Positions 1 to 64,000 of a DNA stretch of 64,000 nt are shown piece after piece. The notes under the pieces were generated by a model that had not been told where the DNA came from, did not search any database, and worked only from the letters and a program-made list of their open reading frames with translations. Both the position numbers and the translations under genes were made by a program. The stretch spans positions 372,001 through 436,000 of the forward strand of contig NZ_CADFDK010000002.1 of assembly GCF_902832885.1 (NCBI RefSeq), read 5' to 3'. How positions within the stretch are numbered: position 1 is the first letter of the stretch; each line of letters begins with the position of its first letter. Source of the DNA: Burkholderia seminalis DSM 23518 (GTDB taxonomy: Bacteria > Pseudomonadota > Gammaproteobacteria > Burkholderiales > Burkholderiaceae).

Positions 1-808
1 CGCGATCGCGCGCGCCGTTCACGAGCGGCGCGCCGAAGTACTGCATCGGATGCAGGAAGCCGTGCGCATACGACGCCGTCACGTACAGGTCGGGCGTCAC
101 GTCGTAGCGCAGTGCGCCGGAGACCGACAGGTTGCGCGAATCGCCGCGGTCGACCCAGTTCGACGAGCGGTTGCCGCTGACGTCGAAGCGGTACGACAGC
201 TTGTCGTTGATCGCGCCGCCGCTGCCAAACGCGGCCCGCGCCGTGCCCTCGGTGCCGCCGCCGACCTGCAGTTCGTTGCGGATCGGCGTGCGCGTCGGCT
301 TCTTCGGCACGATGTTGACCACGCCGCCGATCGCGCCTTCGCCGTAGATCACCGAAGCGGGGCCGCGCAGCACGTCGATGTGGTCGACCGACCATGTGTC
401 GAACGGGAACGTGACGCCGATCGCGCCGTACGGGCGCACGCCGTCGTAGAGTTGCGTGACCGACGACGCGCCGACGAAGCCGCGCGCGGCGAGCTCCGAG
501 TTGCCGTTGCCGGGGTGCGGCGACGCGCTGATGCCGGCGGCGCGGCTCACCGCATCGATGATCGAACGGTCGCCGCGCGTGTCGAGCGCCGCGCGGTTGA
601 TCTGCTCGACGCTTGCGGGTGTTTCGAGCGACGACAGCCCGAGATGGCTGCCGGTGTCGAGCGGCTGTGTGAGCGCGGGGGCTTTCCGCGCATCGACGCG
701 GATCGGGGCGAGCGTGGCGCCGGTGCGGTCGACGCCGCTTTCCTGTGCCTGCCCGGCGGGAGAGAAGGCCGCGAGAACGGCGGCGGGCAGCATCAATCTG
801 AACTTCAT
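1..808 (-). CDS. TonB-dependent receptor, N-terminal part (cut by window edge)
   Basis: Outer-membrane receptor for a metal chelate. The 269 visible residues start with a signal peptide ending AGQAQ, then a plug domain with the family motif VLRGPASVIYGEGAIGGVVNIV near residues 142-162, and the first barrel strands. The rest of the barrel lies outside the window, so the gene is open at the 3' end. Start chosen at ATG 808, preceded by AAGGAAA. It follows the PepSY gene by 41 bp on the same strand, so the two are probably co-transcribed. The ligand cannot be read from the sequence. The His/Met-rich neighbour and the DUF2946 gene upstream make copper as likely as a ferric siderophore. Confidence 0.9.
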   Translation of the reverse strand, partial: MKFRLMLPAAVLAAFSPAGQAQESGVDRTGATLAPIRVDARKAPALTQPLDTGSHLGLSSLETPASVEQINRAALDTRGDRSIIDAVSRAAGISASPHPGNGNSELAARGFVGASSVTQLYDGVRPYGAIGVTFPFDTWSVDHIDVLRGPASVIYGEGAIGGVVNIVPKKPTRTPIRNELQVGGGTEGTARAAFGSGGAINDKLSYRFDVSGNRSSNWVDRGDSRNLSVSGALRYDVTPDLYVTASYAHGFLHPMQYFGAPLVNGARDR

Positions 809-849
809 TGTTTCGGTTTCCTTCGAATGGGTGGCCGCGCTTGCGTCGA

Positions 850-2319
850 TCACGCCGCGGCGCGCGTCGCGCGGCCGAACAGCAGCCTGTCGACCAGCCA
901 GACGGCGACGATCGTGATGCCCATCAGCGGGAAGACGATGCCGAGCAGCACGAGCCCGGCGATCCAGCCGCGCATCGGCGGCGTGCCGCGTTCGCGCGAC
1001 GGTGCGCCCAGCTTGCCGGCCGGGCGGCGCTTCCACCACATCACCGTGCCCGTGACGGCCATCGCGGCCAGCCCGAGCGACAACACCGCGCAAACGATCT
1101 GATTCGCGAGCCCGAAGTAGCGGCCCATGTGCAGCGACGTGCCGTACGACACGGCCTGCGAGACCGCGCCGTAGTCGTCGTAGCGGATGTCCTTCAGCAC
1201 CGCGCCGCTGTACTGGTCGAGATGGATCGTGCGTTCGGCCTTCGGGTCGGCCGGGAAGTACGACGCGGTGAACACGCCGTCCGTGCCGGACGGCAGCGCG
1301 AGCGTGTAGCCGCTCGTCACGCCGAGGCCGGCGACGATCGCGATCGCGCGCGTCAGCGGCAGCGGCGCGGGTGTCGGCGCCGACGGCGAATGCGGAACGG
1401 GCACGTTGCCGACCGCCCACGGCGTTTGCGGCAACGGCAGGTCGTCCATCACCATTCCCGGCATCGCGTCGCCGGCATCGTGGTGATGCGTCGATGGTGC
1501 GGCAGCGTGCGCGTGCGCAGGCTCGGGCGTCGTGGCAGTGCCCGGTCGCGTCGAGCGTACCGATGCGCCGCCCCATGCGCCTTCCGGCGCGCCGAGGTTC
1601 ACGCTCGTCGCGAGTGCCTTGAAGTTCTTGCCCCATGAGCCGGACCACGGCAGCCCGGTCAGGATGAACGCGACCGTGCCGGCGGCGAGCCAGATGCCGG
1701 CCGTCGCGTGGAGGTTTTTCCACAGCGGCCGGCCGCGCAGCGACAGGTCGGGCCGCAGCGCACGCCCGACGCGCGCGGCGCCACGCGGCCACCACAGCGC
1801 GATGCCGGTGCCGATCATCACGAAGGTCCAGCACGCGGCGAGCTCCATCAGCAGCTCGCCCGTCTTGCCGAGCAGCAGCTTGCGATGCAGCATCCGGTCG
1901 ACCTGCATGAAGCGGTTCTCGACGCTCAGCGTGCCGAGCACGCTGCCGTCGTACGGGTTCACGTACACGCTCTCGCGGCTGCCGTCGTGCAGCCGGAACA
2001 CGTATTCGGCGCTGCGGTCGCGCGCGGTGGAGACCTGCACGGAGACCGGCGTTGCGCCGGCCGGCATCGCGGTGCGGGCGCGTGCGAGCAGCGTATCGGC
2101 GTCGAGCCGCGGCGTGGCGCGCGGCTCGACGACCAGCCGGTGCGGATACAGCAGCGGCTCGATTTGCGGCTGGAAACAGTAGAGCGTGCCGGTGATCGCG
2201 AGGATCACGAGGAACGGCATCACGAACAGGCCGGCATAGAAGTGCCAGCGCCAGAGCGTCCGGTAACCGGCGCCGGTGGAACGGGTGGGCGAGATGGCCC
2301 GATCGACGGTGGTCGACAT
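850..2319 (-). CDS. PepSY-associated TM-helix protein with His/Met-rich loop
   Basis: Inner-membrane protein of the PepSY_TM family, 489 aa, usually encoded beside TonB receptors and thought to reduce or handle the imported metal. The N-terminal helix (WRWHFYAGLFVMPFLVILAITG) is typical, followed by a periplasmic PepSY segment, more helices around residues 180-230, and two helices near the C terminus. Residues about 269-292 form a His/Met-rich stretch (HAHAAAPSTHHH, then MPGMVM) that looks like a soft-metal binding loop and would suit copper. Start ATG 2319 has a GGAG ribosome site. It sits between DUF2946 and the TonB receptor on the same strand. The reductase function is inferred from the family only. 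Confidence 0.85.
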   Translation of the reverse strand: MSTTVDRAISPTRSTGAGYRTLWRWHFYAGLFVMPFLVILAITGTLYCFQPQIEPLLYPHRLVVEPRATPRLDADTLLARARTAMPAGATPVSVQVSTARDRSAEYVFRLHDGSRESVYVNPYDGSVLGTLSVENRFMQVDRMLHRKLLLGKTGELLMELAACWTFVMIGTGIALWWPRGAARVGRALRPDLSLRGRPLWKNLHATAGIWLAAGTVAFILTGLPWSGSWGKNFKALATSVNLGAPEGAWGGASVRSTRPGTATTPEPAHAHAAAPSTHHHDAGDAMPGMVMDDLPLPQTPWAVGNVPVPHSPSAPTPAPLPLTRAIAIVAGLGVTSGYTLALPSGTDGVFTASYFPADPKAERTIHLDQYSGAVLKDIRYDDYGAVSQAVSYGTSLHMGRYFGLANQIVCAVLSLGLAAMAVTGTVMWWKRRPAGKLGAPSRERGTPPMRGWIAGLVLLGIVFPLMGITIVAVWLVDRLLFGRATRAAA

Positions 2320-2520
2320 GGTGTCAGCTCCTCGTGTTCGTCGAGCGGCAAGGCCGGCAACGGCCGGCCGCCGTCAACGCGCGTCGCGTCCGCGTGCGCG
2401 CATCGACGCGGCGGGCGGCGCCGCGTGATGCGCGAACGACGCGCGACGCGGCATCGCCCGCGCGATGCGGGCATGCGGATGAACGCTTGAATCAGGTCGG
2501 GTGAAACGAACGGCATGAAC

Positions 2521-2546
2521 GCGCATGCACGTCGACGTGCATGCGC
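2521..2546. repeat. 26-bp perfect palindrome
   Basis: The two 13-base arms, starting GCGCATGCACGTC, are exact reverse complements with no spacer. It lies between the DUF2946 stop and the PepSY start. There is no T-tract, so it is more likely an operator or an mRNA structure than an intrinsic terminator. Confidence 0.5.
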
Positions 2547-2561
2547 CGCAGGGCGGAACGT

Positions 2562-3047
2562 TCAGCAGAACAGAGGCGGGGCGCGAGAGGGCGGGCGATC
2601 GTCGAGGATCGATCGCACGAAGGGAAGACTGTCGACGTGGACGCGGAACCGTCGTGGCGCCGCGGCCGGAAACAGCAGCACCAGCAGCACGAACGACGCG
2701 AGCGCGGTGAACAGTGCCGCGCCGAATGCGCACAGGCCGTCGCCGTTGCCGGCGGACGCCGTCTTGTCGGCATGCGCGTCGTGTTTGAGCGCATCGGCGA
2801 GTGCCCGCGCATCGTTGGCCGGCGTGATCGGCGCGCTCGCATCGAAGCGGGCGGCCAGCGCGGCGCCGGTGACGATCAGCGGGCCGCGGCCCGAGCACAG
2901 CACCACCGAGCCCGCATCCGGACCGTCCGGATCGAGCATCACGGCGCCCGACATCAGCGCGCGGGACAGCAGCGTCACGAGGAGGAACCCCCACAGCAGC
3001 TGTCGCGCGACGCCGGGCCGAAGCAGGAAGCGGCGAAGTGCGTTCAT
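2562..3047 (-). CDS. DUF2946-like membrane protein
   Basis: 161-aa protein of the DUF2946 type: an N-terminal membrane helix (LLWGFLLVTLLSRALMSG), a periplasmic segment with two cysteines (VLCSGRG and GLCAFG) and a short His stretch (KHDAHADK), then a second hydrophobic helix (ALFTALASFVLLVLLF). Genes of this family are often found beside TonB copper receptors and PepSY proteins, and that context is reproduced here. On the minus strand a TACAAT hexamer lies about 14 bases before the start codon and could be the -10 of the three-gene unit. The biochemical role is unknown. Confidence 0.7.
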   Translation of the reverse strand: MNALRRFLLRPGVARQLLWGFLLVTLLSRALMSGAVMLDPDGPDAGSVVLCSGRGPLIVTGAALAARFDASAPITPANDARALADALKHDAHADKTASAGNGDGLCAFGAALFTALASFVLLVLLFPAAAPRRFRVHVDSLPFVRSILDDRPPSRAPPLFC

Positions 3048-3142
3048 GGCGCGCGATTGTACATCCGTTTGCGCGGCCGGGCCGCCGCGCGGCTTGCATC
3101 AGCGGGATCGGCCGGTGTGCGTCCGGAAGCGGAACGCGGGGG

Positions 3143-3697
3143 CTATTCCGGAGCGGCTGATCGTGGGGCCGGCGCGACGTTCGCGGGGCCGTACGACCAG
3201 GTGCCGTCGGCCAGCGCGGTCAGCACGTTGCCCGTGCGCGCGTCGTACAGATGCCACTGCTCGTCGGTCGGATCGTCGCCGTACGGCCAGGTCGTCAGCT
3301 TGCCGCCGAGGTCGAAGTCGAATACCCACGCTCCCGGTTCGGCGCGCGGCGCGATCGATCTCAGGAACTGTCCGTCGAGCTGCCGCGCGGCGGCCGCGAT
3401 GTCGCCGGCGCGGGATTCGCTATGCGCGAGTTCACGGCCGTCGAGCGCGATCGACCAGTGGCAGTAGCAGATCCACAGCTGTCCGTCGCCCGCGACGGTC
3501 ACGCGCCGCGACGCCTGCCTGTCGCGTGCCGGGGCGGCCTGGCCGGAGGCGCCGCCGCGCGGCTCCCGCACATGCAGCGCGGGCTGGCCGAACTCGAACG
3601 TGAGGAAGCTGCCCTGGCCTTTCGTCACGGACCAGGCCGGCGTGTCGCAGATGGCCGGCCAGATCCGGTCGAAGTCGGCCGTGTTCACGAGGCGCAT
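3143..3697 (-). CDS. Conserved hypothetical protein, Trp/Asp-rich C terminus
   Basis: About 184 aa, no signal peptide or membrane helix, not a family I can name. The C-terminal half has a repeated aromatic-acidic pattern (WVFDFDLGGKLTTWPYG, EQWHLYDARTGN, ADGTWSYG), a style seen in small beta-rich cytosolic proteins. ATG 3697 has a weak ribosome site. A TTG overlapping the stop codon of the upstream gene (near 3773) would extend it by 25 residues and couple translation. It follows the 107-aa gene on the same strand, so the pair is likely one unit. The middle carries a poorly conserved Arg/Ala-rich stretch. Confidence 0.6.
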   Translation of the reverse strand: MRLVNTADFDRIWPAICDTPAWSVTKGQGSFLTFEFGQPALHVREPRGGASGQAAPARDRQASRRVTVAGDGQLWICYCHWSIALDGRELAHSESRAGDIAAAARQLDGQFLRSIAPRAEPGAWVFDFDLGGKLTTWPYGDDPTDEQWHLYDARTGNVLTALADGTWSYGPANVAPAPRSAAPE

Positions 3698-3768
3698 GTC
3701 GGTGATCGGAGCCCGGCGGCCGTGCCCGTCGCGATGGCCGTCCGCGGCAGCCGGTGCGGTGGGCCGGT

Positions 3769-4092
3769 TCAAGCCGGATAGGAGTCGTTCACCTTCAGGT
3801 TCGCGAGCCGGAACAGCGTGCGCAGCGTCTGCGGATGAATGTCGCGGTGCGACGCAAGCGACGTCAGCATGAAGTCGAGCACTTTCGCGTAGCGCAGCAG
3901 CACGAGGCAGCGTGCGAGATCGGGCGTACGACCGCGCATGTCTTCGGCAAGGGTGACCATTTGCGTCGACAGCGTGCGCGCCATCTCGAGTTCCATCTGC
4001 TGTTTTTCGGTCCAGTCGGGCAGGGGCTGTTCGAGCACTTTCGCGAGAAAGAGCTGGAACGACGTATCGGACGAGTTGGGCAGCGCATCCAT
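3769..4092 (-). CDS. Hypothetical helical protein, 107 aa
   Basis: Small cytosolic protein with no recognised domain. Long amphipathic helices are predicted from its sequence (for example QLFLAKVLEQPLPDWTEKQQ and the segment with MVTLAEDMRG). Start ATG 4092 is preceded by GAGG at good spacing. It lies directly upstream of the 184-aa protein, with the possible alternative TTG start of that gene overlapping this stop codon, which suggests they function together. Codon use matches its neighbours, so the reading frame is credible even though the product is unknown. Confidence 0.65.
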   Translation of the reverse strand: MDALPNSSDTSFQLFLAKVLEQPLPDWTEKQQMELEMARTLSTQMVTLAEDMRGRTPDLARCLVLLRYAKVLDFMLTSLASHRDIHPQTLRTLFRLANLKVNDSYPA

Positions 4093-4682
4093 GAAGAGCC
4101 TCGTGCGTATGTGGATCGTTCGGGCGCATCCGTGGACGCGCCCGTGGGTGGAGGTGTGTCCGCGTCTTGATCGGCGCGGTGTTCACCCGAACGGAACGCA
4201 GGTTCCGTACCAGCGTCGCGAGACGAATGTTGAGTATTGTTGTGGCGTGTTAACGCGACGTCGGCGAGTCCCGCCGGTGCTGGGTCGCGGCGGCGGTCGA
4301 GGAAGGCATCCATACGCGCGGCGCGATGTATGCCGCGCATGCAAAACGGCTCGACACGTCGAAATGCTTCAGGGATGTAACGTAACGCCCGCATAAAACC
4401 CGTCGCGCGATTCCGTCGACGAACGGCCGGAACGAGGCGTTTCGCGCGTCCCGGCCACGTCCGACGTGCGTTCGCCGGTGCGGCATGCCGGAACGCGGCG
4501 CCCGGCGCCGAGCGGCGCAAGCGGGCCGCGCATGCGCCGGGTGTTTCAAAACCGAGACGCTTGCGCGAGCGGCGATCGCTTGCCCGGCCGCCGAACCGGC
4601 CCAGCGAAAGGGCGACCAATTGTCCATGGGCAGACGGCGCGCGTTTGCCAACAATCTCCAGATCATCCCTGCGAGGTTCGAC
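4093..4682. other. 590-bp divergent intergenic region
   Basis: Separates the minus-strand hypothetical pair from the plus-strand lysE-family gene and must hold both promoters. A lower-GC patch near 4205-4260 is the best promoter candidate. Frames here have poor codon bias and no recognisable product. No clear operator or repeat seen. Confidence 0.4.
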
Positions 4683-5315
4683 ATGAGCGTCCACGCCTTC
4701 TTCTCGGCCAACCTGCTGCTCGCCTATACGGCTTACTTCATCGGCACGGCCAGCCCGGGGCCGAGCAACCTGGCGATCATGTCGGTGGCCGCGAACCAGG
4801 GCCGCAAGGCGGCGCTGGTGTTCGCGCTCGGCGTCATTTCAGGGTCGATGTGCTGGGCGACGGTGGCGGCGCTCGGCGTGTCGGCCGCGCTGCTCGCGTG
4901 GTCGAAGCTGCTGGTCGCGATCAAGATTTTCGGCGGGCTGTACCTGCTGTGGCTCGCGTTCAAGTCGGGGCGCACGGCGCTGTCCGGGCCGGCGGCCGCG
5001 GCGGTGAACGCGGCGCGCGAGCAGCGGCTGTCGCGCTTCTACGTGCGGGGCGCGATGCTGCACCTGACCAATCCGAAGGCGATTCTCGTGTGGGTATCGA
5101 TCGTCGCACTGTCGTCGAACGGCGCGGGGGCGTCGCACGGCGCCGTCGTGCCGGGCTGCCTCGCGATCGGCTGCCTGGTGTTCGGCGGTTATGCGCTGGT
5201 GTTCTCGATGGACGGCGCGCGCCGGCTGTACGTGCGCGGCCGGCGCGCGATGGACGCGTGTCTGGCCGTCGTGTTCGGCGTGGCGGGGGTTCGGCTGCTG
5301 GCGTCGAACGTCTAG
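4683..5315 (+). CDS. LysE/RhtB family amino-acid exporter
   Basis: Inner-membrane exporter of 210 aa, the usual length of the LysE/RhtB family, which pumps amino acids or related metabolites out of the cell. The N-terminal signature FIGTASPGPSNLAIMSVAANQGRK (residues about 20-43) includes the family's hallmark SPGP and the following G-R-K. The second half has the LTNPKAILVW motif. About six hydrophobic segments are visible. The start is ATG 4683 with GAGG upstream; a longer in-frame reading exists but has no ribosome site and no bias. The substrate cannot be told. It stands alone between divergent and convergent genes. Confidence 0.9.
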   Translation: MSVHAFFSANLLLAYTAYFIGTASPGPSNLAIMSVAANQGRKAALVFALGVISGSMCWATVAALGVSAALLAWSKLLVAIKIFGGLYLLWLAFKSGRTALSGPAAAAVNAAREQRLSRFYVRGAMLHLTNPKAILVWVSIVALSSNGAGASHGAVVPGCLAIGCLVFGGYALVFSMDGARRLYVRGRRAMDACLAVVFGVAGVRLLASNV

Positions 5316-5387
5316 CCGCGCGGCAGGGACTGTCATCCTCCGCCGCGCGGGCGCGCGACGGAGGCTCCGACGTCGATCAACCCGGCT

Positions 5388-7016
5388 TCAGAAAATGAAG
5401 CCCGTGTTGATGAACTTCGAGTGGTGATCCGACACGATCGAATCGAGCAGCTGCTTGCTGCTGTCGGTCTGCTTCGCGGCGACCATCGAGCGGATCGAGA
5501 ACGCGCGCAGCGCGTCGCTCACCGACAGCGTGCCTTCGGCCGAATCCTTGCGGCCGGCGAACGGGAACACGTCCGGCCCGCGCTGGCACTGGCAGTTGAT
5601 GTTCACGCGGCACACCTGGTTCACGAGCGGATCGACGAGCGCGCCGATCTGCGCCGGATCGGAGCCGAAGATGCTGACCTGCTGGCCGTGATCCGACGTC
5701 GTCACGTAGTCGAGCGCGGTGTCGACGTCGTCGAACGGCGCGACCGGAATGATCGGCCCGAACTGCTCCTCGCGGTACAGCTTCATCCCTTCCGACACCG
5801 GATACACAACGGCCGGATAGAACAGCGTCTTGCTGAACTCGCCGCCCGAATGGTTGACGACCTGCGCGCCCTTCGCCTTCGCATCGTCGATCGCGTCCGT
5901 CATGTAGGCCGTGCGATGCATGCCCGGCAGCGGCGTGATGCTGACGCCTTTCTCCCACGGCATGCCGATCTTCAGTTGTTCGAGCGCCGCGGTGAAGCGC
6001 TTCAGGAATTCGTCGACGATCGAGCGATGCACGAGCAGCATCTTCAGCGCGGTGCAACGCTGGCCGTTGAACGACAGCGCGCCGAGCAGGCACTCCTTCA
6101 CGGTCAGGTCGAGATCGGCGTCGGGCAGCACGATCGCGGCGTTCTTCGCGTCGAGGCCGAGGATCGCGCGCAGCCGGTGCGACTTCGGGTGCTGCTTCTT
6201 CAGGTGATCGGCGACCTTGCTCGACCCGATCAGCGCGAGCACGTTGATCTTGCCCGACGCGAGCATGTGCGGCACGACCACCGCGCCCGGCGCGTAGATC
6301 GTGTTGATCACGCCCTTCGGGAACGCGTCGCGGAACGCCTCGAGCAGCGGTTCGAACAGCAGCGTGCCGTACTGGGGCGGCTTGAACACCACGGTGTTGC
6401 CCATCAGCAGCGCGGGGATCAGCGTCGCGAACGTCTCGTTCAGCGGATAGTTGTACGGGCCCATGCACAGCACGACGCCGAGCGGCGTGCGGCGGATCTG
6501 GCCGATCGTGCCTTCCGCGATCACGAAGCGCGAGTTCGCGTTGTCGAGCTCCTTCAGCGCATCGATCGTCTGCGTCATGTACGTGACGGTACGGTCGAAC
6601 TCCTTCTGCGAATCGGCGAGGCTCTTGCCGATCTCCCACATGATCAGGTTCACGACCAGTTCACGCTGCGCGACCATCCGCTTGATGAAGTCCTGCATGC
6701 ACGCGATGCGCTGCTCGACCTTCATCGTCGGCCACTCGCCGCGGCCGGCATCGTACGCGCGCACCGCGGCGTCGAGCGCCGCGTCGCTTTCCGTTTCGCC
6801 CATCACCGGGTAGCTGCCGATCTCGACCTGCTCGACGCTGCCGTCCGCCTGCCGCACGCATACGGGCGACAGCACGGTCTTGGTCGCGCCGTCCCACGGT
6901 CGCAGTGCGCCGTCGACGAGCGACACGCGCTGGTGGATCGGGGCGGAGAGCCGGAACTCGGCGGGGATGTCCTGATAGGCGGGAAACAGCTGCTGCAGGG
7001 AGGCGGAATCGGGCAT
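5388..7016 (-). CDS. GAPN-like NADP-dependent aldehyde dehydrogenase
   Basis: 542-aa aldehyde dehydrogenase closest to the non-phosphorylating glyceraldehyde-3-phosphate dehydrogenase group, which oxidises G3P to 3-phosphoglycerate with NADP+. Visible motifs are CMGPYNYPLNE (cofactor/oxyanion region), GQRCTALK with nucleophile Cys321, and EEQFGPIIPV. The general-base Glu expected 34 residues before the Cys is replaced by Gly287 (ILGLDAKNAAIV instead of LELGGK), so catalysis may differ from classical GAPN. The gene is monocistronic, with an 8+8-base inverted repeat 130 bp upstream that may be its operator. The family assignment is firm; the exact substrate is not. Confidence 0.85.
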   Translation of the reverse strand: MPDSASLQQLFPAYQDIPAEFRLSAPIHQRVSLVDGALRPWDGATKTVLSPVCVRQADGSVEQVEIGSYPVMGETESDAALDAAVRAYDAGRGEWPTMKVEQRIACMQDFIKRMVAQRELVVNLIMWEIGKSLADSQKEFDRTVTYMTQTIDALKELDNANSRFVIAEGTIGQIRRTPLGVVLCMGPYNYPLNETFATLIPALLMGNTVVFKPPQYGTLLFEPLLEAFRDAFPKGVINTIYAPGAVVVPHMLASGKINVLALIGSSKVADHLKKQHPKSHRLRAILGLDAKNAAIVLPDADLDLTVKECLLGALSFNGQRCTALKMLLVHRSIVDEFLKRFTAALEQLKIGMPWEKGVSITPLPGMHRTAYMTDAIDDAKAKGAQVVNHSGGEFSKTLFYPAVVYPVSEGMKLYREEQFGPIIPVAPFDDVDTALDYVTTSDHGQQVSIFGSDPAQIGALVDPLVNQVCRVNINCQCQRGPDVFPFAGRKDSAEGTLSVSDALRAFSIRSMVAAKQTDSSKQLLDSIVSDHHSKFINTGFIF

Positions 7017-7148
7017 GACGGTCTCGTTTGACGGGGTGTCCGGGAAGGACGGGTGATGCGAATCCTGAGCTGAATGATCCTCGATCCTGAATCGGCATGA
7101 TGACGCGCACGCGACGGCGCGTCACGCGGAAACCTGGCCGAATCAATG

Positions 7149-7166
7149 AATGGAACCAGTTCCATT
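7149..7166. promoter_or_regulatory. Inverted repeat, candidate TetR-type operator
   Basis: AATGGAAC, two bases, GTTCCATT: perfect 8-bp arms in an AT-rich patch 133 bp before the GAPN-like start codon. This compact symmetry is typical of TetR-family operators. No TetR gene is in the window, so the regulator is unknown. Confidence 0.45.
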
Positions 7167-7693
7167 AAAAAGGAACGCCGTCGTGAATGCAAGAATCGCC
7201 GAACGGCATGACGGAGGCTGTAAGTATTTGGAAAGATTGTTGCCGAATGGCCGGTATAACGTGCAGGGTGCATTCGCAAACGTTTCACTTCGACCGAATT
7301 GAGCGGATAATGGCGCGGCGCGGCGAAGAAAATAATGAAGTGAGCCTGAGAGCAGACGGAGTGAAGAACGGAAGTAGGTCCGCCGCGTTGCCGATGCGAG
7401 GTCGGCTGCCCGGAGCGCCGGGTCGGGGTTGCCCGGTCCGGCGCGCACCGGACTTTTGCATGCGTGCTGCCTGCGTGGCCAGATCCTTCGGAATCCTCCC
7501 CAGTCTCTCCGCCGTCGCTTCCCGAATCCCGCCTTCCCCCTGATCGTTTCCGCCCGGCGCGGCCAATCCTGGTCTTTCGTTTTTATTACGAAAAGGCCGG
7601 TCAAATCTACAAAAATGAAAGGCATTTGTCGGGAATGCAGAGCGTTAAGCAGGCGCACGTTGTGGGCAGGCGACACGTCGAAAATTAATTAAA

Positions 7694-7712
7694 AACACGA
7701 ATCATTCTCGTT
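7694..7712. promoter_or_regulatory. Fur box candidate
   Basis: A 19-bp pseudo-palindrome centred on 7703 (core GAATCATTCTC; 7 of 9 symmetric positions) resembles proteobacterial Fur boxes. It lies in an AT-rich stretch upstream of the siderophore receptor, followed by TTTAATAT, which could be the -10. Iron-starvation control of the receptor is therefore likely. Confidence 0.65.
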
Positions 7713-7949
7713 TAATATTTCGCTCCGTTACGAGCCATGACATCGCGTCACGGCTCTTTCGTGCCGGTCGTGCCGGCCGGCATCCACCCGCGCCGGCCAT
7801 TCGCGGCCGGCATGCGCGACGGGGCGATCCTCCGCGCGCCACAGCCTTCTTCACGGAAAAGGGTGTCGTCGGCCGATTCGCCGCGTGACGCGCGCGTTGA
7901 CCGGACACGTTTCCGTTCGCCGTTTTTCTTCACCACCCCTACGTTCACG

Positions 7950-10079
7950 ATGAAACTCAACAAGAGCGCCTGCCATGCGCTTCTGATCGCCGCGTCGCTG
8001 GCCGGCGCCCGCACCGCGTTCGCCCAGGCGAGCGATGCCGCGGCCACCTTGCCCGCGATTTCCGTCAACGCGGCCGCCGAGCATGCGTCGTACGACGGCG
8101 GCCACTCGCGCGCGGCGACCAAGACCGACATGTCGCTGATGGACGTGCCGCAGACGGTGAACGTCGTCCCGCACGCGGTGATCGAGGACCAGAACGCGAC
8201 GTCGCTGCAGGACGCGCTGCGCAACGTGCCGGGCGTCGGCTTCTCGGTCGGCGACGGCCAGCGCGACCAGATCACGATCCGCGGCTTCAACAGCATCACG
8301 GACCAGTACGTCGACGGCATTCGCGACGACGCGCTGTACTACCGCGACCTGTCGAACGTCGATCGCGTCGAGGTGCTGAAGGGGCCGGCGGCCGTGCTGT
8401 ACGGGCGCGGCTCGGCGGGCGGCATCGTGAACCGCGTGCTGAAGCGGCCGCTGGCGAACCCGGTGAACGACGTGGGCGTGACGCTCGGCACGCGCGGCGA
8501 GCGGCGCGGCGAATTCGACCTCGGCTGGAACGCGAACGACGCGGCGCGCTTTCGCATCACCGGCGCGGCCGAGAACTCGAACAGCTTTCGCGACCAGTTT
8601 CAACTGAACCGGCAGGCGATCGCGCCGTCCGCGCAATTCAAGCTCGACAGCGACACCGTGCTGAACGTCGAATTCGACTATCTGCACGACCGCCGCACGT
8701 CCGACCAGGGCCTGCCCGCGTATCGCGGCCGGCCGGTGGACGTGCCGATCAACACGTACTACGGTTCGGCCGACGCGGCGAACAGCTCGTACAACGACGT
8801 CTCCGCGAAGAGCGCGACGGTGTCGCTCGATCACCGTTTCAACGATTCGCTGTCGTTCCACGGCGCGATCCGCGCGTACGACTTCTCGCTCGAGCGCAAG
8901 AACTACGTGACGTACGAGCCGATCAAGACGGCCGCGCACCCGGTCGTCACGCTCGACCAGTCGACGCGCCAGCGTACCGATCACGGCATCGACGGCCTGT
9001 TCGAACTCACGCAGAAGACGTCGCTGTTCGGCATGCGCCACGAGCTGCTGTACGGGCTCGAACTGTCGCAGCAGCAGAAGTTCGACACGATCTACGGCGT
9101 GACAAAGGTCGCGACCTACGATCTCTTCGATCCGCAACAGGTGGTCCTGCCCGGCGTGCCGACCGGCGCGCGGGCGAAGACGAACGCGTCGACCGTCGTC
9201 GGGCTCGCGGGCGTCTACGCGCAGGACCTGATCTCGCTGACCGAGCACTGGAAGGTGCTCGCCGGGTTGCGCTTCGACTACCTGAACCAGATCCGCCACG
9301 ACTATACGTCGTCGAACGTCAATCTCGACCGCACCGATCACGCGTGGAGCCCCCGTGTCGGGCTGATCTACGAGCCGCTCGACTGGCTGACGCTGTACGG
9401 ATCGTTCAGCCAGTCGTTCTCGCCGCTCGCCGATACGCTGATCAGCTCCGGCGCGTTCGCGAACGGCGCCGCGCTCGCGCCGCAGAAGACCACCGCGTAT
9501 GAAGTCGGCTCGCGGTTCGATCTCGGCGGCAAGGCGACTGCCAGCGTCGCGCTGTTCGACATGCGCCAGACCAACCAGCAGATCGGCGATCCGGCGAACC
9601 CCGGTTATGCGCTGCCGATCGGCACGCAGCACGTGCGCGGGATGGAGCTTGGCCTGACCGGCGAGATCGCGCCGAAGTGGTCGGTGTATGCGGGTTACGC
9701 GTACCTGAACGGCACGGTCGACGGTTCCCCGCAATCGACGGCGGCCGGCCTCGCGTTGTCGAGCAACACGCCGGGGCTGATGCCGCGCCACAGCGCGAGC
9801 CTGTGGCTGAAGCGCGAGCTGCCGTACGGCTTCTACGCGGCGGCCGGCATGCAGTTCCAGTCGGCACGTTATGCGTCGGCGAGCGATCTCGTCACGCTGC
9901 CGTCGTTCACGGTGTTCAACCTGGGCGCCGGGTATCGCAGCAAGAAGGTCGACGTGACGCTCACGCTCGACAACCTGTTCAATCGCCGTTACTTCATCGC
10001 CGCGCACGGCAATGCGGACCTGTACAACATGCCCGGCGATCCGCGCACGCTGACCGCCACGGTGAAATGGCACATGTAA
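7950..10079 (+). CDS. TonB-dependent siderophore receptor, Fiu/PiuA-like
   Basis: 709-aa outer-membrane ferric-siderophore receptor. Signal peptide MKLNKSACHALLIAASLAGA ends at AFAQA; the plug follows, with the catecholate-receptor signature TIRGFNSITDQYVDGIRDD and VLKGPAAVLYGRGSAGGIVN; then a 22-strand-type barrel ending in the aromatic outer-membrane signal (TATVKWHM). The plug sequence is of the Fiu/PiuA type, which takes up ferric mono-catecholates and catechol-bearing compounds. Start ATG 7950 gives a proper signal peptide; the frame stays open 213 bases upstream but that part is not bacterial-signal-like. Downstream of a Fur box. A terminator-like hairpin follows at 10096. Confidence 0.9.
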   Translation: MKLNKSACHALLIAASLAGARTAFAQASDAAATLPAISVNAAAEHASYDGGHSRAATKTDMSLMDVPQTVNVVPHAVIEDQNATSLQDALRNVPGVGFSVGDGQRDQITIRGFNSITDQYVDGIRDDALYYRDLSNVDRVEVLKGPAAVLYGRGSAGGIVNRVLKRPLANPVNDVGVTLGTRGERRGEFDLGWNANDAARFRITGAAENSNSFRDQFQLNRQAIAPSAQFKLDSDTVLNVEFDYLHDRRTSDQGLPAYRGRPVDVPINTYYGSADAANSSYNDVSAKSATVSLDHRFNDSLSFHGAIRAYDFSLERKNYVTYEPIKTAAHPVVTLDQSTRQRTDHGIDGLFELTQKTSLFGMRHELLYGLELSQQQKFDTIYGVTKVATYDLFDPQQVVLPGVPTGARAKTNASTVVGLAGVYAQDLISLTEHWKVLAGLRFDYLNQIRHDYTSSNVNLDRTDHAWSPRVGLIYEPLDWLTLYGSFSQSFSPLADTLISSGAFANGAALAPQKTTAYEVGSRFDLGGKATASVALFDMRQTNQQIGDPANPGYALPIGTQHVRGMELGLTGEIAPKWSVYAGYAYLNGTVDGSPQSTAAGLALSSNTPGLMPRHSASLWLKRELPYGFYAAAGMQFQSARYASASDLVTLPSFTVFNLGAGYRSKKVDVTLTLDNLFNRRYFIAAHGNADLYNMPGDPRTLTATVKWHM

Positions 10080-10095
10080 CGCGCTTGCGGTGAGC

Positions 10096-10126
10096 GATGC
10101 AGGCCTTCGTCAGGACGGCCTGCATC
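10096..10126. terminator. Bidirectional terminator-like hairpin
   Basis: GATGCAGGCC, 11-base loop, GGCCTGCATC: perfect 10-bp stem between the convergent receptor and LysR genes. No clear T-run follows on either strand. Confidence 0.5.
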
Positions 10127-10174
10127 TCGTTGCCGACGCTCGCGGCGCCGGTTGGCAGGTTGCCGGCGGCGCCG

Positions 10175-11131
10175 TCATTCGACGTCCTCGTCGTCCTCGT
10201 CGTCCTCCGTATCGTCCATCTCCTCCGCGCGCGCCGGCGCCGCATACGCGCTCGCCTGTTCGAGCAGCCAGCCGCGGAACAGCTCCAGCGGCTTGCTGTG
10301 GCTGAATTCCGTCGGATACACGAGGTAGTACGCCGAATCGCCGACCGTCGCGGCGTCGCACGGCACGACCAGGCCGAGCTGCTGCAGCTGTTCCTCGACG
10401 AAGAACTTCGGCACGAGCGCGATGCCGAGCCCGGCCGCGGCCGCGCTGATCAGCATCGTATGCAGTTCGTAACGCACGCCCTGCATCGTGCGGATGTCCT
10501 CGACGCCATGGGTCTCGAACCACTGCGCCCACGCGCCGGGGCGCGTGGTCGAGTGCAGCAGCGGATACGCGAGCAGATCCTCGACGCGCTCGACCGGCCC
10601 GTCGAGCAGCGCGGGCGAACAGATCGGCACGACCTCCTCGCCGAACAGGTAGTCGGACGAGGTGCCGGGCCAGGTCGGCTTGCCGTAGTGGATCGCGGCC
10701 TCGAAGTGCGTGTCCTCGAACGAGAACAGGTCGGTGCGGCTGCCCATGTTCACGCGCACGTCGGGCGTGCGGTCGTAGAAGCTCTTGATGCGCGGGATCA
10801 GCCAGTGCGATGCGAAGGTCGGCAGCACCGCGAGCTCCAGGTAGCCGCCGCCGCTGCCGTGCGCGATGATCGACAGCGTGTCGCGGTCGAGCGTTTCCAG
10901 CGCGCGTCGCACCTGCGTGCCGTAGAGCTTGCCGGCGCGCGTCAGCACGACGCGCTGCTTCACCCGGGCGAACAGCCGCACGCCGAGGCTGGCCTCGAGC
11001 GTCGCGATCTGGCGCGACACCGCGCTTTCGGTCAGGAACAGCTCCTTGGCCGCGTGCGTGAAGCTCTCGTGGCGCGCGGCGGCTTCGAAAGCCACGAGCG
11101 CGCCCATGTTGGGAATCTTGAATTTACGCAT
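10175..11131 (-). CDS. LysR-family regulator, GcvA-like, with acidic tail
   Basis: 318-aa LysR transcription factor. The N-terminal winged helix (FTHAAKELFLTESAVSRQIATLE, residues about 24-46) is followed by the substrate-binding domain with GcvA-type markers (GLGIALVPKFFVEE). The C terminus carries an unusual acidic tail (EEMDDTEDDEDDEDVE) encoded by a GAC/GAG-rich near-repeat at about 10178-10225. It is divergent from the DUF1338 gene with 225 bp between them, so that gene is its probable target and an intermediate of its pathway the probable effector. The effector is not deducible from sequence. Confidence 0.9.
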   Translation of the reverse strand: MRKFKIPNMGALVAFEAAARHESFTHAAKELFLTESAVSRQIATLEASLGVRLFARVKQRVVLTRAGKLYGTQVRRALETLDRDTLSIIAHGSGGGYLELAVLPTFASHWLIPRIKSFYDRTPDVRVNMGSRTDLFSFEDTHFEAAIHYGKPTWPGTSSDYLFGEEVVPICSPALLDGPVERVEDLLAYPLLHSTTRPGAWAQWFETHGVEDIRTMQGVRYELHTMLISAAAAGLGIALVPKFFVEEQLQQLGLVVPCDAATVGDSAYYLVYPTEFSHSKPLELFRGWLLEQASAYAAPARAEEMDDTEDDEDDEDVE

Positions 11132-11356
11132 GATGCTCGTTTCGTCTGACGAACGGGGCCGCGCCGCGCGAGGGCGGAAGGCGGGCGGGGGACAGGTAAT
11201 AATTCCAAAAACTCATCACGTGTCAATTTAATCTCGCTTTACGCCCGGCTGCAACCCTTTGAATAATGCTCCCCACGCAAGGTCAGGCGCCCGCCGGGCG
11301 GCCGGCCGACGAGTTGCCGGCACGTTTGCCGGCGGTCCCCCGAGACGAGAATCCTG

Positions 11357-12385
11357 ATGCGCAATCCGAATATCGAGAGCTTGCTGACGAAGCTGCTGGG
11401 ACAGGCGAAGACCGACGCCCTGTTCTCGACCCTGAACATGCCGGCCATCCTCGAAGAATGGGAAGACGGCGTCGTGACGCGCGCGGAAATCGCGCAGGCG
11501 ATGAACATGGCGCTGTTCGAAGGGCTGCTCGAACGTTCGGCGAACGGCCGCGCCTACACGGCCGAAGCGATCGAAAGCGGCGGCTCGGTCTATTTCGACC
11601 ACGGCGCGCTGCGCACGGTGCGCTGGCCGCACACGGGCGCGCTGCCGCCGGGCGAAGCCGCGTTCACGCGCATCCTGCGTCCGCTCGGGTTCCGCCTGAA
11701 CGGCCGCTACCCGCTCGACAAGCTCGGCATGACGGGCCGCGCGTACGCGCACGAAGACGCGCCGGACGAAATCGCGCAGTTCTTCGTCAGCGAACTGCAT
11801 CCGGAACGTTTCTCGAAGGAGTTCCAGCAGGCCGTGACGAACGTCGTCAGCTCGTCGCGCGATCCGCTGTCGCCGGCGGCCGTCGCGCTGCTGTGGGAGG
11901 TCGAGCGCGAAGGCTGGCTGCCGCTGGACGCCGCGCAGGCGCTGCTGCCGGAAATCGTCGGCGCGTTCGCGCGCCAGCACGACGTGCCGAACGAACTCGA
12001 CTATGAAACGCTGCTGATGGAATCGGCGGAAATGGCGTGGATCGCGACCGAAGGCAACGCGTTCAACCACGCGACCGACCGTGTCGCCGACGTGTTCAAG
12101 CTGTCCGACGACGAGAAGGCGAAGGGCCGCCCGATGAAGCCGGAAGTCGAGCGTTCGCGCTCGGGCCGCGTGTTCCAGACCGCGTATCGCGCCGACACCG
12201 TCGAGCGCGAGTTCCGCACCCGCGACGGCGGCACGGTGAAGCGCAACGTGCCGGGCTCGTTCTACGAGTTCATCACGCGCAAGCGCACGTTCGACCAGGG
12301 CGCGCGCCGCTGGGTGACCGACCTGCGTTTCGATGCGGGCAACGCGCAAGGCATCTTCAAGATGACGGCGAACGCGGCGAAGTAA
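11357..12385 (+). CDS. DUF1338 protein, 2-oxoadipate dioxygenase/decarboxylase-like (HglS-like)
   Basis: 342-aa member of the DUF1338/HglS family (VOC-fold, Fe(II)). The characterised enzyme converts 2-oxoadipate to D-2-hydroxyglutarate in lysine catabolism. The likely metal triad can be read in YFDHGALRTV (first His), GNAFNHATDRV (second His) and PGSFYEFITRK (Glu). It is shorter than the roughly 460-aa P. putida enzyme, so the substrate may be a related 2-oxo acid. Start ATG 11357. Transcribed away from a LysR gene and followed by a strong hairpin at 12416. A LysN-like aminotransferase that could supply 2-oxoadipate lies 20 kb away (32352). Confidence 0.8.
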   Translation: MRNPNIESLLTKLLGQAKTDALFSTLNMPAILEEWEDGVVTRAEIAQAMNMALFEGLLERSANGRAYTAEAIESGGSVYFDHGALRTVRWPHTGALPPGEAAFTRILRPLGFRLNGRYPLDKLGMTGRAYAHEDAPDEIAQFFVSELHPERFSKEFQQAVTNVVSSSRDPLSPAAVALLWEVEREGWLPLDAAQALLPEIVGAFARQHDVPNELDYETLLMESAEMAWIATEGNAFNHATDRVADVFKLSDDEKAKGRPMKPEVERSRSGRVFQTAYRADTVEREFRTRDGGTVKRNVPGSFYEFITRKRTFDQGARRWVTDLRFDAGNAQGIFKMTANAAK

Positions 12386-12415
12386 CGCGGCACCGCGGCG
12401 GAAGCGACGAACCGG

Positions 12416-12445
12416 TCGGGCAGGACGTGCATGCGTCCTGCCCGA
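12416..12445. terminator. Terminator-like hairpin after the DUF1338 gene
   Basis: TCGGGCAGGAC, 8-base loop, GTCCTGCCCGA: perfect 11-bp stem 30 bp after the stop codon, in convergent space. No long T-tract. Confidence 0.55.
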
Positions 12446-12583
12446 TCTGCGTTGGGGGGCTCGCGATGCAGCGTCGGCGCGCGTCGACGGTCGTGCGGCG
12501 AAGCCGTCCGTGGCCGTCGGTCGTGTCGTCGAAGGGGAGGTGTGTGCCGCGAAGGCGGCGGGCGCGTGCCGGGCGCCGCGCCG

Positions 12584-12667
12584 TCAGAAGACGTGCGTGA
12601 TCAGATAGAACAGCACCAGCAGCCCGAACGGCACGCCGAGCAGCCAGGCGATCAGGTATTTACCCAT
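12584..12667 (-). CDS. 27-aa single-helix membrane peptide
   Basis: A very small frame: MGKYLIAWLLGVPFGLLVLF then YLITHVF and stop. It is one hydrophobic helix with a Lys at the N-terminal side, ending almost immediately after the helix. It is the last of a minus-strand row with a CsbD protein and a BON protein, the kind of stress/envelope cluster in which Burkholderia often has such peptides. Only this frame encodes a coherent membrane helix here. Function unknown; a membrane-stress role is inferred from neighbours only. Confidence 0.6.
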   Translation of the reverse strand: MGKYLIAWLLGVPFGLLVLFYLITHVF

Positions 12668-12728
12668 ATCGTTGTCCTGAATGGCCGCGACGCCATCGGC
12701 GCCGCGGCGGGTGAAATTGCCGGATGCG

Positions 12729-12926
12729 TTACAGCTCGCGATCGAAATCCTTCAACTGCTTTTCGGCTTCATCACGGGCGATCCCGTAACGTTCCTGGAT
12801 CTTGCCGGCCAGGTAGTCGCGATTGCCTTCGGCTACCGCGAGATCGTCGTCGGTCAGCTTGCCCCACTTGGCCTTCAGCTTGCCGGTCAACTGCTTCCAC
12901 TGGCCCTTGATCTTGTCCTCGTTCAT
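12729..12926 (-). CDS. CsbD-family stress protein
   Basis: 65-aa CsbD-like protein (MNEDKIKGQWKQLTGKLKAK, ending LKDFDREL). CsbD proteins are small, hydrophilic, abundant general-stress proteins of unknown mechanism, and length and motif (IKGQWKQLTGKLK) fit. Lies 61 bp upstream of the 27-aa membrane peptide and downstream of the BON gene, all on the minus strand. A second, different CsbD gene lies at 15626 on the other side of the LuxR-type regulator, which suggests shared control. Confidence 0.9.
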   Translation of the reverse strand: MNEDKIKGQWKQLTGKLKAKWGKLTDDDLAVAEGNRDYLAGKIQERYGIARDEAEKQLKDFDREL

Positions 12927-12989
12927 CGTGTGCTCCTTGGTCGTGATGGGAAAACTGCGGGGGGAGCGCGGCAGCCGCCGCGCGGGAGG

Positions 12990-13340
12990 TCAGGCCTTCG
13001 CCTTCAGGCCGGATGCGTCGACGTGCTTCACGCCCTTGATCGCGCGCGTCACGGCGACGGCCTTCTTCACGGCCGTCTTGGTCGGCAGCACGCCCGTGAG
13101 CGTGACGACGCCGTCGACCGTCTTCACGCTGATGTCGGTGCTCTTCACGCCGTCGGTGGTCGCGAGTTCACCCTTCACCTTGGTCGTGATCCACGTGTCG
13201 GTGACGGGCTGGTTCGATTCGGTCGCCATGCCGCTGTCGGCCGACGAGGCCTGGGCATGCGCGTTCGTGAGCGGCGCGGCGGACAGCAGGAAGGCCGCGC
13301 TGACGGCGAGCAGCGTCGAAAGGTGCGAGGTCTTGTTCAT
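12990..13340 (-). CDS. BON-domain periplasmic protein
   Basis: 116-aa exported protein. Signal peptide (MNKTSHLSTLLAVSAAFLLS to AHAQA), a linker, then one BON domain (DTWITTKVKGELATTDGVKS, DISVKTVDGVVTLTGVLPTK, IKGVKHVDASGLKAK). BON domains bind phospholipid surfaces or other envelope components and are induced by osmotic stress in the OsmY family. The start is taken at ATG 13340, which gives the clean signal peptide; an in-frame ATG at 13388 would add 16 non-signal-like residues. Part of the minus-strand stress group. Confidence 0.9.
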   Translation of the reverse strand: MNKTSHLSTLLAVSAAFLLSAAPLTNAHAQASSADSGMATESNQPVTDTWITTKVKGELATTDGVKSTDISVKTVDGVVTLTGVLPTKTAVKKAVAVTRAIKGVKHVDASGLKAKA

Positions 13341-13403
13341 GGATGTTCTCCTTCGATGGGCGTGTTGAATGAATGGATCGACGAGCACGGAGCGTGCCGC
13401 GGG

Positions 13404-13568
13404 TTACCGGGCGATCGGCGTGTCGTAGCCGGGCTCGCGCGGCGGCATGTCCGGGCGCGGCAGGTCCGGCGGCAGCGGCACCGGCGGATCGGTGCCGGGC
13501 GGCGGTTCGGGCGGAGCGTCCGGGGCCGGCTCGGGCCGCGTCGGATCGGGTGTCTGATGCAGCTTCAT
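13404..13568 (-). CDS. Proline-rich small protein, 54 aa
   Basis: Short, low-complexity, Pro-rich product (about 40% Pro: PDPTRPEPAPDAPPEPPPG..., ending EPGYDTPIAR). It has no signal peptide or helix and is expected to be disordered. The strong ribosome site GAGGAGG just before ATG 13568 makes it a credible gene in spite of its composition. First gene of the minus-strand stress row; its promoter would lie in the region that also holds the 29-bp inverted repeat at 13811. No function can be assigned. Confidence 0.6.
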   Translation of the reverse strand: MKLHQTPDPTRPEPAPDAPPEPPPGTDPPVPLPPDLPRPDMPPREPGYDTPIAR

Positions 13569-13810
13569 CCGGTTGTCCTCCTCTGCGGTGTGAAAGGGCA
13601 GCGCATGAGCGCCGATGCAGTACCAGCGTACCGACGCGAACGCGAGCGGACATCGCGCAAATTCACCGGATCGGCTAGTGCGTTTGCACCGGGAATGGCA
13701 CGGGCGGGCAGGAACGGGGAATGCATCACGACCCGGGCAACGCGCGGGCACCGGCGCGAGGGCCTTGCCGTGCCGTTGGGCGGGACACCGCACGGTGCCG
13801 ATGCGGCATG

Positions 13811-13839
13811 CGAATGTACTATTGGAGGTAGTGCATTCG
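13811..13839. promoter_or_regulatory. 29-bp inverted repeat, copy 1
   Basis: CGAATGTACTA, 7 bases, TAGTGCATTCG: 11-bp arms with one mismatched pair. It sits between the divergent stress row and the PAS-LuxR gene. A second copy with the same arm length and spacing is at 15497. Probable operator of a dimeric regulator, plausibly the PAS-LuxR protein itself. Confidence 0.6.
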
Positions 13840-13926
13840 CGCCTGTCGCGTCCTCGCGCGGTACGCGATCATCACCGCACGCGCCGGCCGGGGCGTGCGG
13901 CGTAACGGGGCAATCGGCGGGCGGTC

Positions 13927-13956
13927 ATGTTGACGACAGGGACAACGACTCGATGA
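13927..13956 (+). CDS. 9-codon leader frame overlapping the PAS-LuxR start
   Basis: ATG 13927 opens nine codons (MLTTGTTTR) whose TGA overlaps the ATG of the regulator as ATGA. With GGGCGG a few bases before it, it could be a leader that couples translation. Chance occurrence is possible. Confidence 0.3.
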   Translation: MLTTGTTTR

Positions 13957-15485
13957 ACGAACAAGTAGACGAACAGGCGCTCAAGTCGCACACCGACCGG
14001 CGCCAGCTGCACCAGATCATCGCGGGGCTCACCGAAGGCGTGATCCTGATCGAGCCCGACCAGCGGATCGTCTGGGCGAACGAGGCCGCGCTCGCGATGC
14101 ATGGCGTGACCGAACTGGCCGCGCTCGGCGCGGACGTCACCGAATACCGCGAGCGCTTCCGGCTGCGCTACCGGAACAACCATCCGGTGCGCGACGGCCA
14201 CTATCCGATGGATCGCGTGATCGCCGGCGAGGAGTTCAGCGACGTGACGGTCGAAGTCGAATCGGCCGCCGACGAAACCGTGAGCTGGGTGCACCGCATT
14301 CGCAGCCTCGTGCTGACGAACGCGGCCGGCGAACCCGACTGCCTCGCGCTCGTGCTGCACGATGCGACCGAATGGGCGAGCGCCGAGGAGCGCTTCGAGC
14401 GCACCTTCAACGCCAACCCGGCGCCGGCCGTGATCTGCCGGCTCGACGACTTGCGCTACGTGAAGGTCAACCAGGGCTTCCTCGACATGACGGGCCACGC
14501 GCGCGACGACGTGCTCGGCCGCTCGGTGTACGAGGTCGACGTGCTCGAACAGGCCGAGCGGCGCGAGCTGGCGATCGAACGGCTCGGCGAAGGCGCGACG
14601 ATCCCGCAGATGGAAGCCGTGCTGAAACTCGCGGACGGCAGCACGAAGGCGGTGGTCGTCGCCGGGCAGCCGATCGACATGAACGGCGAGGCGTGCATGC
14701 TGTTCACGTTCATGGATCTCGAGCCGCGCAAGCAGGCCGAGCGCGCGCTGAAGCAGAGCGAGGAGCGTTTCGCGACGGCATTCCGGATGGCGCCGGTCGC
14801 GACCGCGATCGTCACGGCCGACCGCTTCGAACTGCTCGACGTGAACGATGCGTTCGCCGCGATGACGGGCCATGCGCAGGACGCGCTGCTCGGCAAATCC
14901 GCGGACGAGATCGGGCTGTGGGCCGAGCGCGGCGCATGGCAGCGCATTGAAGGCCGGCTCGCGCGCGACGGCAACGTCCGCAACGCCGACGTGCAGATCC
15001 GCACGCGCGACGGTGATGTGCGCGATTGCGTCGTGTCGGCCGATCCGGTCGCGATCCACGGCCGCGACTGCCTGCTCGTCGCGCTGCTCGACATCAGCGA
15101 TCGCAAGCGTACCGAGATGGAGCTCGTCTATGCGATCGAGACCGCGATGCAGGATGCGTCGTGGTTCAGCCGCACGCTGATCGAGAAGCTCGCGAACGTG
15201 CGGCGCGCGAATGCGCCGGACGCGGGCGCGCAGTTGTCGGACCTGACCGCGCGCGAGCGCGACGTATTCGACCTGCTGTGCCACGGCCTTGCCGACAAGG
15301 AGATCGCGGGCCGCCTCGGGCTCGCGCCGAACACCGTGCGCAATCACGTCGCGACGATCTACGCGAAGCTCGACGTGCACAGCCGCGGCGAGGCGATCGT
15401 GTGGGCGCGCGAGCGCGGGATCGTCGGCGCGGCCGAGGCGAACGGTGCACGCGGCGAGAAGGGCGGCACGAAGGGCAAGGACTGA
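13953..15485 (+). CDS. Three-PAS sensor with LuxR-type DNA-binding domain
   Basis: 510-aa cytosolic regulator. It has three PAS-like modules in series (residues about 15-130, 140-260 and 270-385; note repeats such as VNQGFLDMTGHARDDVLGRS and VNDAFAAMTGHAQDALLGKS), a coiled linker, then a GerE/LuxR helix-turn-helix (LTARERDVFDLLCHGLADKE through NTVRNHVATIYAKLDVHSR, about 430-490). No receiver or kinase domain, so it probably senses a ligand or redox state directly. Start ATG 13953. Flanked by two copies of one inverted repeat and by CsbD/BON genes on both sides, suggesting it controls this stress regulon. No membrane helix is visible. Confidence 0.85.
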   Translation: MNEQVDEQALKSHTDRRQLHQIIAGLTEGVILIEPDQRIVWANEAALAMHGVTELAALGADVTEYRERFRLRYRNNHPVRDGHYPMDRVIAGEEFSDVTVEVESAADETVSWVHRIRSLVLTNAAGEPDCLALVLHDATEWASAEERFERTFNANPAPAVICRLDDLRYVKVNQGFLDMTGHARDDVLGRSVYEVDVLEQAERRELAIERLGEGATIPQMEAVLKLADGSTKAVVVAGQPIDMNGEACMLFTFMDLEPRKQAERALKQSEERFATAFRMAPVATAIVTADRFELLDVNDAFAAMTGHAQDALLGKSADEIGLWAERGAWQRIEGRLARDGNVRNADVQIRTRDGDVRDCVVSADPVAIHGRDCLLVALLDISDRKRTEMELVYAIETAMQDASWFSRTLIEKLANVRRANAPDAGAQLSDLTARERDVFDLLCHGLADKEIAGRLGLAPNTVRNHVATIYAKLDVHSRGEAIVWARERGIVGAAEANGARGEKGGTKGKD

Positions 15486-15496
15486 CGCCGACGGTA

Positions 15497-15525
15497 CGAA
15501 TGCACCACGCACACTGGTGCATCCG
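15497..15525. promoter_or_regulatory. 29-bp inverted repeat, copy 2
   Basis: CGAATGCACCA, 7 bases, TGGTGCATCCG: 10 of 11 arm positions are symmetric. Arm length, spacing and 18 of 22 arm bases match the copy at 13811. It lies 101 bp before the csbD start codon, right after the PAS-LuxR stop. Confidence 0.6.
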
Positions 15526-15625
15526 CATCTGCCGCCCGCCGCGTTCGCTTGCGATCCTGTCCACTCGGCGGGGCGGCGCGGGCCGCCGCATCGCCGGTTC
15601 TCCCTCACCATCGCAGGAGACGACC

Positions 15626-15817
15626 ATGGACAGGAATCGCATCGAAGGCAAGCTCAAACAGGTCAAGGGTTCGGTCAAGGAAGCGCTCGGCAAGGTAACG
15701 GGCGACCGCAAGGCGGAAGCCGAAGGGGTGGCCGAACAGCAGGCCGGCAAGATCCAGGAGAAGGCCGGCGAGGCGGCCGACGCGGTGCGCAAGCCGGTGC
15801 GTACCGACCGGCGCTGA
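15626..15817 (+). CDS. CsbD-family stress protein
   Basis: 63-aa CsbD protein (MDRNRIEGKLKQVKGSVKEA with the family core GKVTGDRKAEAEG). It differs from the CsbD at 12729 and is closer to the canonical KQVKG form. Ribosome site GGAG upstream of ATG 15626. The preceding 140 bp contain one copy of the 29-bp inverted repeat, so its transcription is probably under the same control as the PAS-LuxR gene. A GC-rich hairpin follows. Confidence 0.9.
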   Translation: MDRNRIEGKLKQVKGSVKEALGKVTGDRKAEAEGVAEQQAGKIQEKAGEAADAVRKPVRTDRR

Positions 15818-15825
15818 CCGATGAC

Positions 15826-15848
15826 GCGACGCCCGCCGCGGGCGTCGC
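15826..15848 (+). terminator. GC-rich hairpin after csbD
   Basis: GCGACGCCCGC, one base, GCGGGCGTCGC: perfect arms 8 bp after the stop codon. Only a short A-run follows, so termination may be Rho-assisted. Confidence 0.5.
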
Positions 15849-16241
15849 AAAGGCCGGCCGGGCCGTCGTCGCGACGATGATGCGCGATCGGCATGACCAC
15901 GGCCGGCCTTTGCCCGAGGGTGCCGCCGCCGCGCCCTCTTGCAGCCTTCCACGCTCGACCCCCCGCCGTACTGGCCGCGGGGTCGCCCGCGAACGCGGAA
16001 CTTGATGAAAAATCCTCACAACATAGTTCCGATATTTCGTTTGCTGCGCGGGTATTGGCTACCCACAATCCCTTCACCTCTTTCGCGATGAAAGGTTCTT
16101 CGGAGACGGAATCGCGGTGATCGGCCGGCCGGTTGGCGCATCGAATGACGCCCCGGCAGCGCATGCCATCACCGACGCGCGAGAGGTCGCCGCCGCGCGG
16201 CCGCCGCGCGTTGCATCCCGACCCACAGAAGAAGGATTGCC
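15849..16241. other. 390-bp intergenic region
   Basis: Upstream region of the binding-protein gene. TTGCTG (16041), 17 bases, then CACAAT (16064) is a possible promoter, overlapped by a GGGTA-5-TACCC inverted repeat (16050-16064). No gene seen. Confidence 0.35.
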
Positions 16242-17393
16242 ATGACGTTCCGCATTCGTTCGCTTTCCGGCGTTGCATTGACCGCTGCGCTCCTCGCGTT
16301 CCAGACAGGCGCGGCTCATGCGCAGGAAACCGTCGTGAAGGTCGGCGTGGCCGGCCCGCTGACGGGCGGCGGCGCCGCATACGGCAAGGACATCGAGAAC
16401 GGCGTGCGCATGGCGGTCGACGAAGCGAATGCCGCGCACACGACGGTCGGCGGCAAGCCGGTGAAGTTCGTGATCGCATCGCAGGACGACCAGAGCGATC
16501 CGCGTACCGGCGTGCAGGCGGCGCAGCAGCTCGCCGACGCGCAGGTGGCCGTCGTGATCGGCCACTTCAATTCGGGCACGACGCTGCCCGCGTCGAAGAT
16601 CTACGCGAAAGCCGGCATTCCGATGATCACGCCGTCGGCGACCAATCCCGACATCACGCGCGCCGGGCTCGGCACCGTGTACCGCGTGATCGCGACCGAC
16701 ACGCAGAACGCGGGCAGCGCCGGCGCGTACGCCGCGAGCGTGACGAAGGCGAAGCGCATCGCGATCATCGACGACCGCACCGCGTTCGGCCAGGGCGAGG
16801 CCGACGAGTTCGAGCGGGCCGTGAAGGCGAACGGCGGCACGATCGTCGCGCGCGAGTTCACGAACGACAAGGCCGTCGACTTCAGCGCGCAGCTCACGAA
16901 GATCAAGAGCACCAATGCCGACCTCGTGTTCTTCGGCGGCCTCGATGCGCAGGCCGCGATGCTCGTGAAGCGCATGCGCCAGCTCGGCATCCGCGCGCAA
17001 TTCCTCGCGGGCGGCGGCGTGATGAACGCGAACTTCATCAAGCTCGCCGGCAATGCGGCCGAGGGCGCGTCGGTGTGGGAATACGGGCAGCCGCTGTCGC
17101 GTCTCGCGAAGGGCAAGCAGTTCGAAACGAAATTCAGGCAGAAGTACGGCGTCGACATGCTCGCGTACGCGCCGTTCGCGTACGACGCGACGTGGATCGC
17201 GATCAACGCGATGCAGAAGGCGAACTCGACGAAGCCGGCCGATTTCAACGGCGCGCTGAAGGGCACGCGCTACGACGGCATCACGGGCACGATCGCGTTC
17301 ACGAACACGGGCGACCTGAAGAACCCGAGCTCGACGCTGTATGAGGTGAAGAACGCCGCGTGGCAGCCCGTCACGACTCAATCGTCGGACTGA
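16242..17393 (+). CDS. Branched-chain amino-acid ABC transporter binding protein (LivJ/LivK-like)
   Basis: 383-aa periplasmic binding protein of the Leu/Ile/Val-binding family. Signal peptide to AAHAQE (about residue 28), then the Peripla_BP_6 core: VKVGVAGPLTGGGAAYGKD, the substrate-loop region IGHFNSGTTLPASKIY, TPSATNP, and the hinge region FAYDATWIAINAMQKA. Start ATG 16242 with GGA upstream. No permease or ATPase genes adjoin, so it must use components encoded elsewhere. The next gene is an amino-acid-type FAD oxidoreductase 163 bp downstream, so the ligand may be an amino acid or amine that this enzyme oxidises. That link is inference. Confidence 0.9.
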   Translation: MTFRIRSLSGVALTAALLAFQTGAAHAQETVVKVGVAGPLTGGGAAYGKDIENGVRMAVDEANAAHTTVGGKPVKFVIASQDDQSDPRTGVQAAQQLADAQVAVVIGHFNSGTTLPASKIYAKAGIPMITPSATNPDITRAGLGTVYRVIATDTQNAGSAGAYAASVTKAKRIAIIDDRTAFGQGEADEFERAVKANGGTIVAREFTNDKAVDFSAQLTKIKSTNADLVFFGGLDAQAAMLVKRMRQLGIRAQFLAGGGVMNANFIKLAGNAAEGASVWEYGQPLSRLAKGKQFETKFRQKYGVDMLAYAPFAYDATWIAINAMQKANSTKPADFNGALKGTRYDGITGTIAFTNTGDLKNPSSTLYEVKNAAWQPVTTQSSD

Positions 17394-17556
17394 CCGCAAT
17401 ACGCGCGAGCGGGCTTTCGCGGCGATGCCGGACGTGCTGAAATAGCCGAAGCGATCGCCGGGGAGTCCGCCCACGCGAGGCCGCGCGCGACGCGGCACGA
17501 ACAACCTACGGGCGCGGCCGGCGGGCTGCGCCTTTCACGTGCAACCGGAGTCAGTC

Positions 17557-18729
17557 GTGAGTTCTCAAGTCGTCATCGTCGGCGGTGGTGTGATCGGCAG
17601 CTCGATCGCTTATTTCCTGCGCGCCACCGATCCCACGGTCGCCGTGACCGTCATCGAACGTGACCCCACCTATGCGCGGTCGTCGTCGGCGCTGTCGGCC
17701 GCGTCGATTCGCCAGCAGTTCTCGACGCCGCTGTCGATCGAGATGTCGCTGTTCGGCATCGACTTCCTGCGCACGATCGGCGAGCGTCTCGAAGTGGACG
17801 GCGACCGGCCGTCGATCGACCTGCACGAAGGCGGCTACCTGTTCCTCGCGACGCCGGCCGGCGACGCGACGCTGCGCGAGAATCATGCGCTGCAGACGCG
17901 CCTCGGCGCCGATATCCGCCTGATGGACCGCGACGCGCTGCGCGCGAAGTTTCCGTGGCTGAACGTCGACGATCTCGTGTCGGGCGCGTACGGCGCGAGC
18001 GGCGAAGGCTGGTTCGACGGCTACGGGCTCGTGCAGGCGCTGCGCAAGAAGGCGCAGGCGCTTGGTGCGCGCTACGTGCCGGCCGACGTGAAGGACGTGG
18101 TGCGCGACGGGCGCAAGATCACGCATGTCGTGACGGGCGACGGCGAGCGCTACGCGTGCGACACGCTCGTCAATGCAGCCGGCGCATGGGCGCGCACGCT
18201 GTCGTCGATGATGGGCATCGACATTCCCGTGTATGCGCGGCGCCGCAGCATCTTCAACGTATCGTCGCCGGCGAAGCTCGCCGATTGCCCGCTGCTGATC
18301 GACCCGACCGGCGTGTATTTCCGGCCGGAAGGGCGCACGTATATCTGCGGCACGTCGCCGAGCCCGGATCGCGACCCGGACGACCTGCCGCTCGACGAAG
18401 TCGATCATGACCTGTTCGACGAGGTGATCTGGCCGACGCTCGCGAATCGCGTGCCGGAATTCGAGGCGCTGCGCGTGGAGAACTGCTGGTCCGGGTACTA
18501 CGAGTACAACGTGTTCGACCACAACGCGATCATCGGCTATCACCCGGCGCTCGACAACGTCGTGTTCGCGAACGGTTACAGCGGCCACGGATTGCAGCAA
18601 GGGCCGGCGACGGGGCGCGGCGTCTGTGAACTCATTCTGGGCGGGCGTTACGACACGCTCGACCTGTCGTCGCTCGGCTGGGCGCGTGTGCTGGAAAACC
18701 GGCCGATCGTCGAAAAGAACGTCGTGTAG
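17557..18729 (+). CDS. FAD-dependent oxidoreductase (DAO family)
   Basis: 390-aa flavoprotein of the D-amino-acid oxidase/sarcosine oxidase fold (FOXRED1-like). The FAD dinucleotide motif VVIVGGGVIGSSIAYFL starts at residue 5; the acidic ERD follows at the end of strand 2; the C-terminal FANGYSGHGLQQGPATGRGV holds the flavin. GTG 17557 is chosen as start because GGAG lies 7 bases before it; an upstream GTG (17539) has none. The reaction is probably oxidation of a secondary amine or amino acid. The stop codon is followed at once by a structured element ending in a strong terminator. Confidence 0.88.
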   Translation: MSSQVVIVGGGVIGSSIAYFLRATDPTVAVTVIERDPTYARSSSALSAASIRQQFSTPLSIEMSLFGIDFLRTIGERLEVDGDRPSIDLHEGGYLFLATPAGDATLRENHALQTRLGADIRLMDRDALRAKFPWLNVDDLVSGAYGASGEGWFDGYGLVQALRKKAQALGARYVPADVKDVVRDGRKITHVVTGDGERYACDTLVNAAGAWARTLSSMMGIDIPVYARRRSIFNVSSPAKLADCPLLIDPTGVYFRPEGRTYICGTSPSPDRDPDDLPLDEVDHDLFDEVIWPTLANRVPEFEALRVENCWSGYYEYNVFDHNAIIGYHPALDNVVFANGYSGHGLQQGPATGRGVCELILGGRYDTLDLSSLGWARVLENRPIVEKNVV

Positions 18730-18730
18730 C

Positions 18731-18815
18731 GCGGCGTGACCGCCCGGTCGTGTTGTGGGCGGGATTCTCCTTGTGTCTCAAACCCGTTGGCCCGACGCGT
18801 GTCGGGCCTTTTTTT
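18731..18815 (+). ncRNA. sRNA-like 3' element A
   Basis: Begins right after the oxidoreductase stop codon: a G/C-rich arm, the unpaired CTCCTTGTGT (anti-Shine-Dalgarno-like), then the terminator hairpin. It is clearly related in sequence to the element at 25001-25080, sharing GTGAC, GCCCGGT, GCGGG, TTC.CCTTGT and GGCCCGAC..GTCGGGCC in the same order. Could be a 3'-UTR-derived small RNA or only a duplicated terminator. Confidence 0.4.
18789..18815 (+). terminator. Rho-independent terminator
   Basis: GGCCCGAC, GCGT loop, GTCGGGCC, then seven T. It ends the oxidoreductase transcript, just before the convergent esterase gene. Confidence 0.9.
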
Positions 18816-18823
18816 CGTGCGGG

Positions 18824-20005
18824 TCAGCCGGCGCCATAGACGGCGTCGCGCAGATCCAGCGTGTACTGGCCGTTCATTCCTTCGTAGAGCGTGTTCGACA
18901 GCGACACGACGGTCAGCCCGCGTGCGCGATCGACGAACCAGGAATGACCGTAGACGCCACCCCAGCGCCAGGTGCCGACCGATTCGGGCGATGCGGCCGC
19001 CTGCGGGTCGCGCAGCACCGAAAACCCGATCCCGAAGCTCGCGCCCGGCAGGTCCGCCAGCTCGAGGTCGCCGGTCTGCACGCGGCCCATTTCGTCGACG
19101 AGGTCCGCGGGCAGGATGGCGCCGCCGCCCGCGCGCAGCGTGTCCAGCACCGTCAGCACATCGCCGGCGGTGCCGACCATGCCGGCGCCGCCCGATGCGA
19201 AAGCCTGCGCGTCGAGCGCGCGCGACGGCGAGTACGTGACGCCGACGAACCCTGCGTCGATGGGCACCGTCTCGTTCTCGGCGAGCCGGTGCGGCTGCGG
19301 CGTGTCGTTGACGTACGGCGTGGCAAGCCGCGCCGGATCGCGCGCGACGAAGGCCGTGTCGCGCGCGCCGAGCGGGCGGAGCACGAGCGCATCGATCGCG
19401 TCGGCGAGCGGCACGCTGCAGACGGCCTCGATCAGCGCGCCGACGACGTCGATCGACAGCGAGTAGTTCCAGTCGGTGCCGGGCGCGAACTGCAGCGGCA
19501 CGCTCGCGATCCGGCGCAGGTTTTCGGCGAGCGTGATCGTCGCGCCGTCCAGCCCGTCGGAGACGCCGGCACGCGCATAGGGGCCGTTCGCGTCGGTCTC
19601 GCTGAAGCGATAGCCGAGGCCGGCGGTATGCGCGAGCAACTGTCGCAGCGTGATCGTCGGCACGCGGCCGTCGGGCAGTGCGGGGCGGAACTCGGGCAGC
19701 CAGCGCGTCACGTCGTCCTCGAGCGACAGCTTGCGTTGCGCGACGAGCGCCATCGCGGCCGCCGAGACGATCGGCTTCGTCACCGATGCGAGCCGGAACA
19801 GCGTGTCCTCGCGCATCGGCGTGCGCGATTCGCGGTCCGCGAACCCGGCCGCGCGGCGGTAGACGAGTTCGCCGTCGCGCGCGACCAGGACCACCGCGCC
19901 GACGAGGCGCTGCGTGTCGAGCTGGCGGGACAGGACCGCATCGATGCGCTCGGCGAGCGCCGGATCGATGGACGACTGCCGTGACGAAGCTGAAGAGGAG
20001 GTCAT
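18824..20005 (-). CDS. Serine esterase/beta-lactamase-fold hydrolase
   Basis: 393-aa member of the class C beta-lactamase/EstB esterase family. The nucleophile motif S-x-x-K is Ser74-Val-Thr-Lys77 (RLASVTKPI), the conserved Tyr is Tyr181 (DWNYSLSID), and GHSW near the C terminus takes the place of the third motif. No signal peptide, so it acts in the cytosol, most likely on short-chain esters rather than beta-lactams. Start ATG 20005 has GAAGGA at proper spacing; the in-frame ATG at 20038 and the frame up to 20059 have no ribosome site. Monocistronic, convergent with the FAD oxidoreductase. Confidence 0.88.
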   Translation of the reverse strand: MTSSSASSRQSSIDPALAERIDAVLSRQLDTQRLVGAVVLVARDGELVYRRAAGFADRESRTPMREDTLFRLASVTKPIVSAAAMALVAQRKLSLEDDVTRWLPEFRPALPDGRVPTITLRQLLAHTAGLGYRFSETDANGPYARAGVSDGLDGATITLAENLRRIASVPLQFAPGTDWNYSLSIDVVGALIEAVCSVPLADAIDALVLRPLGARDTAFVARDPARLATPYVNDTPQPHRLAENETVPIDAGFVGVTYSPSRALDAQAFASGGAGMVGTAGDVLTVLDTLRAGGGAILPADLVDEMGRVQTGDLELADLPGASFGIGFSVLRDPQAAASPESVGTWRWGGVYGHSWFVDRARGLTVVSLSNTLYEGMNGQYTLDLRDAVYGAG

Positions 20006-20257
20006 CGAGGATTCCTTCGTGAAGGGTCTGGTCGACATGTTATGGGCGGATGGCCGCACGCGTCGTTAACCCTTACACGGAACAGGGCTACGCGCGCGGC
20101 ACGGGCCGGCGGACAAAATATGCCCCAATCGGCCGGCGGCGTTCGTTAGAATCTGCTTTCGTCGAGGAAATGACGCATCCGCATGGGTGCGGAGCAGTAT
20201 CGAATCGCAGGCGCCGCGCGCCGCGATTCCATCGTTCATCTTTCACCGGAGGCGAGC

Positions 20258-21385
20258 ATGCCAGGTTTACTTCCCGATGTTGACCGCGAGGGGCTCCTCG
20301 AATATTCGGTGGTGTACACCGATCGCTCGGTCAACCACATGTCGCAGCGCTTTCAGGGCGTCATGCGCGACATTTCCGCCACGCTGAAGAAGGTCTACCA
20401 CGCGAAGGCGGTCGCGATCGTCCCGGGCAGCGGCACGTTCGGCATGGAAGCCGTCGCGCGGCAGTTCGCGACCAACAGGAAGTGCCTCGTGATCCGCAAC
20501 GGCTGGTTCAGTTACCGCTGGTCGCAGATCTTCGACATGGGCAGCATTCCGTCCGAAACGACGGTGCTGAAAGCGCGTCCGGTCGAAACGGGCCGGCAGG
20601 CCGCCTATGCGCCGGCGCCGATCGACGAAGTGGTCGCCGCGATCAACGAGCACAGGCCGGATCTGGTGTTTGCGCCGCACGTCGAAACGGCTTCCGGGAT
20701 GATGCTGCCCGACGGGTATCTGCGCGCGGTGGCCGATGCCGTGCATGCGGTCGGCGGCATGTTCGTGCTCGATTGCATTGCGTCGGGCACCGTCTGGGTC
20801 GACATGCAGGCGAGCGGCGTCGATATCCTGATCAGCGCGCCGCAGAAAGGCTGGAGCGCGTCGCCGTGTTGCGCGATGGTCATGTTCAGCCCGCTTGCGC
20901 GCGAACGCATCGATTCGACGACCAGCACCAGCTTCGCGTGCGATCTGCGCAAGTGGCTGCAGATCATGGAGGCGTACGAGGGCGGCGGGTTTGCGTATCA
21001 CGCGACGATGCCGACCGATAGCCTCACGACGCTGCGCGACGTGATGAAGGAAACCGACGCGTACGGTTTCGACAAGGTGAAGGCCGAGCAGCTCGAACTG
21101 GGCGAGCGCATTCGTGCGCTGCTGGCGGAGAAGGGGTTCAGGAGCGTGGCGGCGGCAGGGTTCGAGGCGCCGGGTGTCGTGGTCAGCTACACGGACGACG
21201 ACGGGATTCGAACCGGGAAGAAGTTCGCGGATGTCGGGTTGCAGATCGCGGCCGGCGTGCCGCTGCAGTGCGACGAGCCGGAGGACTTCAAGACGTTCCG
21301 GCTGGGGTTGTTCGGTCTCGACAAGCTGCACGATGTCGATGGCGCGGTCGAGCGGTTCTCGGATGCGTTGAACCGGATTCTTTGA
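20258..21385 (+). CDS. Class V PLP-dependent aminotransferase
   Basis: 375-aa aminotransferase of the alanine-glyoxylate / serine-pyruvate / 2-aminoethylphosphonate type. The glycine-rich phosphate-binding region is VPGSGTFGMEAVARQF; the PLP-binding Lys is in ISAPQKGWSASP; the conserved aspartate is in FVLDCIASGTV. Ribosome site CGGAGG before ATG 20258. It is not beside any phosphonate or photorespiration gene, so the substrate pair cannot be fixed. The 250 bp upstream, shared with the divergent esterase, contains TAGAAT as a possible -10. Confidence 0.85.
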   Translation: MPGLLPDVDREGLLEYSVVYTDRSVNHMSQRFQGVMRDISATLKKVYHAKAVAIVPGSGTFGMEAVARQFATNRKCLVIRNGWFSYRWSQIFDMGSIPSETTVLKARPVETGRQAAYAPAPIDEVVAAINEHRPDLVFAPHVETASGMMLPDGYLRAVADAVHAVGGMFVLDCIASGTVWVDMQASGVDILISAPQKGWSASPCCAMVMFSPLARERIDSTTSTSFACDLRKWLQIMEAYEGGGFAYHATMPTDSLTTLRDVMKETDAYGFDKVKAEQLELGERIRALLAEKGFRSVAAAGFEAPGVVVSYTDDDGIRTGKKFADVGLQIAAGVPLQCDEPEDFKTFRLGLFGLDKLHDVDGAVERFSDALNRIL

Positions 21386-21586
21386 CGCGGTTGTTCGGCG
21401 CGGGCGCGCACCGGATCGTTGCCGGGACGGTGCGCGGTGGCGTGCGCTGTCCTGGTCTAGCGGTCCCGAATGGGCACGGTGAGTTTCGATGCCGACCCAC
21501 TCGACCACGTGATCGTTCGAGCGGTTGCCGCCTCCACCGGTGACTGCGCCGAGTTCCGCCTGCTTCAACGCGTCGTCCAGCGCCTG

Positions 21587-21605
21587 ATGCCTCCGACAGA
21601 GGCAT
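21587..21605. repeat. Small hairpin before the GNAT gene
   Basis: ATGCCTC, CGACA loop, GAGGCAT: perfect 7-bp stem 46 bp before the GNAT start codon, in a 265-bp spacer that otherwise shows nothing. Confidence 0.3.
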
Positions 21606-21650
21606 GCCGCGCATGGTCGTCGGTCTTTACCGACCGGGAAAGGAGACCGG

Positions 21651-22115
21651 ATGCACCGCCGATTTGTCATTCGTGCCGGCCGGCCCGCCGATGCAGACGC
21701 ACTTACGAAACTGGCATTTCTTTCGAAAGCGCACTGGGGCTACCCCGAGGCGTGGCTGGATCTTTGGCGAGCCGATCTCACGGTGACGCCCGAGATGATC
21801 GAAAGCTCGATGGCGTACGTGGCCGAAACGGAAGAACGGATCATCGGGTTCTGGGTGAGGGCTGCGACCGATTCCGATGCGCTTACGCGCGGATGGTTGT
21901 TCGTCCATCCGGATCATATGGGGCAGGGCGTCGCACGTGCGCTATGGTCCGCGCTCAGGAAGGAAGCCGCCGCGAAGGGAATCGGAAGCTTCGTGATCGA
22001 GGCAGATCCCAACGCCGTGCCGTTCTATATGGCGCTCGGCGCGGAGAAGATTGCCGAGAAAGAGTCGACGCTCATTCCGGGCAGATGGGTTCCGATCCTG
22101 CGGGTACCCGTGTGA
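21651..22115 (+). CDS. GNAT-family N-acetyltransferase
   Basis: 154-aa acetyl-CoA-dependent acetyltransferase. N-terminal FVIRAGRPADADALTKL is typical; the acetyl-CoA pyrophosphate loop is VHPDHMGQGVARALW (Q/R-x-x-G-x-A pattern), followed by the beta-bulge region FVIEADPNAVPFYMALGAEK. Start ATG 21651 has AAAGGAG upstream. The substrate (protein, amine or antibiotic) cannot be predicted. Next to an AraC regulator 126 bp downstream but not clearly in an operon with it. Confidence 0.88.
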   Translation: MHRRFVIRAGRPADADALTKLAFLSKAHWGYPEAWLDLWRADLTVTPEMIESSMAYVAETEERIIGFWVRAATDSDALTRGWLFVHPDHMGQGVARALWSALRKEAAAKGIGSFVIEADPNAVPFYMALGAEKIAEKESTLIPGRWVPILRVPV

Positions 22116-22241
22116 TTTGGCGACGTGGTGCAATCATCGGGGCGACCGAACGGAATTCCACGCTGCAGGCGGACCCGTGTCGTTTGTCCGACTCGCGCGA
22201 CCGCATCACCCGGCCATCCCGCGCAAATGAAAGGACGCGCG

Positions 22242-23096
22242 ATGCAGGGCGAAGGTAAAGCGATCATGCTCGACGCGACGGCCCACCCGAAGCGGACTGG
22301 CCGCGCATACGCGCCGAAGAGCACCGATCCGCGCGATTACCAGCACGCACCGGGTATCGCGGCAGTCATGCCGAAAGCATTTCCCGACGGTTTCGTCGTC
22401 GCGGAACACCAGCATCCGCGCGCGCAACTCGTCTACACGACGACGGGCATAGCCGAAGTCCGTGCGAGCCAGTCGCTGTGGATGATCCCGCCGCATCGCG
22501 CACTCTGGATTCCACCGGACCTTCCGCATGCGATGCGCGCACACGGCCTCCTCGAAATGCGAACGGCGTACGTCGACCCGCGCGCGTACCCGTCGGCTTA
22601 TCCGAATCAACCGAGACTGGTCGAGGTGTCGCCGCTGCTGCGCGAACTGATCGTGCGCGCGTCGTCCCTGTCGATCGACACGCATCCCGCCGGACGCGAC
22701 GATCTCGTCATCCAGCTCATGCTCGCTGAAATCGAATGGTCGCCCGAGCAGCCGTTAAGGCTTCCGTCTGGCCGGGACCGGCGGCTTGCACGCGTCTGCG
22801 ATGCCATCCTGTCGGATCCGGCCGATCAACGAACGCTGACGGAATGGGCCGGTGAAGTCGGTGCGTCGAGCCGAACCTTGGCGCGGCTGTTCCAGGCCGA
22901 AACGGGCTTGTCGTTCAGCCAGTGGCGACAACAAGCGCGTATTTCAGCCGCGCGCCCGCTGCTGGCGTCGGGTTGCTCGGTAATCGCCGTCGCGGCCGAA
23001 CTGGGCTACGAAACGACGAGCGCATTCTCGACCGTGTTTCGCCGCTTCACCGGCATGACGCCGAGCGCTTACGCGAAATTGTCCGATTCGGCGTAG
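22242..23096 (+). CDS. AraC-family regulator with cupin domain
   Basis: 284-aa regulator. The N-terminal AraC-type cupin (HQHPRAQLVYTTTGIAEVRA through ALWIPPDLPHAM) binds the effector; two helix-turn-helices follow at the C terminus (LTEWAGEVGASSRTLARLFQ and IAVAAELGYETTSAFSTVFR), closing with TGMTPSAYAK. Start chosen at ATG 22242 because AAGGA lies 6 bases before it; ATG 22227 and ATG 22266 are alternatives. It is followed 87 bp downstream by an alpha/beta hydrolase on the same strand that may be its target. Confidence 0.9.
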   Translation: MQGEGKAIMLDATAHPKRTGRAYAPKSTDPRDYQHAPGIAAVMPKAFPDGFVVAEHQHPRAQLVYTTTGIAEVRASQSLWMIPPHRALWIPPDLPHAMRAHGLLEMRTAYVDPRAYPSAYPNQPRLVEVSPLLRELIVRASSLSIDTHPAGRDDLVIQLMLAEIEWSPEQPLRLPSGRDRRLARVCDAILSDPADQRTLTEWAGEVGASSRTLARLFQAETGLSFSQWRQQARISAARPLLASGCSVIAVAAELGYETTSAFSTVFRRFTGMTPSAYAKLSDSA

Positions 23097-23183
23097 CACA
23101 CGTCTTACCGGAACACGCGGGACATGGCGTGCGGGCATATCGTGTCGGTCATCGAATCCACCGACCGAATGAGGCCAGCCGAC

Positions 23184-24101
23184 ATGACGCGCCACGACAT
23201 CGAATTCCCGTCCGAATCCGCGACGCTGCGGGGCTGGTTCTACGTGCCGACGCGGCGCGTCGCCGACAGCGAAACGTATCCTGCCATCGTGATGGCGCAC
23301 GGCTTTTCGGCCGTGAAGGAGCAGTATCTGGACCGCTACGCGGAGGTGTTCGCCGCGAGTGGTTTTGCCGTGCTGCTCTACGATCACAAGAACTTCGGCG
23401 CGAGCGACGGGCTGCCCCGTCAGGAAATCGACCCCGTACAACAGAAGCGCGGCTATCGTGATGCGATCAGCTACCTGCTGACGCGTGCCGATGTCGATGG
23501 CGAACGCATCGGTATCTGGGGCACCAGCTACAGCGGCGGCCACGTGCTCGAAGTCGCCGCGATCGACCGGCGCGTGAAATGCGTGGTGTCGCAGGTGCCG
23601 ACGATCAGCGGATACCAGTCGGGCTTGCGCCGCACGCGTTCCGATCTCGTACCGGCAATGCTGGCGCGTTTTGACGAAGACCGCAGGCAGCGCTTCGCGG
23701 GCAGCGCGCCGGCCATGTTGCCGGCCGTCAGTGCCGACCCGTCGGCTGCGTGCGCGATGGCTGGCGCGGATGCGTACCGGTTCTTCACCGAATCGGCCGC
23801 GCAGTTTGCGCCGAGCTGGCGAAACGAAGTGACGTTACGCAGTGCGGAGATGTCCCGCGAGAACGAACCGGGCCAGTACGTCGACCGCATCTCGCCGACG
23901 CCACTGCTGATGATCGTCGCCGATCAGGACGTGTTGACGCCGACCGACCTGTGCCTCAAGGCATGGGCAAACGCACTCGAACCGAAGCGCCTGCTCCAGA
24001 TCAAGGGCGGGCATTTCACGCCGTATATCGAGCACTTCGACGCAACCAGTCGGGCAGCGGCGGAATGGTTCACGCAGCATCTGGGCGGCGTGCCGACCTG
24101 A
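23184..24101 (+). CDS. Alpha/beta hydrolase
   Basis: 305-aa cytosolic hydrolase of the dienelactone-hydrolase/BAAT-like type. Oxyanion region VMAHGFSAVKEQY, nucleophile elbow GTSYSGG, the acid in ADQD, and the His in GGHF are all present and ordered as expected, so it should be active. ATG 23184 has GAGG at 9 bases; earlier in-frame ATGs at 23124 and 23169 add residues without domain character. Downstream of the AraC gene. It probably cleaves an ester or C-C bond in a small molecule; the substrate is unknown. Confidence 0.85.
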   Translation: MTRHDIEFPSESATLRGWFYVPTRRVADSETYPAIVMAHGFSAVKEQYLDRYAEVFAASGFAVLLYDHKNFGASDGLPRQEIDPVQQKRGYRDAISYLLTRADVDGERIGIWGTSYSGGHVLEVAAIDRRVKCVVSQVPTISGYQSGLRRTRSDLVPAMLARFDEDRRQRFAGSAPAMLPAVSADPSAACAMAGADAYRFFTESAAQFAPSWRNEVTLRSAEMSRENEPGQYVDRISPTPLLMIVADQDVLTPTDLCLKAWANALEPKRLLQIKGGHFTPYIEHFDATSRAAAEWFTQHLGGVPT

Positions 24102-24135
24102 GCCCGCGCGCGTCCGACCGGCGCCGCCGTTGGCG

Positions 24136-24564
24136 CTATGCGTGCCGCTTCGGGTTCCACGCCTTGTGGACGAACTCGAGCCGATTGCCGTCGAAGTCGG
24201 CGACGTTCGCCGCGTAGTAGCCGCGAGCGAAGTAGGTGCGATCCGCCGGTTTTCCCTCGTCGATGCCGCCGGCCTGGAGCGCGGCTGCGTAGGCGGCGTC
24301 GACCCGTTCGTTGGAGTCGCAGACGATCCCGAGATACAGCCCCGTCTCGCCGGGTTTGCGCTGGCGCAGCCAGATACTCGATCCGACCGCGGTGCCCTTG
24401 CCGTACACGTCGTCGCCGATGCCGTAGAGATCGGGGACGCCCTCGGGGCCCGACGCGGAGTCGTAGTTGCCGAAGATGCGCCAGCCGAGCGGTTTCAACG
24501 CTGCGGCGTAGAAGGCCAGCGACTTGTCGATGTTGGTGACGGAGAGGTAGACGTGGTCGATCAT
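24136..24564 (-). CDS. VOC-family protein (glyoxalase/bleomycin-resistance fold)
   Basis: 142-aa VOC-superfamily protein with two beta-alpha-beta-beta-beta modules. The metal-ligand positions are visible as His4 (MIDHVYLSV) and Glu near the C terminus (NRLEFVHKAW), and Tyr/Glu residues (GLYLGIV) lie between. AAGG precedes ATG 24564. Such single-domain VOC proteins act as lyases, dioxygenases or binding proteins. A second VOC gene of the same general type lies 600 bp away on the other strand (25187); the two share the DHV start and a C-terminal GNR/HN-x-E pattern. Confidence 0.85.
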   Translation of the reverse strand: MIDHVYLSVTNIDKSLAFYAAALKPLGWRIFGNYDSASGPEGVPDLYGIGDDVYGKGTAVGSSIWLRQRKPGETGLYLGIVCDSNERVDAAYAAALQAGGIDEGKPADRTYFARGYYAANVADFDGNRLEFVHKAWNPKRHA

Positions 24565-24799
24565 TGGGCCGCCTTTTTCGGTGTGGGTGCGCAGGGTTGG
24601 GACATCACGCTATCGGACCATAACAAACCGGCGATGCGCTGCACAGCGCCGACGATGGTCAAGCGCGGTCGCACGGCAATGGGGGCTCACAAATGACGTG
24701 CCGCAAACCGGCGCTGACGCCAGCCGTTGCTTCGTCATATGAAGTAATAGCTGTAATCCCGCATGAAATCTTCTTTCCGGTGACTCGGGCTAGACTGGT

Positions 24800-24871
24800 C
24801 GCGCCTTGTCCCCCCCAAGGCGTTTGGTGACTTCCGCTCGGCCCGCGCTTTCCGGCGCGGGCCTATTTTTT
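24800..24871 (+). ncRNA. sRNA-like element C
   Basis: A possible -10 (TAGACT, 24791) is followed by hairpin CGCCTTG-7-CAAGGCG (802-822) whose loop is all C after one T, a single-stranded TTTGGTGACTTCC, and the terminator hairpin with T-run. A transcript of about 70 nt would have the usual sRNA layout. Its C-rich loop could pair with Shine-Dalgarno sequences. Not confirmed by homology. Confidence 0.45.
24840..24871 (+). terminator. Rho-independent terminator
   Basis: GGCCCGCGC, short loop, GCGCGGGCC, TA, then six T. No gene on the plus strand precedes it for 700 bp, which argues that it ends a non-coding transcript. Confidence 0.85.
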
Positions 24872-25000
24872 CGAGCGGGTGCTGTCGGCGCTCGAATGAG
24901 CGCCAACCGGATGCGCATGGTTTTTTCGAATCCTTTCAGGTGAGCAAGGTATCGACATGCGATCGTCAGGTATCCACAGGATCTCGCCAATGTCACGTCG

Positions 25001-25080
25001 CGTCGCGTGACGGCCCGGTATGGGGTGAGCGGGTGTTCCTTGTATCCCGCTCATTGGCCCGACGTTGTCGGGCCTTTTTT
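25001..25080 (+). ncRNA. sRNA-like element B (paralogue of element A)
   Basis: Contains GAGCGGG-TGTTCCTTGTAT-CCCGCTC, a perfect 7-bp stem whose loop displays CCTTGT, then the terminator GGCCCGAC..GTCGGGCC with T-run. A hairpin GTCACG..CGTGAC (24992-25011) lies at its 5' edge. Aligned with 18731-18815 it keeps the same blocks in the same order. Intergenic here, without an upstream gene, which supports an independent transcript. Confidence 0.45.
25056..25080 (+). terminator. Rho-independent terminator
   Basis: GGCCCGAC, GTT loop, GTCGGGCC, six T. The stem is the same as in the terminator at 18789. Confidence 0.9.
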
Positions 25081-25186
25081 GTTGGTGAGCGAAGAGGTGT
25101 ACTGCTGCAGGCAGTGTGTGGCACCATCGCGGTGGTCTCGACATCACACCCGGGTGCAGGCCCGCCCATCTATCCGAGGGGATCTC

Positions 25187-25558
25187 ATGTTTGACCACGT
25201 CAAATTCGGCGTCAGCGACTTTGCCGCCAGCAAGGCGTTTTTCCTCAAGGCGCTTGCACCGATCGGGGCAGTGACCGTGGGCGAGGGCGAGCCTTCTTAC
25301 GGTATCGAGATCAGTACGCCCGCCAAGGCCTCGTTGTGTCTGTTCCAGTCGGACGAGAAACCGGCGCATCTCCACATCGCGTTCGTGGCCGACAATCGGC
25401 AGCAAGTCGATGCGTTCTATCGCGCGGCGCTGGAGGCGGGCGGGAAGGACAACGGCGCGCCCGGGCTGCGGCCGCATTATCACGCGAACTACTACGCGGC
25501 ATTCGTCATCGGGCCGGATGGGCACAATATCGAGGTGGTGTGTCATCAGGCGGAGTAA
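25187..25558 (+). CDS. VOC-family protein
   Basis: 123-aa single-domain VOC protein (MFDHVKFGVSDFAASKAFFL; ending DGHNIEVVCHQAE). His4 and the C-terminal Glu occupy metal-ligand positions. PHYHANYYAAFVIGPDGHNI is typical of the uncharacterised VOC proteins common in proteobacteria. Strong ribosome site GAGGGG before ATG 25187. It may be a distant relative of the VOC at 24136. Catalytic role not known. Confidence 0.88.
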   Translation: MFDHVKFGVSDFAASKAFFLKALAPIGAVTVGEGEPSYGIEISTPAKASLCLFQSDEKPAHLHIAFVADNRQQVDAFYRAALEAGGKDNGAPGLRPHYHANYYAAFVIGPDGHNIEVVCHQAE

Positions 25559-25632
25559 TCGTCGGCGGCTGGCCGATGTCGTCGAAACCATGAACTGACG
25601 TATGCATCCGGCATGCACGGGAGTCTCGCGGG

Positions 25633-25860
25633 ATGAGTGACATCGCCATCGATATACCTTTTCCGGTCATCGCGATTATCGTCGGCGCCATCTACTGGCC
25701 GGCGACGCTTGCTATCGGGGCGGTCGGCCTGTATTTCGGCGTGACGCGTCTGAGTGGAATCGGGCGCGTGGTCTGTGTCGTCGTTGCGCTGGTGTTTATC
25801 GTCGATGCCGGCGCGGGGATCTATGAATCGCTCAGGCAGAGTTTGAGTGCTTCAGCCTGA
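25633..25860 (+). CDS. Small two-helix membrane protein, 75 aa
   Basis: Two hydrophobic helices (PVIAIIVGAIYWPATLAIGA and VVCVVVALVFIVDAGAGIY) joined by a short Arg-containing loop. No named family. Ends 13 bp before the next small gene on the same strand, so the two may be co-transcribed. Base composition here (25.6-27.4 kb) is somewhat lower in GC than the rest of the window, which suggests more recent acquisition of this run of small genes. Confidence 0.6.
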   Translation: MSDIAIDIPFPVIAIIVGAIYWPATLAIGAVGLYFGVTRLSGIGRVVCVVVALVFIVDAGAGIYESLRQSLSASA

Positions 25861-25873
25861 TTGGAGCAGTACG

Positions 25874-26161
25874 ATGGCGTATCGATTTCAGGTGGCGTCG
25901 AATGTCCTTCGCGACGGGTTGGGTGTTGAGCTAACCGACACGGAGGGAAATGTGCTCGCCGAAGTATTCAGATGCGACGCCGACCATACCCTGACGGTTT
26001 CATTGTTTTGCGACGCGCTGCCGTTTGCGCAAGTGGAGAAATTGGTTCTATTGGCACGGGACGAACTGGTTGCATTTGAAGATGGAACGCCGCTGCCGAT
26101 TCGTATGGACCGCCACGATTCGTCACCCGGCTGTCACAACCTGAGAGATGGAAACGGATAA
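25874..26161 (+). CDS. Hypothetical protein, 95 aa
   Basis: Soluble small protein (MAYRFQVASNVLRDGLGVEL TDTEGNV... read with a break here for length; C terminus HNLRDGNG). The N-terminal half looks like a small beta-sheet: it describes a value with LTDTEGNVLAEVFR and then TLTVSLFCDALPF. No family recognised. ATG 25874 has GGAG at 9 bases. Located between two small membrane-protein genes; function unknown. Confidence 0.55.
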   Translation: MAYRFQVASNVLRDGLGVELTDTEGNVLAEVFRCDADHTLTVSLFCDALPFAQVEKLVLLARDELVAFEDGTPLPIRMDRHDSSPGCHNLRDGNG

Positions 26162-26271
26162 CGATCGATAGCGATGTATGCGGCATTGCGAGTGAGCTAC
26201 ACTCGGCCGACAATCTGCACAGACGATTCAAATAATACCGGGGCGGGGGCCATCGGCCTCTCGAAAAGACG

Positions 26272-26715
26272 ATGCCAATCAGCAAACTGAAGGCCATGCC
26301 GGCGTTTCACACGGACGCGCCGCCGCAGATCCGTCATGCCGTCGCGCTCTTCGCGATTGTCTGGCTCATCGAGGTCGGATGTGCTGTCTGGCTTCAGAGG
26401 CTGGGTTTCGATCAACTTGGTGAAGTGCCCGCGGAAAAGGCAACGCTGATGCGTAAGGGCATTGCCCTGATCGCCGTGGTCCAGGCATTCTGGCTGCTCT
26501 TGAACGCGAGCCTGATCATCGGCCTTTGCCAGCGACAAAAGCTGGCGCGAACGCTGGAACTGATACTCACGATTGTCACGACGCTAGCCTTCATCGTGAT
26601 GGCGCCCCCGTTCAGGATGACTCTGTTCGAAGTGTCCTTTTTCGCCAATGCGATTGCGACCGTGCTCATTTATTCGGGCCCATGTTCACGCTGGTTCCAG
26701 GGTACGACTTCGTAA
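26272..26715 (+). CDS. Four-helix membrane protein, 147 aa
   Basis: Integral membrane protein with four predicted helices: AVALFAIVWLIEVGCAVWL, GIALIAVVQAFWLLLNASLI, LELILTIVTTLAFIVMA and FFANAIATVLIYSG. Length and layout resemble small DoxX-like or DUF membrane proteins but I cannot name the family. The ribosome site before ATG 26272 is weak. It ends 85 bp before the GNAT start and might be co-transcribed with it. Confidence 0.65.
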   Translation: MPISKLKAMPAFHTDAPPQIRHAVALFAIVWLIEVGCAVWLQRLGFDQLGEVPAEKATLMRKGIALIAVVQAFWLLLNASLIIGLCQRQKLARTLELILTIVTTLAFIVMAPPFRMTLFEVSFFANAIATVLIYSGPCSRWFQGTTS

Positions 26716-26800
26716 GGTCGTTACGTTTGTTATTGCGAATGCGGGTCGGCGAGATGAAGGCCGTCGTGCGACGCCGCGAAGATTCAACGGAAAGACGAGC

Positions 26801-27313
26801 GTGAATTCGAATGACATCCGCCGAGCCACGGCAGACGACGTACCGGCACTTACGCAGATCCGGAACGATGCGCACGCAAAGAAAGTCGCGCATGGCGACT
26901 ATGTGTGGGGCAAGGAGGGTGACGGCTTCTCCGAGCGGTGGGTACGAAACCATGTCGCCGAGAAATCGGTGTATGTCGTCGAACAGAACGGCACGTTGGT
27001 CGGAACGTTCTCGCTGAGTTTCGACGATGACCCGCACTGGGGGCCGCAAGAACCGGTTGCCGGTTACGTGCACGGGCTATGTGTGCGGCAAGGTTTCAAC
27101 GGGCTCGGGATCGGCGGCGTCATGCTCGATTGGTGCGCCCGCGAGGTGAACCGCATCGACCGGCGTTTCGTTCGACTCGACTGCGCTGCCGAAAACACCA
27201 AGCTCTGCGCTTATTACGAATCGCTCGGCTTCGTCCGCGTGGGGATCAAGTCGGATGGCCGCGACTGGTCGTTGTACGAGAAACCGGTTGCCCCGCACCG
27301 ACCGGAACGTTGA
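26801..27313 (+). CDS. GNAT-family N-acetyltransferase
   Basis: 170-aa acetyltransferase: VNSNDIRRATADDVPALTQI start, acetyl-CoA loop VRQGFNGLGIGGVMLDWC, and the C-terminal AAENTKLCAYYESLGFVRVG, which is the usual GNAT catalytic/packing motif. The start is GTG 26801, with GGAAAGA upstream; the open frame to its left continues into the previous gene but has no domain. The LDCAAEN..L..YYE..GF pattern is of the RimI-like/aminoglycoside-like type. Substrate unknown. Confidence 0.85.
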   Translation: MNSNDIRRATADDVPALTQIRNDAHAKKVAHGDYVWGKEGDGFSERWVRNHVAEKSVYVVEQNGTLVGTFSLSFDDDPHWGPQEPVAGYVHGLCVRQGFNGLGIGGVMLDWCAREVNRIDRRFVRLDCAAENTKLCAYYESLGFVRVGIKSDGRDWSLYEKPVAPHRPER

Positions 27314-27431
27314 AGGGTTTCTCTCACGCACTTCGTCGAAGCGAATGAAACCGGCGATGCGCCTTTTTGCCAGAACCGGCCAGATCATCGACAATCTGCA
27401 GCCGTCAAATAATCAGAAAGAGAGAGGGTGT

Positions 27432-28112
27432 ATGCGCAGGACCGGCAAGATGTTCGCGGCAATCTTGAGTCTGGCAGTCGTCGGCATTGCCGGCGTTCGG
27501 GCGGCCTCCGCCGGCGAATCCGCATTTCCGCGCTACACGCAGACGGAAGGCCAGCTCGATAGCGACGGGCTCCCGCTTTCCGGCGTGAAGCTCTGCGTGC
27601 TTCCCGACCATGCGCCGTGCTTCGAGATGCCGCCGGCGCCGCTTCCCGGTTCGTCCCGGGAGGTGTACCAGTTCGGCCTGAATCCTCGCTCCGAACGGCT
27701 GCCGATCGCATCGGGCGGCTCGTGGGTGTTCTTCTCGGGGATGTTCTCGGGCGGCGGCAGCGGGATGCTGGAGCGTGTGGCCGTCCTGCGTGTCGGCCCG
27801 AATGGCAAGATCGAGAACCTGATGCCCAAAGTGACCGAAACGGAGATGGCCGACCGCGCGATGTGGAAGCTGCCGGACGTTTCGCCCTACCCGGTGTTTG
27901 TCCGCGCGGACTATATCTGGGAGAAGGACGAGGATCATTTCGGCAAGCACTTCTTCGAAGTCGACGCGTGGGTGTTCGATCCCGCCGCCAATCAATATGC
28001 GAAGCGTTTTTCCTACCGCACAACCAGGCGCTACGACCGCGGCGAGGGCTCGGACCACGTGTTGAGTGCCGAGCGCGCGGAAATCCTGCGCCGCCTCGCC
28101 GCGAGCAAATAG
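27432..28112 (+). CDS. Exported hypothetical protein, 226 aa
   Basis: Signal peptide MRRTGKMFAAILSLAVVGIA ending about ASAGE (residue 28), so periplasmic or secreted. The mature part has two cysteines (KLCVLPD and APCFEMP) that could form a disulfide, aromatic-rich beta-like segments (GSWVFFSGMFSGGGSG, YPVFVRADYIWEKDED) and no known domain. Purine-rich ribosome site AGAGAGGG before ATG 27432. Convergent with the LysR gene, with only 4 bp between stop codons. Function unknown. Confidence 0.65.
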   Translation: MRRTGKMFAAILSLAVVGIAGVRAASAGESAFPRYTQTEGQLDSDGLPLSGVKLCVLPDHAPCFEMPPAPLPGSSREVYQFGLNPRSERLPIASGGSWVFFSGMFSGGGSGMLERVAVLRVGPNGKIENLMPKVTETEMADRAMWKLPDVSPYPVFVRADYIWEKDEDHFGKHFFEVDAWVFDPAANQYAKRFSYRTTRRYDRGEGSDHVLSAERAEILRRLAASK

Positions 28113-28116
28113 CCGC

Positions 28117-29088
28117 TTATCGCTGCATGTCCCCGTACGTCTCCTTGCACACCGCGCGCAGCGCGTCGACGAGCAGATCGCGCGCGGGCGAGCGCGAATC
28201 GGCGGAGCGGGTAAACAGCGCGATCGGCGGCAGCGTCCACACGAGCGAGTAAGGCACGATCGCCACGCCGGCAATCCGCACCAGTTCTTCCGCGATATCG
28301 GCCGGCACGATCGACACGGCCTCGTCGCTCGACGCGATCATTTCGCCGATCAGCTTCGACGAGTAGCTTTCGACGATCGGCACGGGCGGCGCGATGCCGG
28401 CCGACAGGAACAGGTCGGTCACCTGTTCGCGCATCGGCGTATGCGGCGCGCCGAGAATCCAGTCGAGCGCGTGCAGCTTGTGCCAGTCCAGCGGCATGCG
28501 CGCGAGCTTGGCCGCCAGCCGCCGGCTCGCGATCACGCGCGGCTGCTGCTGGTACAGCACTTCGAACGAAACCTGGCCCAGATCGATCGCCGACGACGCG
28601 CGGCCGATCACGATGTCGACGCCGTGATCCCTGAGTTGCAACAGCAACTGATCGCTGGTGCCTTCGTGAATCGTCACGGTCAGCCGCCGTTCCATCCGTG
28701 CCTGCAACCGCTTCAGCGCCGCCGACAGCAGCTGGCCGGAGATGAACGGAATCACGCCGATGTGCAGATGGGCCGCGTGCCCGGCGGCGACGGCCTCCAT
28801 TTCGCGGGCGAGGTGGTCGAGATCCTTGATCATTGCCTTCGCGCGCTCCAGCACGACCGTGCCGAGCGCGGTGGGCCGCATGCCGCGCGACGAGCGCTCG
28901 AACAGCGGCGTGCCGAACATGCTCTCCAGTTCGGACAGCGCGTTCGTCACGGCCGGCTGGCTGCTGGCCATGTGCTCGGCGACACGCGTCAGCGACCCGT
29001 GCTGCTGGATCTGCAGCAACAGCACCAGATGCCGAATCTTCAGACGCGCGCCCAGCCGCCTGACCACGTCGTTTGCGTCAAAATTCAT
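28117..29088 (-). CDS. LysR-family regulator
   Basis: 323-aa LysR regulator with an N-terminal helix-turn-helix (GSLTRVAEHMASSQPAVTNALSELE, residues about 31-55) and an effector domain of the CbbR/GalR-like (not GcvA) kind (IGVIPFISGQLLSAALKRLQ). Divergent from maeB with a 135-bp shared promoter region that is AT-rich (29120-29165), so maeB is the likely target. Another possibility is a distant target, since similar regulators also control aromatic-acid pathways. Confidence 0.9.
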   Translation of the reverse strand: MNFDANDVVRRLGARLKIRHLVLLLQIQQHGSLTRVAEHMASSQPAVTNALSELESMFGTPLFERSSRGMRPTALGTVVLERAKAMIKDLDHLAREMEAVAAGHAAHLHIGVIPFISGQLLSAALKRLQARMERRLTVTIHEGTSDQLLLQLRDHGVDIVIGRASSAIDLGQVSFEVLYQQQPRVIASRRLAAKLARMPLDWHKLHALDWILGAPHTPMREQVTDLFLSAGIAPPVPIVESYSSKLIGEMIASSDEAVSIVPADIAEELVRIAGVAIVPYSLVWTLPPIALFTRSADSRSPARDLLVDALRAVCKETYGDMQR

Positions 29089-29223
29089 TGACTGGTCATG
29101 TATTCATCAGGAAAAAGTGATGGGCCGATATTAAAACAGAATCATCACGTTATGGCAGATCCCTAGAATCACCTCCATGGATCGCGCCGGGACTGGCCTG
29201 GCGCCCACGCCGGGACCCAAAAC

Positions 29224-31524
29224 ATGAAACAGACAGAGACACAGCAACAGGCCGCGTTCGACTATCACGAGTTTCCGACCCCCGGGAAAATCTCGGTCGT
29301 GGCGAGCAAGCCGCTGGTGACCCAGCGCGATCTGGCGCTGGCCTATACGCCCGGCGTGGCGAGCGTGTGCGAGTCGATTGCCGCCGATCCGCTGCAGGCG
29401 CACCGCTTCACAAGCCGCGGCAACCTGGTCGGCGTGATCACGAACGGCACCGCGGTGCTCGGCCTCGGCAACATCGGCCCGCTCGCATCGAAGCCGGTGA
29501 TGGAAGGCAAGGCCGTCCTGTTCAAGAAGTTCGCCGGGATCGACGTGTTCGACATCGAGATCAACGAGACCGATCCGGACAAGCTGGTCGACATCATTGC
29601 CGGCCTCGAACCCACGTTCGGCGGCATCAACCTCGAGGACATCAAGGCGCCGGAATGTTTCACGGTCGAGCAGAAGCTGCGCGAACGCATGAAGATTCCC
29701 GTCTTCCACGACGATCAGCACGGCACCGCGATTACCGTTTCCGCCGCGTTCATCAACGGGCTGAAGGTCGTCGGCAAGTCGATCAAGGACGTGAAGGTCG
29801 TGACGTCGGGCGCCGGAGCAGCCGCGCTGGCGTGCCTGGACCTGCTGGTCGACCTCGGGCTGCCGGTGGAAAACGTCTGGGTGACCGACATCGAGGGCGT
29901 CGTCTATCGCGGCCGCACCGTGCTGATGGACCCGGCCAAGTCGCGCTTCGCGCAGGAAACGGATGCGCGCAAGCTGGCCGAAGTGATCGGCGGCGCGGAT
30001 GTGTTCCTGGGGCTGTCGGTCGGCGGCATCCTCACGGCCGAGATGCTGAAGGCGATGGCGGCGCGTCCGCTGATTCTCGCGCTGGCCAACCCGACGCCGG
30101 AAATCTTCCCGGAACTGGCGCACGAGACGCGCGACGACGTCGTCATCGCGACGGGCCGCTCGGACTATCCGAACCAGGTCAACAACGTGCTGTGCTTCCC
30201 GTACATTTTCCGCGGCGCGCTGGATGTGGGTGCGACGACGATCACACGTGAAATGGAAATCGCCGCGGTGCACGCGATCGCGGGGTTGGCGGAGGAAGAG
30301 CAGAACGAAGTGGTCGCGGCGGCCTACGGCGCGTACGACGTGTCGTTCGGCGCGCAATATCTGATTCCGAAGCCGTTTGACCCGCGCCTGATCGTGCGAA
30401 TCGCGCCGGCCGTGGCCAAGGCGGCAATGGAAGGCGGCGTGGCGACGCGCCCGCTCGAGAATCTCGACGCGTATGTCGAGCAACTGCAGCAGTTCGTCTA
30501 TCACTCGGGCGCGTTCATGAAGCCGCTGTTCGCGACCGCGCGTCGGCTCGTGCGTGACGGCGGCAAGGCGCGGATCGTGTTCACCGAGGGCGAAGACGAG
30601 CGCGTGCTGCGTGCGGTGCAGGTGATCGTCGACGAGAAGCTCGCGCGTCCGATCCTGGTCGGGCGTCCGGAGGTGCTGCTGGCGCGCATCGAGCGGTTCG
30701 GCCTGCGCCTGCGACTCGGTCAGGATGTCGAAGTGACCAATCCGGAGTATGACGAACGCTTCCCGCAGTACTGGACGAAGTATTGGGAACTGCGTTGCCG
30801 CGACGGCATTTCGAAGGAAATGGCGCGCGTGGAAATGCGCCGCCGCCTCACGCTGATCGGCGCGATGATGGTGCAGCTCGGCGATGCGGACGGGATGATT
30901 TGCGGGACGGTGGGCGAGTATCACAATCACCTGCGATTCGTGGACGAAGTGATCGGCAAGAAGCCCGGTGCGTCGACCTACGCGGCGATGAACATCCTGC
31001 TGCTCGATCAGCGGACGGTCGCGCTGGTGGATACGCACGTCAACGACAACCCCGATGCGGAGCAGATCGCGGAATTCACGATCGCGGCGGCCCGGCAGAT
31101 GGAATGGCTGAACCTGACGCCGAAGGTCGCGCTGCTGTCGCGGTCGAACTTCGGGTCGGGAAGCGCGGCCTCGGGCGTGAAGATGCGCCGGGCGCTGGAG
31201 ATCATGCGGGAACAGGCGCCGGATATCGAGGCGGATGGCGAGATGCATGGCGACTGTGCGCTGGATGAAGGGCTGCGCGCGAAGCTGCTGCCGATGTCGC
31301 CGCTGAAGGGCGCAGCGAATTTGCTGGTTTGTCCGAATGTCGACGCCGGTAACATCGCGTACAACCTGCTCAAGACCGAGGCGGGGAGCAATGTGGCGGT
31401 GGGGCCGTTCCTGCTCGGCGTCAATGCGCCGGTGAACATCCTGACTTCGAGCGCCACCGTGCGGCGGATCGTGAATATGGCCGCGTTGACGGTGATCGAG
31501 GCGAATCGGGGTGTGGGTGGTTGA
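29224..31524 (+). CDS. maeB: NADP-dependent malic enzyme, phosphotransacetylase fusion
   Basis: 766-aa MaeB-type malic enzyme that decarboxylates malate to pyruvate with NADP+. The catalytic half (residues 1-430) has [50 protein letters not shown] and the GAGAAALAC cofactor loop. The C-terminal half (about 435-766) is a phosphotransacetylase-like regulatory domain ([28 protein letters not shown]), which usually senses acetyl-CoA. Length is typical of the fusion. Divergent from a LysR gene. An anaplerotic and NADPH-supplying role at the pyruvate node is known for the family. Confidence 0.95.
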
Positions 31525-31633
31525 TTGAATGGCGGGGGCGGTTACGGCCGCCCCTTGTTCGTGCGCATCTGGCCGTTACGAGCCAGCCGGATTCGCTGCG
31601 TCTGCCCGGGGGCGGCCCGTGCGATGATGTGCC

Positions 31634-32038
31634 ATGACCAGCATGAGAAATGGAATGACGACTACATTCGACGAGGCGACCACGGCGGCGATCGCCGCGT
31701 TTGCCCAACTGGATCTCCACACGGCCGTGCAAGCGATGCGCGCCGAGGCCGATTACGACTACGAACGCGACCAGTGGATCTCGCGCTATATCGACGAGCA
31801 CGGCGGCGGCGAGGACGATGCAGCCTACGATGCCTTGCACGCGCAGGCCCAGGCCACCCCGGAATACGCGCAGTTCGTCGATACGGTTCGCCGGGAAATC
31901 CTGGCGTACTTCGGCGTGACCGACGATCAACTGGACTGGATGATCCTGCTGCGCGATGACGACAGCGATGCGCTTTGGGCGGAAGTCAACCGGCAGCGGA
32001 GCGCGTTGGGAACGGGTGAGGTGCGCGGGGATCTCTGA
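31634..32038 (+). CDS. Hypothetical acidic protein, 134 aa
   Basis: Soluble, acidic (many Asp/Glu: EADYDYERDQWISRYIDEHG, LRDDDSDALWAEV), helical-looking protein of unknown family. Three in-frame ATGs (31634, 31643, 31655) are possible; ATG 31655 has a GAGAAATGGA stretch before it. Codon bias is normal for the genome. A very strong terminator follows at 32110, which supports a real transcription unit here. Confidence 0.55.
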   Translation: MTSMRNGMTTTFDEATTAAIAAFAQLDLHTAVQAMRAEADYDYERDQWISRYIDEHGGGEDDAAYDALHAQAQATPEYAQFVDTVRREILAYFGVTDDQLDWMILLRDDDSDALWAEVNRQRSALGTGEVRGDL

Positions 32039-32351
32039 TCTTCGTGTTCCATCTGTGCCGGCTTGTCAGAAATTTCAACCATGTCGGCCGAGCGAAGCGC
32101 ATCGGTCGGGCGAGCGTCACGCTCGCTTTTTTTTTTGATGTTCGTCTACCTGTCAACAACCCGGCCTCACTCCGTCTAAACCCGCGATTTAATGACCAAA
32201 CCGCAAGACCTAGTGCATAGATATCGTTTGCCGAGCCCTTAATGACTATCGACAATCGTGGCTCGAATTCACCGCCGCGGCGCCAAAAGCGCCCCGGCGG
32301 TTGGCACTCGACGGCTATCCCGGCCGCCCGTGCCCTCCAGCTCACGACGAC
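32039..32351. other. 310-bp intergenic region
   Basis: Contains the terminator at 32110 and an AT-richer part (32150-32240) that presumably carries the promoter of the aminotransferase. No gene seen. Confidence 0.4.
32110..32136 (+). terminator. Rho-independent terminator
   Basis: GCGAGCGT, one base, ACGCTCGC followed by ten T: the strongest intrinsic terminator in the window. Confidence 0.92.
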
Positions 32352-33551
32352 ATGTACGCGTTCACTCCCTCATTCCAGAATCCCGCCGGCTCGCCGATCC
32401 GCGAACTGTTCAAGTACCTGTCCGAACCGGGCATGATTTCCTTCGCGGGCGGCTATCCGGCCAGCGACCTGTTCGACGTCGACGGCCTGAACGCGGCCGC
32501 CGAGCGCGCATACGCACAGCCCGTCCGCTGCCTGCAATACGGCCCGACCGACGGCCTCGCCGAACTGAAGCAGCAACTGATCGCGCTGATGGCGCGTCGC
32601 GGCGTCGCGTGCACGCCGGCCGAACTGCTCGTCACGACCGGCTCGCAGCAGGGCCTCGACCTGCTGCTGCGCGTGATGGTGTCGCCCGGCGACGTCGTGC
32701 TGACCGAACAGCCGGCTTACCCGGCCACGCTGCAGGCGATGCGTCTGCAGCAGGCGCGCATCGTGACGATCCCCGTCGACGGTGAAGGGCTCGACGTCGA
32801 CCGTCTTGCCGAGCAACTCGCCTCCGGCACGATCGCGCAACCGAAGCTGCTTTACACCGTTCCGACCTTCGCGAACCCCACCGGCGCGACGCTCACGCGC
32901 GAACGCCGGCTGAAGCTGCTGCGTCTCGCGGTGCAATACCGTTTCCTGGTCATCGAGGACGATCCGTACGGCGACCTGCGTTTCGCGGGCGAAGCCGTGC
33001 CGTCGATGCTCGCGCTGGCCGGTGAAGTGGACGGCGCGCGCGACTGGATCGTGCATTTCGCGAGCCTGTCGAAGATCGTCGCGCCGGGGCTGCGCGTGGG
33101 CTGGACGATCGCGCCGGCCGAGATCGCGCGGCGCTGCGTGATCGCGAAGCAGACGGTCGACCTGTGCAGCGCGCCGTGGACGCAGGCGACCGCCGCCGAA
33201 TACCTGGCCGACGGCGCGCTCGAACGCCACTTGCCGCGCATCACGGCCGCGTACCAGCGCAAATGCGACGCGATGTGCGACGCGCTGCGCGACGGGTTCG
33301 GCGATGCGATCGAATTCCACCGTCCCGAAGGCGGGATGTTCGTGTGGGCGCGGATCGGCGCGGTGCCGTCGGACGTGCTGCTGCAACAGGCGATCGCCAA
33401 CAAGATCGTGTTCGTTCCCGGCAAGGCGTTTTTCGCGGACAACGTCGACGCAGCGTCGCTGCGCCTGTCGTTCGCCGCGCCGGATGTCGACGCGATCCGG
33501 GAAGGCGTCGCGCGCCTCGTGCGCGCGTATGGTGCGGCGCTGGCCGCGTGA
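32352..33551 (+). CDS. PLP aminotransferase, LysN/2-aminoadipate type
   Basis: 399-aa class I/II aminotransferase of the 2-aminoadipate/kynurenine (LysN, MocR-core) branch, without a GntR domain. Motifs: MISFAGGYPASDLF near residue 29, YGPTDGLAELKQ, TTGSQQGLDLLLRV, PTFANPTG, PLP-Lys in FASLSKIVAPGLRVGW, and the C-terminal Arg in ASLRLSFA. Start ATG 32352, although there is no obvious ribosome site. Followed 12 bp later by a small gene whose ribosome site overlaps this stop codon. Such enzymes use branched-chain or 2-aminoadipate donors. Confidence 0.88.
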   Translation: MYAFTPSFQNPAGSPIRELFKYLSEPGMISFAGGYPASDLFDVDGLNAAAERAYAQPVRCLQYGPTDGLAELKQQLIALMARRGVACTPAELLVTTGSQQGLDLLLRVMVSPGDVVLTEQPAYPATLQAMRLQQARIVTIPVDGEGLDVDRLAEQLASGTIAQPKLLYTVPTFANPTGATLTRERRLKLLRLAVQYRFLVIEDDPYGDLRFAGEAVPSMLALAGEVDGARDWIVHFASLSKIVAPGLRVGWTIAPAEIARRCVIAKQTVDLCSAPWTQATAAEYLADGALERHLPRITAAYQRKCDAMCDALRDGFGDAIEFHRPEGGMFVWARIGAVPSDVLLQQAIANKIVFVPGKAFFADNVDAASLRLSFAAPDVDAIREGVARLVRAYGAALAA

Positions 33552-33563
33552 GGAGACATCAAC

Positions 33564-33755
33564 GTGAATATCATCGTCAACGAAACGGCATCGACGGGCG
33601 CGGCGTCAGTCACGGGCGACAAGCGGCCGCCCAGGCATCGCTCGTCGCAGATCAGCGCGGGGCCGCAATACGTGGCCGACGTGCTCGGCCGCTTCGGCGC
33701 GGAGCCGGCGTCCGATGCGGGCGATGTCGCCCCGGCCGTGCTCGGCTATAACTGA
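33564..33755 (+). CDS. Small protein of 63 aa, coupled to the aminotransferase
   Basis: GTG start 33564 with GAGGAG whose first G is part of the aminotransferase stop codon, so expression is probably coupled. The product (MNIIVNETASTGAASVTGDK, then a basic PPRHRSSQ stretch, ending VLGYN) has no helix or signal and no known family. Normal codon bias. It could be a peptide partner of the enzyme, or a leader. A hairpin follows the stop. Confidence 0.5.
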   Translation: MNIIVNETASTGAASVTGDKRPPRHRSSQISAGPQYVADVLGRFGAEPASDAGDVAPAVLGYN

Positions 33756-33767
33756 CCGGCACAAGCA

Positions 33768-33796
33768 CGGCGGCCCGCGTCGCACGCGAGCCGCCG
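33768..33796. terminator. Hairpin after the small gene
   Basis: CGGCGGC-c-CGCGT, CGC loop, ACGCG-a-GCCGCCG: long interrupted stem; no T-run. Confidence 0.45.
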
Positions 33797-33851
33797 CTGA
33801 AACAACCGGTTAAGCTGGCGCGATCGAAACACCGACGATCGCCATCGCCTC

Positions 33852-34442
33852 ATGTCCGACCCGACTTCCGAATCGCTCGCGCAAACCTACGACCGCCTCT
33901 GGTCCTGTCTCGAAACCGGCGTCGGCGCGCGGCGCTCGCCGTTCACGATGCTGCAGGCCGCCACGCTCGGCCTCGACGGCACGCCGAAGGTCCGGACGAT
34001 CGTATTGCGTCAGGTGAGCCGGGCCGATCGCGTGCTGTCGTTTCATACCGATGCGCGCTCGGAGAAAGTCGCGGAGTTGCGCCGCGATCCACGCTTCTCG
34101 ATCGTTGCGAACGATCTCGACGCGCTCGTGCAGATTCGCGCGCAAGGCATTGCATCGATCTGCGAAGACGAAGCACAACGGCGTGCGATCTGGGCGTCGA
34201 GCCGTCCGCATACGCTGCTGCTGTATCGCGCGCCGTTGCCGCCCGGCACGCCGATCGCGTCACCGGAACAAGCGCATATCGACGGCACCGCACCATCCGG
34301 CGACGGCTACGAAAACTTCTGCCTGATCCACATGACGGTCACGCGCATCGACTGGCTCGAACTCGCGCGAACGGGGCATCGCCGGGCGGTGTTCGATCTG
34401 AACGGTGAAAGCGGCTACGAGGCGCGCTGGATCGCTCCCTGA
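33852..34442 (+). CDS. Pyridoxamine 5'-phosphate oxidase-family flavoprotein
   Basis: 196-aa FMN-binding split-barrel protein of the PNPOx-like group. N-terminal region of flavin contact TPKVRTIVLRQVSRADRVLS followed by FHTDARSEKVAELRRDPRFS is characteristic. The C terminus GHRRAVFDLNGESGYEARWI resembles the PNPOx C-terminal domain W-x-P style ending. It is of the uncharacterised group, not PdxH proper (which is about 215 aa). Flanked by an aminotransferase, so a link to PLP supply is attractive, but there is no proof. No clear ribosome site before ATG 33852. Confidence 0.8.
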   Translation: MSDPTSESLAQTYDRLWSCLETGVGARRSPFTMLQAATLGLDGTPKVRTIVLRQVSRADRVLSFHTDARSEKVAELRRDPRFSIVANDLDALVQIRAQGIASICEDEAQRRAIWASSRPHTLLLYRAPLPPGTPIASPEQAHIDGTAPSGDGYENFCLIHMTVTRIDWLELARTGHRRAVFDLNGESGYEARWIAP

Positions 34443-34485
34443 CGCTGATGCAGGACGATCAAGGCGCTCCAGGCATTTAAAGCAC

Positions 34486-35379
34486 TCAAGGCCGCCCGTC
34501 CGACGCCGCCTGCCCGGTCATCCACTCGCGCATCACCGCGATCGCATCGTCGTCGCGTCGCTCGGCCGGATACACGAGATAGAACCCCATCGACAGCGGA
34601 AACGCGAAATCGAACGGCTTGCACAGCCTGCCGGCCGCGATGTCGCGCTCGACGAGCGGCTCGGTCGCGAGCGCGACGCCCTGGCCGGCGACGGCCGCAT
34701 CGATCGCGAGCGACGTCTGGTTGAAGCGCAGCCCCTTGTGCGGATCGACGTCGACCGGTTCGGGCAGCGCCGCAAGAAACTCGGGCCACAGGTCGTGCGC
34801 GTCATGCAGCAGCACCTGGCCGAGGAGCGCACGCGGCGAAGCCGGCGCAGCGAGCAGCGCCGGGCTGCACACGGCGCACACGTCGAGCGGAAACAGCGCA
34901 TGCGCGACGAGATGCTTGCCGAACGGCGGCTTGCCGTAGCGGATCGCGAGATCGACGCCGTCGTGGCGGAACGTCGCGATCTGCGGGTCGGCGATCACGC
35001 GCACGTCGTAGTCGGGATGGGCCTCGGTGAACCGCGCGAGCCGCGGGATCAGCCACTTCGACGCGAACGACGGCGTCGTGCTGATCGTCAGCGCGGCACG
35101 CCGCTTCACGAGCTTGTCGGTCGCGTCGGCGATCGCGTGCAGCGCGCGCTGCACGTCGGAGAAATACGCGGCGCCGTCGTGAGTGAGCGCGAGGCCACGC
35201 GGCAGGCGCTCGAACAGCTTCAGGCCGAGCACGTCCTCGAGGTGGCGCACCTGCTGCGCGACGGCGCCCTGCGTGACGCCGATCTCGTCGGCCGCAGCGC
35301 GGAAATTGAGGTGCCGCGCGGATACCTCGAACGCGCGAAGCGCATTCAGCGGCGGCAGTCGGGAAGGGCGTGGCGGCAT
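34486..35379 (-). CDS. LysR-family regulator, GcvA-like
   Basis: 297-aa LysR regulator: LPPLNALRAFEVSARHLNFR start and helix-turn-helix AAADEIGVTQGAVAQQVRHL are typical of the GcvA group, and so are IRYGKPPFG and ALATEPLVERDIAAGRL. Divergent from the SDR gene, with 134 bp between start codons, so that gene is the likely target. Convergent with the PNPOx-like gene. Confidence 0.92.
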   Translation of the reverse strand: MPPRPSRLPPLNALRAFEVSARHLNFRAAADEIGVTQGAVAQQVRHLEDVLGLKLFERLPRGLALTHDGAAYFSDVQRALHAIADATDKLVKRRAALTISTTPSFASKWLIPRLARFTEAHPDYDVRVIADPQIATFRHDGVDLAIRYGKPPFGKHLVAHALFPLDVCAVCSPALLAAPASPRALLGQVLLHDAHDLWPEFLAALPEPVDVDPHKGLRFNQTSLAIDAAVAGQGVALATEPLVERDIAAGRLCKPFDFAFPLSMGFYLVYPAERRDDDAIAVMREWMTGQAASDGRP

Positions 35380-35513
35380 CGTCAGGCTGTAGAAAAACTA
35401 TCGGCTGGCGGCAGAAATACTGGTTCGACAGTCGGATTCGATGCGCCTACATTACCACCATGGCGGGCCGAACGGCGGCTGCGCGGCAACGGAATCGGAA
35501 CGAGGAGCAAATC

Positions 35514-36218
35514 GTGACTGTAGAAAAAGTGGCGTTGATCACGGCGGCAGGCAAGGGCATGGGCGCGGCGATCGCGCGCGAACTGGCGGCGACGGGCTAT
35601 CGCGTCGCGCTGATGTCGCCGTCGGGCAGCGCGGTGGCGCTCGGCGAGGAACTCGGCGGCTTCGGCATCCAGGGCTCGGTGACGGAAGAAGCCGATATCG
35701 ACCGGCTCGTGCAGGAAACGGTTGCCCGCTACGGCCGGATCGACGCGGTCGTGAACAACACCGGCCATCCGCCGAAAGGCGACCTGCTGGCGATCACCGA
35801 CGACAACTGGCATGCGGGGCTCGACCTGATCCTGCTGAACGTGGTGCGCGTGATGCGCCGCGTGACGCCGATCTTCCAGAAGCAGGGCGGCGGCGCGGTG
35901 GTCAACATCTCGAGCTTCGCGGCGGATGCGCCCGAGCAGCCGATGCCGGTGTCGTCGGCGCTGCGCGCGGCGCTGAGCGCGTGGACGCGGCTGTACGCGG
36001 AACGCTATGCGGCCGAGAACATCCGGATGAACGCGGTGCTGCCGGGCTTCATCGACAGCTGGCCGGAAACGCCGGAGATCGTCGCACGCATTCCGGCCGG
36101 CCGCTTCGGCAAGACCGGCGAGATCGCGAAGACGGTCGCGTTCCTGCTGTCGGACGGCGCGGGCTACATCACCGGGCAGAACATTCGCGTCGACGGCGCG
36201 ATCGTCAAGGCGCTCTAA
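35514..36218 (+). CDS. SDR-family protein lacking the catalytic Tyr-Lys pair
   Basis: 234-aa Rossmann-fold protein of the short-chain dehydrogenase family. The cofactor motif TAAGKGMGAAIARELA and NNTGHP are in place, and the conserved Ser of NISS is present. Where other members have Tyr-x-x-x-Lys (usually Y-S-A-S-K) this protein has Ser147-Ser-Ala-Leu-Arg151, so neither catalytic Tyr nor Lys exists. The remaining helix (AALSAWTRLYAERYAAENIR) aligns well, so this is substitution and not misreading. GTG 35514 has GGAG upstream. It may bind NAD(P) without reducing, or use another base. Confidence 0.85.
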   Translation: MTVEKVALITAAGKGMGAAIARELAATGYRVALMSPSGSAVALGEELGGFGIQGSVTEEADIDRLVQETVARYGRIDAVVNNTGHPPKGDLLAITDDNWHAGLDLILLNVVRVMRRVTPIFQKQGGGAVVNISSFAADAPEQPMPVSSALRAALSAWTRLYAERYAAENIRMNAVLPGFIDSWPETPEIVARIPAGRFGKTGEIAKTVAFLLSDGAGYITGQNIRVDGAIVKAL

Positions 36219-36419
36219 GCGTTGCACGAAGAGCGGGCGGCGGCGCGGGCCGCTCGCCATGCAGCGACTACAAACGCGTACAAATCAGACAAATCCGGGA
36301 TACATCAGACCTTTCAAATGGGCGACGCCGTGTGATGAGGGCGCGCCGGATCGAAAGCCTGGGCGCGATCCCGCGCGCGGCATGTTCACTTTCCACTTCA
36401 CGAAAGGAGATGCCGAACG

Positions 36420-37697
36420 ATGTCTTCCACACCGTTTTCCCCGCTGCGTCGCCACCTGCTGGCCACTTCCGTGGCCGCCGGCGTCTCGGCGATGCTGCCC
36501 ACCGCGCTGCATGCCGCAACCGGCGCGAGCGGCGTACGCCCGTTCACCGCGCACATTCCCGACGAAACCGTGGCCGACCTGCGCCGCCGCATTGCCGCGA
36601 CACGCTGGCCGGGCCGCGAGACCGTCGCCGACGAATCGCAGGGCGTGCGGCTCGCGCGCATGCAGGCGCTGTTGCGCTACTGGGGCACCGATTACGACTG
36701 GCGCAAGGGCGAGGCGCGCCTGAACGGTTTCCCGATGTTCATCACGGAAATCGACGGGCTCGACATTCATTTCATCCACGTACGCTCGCGGCACGAGAAC
36801 GCGATGCCGATGATCATGACGCACGGCTGGCCGGGTTCGATCTTCGAGCTGCTGAAGGCGATCGGCCCGCTGACCGACCCGACCGCGCACGGCGCGAGCG
36901 CCGACGATGCGTTCCACGTCGTCGTGCCGTCATTGCCGGGCTTCGGCTTCTCGGGCCGGCCGACGAAAACCGGCTGGGGCTCCGATCACATCGCGCGGGC
37001 ATGGGGCGAACTGATGGCGCGGCTCGGTTATACGCGCTTCGTGTCGCAGGGCGGCGACTGCGGCTCGGTGATCTCGCACCGGATGGCGATGCAGCGCGTG
37101 CAGGGGCTGGCCGGGATTCACGTGAACATGCCGGCGACGGTGCCGCCGGATATCGCGACGCTGCTCGCGACCGATGCGCCCGCGCCGGCTTCGCTGTCGC
37201 CGAAGGAGCGGGCCGCGTACGAGCAGCTCGCGACGTTCTATCGCGACAACTGCGGCTACTCGGCGATGATGGTCACGCGTCCGCAGACGGTCGGTTATGC
37301 GCTCGCGGATTCGCCGTCCGGGCAGGCTGCGTGGATGTACGACAAAATTTCGCAATGGACATACAGCGGCGGCGTGCCCGAACGCTCGATCCCGCGCGAC
37401 GAGATTCTCGACGACATTTCGTTGTACTGGCTGACGAACACGGCGACGTCGGCCGCGCAGATCTACTGGGAGGATCACTCGAACAACTTCAACGCGGTGG
37501 ATATCTCGTTGCCGGCCGCGATCACGGTGTTTCCGGGCGAGATCTACCAGGCGCCGCGCAGTTGGGCCGAGCGCAGTTATCACAACCTGATCTACTTCAA
37601 CGAAGTCGACAAGGGCGGGCACTTCGCGGCATGGGAGGAGCCGGAGTTGTTTGCGCGTGAAGTGCGGGCCGGGTTCCGGCCGTTGCGGCGCGGGTAA
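36420..37697 (+). CDS. Exported epoxide hydrolase-family protein
   Basis: 425-aa alpha/beta hydrolase of the microsomal-type epoxide hydrolase family, with an N-terminal EHN domain (VRPFTAHIPDETVADLRRRI) after a twin-arginine-like signal (SPLRRHLLATSVAAGVSAML, cleavage near LHAAT). Motifs: oxyanion HGWPGS, nucleophile Asp in SQGGDCGSV, catalytic His in KGGHFAAWEEPE. So it is probably folded in the cytosol and exported by Tat. Start ATG 36420 with GGAG. The substrate (epoxide or ester) cannot be told. A strong bidirectional terminator follows. Confidence 0.88.
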   Translation: MSSTPFSPLRRHLLATSVAAGVSAMLPTALHAATGASGVRPFTAHIPDETVADLRRRIAATRWPGRETVADESQGVRLARMQALLRYWGTDYDWRKGEARLNGFPMFITEIDGLDIHFIHVRSRHENAMPMIMTHGWPGSIFELLKAIGPLTDPTAHGASADDAFHVVVPSLPGFGFSGRPTKTGWGSDHIARAWGELMARLGYTRFVSQGGDCGSVISHRMAMQRVQGLAGIHVNMPATVPPDIATLLATDAPAPASLSPKERAAYEQLATFYRDNCGYSAMMVTRPQTVGYALADSPSGQAAWMYDKISQWTYSGGVPERSIPRDEILDDISLYWLTNTATSAAQIYWEDHSNNFNAVDISLPAAITVFPGEIYQAPRSWAERSYHNLIYFNEVDKGGHFAAWEEPELFAREVRAGFRPLRRG

Positions 37698-37710
37698 GCG
37701 GGGTTGCACG

Positions 37711-37751
37711 ACGAATGCGGGCCGGGCGGTGGTGCGGCCCGCATTCGTTTT
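37711..37751. terminator. Strong terminator between convergent genes
   Basis: ACGAATGCGGGCC, 12-base loop, GGCCCGCATTCGT: perfect 13-bp stem, then TTTTC on the plus strand. It reaches the end of the MocR gene and probably works in both directions. Confidence 0.8.
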
Positions 37752-39142
37752 CAGGCAACCGCCTGCAAGGCCTGCGCAAACCGCTTGTCCGCCAGATACG
37801 CAACGTTAAAGCGGCAATACTTCGACGGGCGATCGGCCTGCGGCGAAAACACCGCACCGGGCGCGAGGATCACGCCGCGCGCCAGCATCGCCTGCGCGAG
37901 CTGCATCGAATCGGGCCAGCCGGGCAGCGCGGCCCACAGATACAGGCTCTGGTCGCAGGACCGATAGACCTCCGCGCCAAGACGCCCGAGCGCATCGAGC
38001 GCGTTGCCGGTCGCGCGTCGCAGCTTCTCCTGAAGGTGATTCGTATGCCTGAGAAAGTGCCCGTCGCTGACGATCGCGTCGAGCGTGCGTTCGCAGTACT
38101 CGGAGCTGCTGACATGCGTCAGCATCTTCACGTCGGCCAGGTCGCTCGCAAGCGCCGCATTGCACGCAAGGAACCCGACACGCAGCGCAGCCGACACCGA
38201 TTTCGAGAAACTGCCGATATAGATGGTCCGGCGCAGCTGGTCGAGCGTCGCGATGCGCGTGAGCGAGCGCGGCCGCAGGTCGGCGAGCGCGTCGTCCTCG
38301 ACGATGATCAGGTCGTGCGTATCGGCGAGTTGCAGAATGCGGTGCGCCTTGGCCGCGCTCGTATCGGTCGCGGTCGGGTTGTGGCCGACCGATTGCGTGA
38401 AGAACAGCTTCGGCCGGTGCGTCGCGACAAGTTCGGCCAGCTTCGCGACATCGGGGCCGTCGATCTCGCGCGGCACGCCGACGATGTTCGCGCCGCTCAG
38501 CTTCAGCTTGCCGAACAGCGGGTAGTAGCCGGGGTCGTCGACGAGCACGGTGTCGCCCGGGCGCACGAAGTAGCGCAGCACGAGATCCATCGCCTGGTTC
38601 GCGCCGTGCGTCAGCACGATCTGCGCGGGCGGTGCCTCGATTTCGTAGCCGGCGAGCTTCTGCTGCAGCGACTGGCGCAGCGGCAGGTAGCCGAAGCGGC
38701 TGCCGTAGCGGAACAGCGACGCCGCGCTCGTGCGCATGATGCGCTGCTGGTACTGGTTCAGCCGTGTTTCCTCGAGCCATTCGATCGGCGGGAAGCCTTC
38801 GCCGAGATTGAGCACATCGGGCTTCACGTGCAACTGCTCGCGCATCAGCCACACGATGTCCATCGCGCGGTCGAGCGAGCTCGGTTCGTCGATGTCGGGC
38901 GCGGCTGCCGCGCGACGCGTCACGAAGAAGCCCGAGCCGCGGCGCGGCTCGATCAGGCCGTCGGCCGCGAGCATCTCGAATGCACTGATCACCGTGTTCT
39001 TCGAGCAGCCGGATGCCTCGGCGTATTCCCTGATGGAGGGCAGTTTCGCGCCGGCCGGCAACACGCCTTCCTCGATCTGTCTGGCGAGATTGTCCGCCAT
39101 CGCGCCAGACAGGCTGGCTCTTGCACGCTGTTTCATCGGCAT
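37751..39142 (-). CDS. MocR-type regulator (GntR HTH + aminotransferase-like domain)
   Basis: 463-aa MocR/PdxR-family regulator. N-terminal GntR winged helix ([20 protein letters not shown] then [20 protein letters not shown], residues about 20-70) joined by a linker to a class I aminotransferase-like domain with PLP-Lys in [16 protein letters not shown]. Such regulators sense PLP or an amino compound. ATG 39142 is chosen (ATG 39136 is two codons further and has slightly better spacing to GACGGA). Divergent from HMG-CoA reductase, with a symmetric site in between, so this is probably the regulator of that operon. Confidence 0.85.
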
Positions 39143-39197
39143 GTTCCGTCGGGCCGGCCCACTGTCATGGGTACGGTTGGGTGACTGTCTGCGTCGT

Positions 39198-39220
39198 CTG
39201 TACCTTTTCAAAGGGTACAG
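39198..39220. promoter_or_regulatory. Inverted repeat between mocR and HMG-CoA reductase genes
   Basis: CTGTACC, 9 bases, GGTACAG: perfect 7-bp arms with a TTTTCAAA centre, 56 bp before the MocR start and 80 bp before the reductase start. Probable operator, most simply for the MocR protein. Confidence 0.55.
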
Positions 39221-39299
39221 CGTGACTATTATTCGGCTATCCGATGCCCGCCGCAAGCACCGACGGGCAATACCGCCACCCCGAGACAACCGACCCGTC

Positions 39300-40586
39300 A
39301 TGCCCATCGATTCCGCCTTGCCGAACTTCCGCGCGCTCACGCCCGAGCAACGCCTGTCCCACCTGTCCCGCGCCGTCGGGCTCGACGATGCCGAGCATGC
39401 GCTGCTCGCGAAGCCGGGCGCGCTGCCGCTCGAGGTCGCCAACGGGATGATCGAGAACGTAATCGGCACGTTCGAGCTGCCGATGGCCGTGGCCGGCTAC
39501 TTCCGGATCAACGACCGCGACGTGATCGTGCCGATGGCCGTCGAGGAGCCGTCGATCGTGGCGGCCGCATCGTATATGGCGAAGCTCGCGCGCGCGGCCG
39601 GCGGCTTCCGCACGTCGAGCAGCGGCCCGCTGATGCGCGCGCAGGTCCAGGTGATCGGCGTCGACGATCCGTACGGCGCGCGGCTCGCGATCCTGCGGCA
39701 TGCGGCCGAACTGGTCGCACTCGCGAACAGCCGCGACAAGGTGCTCGTCGGCCTCGGCGGCGGCTGCCGCGACATCGAGGTTCACGTGTTTCCCGACACG
39801 CCGCGCGGCGCGATGATCGTCGCGCACCTGATCGTCGACGTGCGCGACGCGATGGGGGCGAACACGGTCAATACGATGGCCGAAACGGTCGCGACGCGCA
39901 TCGAGGCGATTACCGGGGGCCAGGTACGGTTGCGGATACTGTCCAACCTCGCGGATCTCCGGCTGGCCCGTGCGGAGGTACGGTACGAGGCCGCCACGCT
40001 CGCGACCGACGCCTATTCCGGTGAAGACGTCATCGATCGCGTGATCGACGCCTACGTGTTCGCGGCGACCGACCCGTACCGCGCGGCGACACACAACAAG
40101 GGCATCATGAACGGCATCGACCCGGTCGTGGTCGCGACCGGCAACGACTGGCGCGCGGTCGAAGCCGGCGCGCATGCGTATGCGAGCCGCAGTGGCCGCT
40201 ATACGTCGCTGACGACGTGGGAGAAGGCCGCGAACGGCGACCTCGTCGGCACGATCGAGATGCCGATGCCGGTCGGACTGGTCGGCGGCGCGACGAAGAC
40301 GCATCCGCTCGCGCGTCTCGCGCTGAAGATCATGAACGTGACTTCCGCGCAGGAACTCGGTGAAATTGCGGTGGCGGTCGGGCTTGCGCAGAATCTCGGC
40401 GCGCTGCGCGCGCTCGCGACCGAAGGCATCCAGCGCGGCCACATGGCGCTGCATGCCCGCAACATCGCGGTCGCGGCCGGCGCGACCGGCGCCGACATCG
40501 ACCGGATCGCGCAGCAGATGGTCGCGGCGAAAGACGTGCGCACCGACTTCGCGGTCGAATTGCTCGCGGGCCGCCGCGGCGGCTGA
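39300..40586 (+). CDS. mvaA: Class II (degradative) hydroxymethylglutaryl-CoA reductase
   Basis: 428-aa class II HMG-CoA reductase. Catalytic Glu in [11 protein letters not shown], Lys in HNKGIMNG, Asp in DAMGANTVN and C-terminal His in [14 protein letters not shown] are all present, as is the [13 protein letters not shown] loop. Length and lack of a membrane part fit class II (P. mevalonii type), which oxidises mevalonate to HMG-CoA in vivo. A class II enzyme of this kind has been studied from B. cenocepacia, which has no mevalonate isoprenoid pathway. It is followed by a TctB/TctA-like transporter, suggesting uptake and use of mevalonate or a related acid. Confidence 0.92.
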
Positions 40587-40596
40587 CGCGCGGACT

Positions 40597-40623
40597 GCAC
40601 GCCGCGTCACGCACGCGGCGTGC
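40597..40623. terminator. Hairpin between mvaA and transporter genes
   Basis: GCACGCCGCG, 7-base loop, CGCGGCGTGC: perfect 10-bp stem without T-run. It may lower read-through into the transporter genes or protect the mvaA transcript. Confidence 0.4.
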
Positions 40624-40673
40624 GGCGCGCCACGCCGGCCAGGCCGGCGACATATCAATCCAGGAGGAGACAC

Positions 40674-41171
40674 ATGGAACAGACCGGTTCAAGCGCGCTC
40701 GCACGCGCGCCGCATCGTGCCGGGCCGTTGGCCGGTGCCGATGCGTCGGCCGCGACGCTCGTCGAGGTATGGGGCGACACGGTGGCGACGAAACATCTCG
40801 CGTGGTCGGTGCTGCTCGGCATCGCGATCAGCCTCGGAGCGTTCGAGATCGGCCGCGTCGTGCTCGCGTCGTTCGTCCACGACGTGGCGATCGCACGCGC
40901 TTACGCGATGCTGATCGGCCTCGGCGGCTGCCTGCTGGCCGGCACGATCTGCGCGGTGCTGTTCAAGCCGAAGCGCACGGTGATCGAACATGCGGCCGGC
41001 GGCGCCGAGCGTGACGCGGCATTGCGGCAGCTCGCCGAAGCGTCGGGCGGCCTGGGTTCGGCGAGCGACCTGTCGGCCAGCGCGCGTGCCGAGATGGAGG
41101 AACTCGGGCTGCTCGACCTGTTCGCGTCGTACGACGCGTCGTCCGGGCGCGCCCGCGCGGGAGGCCGCTGA
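40674..41171 (+). CDS. TctB-like small transporter subunit
   Basis: 165-aa protein with two helices (HLAWSVLLGIAISLGAFEIG and YAMLIGLGGCLLAGTICAVL) followed by a soluble acidic tail of about 60 residues. It has no close family name that I can assign, but its position directly before a TctA-like gene, with overlapping stop/start (TGATG), is that of the small membrane subunit of tripartite tricarboxylate transporters. Perfect ribosome site AGGAGGA. Normally this subunit has four helices, so it is atypical. Confidence 0.65.
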   Translation: MEQTGSSALARAPHRAGPLAGADASAATLVEVWGDTVATKHLAWSVLLGIAISLGAFEIGRVVLASFVHDVAIARAYAMLIGLGGCLLAGTICAVLFKPKRTVIEHAAGGAERDAALRQLAEASGGLGSASDLSASARAEMEELGLLDLFASYDASSGRARAGGR

Positions 41172-42550
41172 TGGACGCGCTGCTGCATGCATTGCCGGCC
41201 GCGTTCGCGATGGGGCTGCTCGGCGCGATCGTGTTCTCCGCCATCGGGCTGATCTCCGGCACCGACGAAACGACGACGATCGCGCCGCTCACGTTGCTCG
41301 TCGCACTGCTCGGCGTCCCGCCGGCCGGCGTGTTCACGTTCTTTCTCGCGGGCGCGGTGGCCAAGCACATCACGCATTCGATCCCGACCGCGCTGCTCGG
41401 CATTCCCGGCGACACGATGGCCGCGCCGCTGCTGCAGCAGGCGACGCTGTTGCGCGCGCTGGGCGTGCCGCATATCGCGCTGCGCAAGATGATTTCCGGC
41501 GCGATCGTCGCCGCGTTCGTCGCGCTGCCGCTCGCGGTGCTGTTCGCGTCGCTGCTCGCGCCGTTCGGCGCGGCGATCGCCAAGGCCGCGCCGTGGGTGT
41601 TCCTCGCGGCGGCCATCGGCATCGCGTACTTTTCCGCGGGGCGCTGGGCGTCGGTGCTGCTGCTCGTGCCGTTCGTGATGCTGGTGGTCGGGCTGCAGGC
41701 GCTGACCGGTCGTTACGGCGTGAAGCTGAGCGTCAGCTACTTTCTCGGGATCGCGATCGGGCCGCTCGTGGCCGACCTGTTCTCGATCCTGTCGCCGGCC
41801 GAGCGGCGGCGCATGCGCCGCGACGGGCCGTCGACGTTCGTGCTCGCGCCCGACGTGAAAAGCTGGCGCGGCTATTTCCCGAATCCGCTGAAGGTGCTCG
41901 ACCGCGAGCAGGTCGCGTGGACGGTCGGCACGGCCGCGGTATCGAGCGCGACGTTCGTGTTCAGCCCGGTCGCGATGACGGTGCTGATGGGCGAGGTCGT
42001 CGGCGCGCGCGTGCGTCATGCGTACCAGCGGCTGACGACGGTGATCGCCGCGCGCAACGGCGTGACGGAGGCGACCTACATCGCCGAGGCGCTGATTCCG
42101 CTGATCGCGTTCGGGCTGCCGCTGAGCCCGGTGGCGGCCGGCCCGGCCGCGCCGCTGTTCAACGCGCCGCCGCGCTTCACGGTCGACGCGGCGAGCGGGC
42201 AGATCCACAACCTGCATACGTTGATGAGCTGGCCCGAGTTTCTCGGCTACGGGCTGCTGTCGATCCTGCTGGCCGCGCTGATCGCGTATCCGCTCGCGAT
42301 GCACCACGCGCACCGCGCGGCATCGTTCGTCGCGCGCAAGCTGAGTCACGAAGCGATCATCGCGACCTTCGCGGGGCTGATCGTCGTGATCGGCGTGTGG
42401 GAAGGGCAGTTGCTGGGGCTGGCGGTGATCGTGACGATCGGCCTGTTCGGCGGGATGCTGTCGCGCCTGTTCGCGTTCAACACGGGCGTGCAGTTCATGG
42501 GCTACTACGTCGCGGTGCTCAGCGTGCCGGCGATCGCCAGACTGTTCTGA
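41171..42550 (+). CDS. TctA-like tripartite tricarboxylate transporter permease
   Basis: 459-aa polytopic membrane protein with about 11-12 helices. It is of the TctA family: AIGLISGTDETTTIAPLTLL and IPTALLGIPGDTMAAPLLQQ match the inverted-repeat motifs of TctA (PG/GD region), and a second repeat occurs near ATYIAEALIPLIAFGLPLSP. Carries a cation-coupled organic-acid uptake role in the family. No TctC-type binding protein is encoded beside it. Translation is coupled to the small subunit (TGATG). Its setting after mvaA suggests mevalonate or another C5-C6 hydroxy acid as substrate; this is inference. Confidence 0.8.
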   Translation: MDALLHALPAAFAMGLLGAIVFSAIGLISGTDETTTIAPLTLLVALLGVPPAGVFTFFLAGAVAKHITHSIPTALLGIPGDTMAAPLLQQATLLRALGVPHIALRKMISGAIVAAFVALPLAVLFASLLAPFGAAIAKAAPWVFLAAAIGIAYFSAGRWASVLLLVPFVMLVVGLQALTGRYGVKLSVSYFLGIAIGPLVADLFSILSPAERRRMRRDGPSTFVLAPDVKSWRGYFPNPLKVLDREQVAWTVGTAAVSSATFVFSPVAMTVLMGEVVGARVRHAYQRLTTVIAARNGVTEATYIAEALIPLIAFGLPLSPVAAGPAAPLFNAPPRFTVDAASGQIHNLHTLMSWPEFLGYGLLSILLAALIAYPLAMHHAHRAASFVARKLSHEAIIATFAGLIVVIGVWEGQLLGLAVIVTIGLFGGMLSRLFAFNTGVQFMGYYVAVLSVPAIARLF

Positions 42551-42808
42551 CGTACCGCCACACGGTGGCCGCGTGTGCCGCGCGGTCGCCCGAAAGCGTC
42601 GTTTCTCGCGCGATTTTTGAATCGCTGTGTGTCGGGTTCGCACGCGGATACGTTGGGATACAAAGCCTCCGGAGGGTTCGGATATAAAACCGGTGAAGCG
42701 ATTCACACGGCGGCGCGGTGCCATGCGCCGCCGCTGCGAACGGCGACACCTGATTGCCCGCCTGTGCCGCGGGCCTCTTCCTTAGCGATCGACAATGGAG
42801 AACGAGTC

Positions 42809-43852
42809 ATGCCCGATACCGTGAACACCCGCCGCCGCCTGATCCTGGGCTCGACGCTGGCGAGCCTGAGCCTGGCCGACCTCGGCTTCAGCGCGCTCGC
42901 GCATGCGCAGTCGGCGCCCGATGCACCGGCTGCGAAGCGCCCGGCCGGCGTCGCGTCGCTGGGCACGATCCACCAGATCGACGCGGGCGTGCTCAACGTC
43001 GGATATGCGGACCTCGGACCGAGGAACGGCCCCGTCGTGTTCCTGCTGCACGGCTGGCCGTACGACATCTACAGCTATGCGGACGTCGCGCCGCTGCTCG
43101 TCAAGGCCGGCTATCGCGTGATCGTGCCGTACCTGCGCGGCTACGGCTCGACGACGTTCCGCTCGGCCGACACGGTGCGCAACGGTCAGCAGGCCGTGAC
43201 GGCCGTCGACATCGTCGCGCTGATGGATGCGTTGAAGATCGACAGCGCGGTATTCGGCGGCTACGACTGGGGCGCGCGCACGGCCGACATCATCGCGGCG
43301 CTGTGGCCGCAGCGCGTGAAGGCGCTCGTGTCGGTGAGCGGCTACCTGATCGGCAGCCAGGAGGCGAACCGCAAGCCGCTGCCGCCGCAGGCCGAATTCC
43401 AGTGGTGGTATCAGTTCTATTTCACGACCGAGCGCGGCGAGCTCGGTTATGCGGCGAATCGCGACGCGTTCAACAAGCTGATCTGGCAACTCGCGTCGCC
43501 GAAGTGGAAGTTTTCCGACGAGACGTATGCACGCACGGCCGCGTCGTTCCAGAACCCCGATCACGTGGCCGTCGTGATCCACAACTATCGCTGGCGCCTC
43601 GGGCTGGCGAAGGGCGAGGCGCAGTACGACGACATCGAGCGGCGCCTGGCGGCCGGGCCGGCGATCACGGTGCCGACGATCACGATGGAAGGCGACGCGA
43701 ACGGCGCACCGCATCCGGAACCGGCCGCCTACGCGAAGAAGTTCACCGGCAAGTACCAGCACCGGACGATCTCCGGCGGCATCGGCCACAACCTGCCGCA
43801 GGAAGCGCCGCAGGCGTTCGCCGATGCGATCCTGCAAGTGGAGCATCTGTGA
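42809..43852 (+). CDS. Exported alpha/beta hydrolase (dehalogenase/epoxide hydrolase type)
   Basis: 347-aa hydrolase with an N-terminal twin-arginine-like signal (NTRRRLILGSTLASLSL, cleavage near AHAQS). Motifs: LLHGWPYDIYSY (oxyanion), nucleophile Asp in GGYDWGAR, and the His in SGGIGHNLPQE. This Asp-nucleophile type hydrolyses epoxides or C-halogen bonds. GGAG precedes ATG 42809. The stop codon overlaps the start of a cytochrome P460 gene (TGATG), so the two are translationally coupled and probably act together in the periplasm. Confidence 0.85.
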   Translation: MPDTVNTRRRLILGSTLASLSLADLGFSALAHAQSAPDAPAAKRPAGVASLGTIHQIDAGVLNVGYADLGPRNGPVVFLLHGWPYDIYSYADVAPLLVKAGYRVIVPYLRGYGSTTFRSADTVRNGQQAVTAVDIVALMDALKIDSAVFGGYDWGARTADIIAALWPQRVKALVSVSGYLIGSQEANRKPLPPQAEFQWWYQFYFTTERGELGYAANRDAFNKLIWQLASPKWKFSDETYARTAASFQNPDHVAVVIHNYRWRLGLAKGEAQYDDIERRLAAGPAITVPTITMEGDANGAPHPEPAAYAKKFTGKYQHRTISGGIGHNLPQEAPQAFADAILQVEHL

Positions 43853-44391
43853 TGCGGGCACGCGTGAGGGTGTGGCGGCGCGGCGCGCGCCGTGCGCTCG
43901 TCGCGGGCGTACTGCTGGGTGGGGCGCTGTCGGCCGGCGGGCCGGCCGCGTTCGCGGAGGAGCCGAAGCCGGCGGCGGCATCGCCGATCTACGGCGTGAC
44001 GATCCCGCCCGGCTACCGGAGGTGGGAAATGGTCGCGCCGGCCGAAGAGGCCGCACCGCTCGACGAGTTGCGCGTGGTGCTCGGCAACCCGGTCGCGATC
44101 CGCGCGCTCGAACAGGCGACGCTGCCGTTTCCCGACGGCACGATCCTCGTGAAGCTCGCGTACAAGCGCAGGCAGTCCGACGAGTTCGCGCCGGCGACGG
44201 TACCCGGCCAGGCGACGACCGTGCAGGTGATGGTGAAGGACGCGCGTCGTTATGCGTCGACGGGCGGCTGGGGCTTCGGGCGCTTCGTCAACGGCGTGCC
44301 GGCGGATATCGGCCAGCATCAGACGTGCTTTGCGTGTCACCAGGCGCGGGTGAAGAACCACGATTATGTGTTCACGCGACTCGCGCCCTGA
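43852..44391 (+). CDS. Cytochrome P460-family protein
   Basis: 179-aa exported c-type haem protein. Basic N terminus and signal (RRALVAGVLLGGALSAGGPA, cleavage near FAEEP). P460 fold: PPGYRRWEMVAPAEE at the start of the domain, EQATLPFPDGTILVKLAYKR in the middle, and the single haem-binding CFACHQAR near the C terminus. P460 proteins oxidise hydroxylamine or take part in peroxide/NO chemistry in some bacteria; the role in Burkholderia is not known. Start overlaps the hydrolase stop codon. A terminator follows. Confidence 0.85.
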   Translation: MRARVRVWRRGARRALVAGVLLGGALSAGGPAAFAEEPKPAAASPIYGVTIPPGYRRWEMVAPAEEAAPLDELRVVLGNPVAIRALEQATLPFPDGTILVKLAYKRRQSDEFAPATVPGQATTVQVMVKDARRYASTGGWGFGRFVNGVPADIGQHQTCFACHQARVKNHDYVFTRLAP

Positions 44392-44420
44392 CGCGACGCG
44401 GCGGTGTGCGTTCGATGGAA

Positions 44421-44449
44421 AGGCGTGCCTTGCGAGGCACGCCTTTTTT
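44421..44449 (+). terminator. Rho-independent terminator
   Basis: AGGCGTGCCT, TGCG loop, AGGCACGCCT, then a T-run. It ends the hydrolase-P460 transcript. Confidence 0.92.
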
Positions 44450-44677
44450 CATGATGCGTGGCGAGCGTGGCGTGGCGGCATGCATCGGCGAGCGGGTTTG
44501 TATCGCACTGTATCTGCGGCCATTCCGGAAAAACTGGCATGCAGAAAGCACCGGTTCCGGAAACATTCGGGATACGTGGGCGGGTTCTACTGTCGACATG
44601 CAGCAAACGTTCGGTGCCAGACGTTCGCACCGGGCGCCCAATGATCGACACCTCAACTTCCGTCAAGGAGAACCCTC

Positions 44678-45004
44678 ATGAAAGCCGCTCGAATCCTCGC
44701 TGTCGCCGTCCTCGCCGTTGCTCCCGCGTTGTCGTTCGCCGATACCGGCCACGGCCTCACGCGTGCCGACGTGCGCGCCGACCTGGTCCGCCTCGAACAG
44801 GCCGGCTACAACCCGGCGCGTAGCGAACCGCACTACCCGGAAGACGTCATCGCCGCGCTGCAGGTCGCGCGTTCCGACCAGAACGGCCCGTCGAAGTCGC
44901 AAGGCGACAACGTGGCCGATGCGTCGACGTCTGCCGGCCATCGCGACGCGGTGCAATCGCGTGCCGCGCAAAACGCGGCCGACGACCTGTACGCGCATTC
45001 GTGA
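44678..45004 (+). CDS. DUF4148-type small exported protein
   Basis: 108-aa secreted or periplasmic protein with signal peptide MKAARILAVAVLAVAPALSF (cleavage after FAD), then the DUF4148 pattern LTRADVRADLVRLEQAGYNP and PHYPEDVIAALQVA. DUF4148 proteins are very common in Burkholderia, abundant in the envelope, and of unknown function. The remaining tail is Ser/Gln/Asp-rich and disordered. AAGGAGA precedes ATG 44678. It stands alone, 84 bp before the next gene. Confidence 0.85.
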   Translation: MKAARILAVAVLAVAPALSFADTGHGLTRADVRADLVRLEQAGYNPARSEPHYPEDVIAALQVARSDQNGPSKSQGDNVADASTSAGHRDAVQSRAAQNAADDLYAHS

Positions 45005-45088
45005 CCCGCTGCCGCGCCTGTCGCAAGCAGGCGCGGCCTTCGTTGCAGCACTTCATTTGAACGACACGACAGAGAAAGGAGCATGACG

Positions 45089-45880
45089 ATGGCCGGTTTG
45101 ATGAAACGCGTTCTGGTGTCCGCCGCGGTGATCGGCGGACTGTCCGGTGCGGTCGCGGCGCAGGCCGCGCCGAAGGAAGACCTGAAGGGCACGAACGTCG
45201 TGCTCGTGCACGGCGCGTTCGCCGACGGGTCGAGCTGGAACCGCGTGATTCCGCTGCTCGAGGCGCGCGGTCTGCACGTGGTGTCGGTGCAGAATCCGCT
45301 GAGTTCGCTTGCCGACGATGCGGCCGCGACGAAGCGTACGATCGACGAGCAGAAGGGACCGGTCGTGCTGGTCGGCCATTCGTGGGCCGGCGTCGTGATC
45401 AGCGAGGCGGGCAACGACGACAAGGTGAAGTCGCTCGTGTACGTCGCGGCGTTCGCGCCCGACAACGGCCAGTCGATCGCCGACGTCACGCAGGGGCTGC
45501 CGGCCCCGTCGTGGGCCGGCGAACTGCGCCAGGACGCGGGCGGTTTCGCGCGGCTGTCGGACAAGGCGATCGCGCAGGATTTCGCGCCGGACCTGCCGCC
45601 CGCGCAGCAGCGCCTCGTCGCGGCGACGCAGGGGCCCTGGTACGGCGGGTGCATCTCGGAGAAGGTCGCGCAGGCCGCGTGGCATGCGAAGCCGTCGACG
45701 TTCGTCGTCGCGACGCAGGACAGGATGATCGATCCGGCACTGCAGGAAACGATGGCGAAGCGGATTGGCGCGACGCTCACGCGCGTGAACGGCAGCCACG
45801 TCGCGATGCTGAGCCAGCCGAAGGCCGTGGCCGACGCGATCATTGCGGCGGCCGAACGCGCGAAGCAGGCGGCGCAGTGA
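45089..45880 (+). CDS. Exported alpha/beta hydrolase
   Basis: 263-aa hydrolase with signal peptide (MKRVLVSAAVIGGLSGAVAA, cleavage near AQAAP). Motifs: VVLVHGAFADGSSWNRV, nucleophile elbow GHSWAG, and NGSHVAML with the catalytic His. Belongs to the group of short hydrolases found in Burkholderia and Streptomyces that include esterases of polyketide-like compounds. Start ATG 45089, since AAGGAG lies 8 bases upstream; ATG 45083 is too near to it. Followed by an amidase gene 76 bp later, likely the same unit. Substrate unknown. Confidence 0.85.
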   Translation: MAGLMKRVLVSAAVIGGLSGAVAAQAAPKEDLKGTNVVLVHGAFADGSSWNRVIPLLEARGLHVVSVQNPLSSLADDAAATKRTIDEQKGPVVLVGHSWAGVVISEAGNDDKVKSLVYVAAFAPDNGQSIADVTQGLPAPSWAGELRQDAGGFARLSDKAIAQDFAPDLPPAQQRLVAATQGPWYGGCISEKVAQAAWHAKPSTFVVATQDRMIDPALQETMAKRIGATLTRVNGSHVAMLSQPKAVADAIIAAAERAKQAAQ

Positions 45881-45956
45881 GTGAACACGGTGCCGCGCTT
45901 TCGCGAGGAAGCGCGGCGCCGCGCGCGTGTGTGATGTCTTTCCATCAGGAGAAGTC

Positions 45957-47357
45957 ATGACCGAACTCTGGCAACTGCCGGCAACCGAACTCGCGAAGCG
46001 CGTGCGGCATCGCGACGTGTCCGCGCGTGAAGTGGCCGACGCCGTGCTCGATCGTCTCGATGCGGTGAATCCGGCGATCAACGCCGTGGTCGAACACCGC
46101 CCCGACGACGTGCGGCGGCAGGCGGATGACGTCGACCGCGCGATCGCGCGCGGCGACGATCCGGGCCCGCTCGCGGGCGTACCCGTCACCGTGAAGATCA
46201 ACATCGACCAGGCCGATTTCGCGACGACCAACGGGACGCGCCTGCAGGAACACCTGATCGCGCACGCCGACAGCCCGGTGGTCGCCAACATCCGGAAGGC
46301 CGGCGGGGTTCTGCTGGGCCGCACCAATTCGCCGACGTTCGCGCTGCGCTGGTTCACGTCGAATCTCGTGCATGGCCGCACGCGCAATCCGCGCAATCCG
46401 TCGTTGACGCCGGGCGGATCGAGCGGCGGCGCGGCGGCTGCGGTGGCCGCCGGGATCGGCCCGCTTGCCCTCGGCACCGACATCGGCGGCTCGGTGCGTT
46501 ACCCGGCCTATGCGTGCGGCGTCCATGGAATCCGGCCGTCGCTCGGCCGCGTGCCGGCGTTCAATGCGTCGTCGCCGGAGCGTGCGATCGGCGCGCAACT
46601 GATGTCGGCGGCGGGGCCGATCGCGCGCACGATCGACGACCTGTCGCTCGCGCTGCGCGCGTTCTCCGCACCCGATCCGCGCGATCCGTGGAGCGTGGCG
46701 GCGCCGTTCGACGGGCGCGAGGTGCCGAAGCGTGCGGCGCTGTGCGTGCGGCCGCGCGGCCTGGCGGTCGTGCCCGAAGTGGAGGCCGCGTTGCGCGATG
46801 CCGCGCGCCGGCTGGTCGACGCGGGCTGGAGCGTCGACGAGATCGACGAGACCCCGCCGCTGCGCGAGGCCGCGCTGCTGCAGGAACAGCTTTGGCTGGG
46901 CGACGGCTTCGATGCGCTGGCGAACGCGGTCGGGCAGGACGGCGATCCGGGCGCGGCCGCGGTGATCGAGGCCGTGCGCGGCAAGGTGCGCGATTTGCCC
47001 GCCGACGTGATCGGCCGCGCGCTGGTTCGCCGCACGACGCTGGCGCGGCAATGGCGGCTGTTTCTGGACGCGTACCCGGTATTGCTGCTGCCGGTGTCGT
47101 CGGAACTGCCGTTCCCGGACGATCTCGACAGGCAGGGGCCGGACGGCTTCGACCGCGTGTGGGAGGCGCAGCTCACGTTGCGCGCGCTGCCCGCGATGGG
47201 GCTGCCGGGGCTGGCCGTCACGACGTCGGTCGTGAACGGCGTGCCGGTGGGCGTGCAGGTGGTCGCCACGCATCATCGCGAGGATCTGTGCCTGCTCGCG
47301 GGGCGCGATATCGAAGCGCGCGGTGCGCCGATCGCGCCGGTCGATCCGGTGGCCTGA
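45957..47357 (+). CDS. Amidase (amidase-signature family)
   Basis: 466-aa amidase-signature enzyme. The Ser-cisSer-Lys triad can be seen: Lys in PVTVKINIDQ, the GGSSGGAAAAVAAGI nucleophile region with cis-Ser, and DIGGSVRYPAYACG with the acyl-Ser. Length and motif arrangement are normal, so it should be active on a carboxamide. GGAG before ATG 45957. Likely co-transcribed with the preceding hydrolase. No transport or regulatory gene points to its substrate. Confidence 0.9.
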   Translation: MTELWQLPATELAKRVRHRDVSAREVADAVLDRLDAVNPAINAVVEHRPDDVRRQADDVDRAIARGDDPGPLAGVPVTVKINIDQADFATTNGTRLQEHLIAHADSPVVANIRKAGGVLLGRTNSPTFALRWFTSNLVHGRTRNPRNPSLTPGGSSGGAAAAVAAGIGPLALGTDIGGSVRYPAYACGVHGIRPSLGRVPAFNASSPERAIGAQLMSAAGPIARTIDDLSLALRAFSAPDPRDPWSVAAPFDGREVPKRAALCVRPRGLAVVPEVEAALRDAARRLVDAGWSVDEIDETPPLREAALLQEQLWLGDGFDALANAVGQDGDPGAAAVIEAVRGKVRDLPADVIGRALVRRTTLARQWRLFLDAYPVLLLPVSSELPFPDDLDRQGPDGFDRVWEAQLTLRALPAMGLPGLAVTTSVVNGVPVGVQVVATHHREDLCLLAGRDIEARGAPIAPVDPVA

Positions 47358-47377
47358 TTGACTTCACTGACGGGCGC

Positions 47378-47413
47378 ATGCGTCGACGAGGTGCGCTGGC
47401 CTCGTCGATGCAT
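47378..47413. terminator. Long hairpin after the amidase
   Basis: ATGC-g-TCGACGAGG, 8-base loop, CCTCGTCGA-t-GCAT: 14-bp stem with one G-T pair. No T-run. Confidence 0.5.
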
Positions 47414-47649
47414 GGCGCCCCCCATGCCATTCTGGAATCCATGACAGCGCGCCGCATGCCGCGCTGATCGCCTCCCGCCTCCTTTCAATTTCCTTCGATG
47501 GCTGACATCGAACGGTCGTCGTCCTGCCTTTCCTGCCCGCCAGCGACCGCGCACGCATAGCGCGCGTCTGCTATTGCATTCCCCGCGGCGCTGATTAGGA
47601 AATGAATTTTTATTGGTTCTGCTTCCCCGGCGGCCCTCGCATAGTGGTG

Positions 47650-47662
47650 CTGACGGCTATAG
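47650..47662 (+). promoter_or_regulatory. Shared 13-bp promoter motif, copy 1
   Basis: CTGACGGCTATAG, containing TATAG as likely -10, 74 bp before the rhodanese start codon. The identical 13-mer precedes the encapsulin gene (49445). Its spacing to both starts is similar, so it probably marks co-regulated promoters. Confidence 0.55.
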
Positions 47663-47735
47663 ACAGCACGCAAGCTGCGACGGCCGAATTCCCGGTGTTT
47701 TTGTTCATACGAATCAGCGAAAACAAGGAAGTGTC

Positions 47736-48206
47736 ATGACGGTTGAACTGGAAGAACGAACCGCTGCGCAACAGGCGCTCGAAGACGCGCGCACGGCGGC
47801 CGCGGCGGCTGGCAAGTCCTATGCGGGCGGCGTGTCGCCGCAAACCGCGTGGGCGCTGTTCTCGGCAGGCGACGCATTGCTGGTGGACGTGCGCACGGCG
47901 GAAGAACGGAAATTCGTCGGTCACGTGCCGGAATCGCTGCACGTGCCGTGGGCGACCGGCACGAGCCTGACGCGCAACCCGCGCTTCGTGCGCGAACTGG
48001 AAGCGAAGACCGGCAAGGACGCCGTCGTGCTGTTGTTGTGCCGCAGCGGCAACCGCTCGGCCCAGGCGGCCGAGGCCGCGGCGAAGGGCGGTTTCACACA
48101 GGTGTTCAATGTGCTCGAAGGGTTCGAGGGCGACCTCGACGAGCGGCAGCAGCGCGGTAGCCAGAACGGTTGGCGCTTCCGCGGCCTGCCGTGGGCGCAG
48201 GACTGA
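47736..48206 (+). CDS. Rhodanese-like sulfurtransferase
   Basis: 156-aa single-domain rhodanese: persulfide loop LCRSGNRSAQAAEAAAKGGF with catalytic Cys in C-R-S-G-N-R, and the front part ALLVDVRTAEERKFVGHVPE. Such proteins move sulfane sulfur from thiosulfate or persulfide. AAGGAA precedes ATG 47736. First of a three-gene row (rhodanese, serine O-acetyltransferase 28 bp later, XRE regulator 8 bp later) placed just before the encapsulin and cysteine desulfurase genes. In family 2A encapsulin loci rhodanese genes are frequent partners. Confidence 0.92.
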   Translation: MTVELEERTAAQQALEDARTAAAAAGKSYAGGVSPQTAWALFSAGDALLVDVRTAEERKFVGHVPESLHVPWATGTSLTRNPRFVRELEAKTGKDAVVLLLCRSGNRSAQAAEAAAKGGFTQVFNVLEGFEGDLDERQQRGSQNGWRFRGLPWAQD

Positions 48207-48234
48207 TTCACGGCCGTTACGGGGAGAAGGCAGC

Positions 48235-49176
48235 ATGGCCGCATTCGACATCGACGACATCGTTCAATCGCTGCAGACGGTGCGCCGCGCATGGCGCGAG
48301 AAGCAGCGGCGCTCGCTCGAACCCGGCGGGCGCGACCTGCCGGCGCGCGAGGCGCTCGCGCAGATCATCGGCGCGCTGAAGGGCGTGCTGTTCCCGATGC
48401 GGCTCGGGCCGCCCGACCTGCGGCAGGAGAGCGAGAACTTCCACGTGGCCCATGCGCTCGACGCGGCGCTCAATGCGCTACTCGCGCAAGTGACGCTCGA
48501 ATTGCGCTACGCGGCGCGTCACCGTCATACCGACGGGGCGCCGCCCGACAACATCGACGCGGTCGCGTCCCAAGCCGTGCAGGCCTTTGCCGCGCGGTTG
48601 CCCGAGATCCGCCGGCTGCTCGACAGCGACGTGCTGGCGGCCTTTCACGGCGATCCGGCGGCCGGCAGCGTCGACGAGGTGCTGCTGTGCTATCCGGGCA
48701 TCCTCGCGATGATCCATCACCGGCTCGCGCACGAGCTGTACGGGCTCGGCCTGCCGCTGCTCGCGCGGATCATCGCCGAGCAGGCGCATGCGGAAACGGG
48801 CATCGACATTCATCCGGGCGCGCGCATCGGCGCGGGCTTCTTCATCGACCACGGCACGGGCGTCGTGATCGGCGAGACGGCGATCATCGGCGAGCGCGTG
48901 CGCGTGTACCAGGCCGTCACGCTCGGCGCGAAGCGCTTCCCGCGCGATGCGGACGGCCATCTGGAGAAAGGGCTCGCGCGCCATCCGATCGTCGAGGACG
49001 ACGTCGTGATCTATGCCGGTGCGACGATCCTCGGCCGCGTGACGATCGGACGCGGCGCGGTGATCGGCGGCAACGTGTGGCTCACGCAGGACGTGCCGCC
49101 CGGCGAAAACGTCACGCAGGCCGTGCTGCGCAGCGAAGCGAACGCCGCGCCGCGCGCGGCGGCGCGCGTCGCCTAG
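48235..49176 (+). CDS. Serine O-acetyltransferase (EpsC/SrpH-type)
   Basis: 313-aa serine acetyltransferase which makes O-acetylserine, the acceptor for sulfide in cysteine synthesis. The helical N-terminal domain ends near residue 175; the left-handed beta-helix starts with GIDIHPGARIGAGFFIDHGT, GVVIGETAIIGERVRVYQAV and TLGAKRFPRDADGHLEKG, and ends GGNVWLTQDVPPG. It is of the longer EpsC/SrpH kind and not the housekeeping CysE. Within the sulfur locus, it could draw on cysteine-derived sulfur or replace cysteine spent by the desulfurase. Start ATG 48235 with GGGGAGAAGG. Confidence 0.92.
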   Translation: MAAFDIDDIVQSLQTVRRAWREKQRRSLEPGGRDLPAREALAQIIGALKGVLFPMRLGPPDLRQESENFHVAHALDAALNALLAQVTLELRYAARHRHTDGAPPDNIDAVASQAVQAFAARLPEIRRLLDSDVLAAFHGDPAAGSVDEVLLCYPGILAMIHHRLAHELYGLGLPLLARIIAEQAHAETGIDIHPGARIGAGFFIDHGTGVVIGETAIIGERVRVYQAVTLGAKRFPRDADGHLEKGLARHPIVEDDVVIYAGATILGRVTIGRGAVIGGNVWLTQDVPPGENVTQAVLRSEANAAPRAAARVA

Positions 49177-49184
49177 GAGGCGCG

Positions 49185-49406
49185 ATGAGCGACCTCATCC
49201 ATCACTTCGGCGCCAACGTGCGCAAGCTGCGCGAGGCGCGCACGTGGTCGCAGGAGCAACTGGCCGAGCATGCGGGGCTGAACCGCTCGTACGTCGGCGA
49301 GATCGAGCGTGGCGAGGCGATCGCGTCGATCGTCACCGCCGACAAGATCGCGCGCGCATTCGACGTGTCGATCTCCGCGCTGCTGCCGGGCGCGTACGTC
49401 ACCTGA
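49185..49406 (+). CDS. XRE-family HTH regulator, 73 aa
   Basis: Minimal Cro/CI-type DNA-binding protein: VRKLREARTWSQEQLAEHAG, LNRSYVGEIERGEAIASIVT and IARAFDVSISALLPG form the five-helix domain with no effector part. TAGGAGG at ideal spacing, 8 bp after the serine acetyltransferase stop. Probably the local regulator of the encapsulin/desulfurase or the upstream operon. With only one domain, its activity must be controlled by a partner or by concentration. Confidence 0.9.
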   Translation: MSDLIHHFGANVRKLREARTWSQEQLAEHAGLNRSYVGEIERGEAIASIVTADKIARAFDVSISALLPGAYVT

Positions 49407-49444
49407 GGCTGCCTTATTTCGTTTCCCTTTCGGTTGTACGGGAC

Positions 49445-49457
49445 CTGACGGCTATAG
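49445..49457 (+). promoter_or_regulatory. Shared 13-bp promoter motif, copy 2
   Basis: Same CTGACGGCTATAG as at 47650, 88 bp before the encapsulin start. It indicates that shell and cargo genes have their own promoter, controlled together with the rhodanese operon. Confidence 0.55.
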
Positions 49458-49544
49458 CATGTTGAGCCGGCAGGGGCGTGCTTCCGATAATCACCCAGCG
49501 TCATAAGCAATCCCGTTTTTCATCTTAAGAACCCGGAGCCACAC

Positions 49545-50477
49545 ATGTCGACCGTTGCAAGCGGCGCGGCTGCGCTGAGCGATCACGCCGCCCGCCAACT
49601 AGCGAACGCTACCAAGACCGTCCCCCAGCTTTCCACGATCACGCCGCGCTGGCTGACCCATCTGCTGCAATGGGTGCCGGTCGAGGCCGGCATCTACCGG
49701 CTGAACCAGGTGAAGAACCCGGAAGCCGTGCGCGCCGCGTGCACGCAGCTCGAGGACGAAAGCGTGCTGCCGCAGACCTTCGTGCCGTACGAGGAACAGC
49801 CGCGCGAATACTTCCTGAACGCGGTCAGCACGGTGCTCGACGTGCATACGCGGATCTCCGATCTCTACAGCAGTCCTCACGATCAGATCAAGGAACAGCT
49901 GCGCCTGACGATCGAGACGATCAAGGAACTGCAGGAAAGCCAGCTGATCAACAACCCGGACTACGGGCTGCTCGCGAACGTGACCGACGAACAGCGGATT
50001 TTCCCGCTGACGGGCGCGCCGACGCCGGACGACCTCGACGAACTGCTGACGAAGGTGTGGAAGGAGCCGGCCTTCTTCCTCACGCACCCGCTCGCGATCG
50101 CCGCGTTCGGCCGCGAATGCACGCGGCGCGGCGTGCCGCCGCCGACGGTCAGCCTGTTCGGCTCGCAGTTCCTCACGTGGCGCGGCATTCCGCTGATTCC
50201 GTCGGACAAGGTGCCGGTCGCGGACGGCAAGACCAAGATCCTGCTGCTGCGCGTCGGCGACAAGCGCCAGGGCGTCGTCGGCCTGTATCAGCCGGGTGTC
50301 GCGGGCGAGCAGGGGCCGGGCCTGTCGGTGCGCTTCATGGGGATCAACAACCAGGCGATCGCGTCGTACCTGATCTCGCTGTATTGCTCGCTCGCGGTCC
50401 ATTCGCCGGATGCGCTGGCTGTCCTCGATGACGTCGAAATCGGCAAGTTCCATGACTATCCCGACACCTACCGTTAA
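49545..50477 (+). CDS. srpI: Family 2A encapsulin shell protein (SrpI-type)
   Basis: 310-aa SrpI/family 2A encapsulin, an HK97-fold protein that assembles into a hollow icosahedral shell in the cytosol. Typical features: the N-arm (residues 1-45), TPRWLTHLLQWVPVEAGIYR, the E-loop/P-domain part with NPDYGLLANVTDEQRIFPLT, and the A-domain with TVSLFGSQFLTWRGIPLIPS and a GVVGLYQPGVAGEQGPGLSV segment. Length matches the family (about 300-310 aa), with no cyclic-nucleotide domain, hence 2A and not 2B. Its stop codon lies within the cysteine desulfurase gene (26-bp overlap), the standard cargo neighbour. Confidence 0.93.
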   Translation: MSTVASGAAALSDHAARQLANATKTVPQLSTITPRWLTHLLQWVPVEAGIYRLNQVKNPEAVRAACTQLEDESVLPQTFVPYEEQPREYFLNAVSTVLDVHTRISDLYSSPHDQIKEQLRLTIETIKELQESQLINNPDYGLLANVTDEQRIFPLTGAPTPDDLDELLTKVWKEPAFFLTHPLAIAAFGRECTRRGVPPPTVSLFGSQFLTWRGIPLIPSDKVPVADGKTKILLLRVGDKRQGVVGLYQPGVAGEQGPGLSVRFMGINNQAIASYLISLYCSLAVHSPDALAVLDDVEIGKFHDYPDTYR

Positions 50478-52452
50478 TCCCGGCCTGGCCGGCGGCGACG
50501 CGCACGCGCTGCCGCACGCGCCGCTGCCGGCGGGGTTGCCCGACCCGGCGACGCTCGCGCGGCTCGCGTCCGAGTTCTTCGCGACGCCGCCCGGGCAGGC
50601 CACCGCGCCCGAGCTGTCGGCCGGCAGCGGCGCGGTCGGCGGCGTGCCGTCGGCGTTGCCGGCGGCCGCGCCGATCCTCGCGTCGGTCAGCAATCCGGTG
50701 CCCGGCGGCTCGCCGCTCGCGGGCCCGGGCGGGGCCGGCACCGGCGTGCCGGGGCTCGCGCTGCCGCAGGGCAAGGTGCCCGGCGCGAACCTCGCGCCGT
50801 CCGCGCCGACGCACGTGCTGTCGCTCGGCAACCGCGTGCCGGCGCTCGCGCCGCATGCGGCCGCGCAGAACGGGCTGCCCGACAACGCCGTGTCGATCGC
50901 GCCCGCGCTCGAACCGCGCGTCGGCGGCGCGGCGCTCGGCGTGCCGCAGGTGAATGCGCCGGCGCCGGAAGGCGCGGCGAAGGCGTCGCCGTACTACTTC
51001 ACCGACGGTTCGCTGCAGGGCTGGCAGCGGACGCCGCAGGACATCGTCGTGCCGTCGAACGGCCTCGCGTCGCCGGAAGCGTTCGGGCTGCCGGGCGACG
51101 ACGCTCTGCGCGAACTGCTCGCCGTGCATCGCGACGTGCCGGTGTCGCGTGCATCGGGCGCCGACGTGCCGCGCTACTTCGTCGACGATACGCATGCCGC
51201 CGAGCCGCAAGGTAAGTTGTATCGCGGCGCGCACCCGCCGTTCGACGTGAACGCGATCCGCCGCGATTTCCCGATCCTGCAGGAGCGCGTGAACGGCAAG
51301 CAGCTCGTCTGGTTCGACAACGCGGCGACGACGCACAAGCCGCAGGCCGTGATCGACCGGCTCGCGTATTTCTACGCACACGAGAACTCGAACATTCACC
51401 GCGCGGCGCATGCCCTGGCGGGCCGCGCGACGGATGCGTACGAGCATGCGCGGGAAACGGTGCGGCGCTTCATCGGCGCGTCGTCGTCGGACGAGATCGT
51501 GTTCGTGCGCGGCACGACCGAGGCGATCAACCTGATCGCGAAGTCGTGGGGCGTGCAGAACGTCGGCGAGGGCGACGAGATCATCGTGTCGAATCTCGAG
51601 CATCACGCGAACATCGTGCCGTGGCAGCAGCTTGCCGCGCTCAAGGGTGCGAAGCTGCGCGTGATTCCGGTCGACGATTCGGGGCAGGTGCTGCTCGACG
51701 AATACCGGAAGCTGCTCAACGACCGCACGAAGATCGTGTCGGTCACGCAGGTGTCGAATGCGCTCGGCACGGTCGTGCCGGTGAAGGAGATCGTCGAGCT
51801 TGCGCATCGCGCGGGTGCGAAGGCGCTCGTCGACGGCGCGCAGTCGATCTCGCACATGCGCGTCGACGTGCAGGCGCTCGATGCGGATTTCTTCGTGTTC
51901 TCCGGGCACAAGATCTACGGGCCGACCGGGATCGGCGTCGTGTACGGCAAGCGCGCGATCCTCGACGACATGCCGCCCTGGCAGGGCGGCGGCAACATGA
52001 TCGCGGACGTGACGTTCGAGCGCACGGTGTTCCAGCCGCCGCCGAACCGGTTCGAAGCCGGCACCGGCAACATCGCGGATGCGGTGGGGCTCGGCGCCGC
52101 GCTCGATTACGTGAACCGCATCGGTATCGAGAACATCGCTCGCTACGAGCACGACCTGCTGGCGTATGCGACGAGCGTGCTCGCGCCGGTACCGGGCGTG
52201 CGGCTCGTCGGCACCGCGCGCGACAAGGCGAGCGTGCTGTCGTTCGTGCTGAAGGGCTATGAAACCGAGGAAGTCGGGCAGGCGCTGAACGAAGAGGGCA
52301 TCGCGGTGCGCTCCGGGCATCACTGCGCGCAGCCGATCCTGCGGCGCTTCGGGCTCGAGGCCACGGTGCGGCCGTCGCTCGCGTTCTACAACACGTGCGA
52401 CGAGGTCGATGCGCTGGTGCGTGTCGTGAAGCGGCTGGCGACGCGCCGTTGA
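50452..52452 (+). CDS. Encapsulated cysteine desulfurase with long disordered N terminus
   Basis: 666-aa cargo enzyme. Residues 1-263 are an Ala/Pro/Gly-rich, mostly disordered extension, as found in family 2A cargo desulfurases for shell targeting; two short aromatic motifs in it (PYYFTDG at 180-186 and PRYFVDD at 240-246) may be contact points. Residues 264-666 form a SufS-type desulfurase: WFDNAATTHKP, PLP-Lys487 (SGHKIYGPTGIG) and catalytic Cys625 (RSGHHCAQPI). It removes sulfur from cysteine as persulfide/sulfur inside the shell. ATG 50452 overlaps the encapsulin stop; a longer in-frame start has no support. Confidence 0.93.
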   Translation: MTIPTPTVNPGLAGGDAHALPHAPLPAGLPDPATLARLASEFFATPPGQATAPELSAGSGAVGGVPSALPAAAPILASVSNPVPGGSPLAGPGGAGTGVPGLALPQGKVPGANLAPSAPTHVLSLGNRVPALAPHAAAQNGLPDNAVSIAPALEPRVGGAALGVPQVNAPAPEGAAKASPYYFTDGSLQGWQRTPQDIVVPSNGLASPEAFGLPGDDALRELLAVHRDVPVSRASGADVPRYFVDDTHAAEPQGKLYRGAHPPFDVNAIRRDFPILQERVNGKQLVWFDNAATTHKPQAVIDRLAYFYAHENSNIHRAAHALAGRATDAYEHARETVRRFIGASSSDEIVFVRGTTEAINLIAKSWGVQNVGEGDEIIVSNLEHHANIVPWQQLAALKGAKLRVIPVDDSGQVLLDEYRKLLNDRTKIVSVTQVSNALGTVVPVKEIVELAHRAGAKALVDGAQSISHMRVDVQALDADFFVFSGHKIYGPTGIGVVYGKRAILDDMPPWQGGGNMIADVTFERTVFQPPPNRFEAGTGNIADAVGLGAALDYVNRIGIENIARYEHDLLAYATSVLAPVPGVRLVGTARDKASVLSFVLKGYETEEVGQALNEEGIAVRSGHHCAQPILRRFGLEATVRPSLAFYNTCDEVDALVRVVKRLATRR

Positions 52453-52471
52453 CGGTGATGTCGTTGTTGCC

Positions 52472-52510
52472 CGCCTGCGGCGGCCCTTGCGGGTCGCCGC
52501 AGGCGTTTTC
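52472..52510 (+). terminator. Rho-independent terminator
   Basis: CGCCTGCGGCG, 12-base loop, CGCCGCAGGCG, TTTTC: it ends the encapsulin-desulfurase transcript just before the convergent gene. Confidence 0.85.
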
Positions 52511-52521
52511 CCGTTGCGCGG

Positions 52522-53415
52522 TCAGAATCGTACGACCGGCTTCTTCTCCACGCTGAACCCGTCACGCAGCACGCACGCCGAATCGGCGAAGTATCGGCGG
52601 GTTTCCGACAGCAGGTCGGTGTTGCCGCGCCGGCAGAACACCACACCCGATCCTTCCTCCGTCAGCAGTTCGTCGATCAGCGATTCGGGTTGCCCGATAT
52701 CGGCGAGGTGGACGTTCTGCACGCCGTGCGCGAGCGCATCGAGCGCGTCCCGCACGCAGGGCGCCGCATCGGCGGCCGGATGCTCGGCGAGCCATTGTTC
52801 GAGTTCCGTGATGCCGTACAGCCCGGCGAGCTCGCCGAGTTCGCGCAGCCATGCCCCGTCGACCATCATCACCAGCGTGACGGCACCGGTGCATTGCGCG
52901 AACAGGCTGCCGAGCCGTTCCGGGCGCAGCACGTGCGCGTGGCCCGCGTCGTCCGGTGCGACCGGCATCACGACGGGCACGAGTCCGTTTTCCAGGAAGG
53001 CGTTCAACGCGGCGACGTCGAACCGTGCGACCGCGCTTGCCTGCGTGCGGTCGGGTGCCGCGCGGGCGACCAGCAGGCCGCCGTCGTGACCGTCGATGCC
53101 GATCGCCCTAGCACCGTGACCGCCGATCAGGCGCACCAGTTCGTGATTGACGCCGGTCATCGCGGCATGCGCGGCCTCGACCGATTGCGTATCGGCCGCG
53201 GCCGGCCCGCCCTGGACGACGACCGGACGAACGCCGGTGAGCGCAAGCAGCGCGACATCCTGTGCGAAGGCCGCACGGGTGCGTGCATCGCTCGCGGCGC
53301 CGCCATCGACGATGACGACGGTCTGCCCGTGCAGCGCCTGCATGAACGGCAGCGAGTGAGCCAGGCCGGCTGCGCGTCGCGACATGAGCGTGGGACTTTC
53401 AGGGTCTGGGAACAT
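52522..53415 (-). CDS. Acetylglutamate-kinase-like protein (degenerate ArgB paralogue)
   Basis: 297-aa protein of the amino-acid kinase fold, closest to N-acetylglutamate kinase: VALLALTGVRPVVVQGGPAA and AMTGVNHELVRLIGGHGARA match ArgB clearly. But the N-terminal catalytic Lys (VVKYGG in ArgB) is missing (VVIVDGG), the GKDG lysine is replaced (GIDGHDGG), and the NxNAD loop is absent. It is therefore probably not a normal kinase. Two in-frame ATGs (53415, 53385), neither with a good ribosome site. Last gene of a minus-strand row converging on the encapsulin locus. It may have a regulatory or binding role. Confidence 0.75.
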   Translation of the reverse strand: MFPDPESPTLMSRRAAGLAHSLPFMQALHGQTVVIVDGGAASDARTRAAFAQDVALLALTGVRPVVVQGGPAAADTQSVEAAHAAMTGVNHELVRLIGGHGARAIGIDGHDGGLLVARAAPDRTQASAVARFDVAALNAFLENGLVPVVMPVAPDDAGHAHVLRPERLGSLFAQCTGAVTLVMMVDGAWLRELGELAGLYGITELEQWLAEHPAADAAPCVRDALDALAHGVQNVHLADIGQPESLIDELLTEEGSGVVFCRRGNTDLLSETRRYFADSACVLRDGFSVEKKPVVRF

Positions 53416-53464
53416 GGGAGTCCGAATGAATGGAGGGAGGTGCCTGTCGCCGTTCGACGCGGCG

Positions 53465-53986
53465 TCAGTGTGTGCGTTGCATCAGCAGGTGAAGCTCGCC
53501 GGGCGTTCGCGCATCGCGCGACGCGTGCCGGAACGCGCGTTCGCTGAAACACCGTGCCGCGTCGGCGAGCAGTTCGAGGTGCGTGCGGTCGTCCGCCCGC
53601 GGCAGGACCAGCACGATGAATTCGCGCACGGGCTTGCGGTCCGGCGCGTTGAACGCGAACGGATAGAGCGCGCGGACGAACAGCGCGACCGCCGAGTCGA
53701 GCCCGTCGACCCGCGCGTGCGGAATCGCGACGCCCTGGCCCAGACCGGTCGAGCCGAGCTGCTCGCGCCTGGCGAGTTCGGTCCGGATCCGTTCGGCGGA
53801 TACGCCGCTGCTGCGCGCGATATGGCGCGCGACGAGGTCGAACAACTGGGTCGCGCTTTCGGCCGGGACGTCGAGCAGGATGTTGTCCACCGGGCAGGCG
53901 TCGGCGAGCCGAGCTGCGGACGGCGTGTCGCCGCGTCGGCGGGGAAGGTCGGGTTGGCCGCCCACGGCGGCCTGCTGCGTTTGCAT
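53465..53986 (-). CDS. PTS EIIA-like protein, PtsN type
   Basis: 173-aa protein with a PTS_EIIA_2 (nitrogen-type, PtsN-like) domain: ARREQLGSTGLGQGVAIPHA with the His that is phosphorylated in the family, then DSAVALFVRALYPFAFNAPD and VLVLPRADDRTHLELLADAA. The first 35 residues are an extra, poorly conserved N-terminal part. ATG 53986 is chosen because of its GGAG; a start at 54028 is possible but lacks one. Placed in the minus-strand group beside the encapsulin locus, it could link it to the PTS-Ntr phosphorylation chain. Confidence 0.85.
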   Translation of the reverse strand: MQTQQAAVGGQPDLPRRRGDTPSAARLADACPVDNILLDVPAESATQLFDLVARHIARSSGVSAERIRTELARREQLGSTGLGQGVAIPHARVDGLDSAVALFVRALYPFAFNAPDRKPVREFIVLVLPRADDRTHLELLADAARCFSERAFRHASRDARTPGELHLLMQRTH

Positions 53987-54117
53987 GCGGATTGCTCCGT
54001 GTCGGGATGACAGGGAAATCCTAGACAAAGCCGCATAAAGACAGTGTCAGAGACAGGGGGGCCGGTATTAAAATTTCATATCGACCGACGATGGAACCGG
54101 GCCCGCTACGGACTGGC

Positions 54118-54336
54118 TCACGTACCCGACAAAACGAACGGCAGCGTGGTCAGCAGGAAGACCGAAATGCCGACGACCGGCGCGCCGAACGCGATCGCCG
54201 CGAACGCCACGGCGGCGCTGGTCAGCACGAGCGTTCTCGATACCCGGCGATGCCGGTCGTGCGCCGTTGTCCTGCTGTCGCGGATTGCATCGGTCCGCGC
54301 GCCGATCACGTGTTTCCAGAACGTCAGGCCCAGCAT
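54118..54336 (-). CDS. Small membrane protein, 72 aa
   Basis: A short frame (MLGLTFWKHVIGARTDAIRD..., ending FVLSGT) with a soluble basic N terminus and two closely spaced hydrophobic segments (TLVLTSAAVAFAAIAFGAPV and GISVFLLTTLPFVLS). GGAG 5 bases before ATG 54336 makes it credible; the open frame extends upstream without bias. Member of the same minus-strand row as the EIIA-like gene, 131 bp from it. No family recognised. Confidence 0.6.
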   Translation of the reverse strand: MLGLTFWKHVIGARTDAIRDSRTTAHDRHRRVSRTLVLTSAAVAFAAIAFGAPVVGISVFLLTTLPFVLSGT

Positions 54337-54394
54337 GATTGCTCCTGTATGAAAGACGAGCGGGACGCGGCGCGCGATGCGCCGCGCAAGCGTG

Positions 54395-54766
54395 TCAGCT
54401 GCGCTCGAGCTTGAGCACGCGCGAGATCTGCGCGGCGGTGAAGCCGCTGTTGCGCACGTAAGGCGCGCAGTCGAGCGGCGCCGTGAGCGATTCGCTGACG
54501 ACGTACCGGCCGACGAAGCGGTAGGCATCGGTTGCCGTCTTGATGAACACCGGAATCGCATCGCGTTGCGCGGCGAGCGTCCTGCCGGCCGAGCGCGCGG
54601 ACGCGCTGCCGTCGCAAAGGATCACGTCGGGCGCGTGCGGATTGAGGTCCGCGCGAAGGCAGGCGGCCACGACCTTGCCGTTCTTCGTCGGCAGGAAACC
54701 CTGCTTGCTGCCGCCGCAGGCGGTGTGGATGAATTCGCGTGTGTACTGCTTGTCGATCTCGAACAT
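54395..54766 (-). CDS. Small protein with SRA/HNH-associated-like motif
   Basis: 123-aa cytosolic protein (MFEIDKQYTREFIHTACGGS, then KQGFLPTKNGKVVAACLRAD). The pattern Y-x-R-x-x-I-x-x-x-x-G-G-x-x-Q near the N terminus and the GKVVAACL strand recall the small SRA-like domains found beside HNH endonucleases and in stand-alone form, but the match is weak and there is no nuclease here. Strong ribosome site GGAG before ATG 54766. First of the minus-strand row. Function unknown; DNA or small-molecule binding is a guess. Confidence 0.6.
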   Translation of the reverse strand: MFEIDKQYTREFIHTACGGSKQGFLPTKNGKVVAACLRADLNPHAPDVILCDGSASARSAGRTLAAQRDAIPVFIKTATDAYRFVGRYVVSESLTAPLDCAPYVRNSGFTAAQISRVLKLERS

Positions 54767-55284
54767 GACCGGGCTCCGGTAACGGAAATTTCTCTGAATA
54801 AAATTCAGGTATGCGCAGTAAATGAGCTGGACCGGCGGATCGATGACGCTTCGTTGCACAGGATGTGCCGCGCACACGCTCGAGCGCATGCATTCCCGAT
54901 GCGCGGTGATCGCATCGACGTCGTGTTCAGGCGTGCACGGAGAGGACTACGGCGCGCACCGTCCGCCAGGCGGCAGGACGATGGCTCGGGAGGGAGGCAC
55001 AGGCGTCCTGCCTGTCAGGCAGAAAAGCAACTCGGAGGACGAGGACTTCGGAGGCGCATGTCGCGTGCTCGGTGGTGGATGGCGAACCCATTCTAGTGAA
55101 CGTATTCGCCGGCGCAAGTAAAAAGGTCGTAAAGGCGTGAGAGCGGTGTGTCGGTGCCCGGTTCGACCTGCCGGCCACCGCATTTTGCCGCTTCCATGCA
55201 ACAACGCGTGACGACTTGCGTCGCCACGCGTTACGCGTCCTGCCCGGCTGCGCGCGCCGGTGAACCGGCGCGCACGGCCCGTCG
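54767..55284. other. 520-bp intergenic region
   Basis: Holds the promoter of the minus-strand row (AT-rich 54775-54815) and the groEL 3' end with a hairpin at 55252-55273. Other frames here lack codon bias. No further feature seen. Confidence 0.4.
55252..55273 (-). terminator. Hairpin after groEL
   Basis: GCGCGCCGG, TGAA tetraloop, CCGGCGCGC: perfect 9-bp stem 12 bp past the groEL stop. Weak on T-run. Confidence 0.5.
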
Positions 55285-56937
<1,653 letters not shown>

Positions 56938-57228
56938 TTATTGATTGACGACCGCGACGATGTCTTCCTCGCGCAGCACGAGAAACTCGTTGCCGTCCAC
57001 TTTGACGGCCTGGCCCGCGTACTTGCCGAACAGCACGCGCTCGCCGATCTGCAGGTCGGGCACGATGCGCTGGCCGTCGGCATCCTTCCGGCCGGGGCCA
57101 ACGGCGATCACTTCGCCCTGGTCGGGTTTTTCGGCGGCGCTGTCGGGGATCACGATGCCCGACGCGGTGGTGGTTTCCTGGTCGAGTCGCTTCACGATCA
57201 CGCGGTCGTGCAAGGGGCGTAGGCTCAT
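56938..57228 (-). CDS. groES: Co-chaperonin GroES
   Basis: 96-aa 10-kDa co-chaperonin ([20 protein letters not shown]; mobile loop [20 protein letters not shown]; roof [12 protein letters not shown]-like part [20 protein letters not shown]). Forms the heptameric lid of GroEL. ATG 57228 fits the family's N terminus exactly; the upstream in-frame ATG at 57267 does not. First gene of the groES-groEL operon. Confidence 0.97.
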
Positions 57229-57260
57229 CTTTTCGTCCTGTGCTGATCTGTCGGAATTGG

Positions 57261-57287
57261 CTGGCACTCTTCAACAGAGCGTGCTGA
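57261..57287. promoter_or_regulatory. CIRCE-like operator
   Basis: CTGGCACTC, 9 bases, GCGTGCTGA: 7 of 9 positions in each arm match CIRCE (TTAGCACTC-N9-GAGTGCTAA) with exact N9 spacing. On the minus strand TATACT lies just upstream at 57290-57295, so HrcA binding would cover the transcription start of groESL. Confidence 0.75.
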
Positions 57288-57370
57288 CGAGTATAAAAAC
57301 GGGCAGCGGCGCGATCCAATAACGGATTTGCACAAGCATTCGCGTCGTCGTGCAAAGCGCAGGGAGCCGG

Positions 57371-58654
57371 CTATTGCGACGCGGACTGCTGGGCGACCGG
57401 CGAGCAAATCGGGTGGATCGTCTCGCCGGCGAGCACGCGCTTCACGAACGGAATCGAATCGGCGAGCGACACGTTCACGGTGCCGTTGTGTTCGCGGCCC
57501 GCGTACAGGTGTGCCTCGACCGTCGTGCCCGCCGCGCACGCGTCCTTCGCCAGCGCGAGTTCGAGCGGCGCCAGCCCGTCGTCCGCGCCCGCGCCGATGA
57601 AGACGGGGGTGGCGAGCTTCAGTGTCGGATATTTCAGGTAGTCGTCCCACCATGCTTTCAGCCGCGCATCGCCGCCCGGCTTGACCGTATTCGCGTGCGT
57701 GAGATGCGCGAGCGCCGCGTCGTCCTCGAGCGACGCGAGGCAGCCGATGCGCGATTGCTCGAGAATCGGCAGCGCGCGGTCGGTCAACACTTCGTCGGCG
57801 CGCAGTGACGGATCGATCTGCTGCGCCGACAACACCGAGTAGAACTGGTACGCAAGCGTCGGGTCGACGCGGTCGGGATCGCGCCGGTAGGCCGTCTTGA
57901 ACGGCGACAACGATGCGAGCGTGGCACGCGACGCGTTGTAGATCGTCCCGGTCGCGACGGTCGCGCGGATCGCCAGTTCCGGCGCGTAGACGGGCGCGTA
58001 GCCGGCCGCCGCGATGACGGCCGAGCCGCCTTGCGACTGGCCGACGAGCACGACTTCGTTCGCGAGGCCCGGCACGCCGCCGAGCACCGCACGCACGCTG
58101 TCGAGCAGCGTGTAGCTGTTCGAGCGGTTGTTGAGCTGCGGATTCGGGCCGGGCGTGCCGAGGCCCTGGTAGTCGGTCGCGACCACCGCGAACCCTTGCT
58201 GAAGCCATGCGTTCAGGTAGCGCACGTCGCGATACGAGCGGCCGAACCACGACGGCGCGCAGATATCGGCCATCCCGAACGTGCCGTGCGCCCATGCGAC
58301 GATCGGCCAGCCGCCGGCCGGTGGTGTGCCGCGCGGCACGAACAGCGCGCCCGACACCGCGATCGGCGTCCGGCCGCCGACGCCGTCGGTCGATGCATAC
58401 AAGATGCGCAACTGCCGCGCGGCGCCCGCGAGCCCGAGCGTGGCCGGCAGTGGTTCGGAGCGCAGCAGCGCGCCGGGCGTGGCCGGGATGTCGCGGTCCC
58501 ACGTGTAGAACGCGGACACGCGGCCGTCGCCCTGCAGCGGATCGGGCACGGGAACATGGCCGGGCGAGGCCGCGAGCGAAACGACGGAAGGCACGGCGAG
58601 TGCCGAGATGAGCAGCGCGCGCGCGGCAACACCGCGCAGGGGAAGGAGCGTCAT
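57371..58654 (-). CDS. Secreted lipase/alpha-beta hydrolase
   Basis: 427-aa exported hydrolase of the secretory lipase (LIP) type. Signal peptide LLISALAVPSVVSLAASP at the N terminus, oxyanion segment WAHGTFGMADICAPSW, nucleophile elbow in VLVGQSQGGSAV (G-Q-S-Q-G), acid and His in GAGADDGL and AGREHNGT. Four cysteines near ICAPSW, IGCLAS, DACAAG and PICSP could form disulfides. Hydrolyses lipid esters outside the cytosol. Ribosome site weak before ATG 58654. Convergence with nothing; its 3' end faces the groES promoter. Confidence 0.85.
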   Translation of the reverse strand: MTLLPLRGVAARALLISALAVPSVVSLAASPGHVPVPDPLQGDGRVSAFYTWDRDIPATPGALLRSEPLPATLGLAGAARQLRILYASTDGVGGRTPIAVSGALFVPRGTPPAGGWPIVAWAHGTFGMADICAPSWFGRSYRDVRYLNAWLQQGFAVVATDYQGLGTPGPNPQLNNRSNSYTLLDSVRAVLGGVPGLANEVVLVGQSQGGSAVIAAAGYAPVYAPELAIRATVATGTIYNASRATLASLSPFKTAYRRDPDRVDPTLAYQFYSVLSAQQIDPSLRADEVLTDRALPILEQSRIGCLASLEDDAALAHLTHANTVKPGGDARLKAWWDDYLKYPTLKLATPVFIGAGADDGLAPLELALAKDACAAGTTVEAHLYAGREHNGTVNVSLADSIPFVKRVLAGETIHPICSPVAQQSASQ

Positions 58655-59027
58655 GGTCGGATGAAGGTGGATGAGATCGGATGCACCGTGCAAGGCCGGT
58701 GCGGGCCGACCACGACGCAAGTTTCGAACCAGCACGTTCGTTGCGCACGCCACGCGCGGTGCGGCGGGCAACCGGTCGGCACCACGCGGATGGTGCACGT
58801 GCACGCGCTGCGCGTCGCGCAGCAATCGCGGCCGGTACAGTGTTGCTCCGGCAACAGGCGCACGCTCGCGGATAGCATCGCGCGGGTCGGGCATCGCGCG
58901 AGCGCCACGCCGGCCGGCCCGCGCAGCGCGCTCGCCGGGTTGGCACGATTGCTGCTGATCCGGTGGCCGTGCGTCGCGGTGTCGCGACGCGAGTCCCTCC
59001 GTCCATCCGATCAAGGAAACCGTTCTC
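58655..59027. other. 370-bp divergent intergenic region
   Basis: Between the lipase and aldolase genes. It must contain both promoters, but I find no good -35/-10 pair, repeat or operator. Frames inside are rich in Arg/Ala and lack genome-like codon bias. Confidence 0.35.
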
Positions 59028-59708
59028 ATGTCCGTCACCCAAGCCATCGACAGCGGCGAACTCGTGGCATTCGTCGAGCGCGCCACGCGCGAGTTCACGC
59101 AGGCCGCGCGCGTGCTGAAGGAAACGCGCACGCTGTCCGCGACCAACACGTTCCAGGCGTTCCAGCGCGTGCCGGGCACGGAGCTCGTCGTCGCGCTGTC
59201 TGCGCCGAGCCCGTGGGCCGCGTCACAGGACATTCAACCCGTCGTCGTGACGCTCGACGGCGACGTGCTGCACGGCGACGCGCGCGCGGGCGGCAACGGC
59301 CCGCGTTACGCGGGCGTGTTCCGCGAGGCGCCTGAAGTGGACGTCGTGATACACGTGCATGGCCCGTATCTCGGTGCGTGGGCGAGCGCGCATCGCCCGC
59401 TGCCGATCCGTTATGCGCCGGCCGCGCGCTACACGCGGGCTCGCGAGATTCCGGTCTACGTCGATCGTCGCCCGGGCGAGCCGCGCTTCATCGTCGATAC
59501 GATCCGGCGCGATCCCGACGTGCCGGCAATCATCGAGGCAAACGGCGGCGCGACGTTCTGGGGCAAGTCGATCCTCGACGTATCGAAGTACATCCTGATC
59601 CTCGAGGAAGCCGCGTATTTCCAGGCGCTCGCGGAACCGCTCGGCGGCTCGCTCGACTTCGGGCCGGGCGCGCTCGAACAGCAGTGGAAGATGACCGGTC
59701 TTGCCTGA
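59028..59708 (+). CDS. Class II aldolase/adducin-family protein
   Basis: 226-aa protein of the class II (zinc) aldolase/adducin family. The metal-ligand motif HVHGPY (VVIHVHGPYLGAWA) is visible, near residues 105-110. The third His and the catalytic Glu are less clear, so it may be one of the family's non-aldolase members. Length is normal (about 210-230 aa). GGAAACC precedes ATG 59028. In sulfur regions of Pseudomonas and Burkholderia, such genes occur near sulfone or sulfonate pathways; here the neighbour is a sigma-54 activator. Substrate unknown. Confidence 0.85.
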   Translation: MSVTQAIDSGELVAFVERATREFTQAARVLKETRTLSATNTFQAFQRVPGTELVVALSAPSPWAASQDIQPVVVTLDGDVLHGDARAGGNGPRYAGVFREAPEVDVVIHVHGPYLGAWASAHRPLPIRYAPAARYTRAREIPVYVDRRPGEPRFIVDTIRRDPDVPAIIEANGGATFWGKSILDVSKYILILEEAAYFQALAEPLGGSLDFGPGALEQQWKMTGLA

Positions 59709-59828
59709 CGCCGCACGGCGGCCGACGCAATCCGGCCGCCGTCATACCGATAGCTCGATGAATTGGTTCGTGGCCGGCGTGCGCCTTGCTATCGTCGAAC
59801 CTTCCCCGTTCATCACGCCGGTCGTGCC

Positions 59829-60937
<1,109 letters not shown>

Positions 60938-60947
<10 letters not shown>

Positions 60948-61726
60948 TCCCGCCAGCGCAGCGCGCGCCGCGCGATCCGCTCGCATAGCGCGCTCATCCC
61001 GACGGCCAGCGCCGTCACGCCCAATACGCACACGAGCAGCACGTCGGCGCGGGCGCCTGCCTGGGCATTCTGCATCAGGCTGCCGATACCGGCCCCCGTG
61101 TTGAACAGCAACTCGCTGCTGGTCGCGGTGATCCACGCGAACGGCACGGCCTGCAGCACGCCCGCGAACAGGTCGGGCAATGCGCCCGGTATCAGCACGT
61201 CGCGCCACAGGCCGACGCGCGTCAGCCGATACGACTGCGCGAGTTCGACATAACGTGGATCGACGCGGCGCAGCCCGTCGAAGCTGGCGGTGGTCATCGG
61301 GTAGAACGCGGCGAGCGCGATGATGAACACCTTGGCGAATTCGCCGGTGCCGGCCCACAGGCTCAGCAGCGGAATCAGCCCGAGCAGCGGCACGTAGCGC
61401 AACGCCTGGAACGCCGGTTCGGCGAGCTTGCGCGCGAGCGGCGAACGCGCCAGTACCGCGCCGAACCCGAGCCCAGCCGCGACGCCGAACCCGAGCCCGA
61501 GCGTCGTGCGGCGCAGGCTCGCGCCGAGATCGGTTGCGAGTTCGCCGCTGCGGGCGAGTTCGACGAGCGCCGCGCCGACCTGCTGCAGCGGCACGAATGC
61601 GTATTGGTGGGCCGCGTCGCCGGACGAGGCAGCTTGCCACGCGGCGATCAGCAGGGCCGGCACGACGAGGCCGCGCGCGCGGCGGCGCAGCGGGGCGAAC
61701 GAGAAAGCGCGGGTGGCGAAGGTCAT
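60938..61726 (-). CDS. ABC transporter permease, SsuC/TauC-like (1)
   Basis: 262-aa inner-membrane permease of the nitrate/sulfonate/taurine type. Six helices visible; the EAA loop is YVELAQSYRLTRVGLWRDVL, followed by IPGALPDLFAGVLQAVPFAW. 22 bp downstream of the other permease, so both are probably in one complex. The gene ends within the sigma-54 activator gene on the other strand (10-bp convergent overlap). Substrate: sulfonates, sulfones or other organosulfur compounds by family. Confidence 0.88.
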
Positions 61727-61748
61727 GCCGAAGCGTATCCAGTCAAAG

Positions 61749-62564
61749 TCAGCGCGCGGGCGTCTGCCAGCGCAATGCGTAGCGCTGCACGAGCGCGATC
61801 GAGCGGTCGAGCGCGAAACCGATCAGCCCGATCACGGCGACGTCGACGAGCACCACGTCGAGCCGCAGCATCTGCCGCGCGAGTTCCATCATCTGGCCGA
61901 TCCCGCTGTCGGCGCTGAGCAGCTCGACCGCGACGAGGGCGAGCCACGCGCGCGCGAGTGCGATCCGCACGCCCGTCAGCAGCGGCGGCAGCGCGGCCGG
62001 CAGCAGCACGTCGCGCAGTAGCGCGAAGCGGCCGAGCCCGTAGTGGCGCGCCATTTCGACGAGATCGCGCGGCGCATCGTGCACACCCGTGTACGCGGCC
62101 AGCGCAACCGGGAAGAACACGGCCTTGCCGACGACGACGAGCTTCAACGGCTCGTCGACGCCGATCAGCAGGATCAGCAGCGGAATCAGCGTGAGCGTCG
62201 GCACTTGCCGCAGCAGGTCGAAGGTCGGCCGCAGGTAGTCGGCGAACAGCCGGCTGCGTGCGAGCAGGATGCCGAACGCGGCGCCGCCGGTTGCGCCGAG
62301 CGCGAAGCCGAGCGCGAGGCGATGCAGCGTGATCAGCAGGTTGTCGCGCAGTTCGCCGGTGTCGAGCAGCGTGCGCAGCGTCGCGGCGAGGCGTTCGGGC
62401 GGCACGACGAGCTGCGGCGGAAACCAGCGCTGCGCGCTCGCGAGCCACCACAGCGCGGCGAACGTAAAGGGCGTGATCCACCACAGCGCATGTTCGCCGA
62501 GCCGCGCGAGGCCGGGCAGGCGGATCGCGCGCCAGCCGTTCGGCGCGAGGGCGCGCATCGCCAT
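61749..62564 (-). CDS. ABC transporter permease, SsuC/TauC-like (2)
   Basis: 271-aa inner-membrane permease, paralogue of the first: EAA loop LVEMARHYGLGRFALLRDVL, then LPAALPPLLTGVRIALARAWL. Six helices. Start ATG 62564 overlaps the stop of the binding-protein gene (TGATG), giving coupled translation. Two different permeases suggest a heterodimeric membrane domain, less usual than the single SsuC in standard sulfonate systems. Confidence 0.9.
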   Translation of the reverse strand: MAMRALAPNGWRAIRLPGLARLGEHALWWITPFTFAALWWLASAQRWFPPQLVVPPERLAATLRTLLDTGELRDNLLITLHRLALGFALGATGGAAFGILLARSRLFADYLRPTFDLLRQVPTLTLIPLLILLIGVDEPLKLVVVGKAVFFPVALAAYTGVHDAPRDLVEMARHYGLGRFALLRDVLLPAALPPLLTGVRIALARAWLALVAVELLSADSGIGQMMELARQMLRLDVVLVDVAVIGLIGFALDRSIALVQRYALRWQTPAR

Positions 62565-63670
62565 CAGCGGCTCGCGACGCGCGCGGCATCGGCGCGCCAG
62601 TAGCCGTCGAGACCAAGCTGCTTGAGCGCGGTCGCCACGAAGGTCGGCGCGAGCAGCGCGTTCACGTCGACCGGCACCGACGTCAGGCCGGCCTGGCGGC
62701 TGTACGCGACGACATCGCGGTAGTGGCCGGTCAGCGCCGGCGTGAAGAGCGGCGTCCATTGCTCTTTCCACGGCGTCGATTCGTCCGCGTATTCGCGGCG
62801 CACGACGCTTTCGGGCTGGCCCGACGCGCTCAGGATCTTCACGTACGCATCGCGGTTCTGCGGCTGCGAGATCCAGTGCGCGGCCCGCACGTAGGCCGTC
62901 GCGACGAGCTGCGTGACGTCGGGGTAGCGCCGCACGAAATCGTCGGATGCCCACAGTTCGGCGCGCATCTTCCAGTCGTCGGGCGCGGTCTTGGTCGACC
63001 AGATGATCTTGCCGACGTTCTTGTCGACCAGCGAATACGCGTCGGATAGCGTAAAGAAGCCGTCGACGCGGCCGGCCGCGACGGCTGCCGCGCCGGCCTG
63101 CGGATCGAGGTTGTAGATCTTGAAGTCGGACAGCTTCAGCCCGTTTTCGGCGAGCAGCTTGCCGAACGTGACTTCCCACGGCCGGCCGCGATTGAGCGCG
63201 ATGCGCTTGCCTTTCAGATCGACGATCGACTTCGCGGTCGAGCCGGCCGGCACGACCAGATACGTGTTGCTGCCGGCGCCGCCCGGCACGATCAGGCGCG
63301 TGTGCGTGCCCGACGCGTTGACGACGACCGACGGCAGGTCGCCGTAGCCCGCGAAATCGATGCTGCCGTTCGTGAACGCCTCGTTGACGAGCGTGCCGAC
63401 CGCCGCGGTCGACACCGGCACCCATTGCAGCTTCACGTGCCGGGCGGCCAGCGCCTTCTCGAGCGACTTGTCGGCGTCGATCAGCGCGGATGCGCCGGCA
63501 TATTGCGTCTTGCCGCCGCTCGAGTACGCGACGACGGCAATGCGCACGACCTTGGGCGCGTCTTGCGCATGCGCGGCCGGTGCCGCGAGCGACGCGGCCG
63601 CCAGCGGTAGCACGGCGAGCAGCGCGCGCAGCAGGCGGCGCAGTGACGCGAGGGAGAGGGAGTATTTCAT
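62564..63670 (-). CDS. Aliphatic sulfonate-type ABC binding protein
   Basis: 368-aa periplasmic binding protein of the SsuA/TauA type. Signal peptide ends about AAHAQD (residue 36). The mature part has VRIAVVAYSSGGKTQYAGAS, the ligand region NGSIDFAGYGDLPSVVVNAS and STAKSIVDLKGKRIALNRGR, where the family has the G-K-K/R-x-A motif. It is larger than E. coli SsuA (about 319 aa). It lies 31 bp after the stop of another binding-protein gene, and is translationally coupled to the following permease. Ligand unconfirmed. Confidence 0.9.
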   Translation of the reverse strand: MKYSLSLASLRRLLRALLAVLPLAAASLAAPAAHAQDAPKVVRIAVVAYSSGGKTQYAGASALIDADKSLEKALAARHVKLQWVPVSTAAVGTLVNEAFTNGSIDFAGYGDLPSVVVNASGTHTRLIVPGGAGSNTYLVVPAGSTAKSIVDLKGKRIALNRGRPWEVTFGKLLAENGLKLSDFKIYNLDPQAGAAAVAAGRVDGFFTLSDAYSLVDKNVGKIIWSTKTAPDDWKMRAELWASDDFVRRYPDVTQLVATAYVRAAHWISQPQNRDAYVKILSASGQPESVVRREYADESTPWKEQWTPLFTPALTGHYRDVVAYSRQAGLTSVPVDVNALLAPTFVATALKQLGLDGYWRADAARVASR

Positions 63671-63701
63671 GATGGTCCCGAACAGTGAACGAAAAAGGGG
63701 C

Positions 63702-64000
63702 TCACGCGCGTTTCTGCCACGACGGCCGCAGCACGTCGGCGAGCGGGCGCGGGTCGATCCAGTCGGCGACGTCGAAGTCGGTTTCCAGAAAGCCGTGCTC
63801 GCGCAGGAACGTCTTGAACTCGTCGAGCGCGGCGACCGATTCGTCGTCGAGATTGACGCCGAGATGGCGGTGCAGCTGGTTGCCGTACGCGGCTCGCACC
63901 CAGTCGATCGACGATGCGGTTTCGCCCGCCACGTAGTGAGCGGTTTCGTCGGGATGCGTGCTCGCCCATTCGCCGGCGGCGACCACGAGCTTCAGGAAGC
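63702..64000 (-). CDS. C-terminal part of a second ABC binding protein (cut by window edge)
   Basis: About 99 residues visible, running off the window. The sequence (LVVAAGEWASTHPDETAHYV, then a helical DWVRAAYGNQLHRHLGVNLD and KTFLREHGFLETDFDVADWI) is the C-terminal lobe of an SsuA-type binding protein, like the neighbour. Ends 31 bp before the next gene of the operon. The 5' end, and probably the ATP-binding subunit, are outside the window. Confidence 0.75.
   Translation of the reverse strand, partial: FLKLVVAAGEWASTHPDETAHYVAGETASSIDWVRAAYGNQLHRHLGVNLDDESVAALDEFKTFLREHGFLETDFDVADWIDPRPLADVLRPSWQKRA

Follow-up and report, generated by a model that had tools for sequence, protein, structure and literature searches.

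Five genes on the forward strand of the window, the whole 64,000-nucleotide stretch that was analysed, encode in order a rhodanese, a serine O-acetyltransferase (SAT), an XRE regulator, an encapsulin shell protein and a cargo cysteine desulfurase. These genes and the sites around them are as follows.

47600..47619, + strand: AT-rich element AAATGAATTTTTATTGGTTC, 5' of the rhodanese promoter; candidate regulator site
47640..47645, + strand: putative -10 (CATAGT) of the inferred rhodanese-SAT-XRE operon promoter
47650..47669, + strand: operator-like site O1, CTGACGGCTATAGACAGCAC, directly 3' of the putative rhodanese-operon -10
47736..48206, + strand: rhodanese-like sulfurtransferase, 156 aa (PF00581)
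48235..49176, + strand: serine O-acetyltransferase of the EpsC/CysE type, 313 aa (NF041874)
49185..49406, + strand: small XRE (HTH_3) regulator, 73 aa, controller-protein-like by its HTH_3 match and sequence relatives
49445..49466, + strand: operator-like site O2, CTGACGGCTATAGCATGTTGAG, overlapping the putative shell -35
49462..49467, + strand: putative -35 (TTGAGC) of the shell-cargo promoter, from sequence and promoter spacing in relatives
49486..49491, + strand: putative -10 (GATAAT) of the shell-cargo promoter, with an 18-bp spacer in the window
49545..50477, + strand: family 2A encapsulin shell protein (SrpI-like), 310 aa, from profile and PDB matches
50452..52452, + strand: cargo cysteine desulfurase, 666 aa; residues 1-263 are the putative loading extension
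50554..50580, + strand: loading motif 1, LARLASEFF (published consensus LARLANEFFS, PMC8049743)
50983..51009, + strand: loading motif 2, ASPYYFTDG (published consensus AASPYYFLDG, PMC8049743)
52324..52326, + strand: Cys625 codon, in HHCAQP; putative persulfide-carrying cysteine, by homology

The sequence-only reading had proposed an SrpI-type shell gene overlapping a desulfurase gene, with rhodanese, SAT and XRE genes 5' of it. Every element of this arrangement was recovered (PF00581, EpsC type and HTH_3 for the three upstream genes), and shell and cargo genes overlap by 26 bases, with family models far above cut-offs. The shell protein scores 525.9 bits against NF041162 encap_f2a (cut-off 380) and 335.5 bits against PF19307 (cut-off 22.8). 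It matches PDB 8t6r, an A. baumannii family 2A shell (PMC11946847), at 562 bits and SrpI (6x8m) at 486 bits, and is 80% identical to the Acinetobacter baumannii shell and 72% identical to SrpI, encoded on Synechococcus elongatus pANL. The 2B cut-off is also exceeded (412 vs 400), through the shared capsid part only, the best stretch covering model positions 217-449 of 450. The cNMP-binding domain, which separates 2A from 2B, is absent, PF19307 being all that a Pfam scan finds in the 310 aa. Gly196 and Pro198 align with SrpI pore residues Gly194 and Pro196 (PMC8049743). An HK97 fold is near certain from the 80% identity to the A. baumannii shell, which is of a solved kind. The genome has one shell gene.

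The cargo scores 958.8 bits against NF041166 (cut-off 800), and its catalytic domain is 73% identical to both the A. baumannii and the SrpI-system cargo. A start at 50452 is better supported than the listed open reading frame start at 50410: ATG occupies the 50452 position in 53/53 loci of the set L033-L085, while the 50410 codon is ACG in 20/53 of them. In the remaining 27 loci the 50452 position is not ATG and the cargo starts elsewhere. With the 50452 start the protein has 666 aa, a 263-residue extension, Cys625 and the 26-base overlap, so the extension and cysteine that had been predicted stand. The extension is 46% Ala+Pro+Gly and has no Pfam match. Cys625 lies within HHCAQP and an SGHK sequence occupies residues 484-487; by homology these would provide the catalytic Cys and the PLP Lys of SufS-type desulfurases. 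Through the same SufS homology we take Cys625 to be the persulfide carrier. The tail holds LARLASEFFA and KASPYYFTDG, which both differ from the published consensus at two positions (PMC8049743). Taken together, the profile, PDB and motif matches strongly support the pair as a family 2A encapsulin shell and desulfurase cargo, as had been proposed.

The full rhodanese-SAT-XRE-shell-cargo order is not a chance arrangement, since it is complete in 71/80 related loci. Relatives that share the operon include Paraburkholderia xenovorans LB400 (L066/L073) and a Variovorax, which has a plasmid copy (L195). The SAT passes NF041874 (160.4 bits, cut-off 150) and falls below the cut-off of TIGR01172 cysE (169.5 bits, cut-off 210.65). 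Among accessory genes, rhodanese and SAT are described as showing the strongest enrichment in operons of this type (PMC8346489). Compartments like this one are already catalogued and were previously reported from Burkholderia: desulfurase encapsulins in Burkholderia cepacia and B. pseudomallei were stated in 2021, and the family 2A desulfurase operons of Andreas and Giessen 2021 come from the same genus, with the same system and accessory genes (PMC8346489). The available text of that paper makes no mention of the XRE gene or the operator-like sites, both of which are present here.

Two characterized systems are close to this locus. In A. baumannii (L196, a different strain from that of 8t6r) the order rhodanese-SAT-shell-cargo is also found and the cargo tail carries versions of both loading motifs; unlike here, the fetched 10.9 kb show neither an XRE match nor an operator-like site. 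That encapsulin is said, by Benisch et al. in 2024, to store elemental sulfur. In S. elongatus the pANL cluster also has SAT and rhodanese genes close by; it differs in including cysK, in its gene order, in lacking an XRE match and in that shell and cargo genes do not overlap. SrpI forms a 24.5-nm T=1 particle that takes in the desulfurase CyD by a disordered N-terminal loading extension, comparable to the cargo tail here, and its level rises on sulfate starvation (PMC8049743). The exact motif strings that we tried had no match in the S. elongatus cargo.

The regulatory part weighs more than a compartment whose occurrence here is ordinary. The nearest solved relatives of the XRE protein are C.BclI (E 1.3e-10) and C.AhdI (E 2.1e-10), SinR and other HTH_3 regulators matching at weaker E. 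A stretch of the protein, LNRSYVGEIERG, is almost invariant across loci, as is the shell-side site. Like these C proteins, the XRE protein is a local regulator with a site at the promoter of its own operon; C proteins of restriction-modification systems have paired sites there, whereas one is seen per promoter here. No restriction or methylase gene occurs among the eight scanned proteins. By its sequence the XRE protein may work like a C protein, and we do not class it as one.

The shell-side site was examined across relatives. TTGRYGGCTATAGCMKGTTGAR is found 5' of the shell gene in 75/75 loci that have the XRE gene (XRE+; 80 loci fetched), at 98–102 bp from the shell gene in 51/75. Conservation is 1.61 bits per position within the site, while the flanks reach 0.19 and 0.40. 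When a matrix was built from one group of loci and run on the other, the site was recovered, ranking first in 50/51 and 23/24 XRE+ loci. The two exceptions also carry it, second-ranked in L070 and farther upstream in L093, which contributed a wrong training stretch to the second group's 24 rows, its true site lying beyond the 160 bp used. Eight further XRE+ loci include two training places (L177 and L178 coincide with L056 and L070); the six distinct from training rows all score at least 29 bits. Loci without the gene (XRE-) reach at best 8.6 bits (5/5) and 6.9 bits (19/19 distinct places, L003 and L171 being one place), so that none of the 24 distinct XRE- loci exceeds 8.6 bits; this count includes L119 and L181, whose shells, at just 50% and 58% identity, may belong to 2B or to another type. 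The main caveat on this co-occurrence is that the XRE gene adjoins the shell-side site, so one deletion could take both, and that the loci are related.

With the -10 picked as the best among four spacings, the spacer of the shell promoter is 17 bp in 53/75 loci and 18 bp in 21/75. O2 is centred near -43, about 7.5 bp 5' of the -35 hexamer. At the rhodanese promoter an O1-related site with at most 1 mismatch occurs in 66/77 XRE+ loci vs 5/77 random stretches, which may themselves contain true sites; in 11/77 XRE+ loci no such site within 1 mismatch is present. A CATAGT-like hexamer precedes it by 10–12 bp in 47/51 XRE+ loci of L033-L085. In the window O1 is 1.5 kb from the XRE gene.

Within 1 mismatch, CTGACGGCTATAG is found at two places in the 8-Mb genome, both at the locus, and nowhere else. 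In the window alone the two 13-mer copies are not significant (8/100 shuffles gave at least 2 matches at up to 2 mismatches). A symmetric operator form is absent from the locus when searched with up to 3 mismatches, and O1 and O2 are therefore asymmetric. The symmetric pattern has 6 weak matches in the genome, all outside the locus; a backwards control has 10. Among the matches listed for relatives, it exceeds the backwards control in 11/12 genomes, including four (G434, G435, G436 and G437) of the five behind XRE- loci, the fifth being outside this comparison. No close XRE homologue was found in G434 or G435. The four matches outside the operon that were inspected in relatives (L128, L131, L135 and L139) all lie within long open frames. 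We claim no regulon beyond the locus for this genome; one is possible in relatives.

These results point to a family 2A sulfur encapsulin organized as two transcription units under local XRE control, a reading to which, as a whole, we give a probability of roughly 80%. The shell protein would most likely assemble into a 60-subunit HK97-fold particle of about 24 nm, loaded with the SufS-like desulfurase through the two short motifs of its flexible N-terminal tail. Cysteine would enter at the five-fold pore and Cys625 would take its sulfur, which would build up in the particle as in the A. baumannii relative. Sulfur-filled shells, which the sequence-only reading had also expected, are carried over by homology from a system with 80% shell identity. 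The return of sulfur through the rhodanese and O-acetylserine route is plausible: the rhodanese probably gathers or hands on sulfur, and the SAT would supply O-acetylserine for cysteine resynthesis. The 73-aa XRE protein would govern both units, most likely by binding a TTGRYGGC-TATA-centred operator. At O1 it would cover the start-site region, a repressor position that would limit its own operon; at O2 it would sit against the -35, centred near -43, an activator position. These site positions suggest opposite effects of XRE, activating at the shell promoter and repressive on its own operon. We propose tentatively, at somewhat less than even odds, that in Burkholderiales a dedicated XRE protein represses rhodanese-SAT-XRE and activates shell-cargo in a phage- or restriction-system-like circuit. 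If true, an encapsulin has a dedicated transcription factor and operator, and shell making is coupled to sulfur-handling genes. The 22-bp site and the 73-aa protein would then be a direct handle on what turns shells on and when they are made.

A serious competitor, about as probable as that circuit, is that XRE is a plain autorepressor of both promoters and not an activator of the shell promoter. Many small XRE proteins act as repressors and the shell-side site overlaps the -35; lambda cI, however, activates from a position near -43, where O2 is centred, and O1 and O2 are placed differently relative to their promoters. In PvuII a site overlapping the -35 represses (PMC3695507).

The shell might instead house the desulfurase as a way of sparing cysteine in the cytosol, or of channelling persulfide sulfur solely to the co-encoded rhodanese, and not for storage. 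Sparing was proposed for SrpI (PMC8049743) and channelling for these operons (PMC8346489), and a rhodanese match accompanies the shell in 78/80 loci. The reported elemental-sulfur store of the A. baumannii relative argues against both, and we consider this reading unlikely. Furthermore, no rhodanese match accompanies the shell and cargo of L083 and L085 within the 12.9 kb fetched, which makes channelling to a neighbour dispensable at these two loci.

Another reading, which we consider improbable, makes XRE a linked bystander: a different regulator would bind the conserved site, or the site would be no more than a strong core promoter element. Joint loss is expected of a site that adjoins the gene, the right arm of the shell-side site includes the -35, and L109 (Duganella, XRE-) retains a near-perfect rhodanese-side site in a genome where no close XRE homologue was found. 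Against this, a second related site lies 5' of the XRE protein's own operon in most XRE+ loci, the shell-side element runs 17 bp past the -35 with strong conservation, XRE- loci possess shell genes yet no shell-side site, and in L018 the site remains with the shell about 0.7 kb from the XRE gene. Finally, a prophage remnant, suggested by HK97-fold likeness and by matches of the shell query to capsid proteins of E. coli plasmid records (about 25% identity), was rejected as having next to no likelihood, given the family 2A model match, an adjoining cargo with both loading motifs, zero phage genes among the eight scanned proteins and an operon conserved in 71/80 loci.

Among the literature matches listed, none describes a regulator or an operator for any family 2A encapsulin. 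In their available text, three Burkholderia papers that name a cysteine desulfurase deal with IscS or with Fe-S assembly and have nothing on the present locus, and a Burkholderia quorum-sensing paper has none of the operon's terms. Shell and cargo had been expected to carry, in other records, no annotation beyond unknown or SufS-like; this expectation failed: NCBI names both in relatives, and plasmid records carry the name 'family 2A encapsulin nanocompartment shell/cargo protein'. PDB titles retain 'Major membrane protein I' for the shell.

Stretches similar to the AT-rich element AAATGAATTTTTATTGGTTC occur in the relatives listed from L033-L085. A CysB (sulfur-regulator) site at 47600-47619 was considered and dropped; the full form has one exact copy in the genome and its core occurs once more. 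This second core copy lies, by reading of the region, between Ohr-like and TetR-like genes.

The window covers 372001-436000 on contig 2 of a genome of 8 Mb. All five genes named in the sequence-only reading are confirmed by Pfam and NCBIfam models, and its assignment of a family 2A shell with a desulfurase cargo holds under curated models.

Genes of the locus
47736-48206, plus strand: rhodanese (PF00581)
48235-49176, plus strand: serine O-acetyltransferase, SAT (EpsC type, NCBIfam)
49185-49406, plus strand: XRE regulator (HTH_3)
49545-50477, plus strand: family 2A shell (Pfam, NCBIfam; curated family 2A model, 526 bits)
50452-52452, plus strand: cargo desulfurase (curated family 2A model, 959 bits)

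The further claim that shell and cargo are probably annotated elsewhere only as unknown or SufS-like was wrong, as NCBI plasmid records name both family 2A encapsulin. The cargo ORF called mechanically starts at 50410, a codon that is ACG in 20/53 first-group loci (L033-L085, labels for the shell loci of relatives); the ATG at 50452 is kept in 53/53. In the 27 remaining loci the matching codon is not ATG and the cargo must therefore start elsewhere. Starting at 50452 yields 666 residues with Cys625 in HHCAQP, in agreement with the predicted 263-residue extension and active cysteine. The extension is 46% Ala+Pro+Gly and contains LARLASEFF and ASPYYFTDG, which resemble motifs published for SrpI-associated desulfurases (PMC8049743). 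When a SufS model was run against the window's own genome only the cargo exceeded the cut-off; below it were three proteins at 157-164 bits and six at ≤38 bits. Convergent with the cargo gene, on the minus strand (52522-53415), lies an acetylglutamate kinase-like gene that scores under the ArgB cut-off.

The most similar shells (97-99%) among the named loci listed are all from Burkholderia, mostly species of the B. cepacia complex, which makes the window Burkholderia-like. With the window's genome counted, the shell family occurs in 32/61 relatives searched and 30/37 within the genus, and the NCBIfam shell model matches 7/369 genomes of the class (6 over cut-off) and 17/398 of the phylum (all over cut-off). 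The window shell is 80% identical to that of A. baumannii (L196) and 72% identical to Synechococcus elongatus SrpI, and the catalytic domain of the cargo is 73% identical in both cases. PDB entry 8t6r is a family 2A shell from another A. baumannii strain (PMC11946847); the paper cited for it reportedly describes elemental sulfur storage, to judge by its title, and homology suggests that the window locus may store sulfur too. Desulfurase encapsulins have already been stated for Burkholderia cepacia and B. pseudomallei (PMC8346489). On sequence grounds the compartment is of a known kind, and the putative regulatory module associated with it is newly noticed and testable.

An exact 13-mer, CTGACGGCTATAG, is present at 47650 and 49445, upstream of both transcription units. 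The window alone is weak evidence, with at least two matches at ≤2 mismatches in 8/100 shuffled windows. Across the whole genome at ≤1 mismatch only two copies were found, both at the locus, against nine matches for the backwards control. The shell loci compared were the best 80 of at least 566 relatives and are mutually related, not independent. An XRE match (tblastn, E up to 1e-4) was obtained in 75/80 (XRE+); L083, L085, L098, L103 and L109 have none (XRE-). The element TTGRYGGCTATAGCMKGTTGAR, located by a 13-bp core pattern, lies ≤300 bp upstream of the shell gene in 75/75 XRE+ loci, at 98-102 bp in 51. Mean information per position is 1.61 bits within this shell-side site, 0.19 in the preceding 40 bp and 0.40 in the following 45 bp.

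Matrices built from one group of loci were used to search the other. The second-group matrix (24 XRE+ loci within L086-L112 from Delftia, Acidovorax, Duganella, Variovorax, Comamonas and others, the L093 row being a wrong stretch) puts the shell-side site first in 50/51 first-group XRE+ loci (Burkholderia, Paraburkholderia, Caballeronia, Trinickia, Cupriavidus); in L070 it came second, behind the rhodanese-side site. Conversely, the first-group matrix ranked it first in 23/24, the best match in L093 being the element itself at a more distant upstream position. No score in the five XRE- loci exceeds 8.6 bits; in XRE+ loci the element scores ≥14.4 bits. Among 28 further loci, 21 of them stretches of just 3.6-3.9 kb, 8/8 XRE+ loci scored ≥23.2 bits and 20/20 XRE- loci ≤6.9 bits anywhere in the stretch. 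Since two XRE+ loci repeat training rows and two XRE- loci are one place, the distinct counts fall to 6/6 (≥29 bits) and 19/19. These XRE- loci include those of A. baumannii, S. elongatus, Azospirillum, Methylosinus and Aliarcobacter. The two Undibacterium XRE- genomes and the Duganella one contain no close XRE homologue (42% identity at best), while those of L083 and L085 encode a homologue of 72-74% identity at another place.

Within 220 bp upstream of rhodanese, a related site with ≤1 mismatch to TGRYGKCTATMG is present in 66/77 XRE+ loci, 1/5 XRE- loci and 5/77 random stretches from the same loci, leaving out rows with a rhodanese match <100 bits or <120 bp of upstream DNA. It is almost palindromic in several second-group loci, such as TTGACGTCTATCGCCATCAA in L106. 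XRE- locus L109 keeps TTGATGTCCATCGCCATCAA upstream of rhodanese in a genome without a close XRE homologue, which weakens a strict pairing of gene and site; this copy may be a relic or the site of another binder. Because the XRE gene and the shell-side site are adjacent, joint loss by one deletion would be expected. The rhodanese-side site lies 1.5 kb away from that gene, and in L018 the XRE gene and the shell-side site are ~0.7 kb apart; both facts lessen this objection without removing it. Ahead of the rhodanese promoter, an AT-rich element (47600-47619) recurs in the relatives listed.

At the shell promoter the element's end falls in a putative -35 (TTGA). The -10 spacing is 17 bp in 53/75 loci and 18 bp in 21/75 (best of four spacings chosen), the commonest hexamers are GATAAT (37), GACACT (14) and CATAAT (12), and 54/75 agree with TATAAT at ≥4 positions. 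The -35 overlap and this spacing place the element's centre near -43; lambda cI activates from about -42. In the rhodanese operon a CATAGT-like hexamer is followed 10-12 bp on by the site in 47/51 first-group XRE+ loci, and the site covers the expected start site. The nearest solved relatives of the window XRE protein are C.BclI and C.AhdI, and C proteins are activator-repressors; in PvuII an upstream site activates and a -35-overlapping site represses (PMC3695507). Across 27 aligned XRE proteins, the window's plus 26 selected among the 75 loci, LNRSYVGEIERG hardly varies, which is what an invariant site would lead one to expect. From the site positions, the likeness to C proteins and lambda cI, we infer that XRE would repress its own operon and activate the shell promoter. 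Confidence in the activation is modest, and a plain repressor is about equally probable.

Among the papers listed by the literature searches, with most subscription papers out of reach, none dealt with how a family 2A encapsulin is regulated. In L198 (Azospirillum brasilense plasmid p3) the shell gene has near it an XRE-family regulator (locus 3725-4324) that is larger and divergently transcribed, so recruitment of such regulators may have happened more than once. A shell and cargo pair with no rhodanese, SAT or XRE match within 12.9 kb is present both in L083 (Paraburkholderia polaris) and in L085 (Burkholderia sp. 4M9327F10); as the P. polaris strain also has a full copy (L067), minimal second copies exist. 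Paraburkholderia xenovorans LB400 carries two complete systems, on chromosome 3 (L066) and chromosome 2 (L073). In Variovorax sp. PBL-E5 (L195), rhodanese, SAT, XRE, shell and cargo genes and the shell-side site are all borne on plasmid 3, a record typed non-mobilizable.
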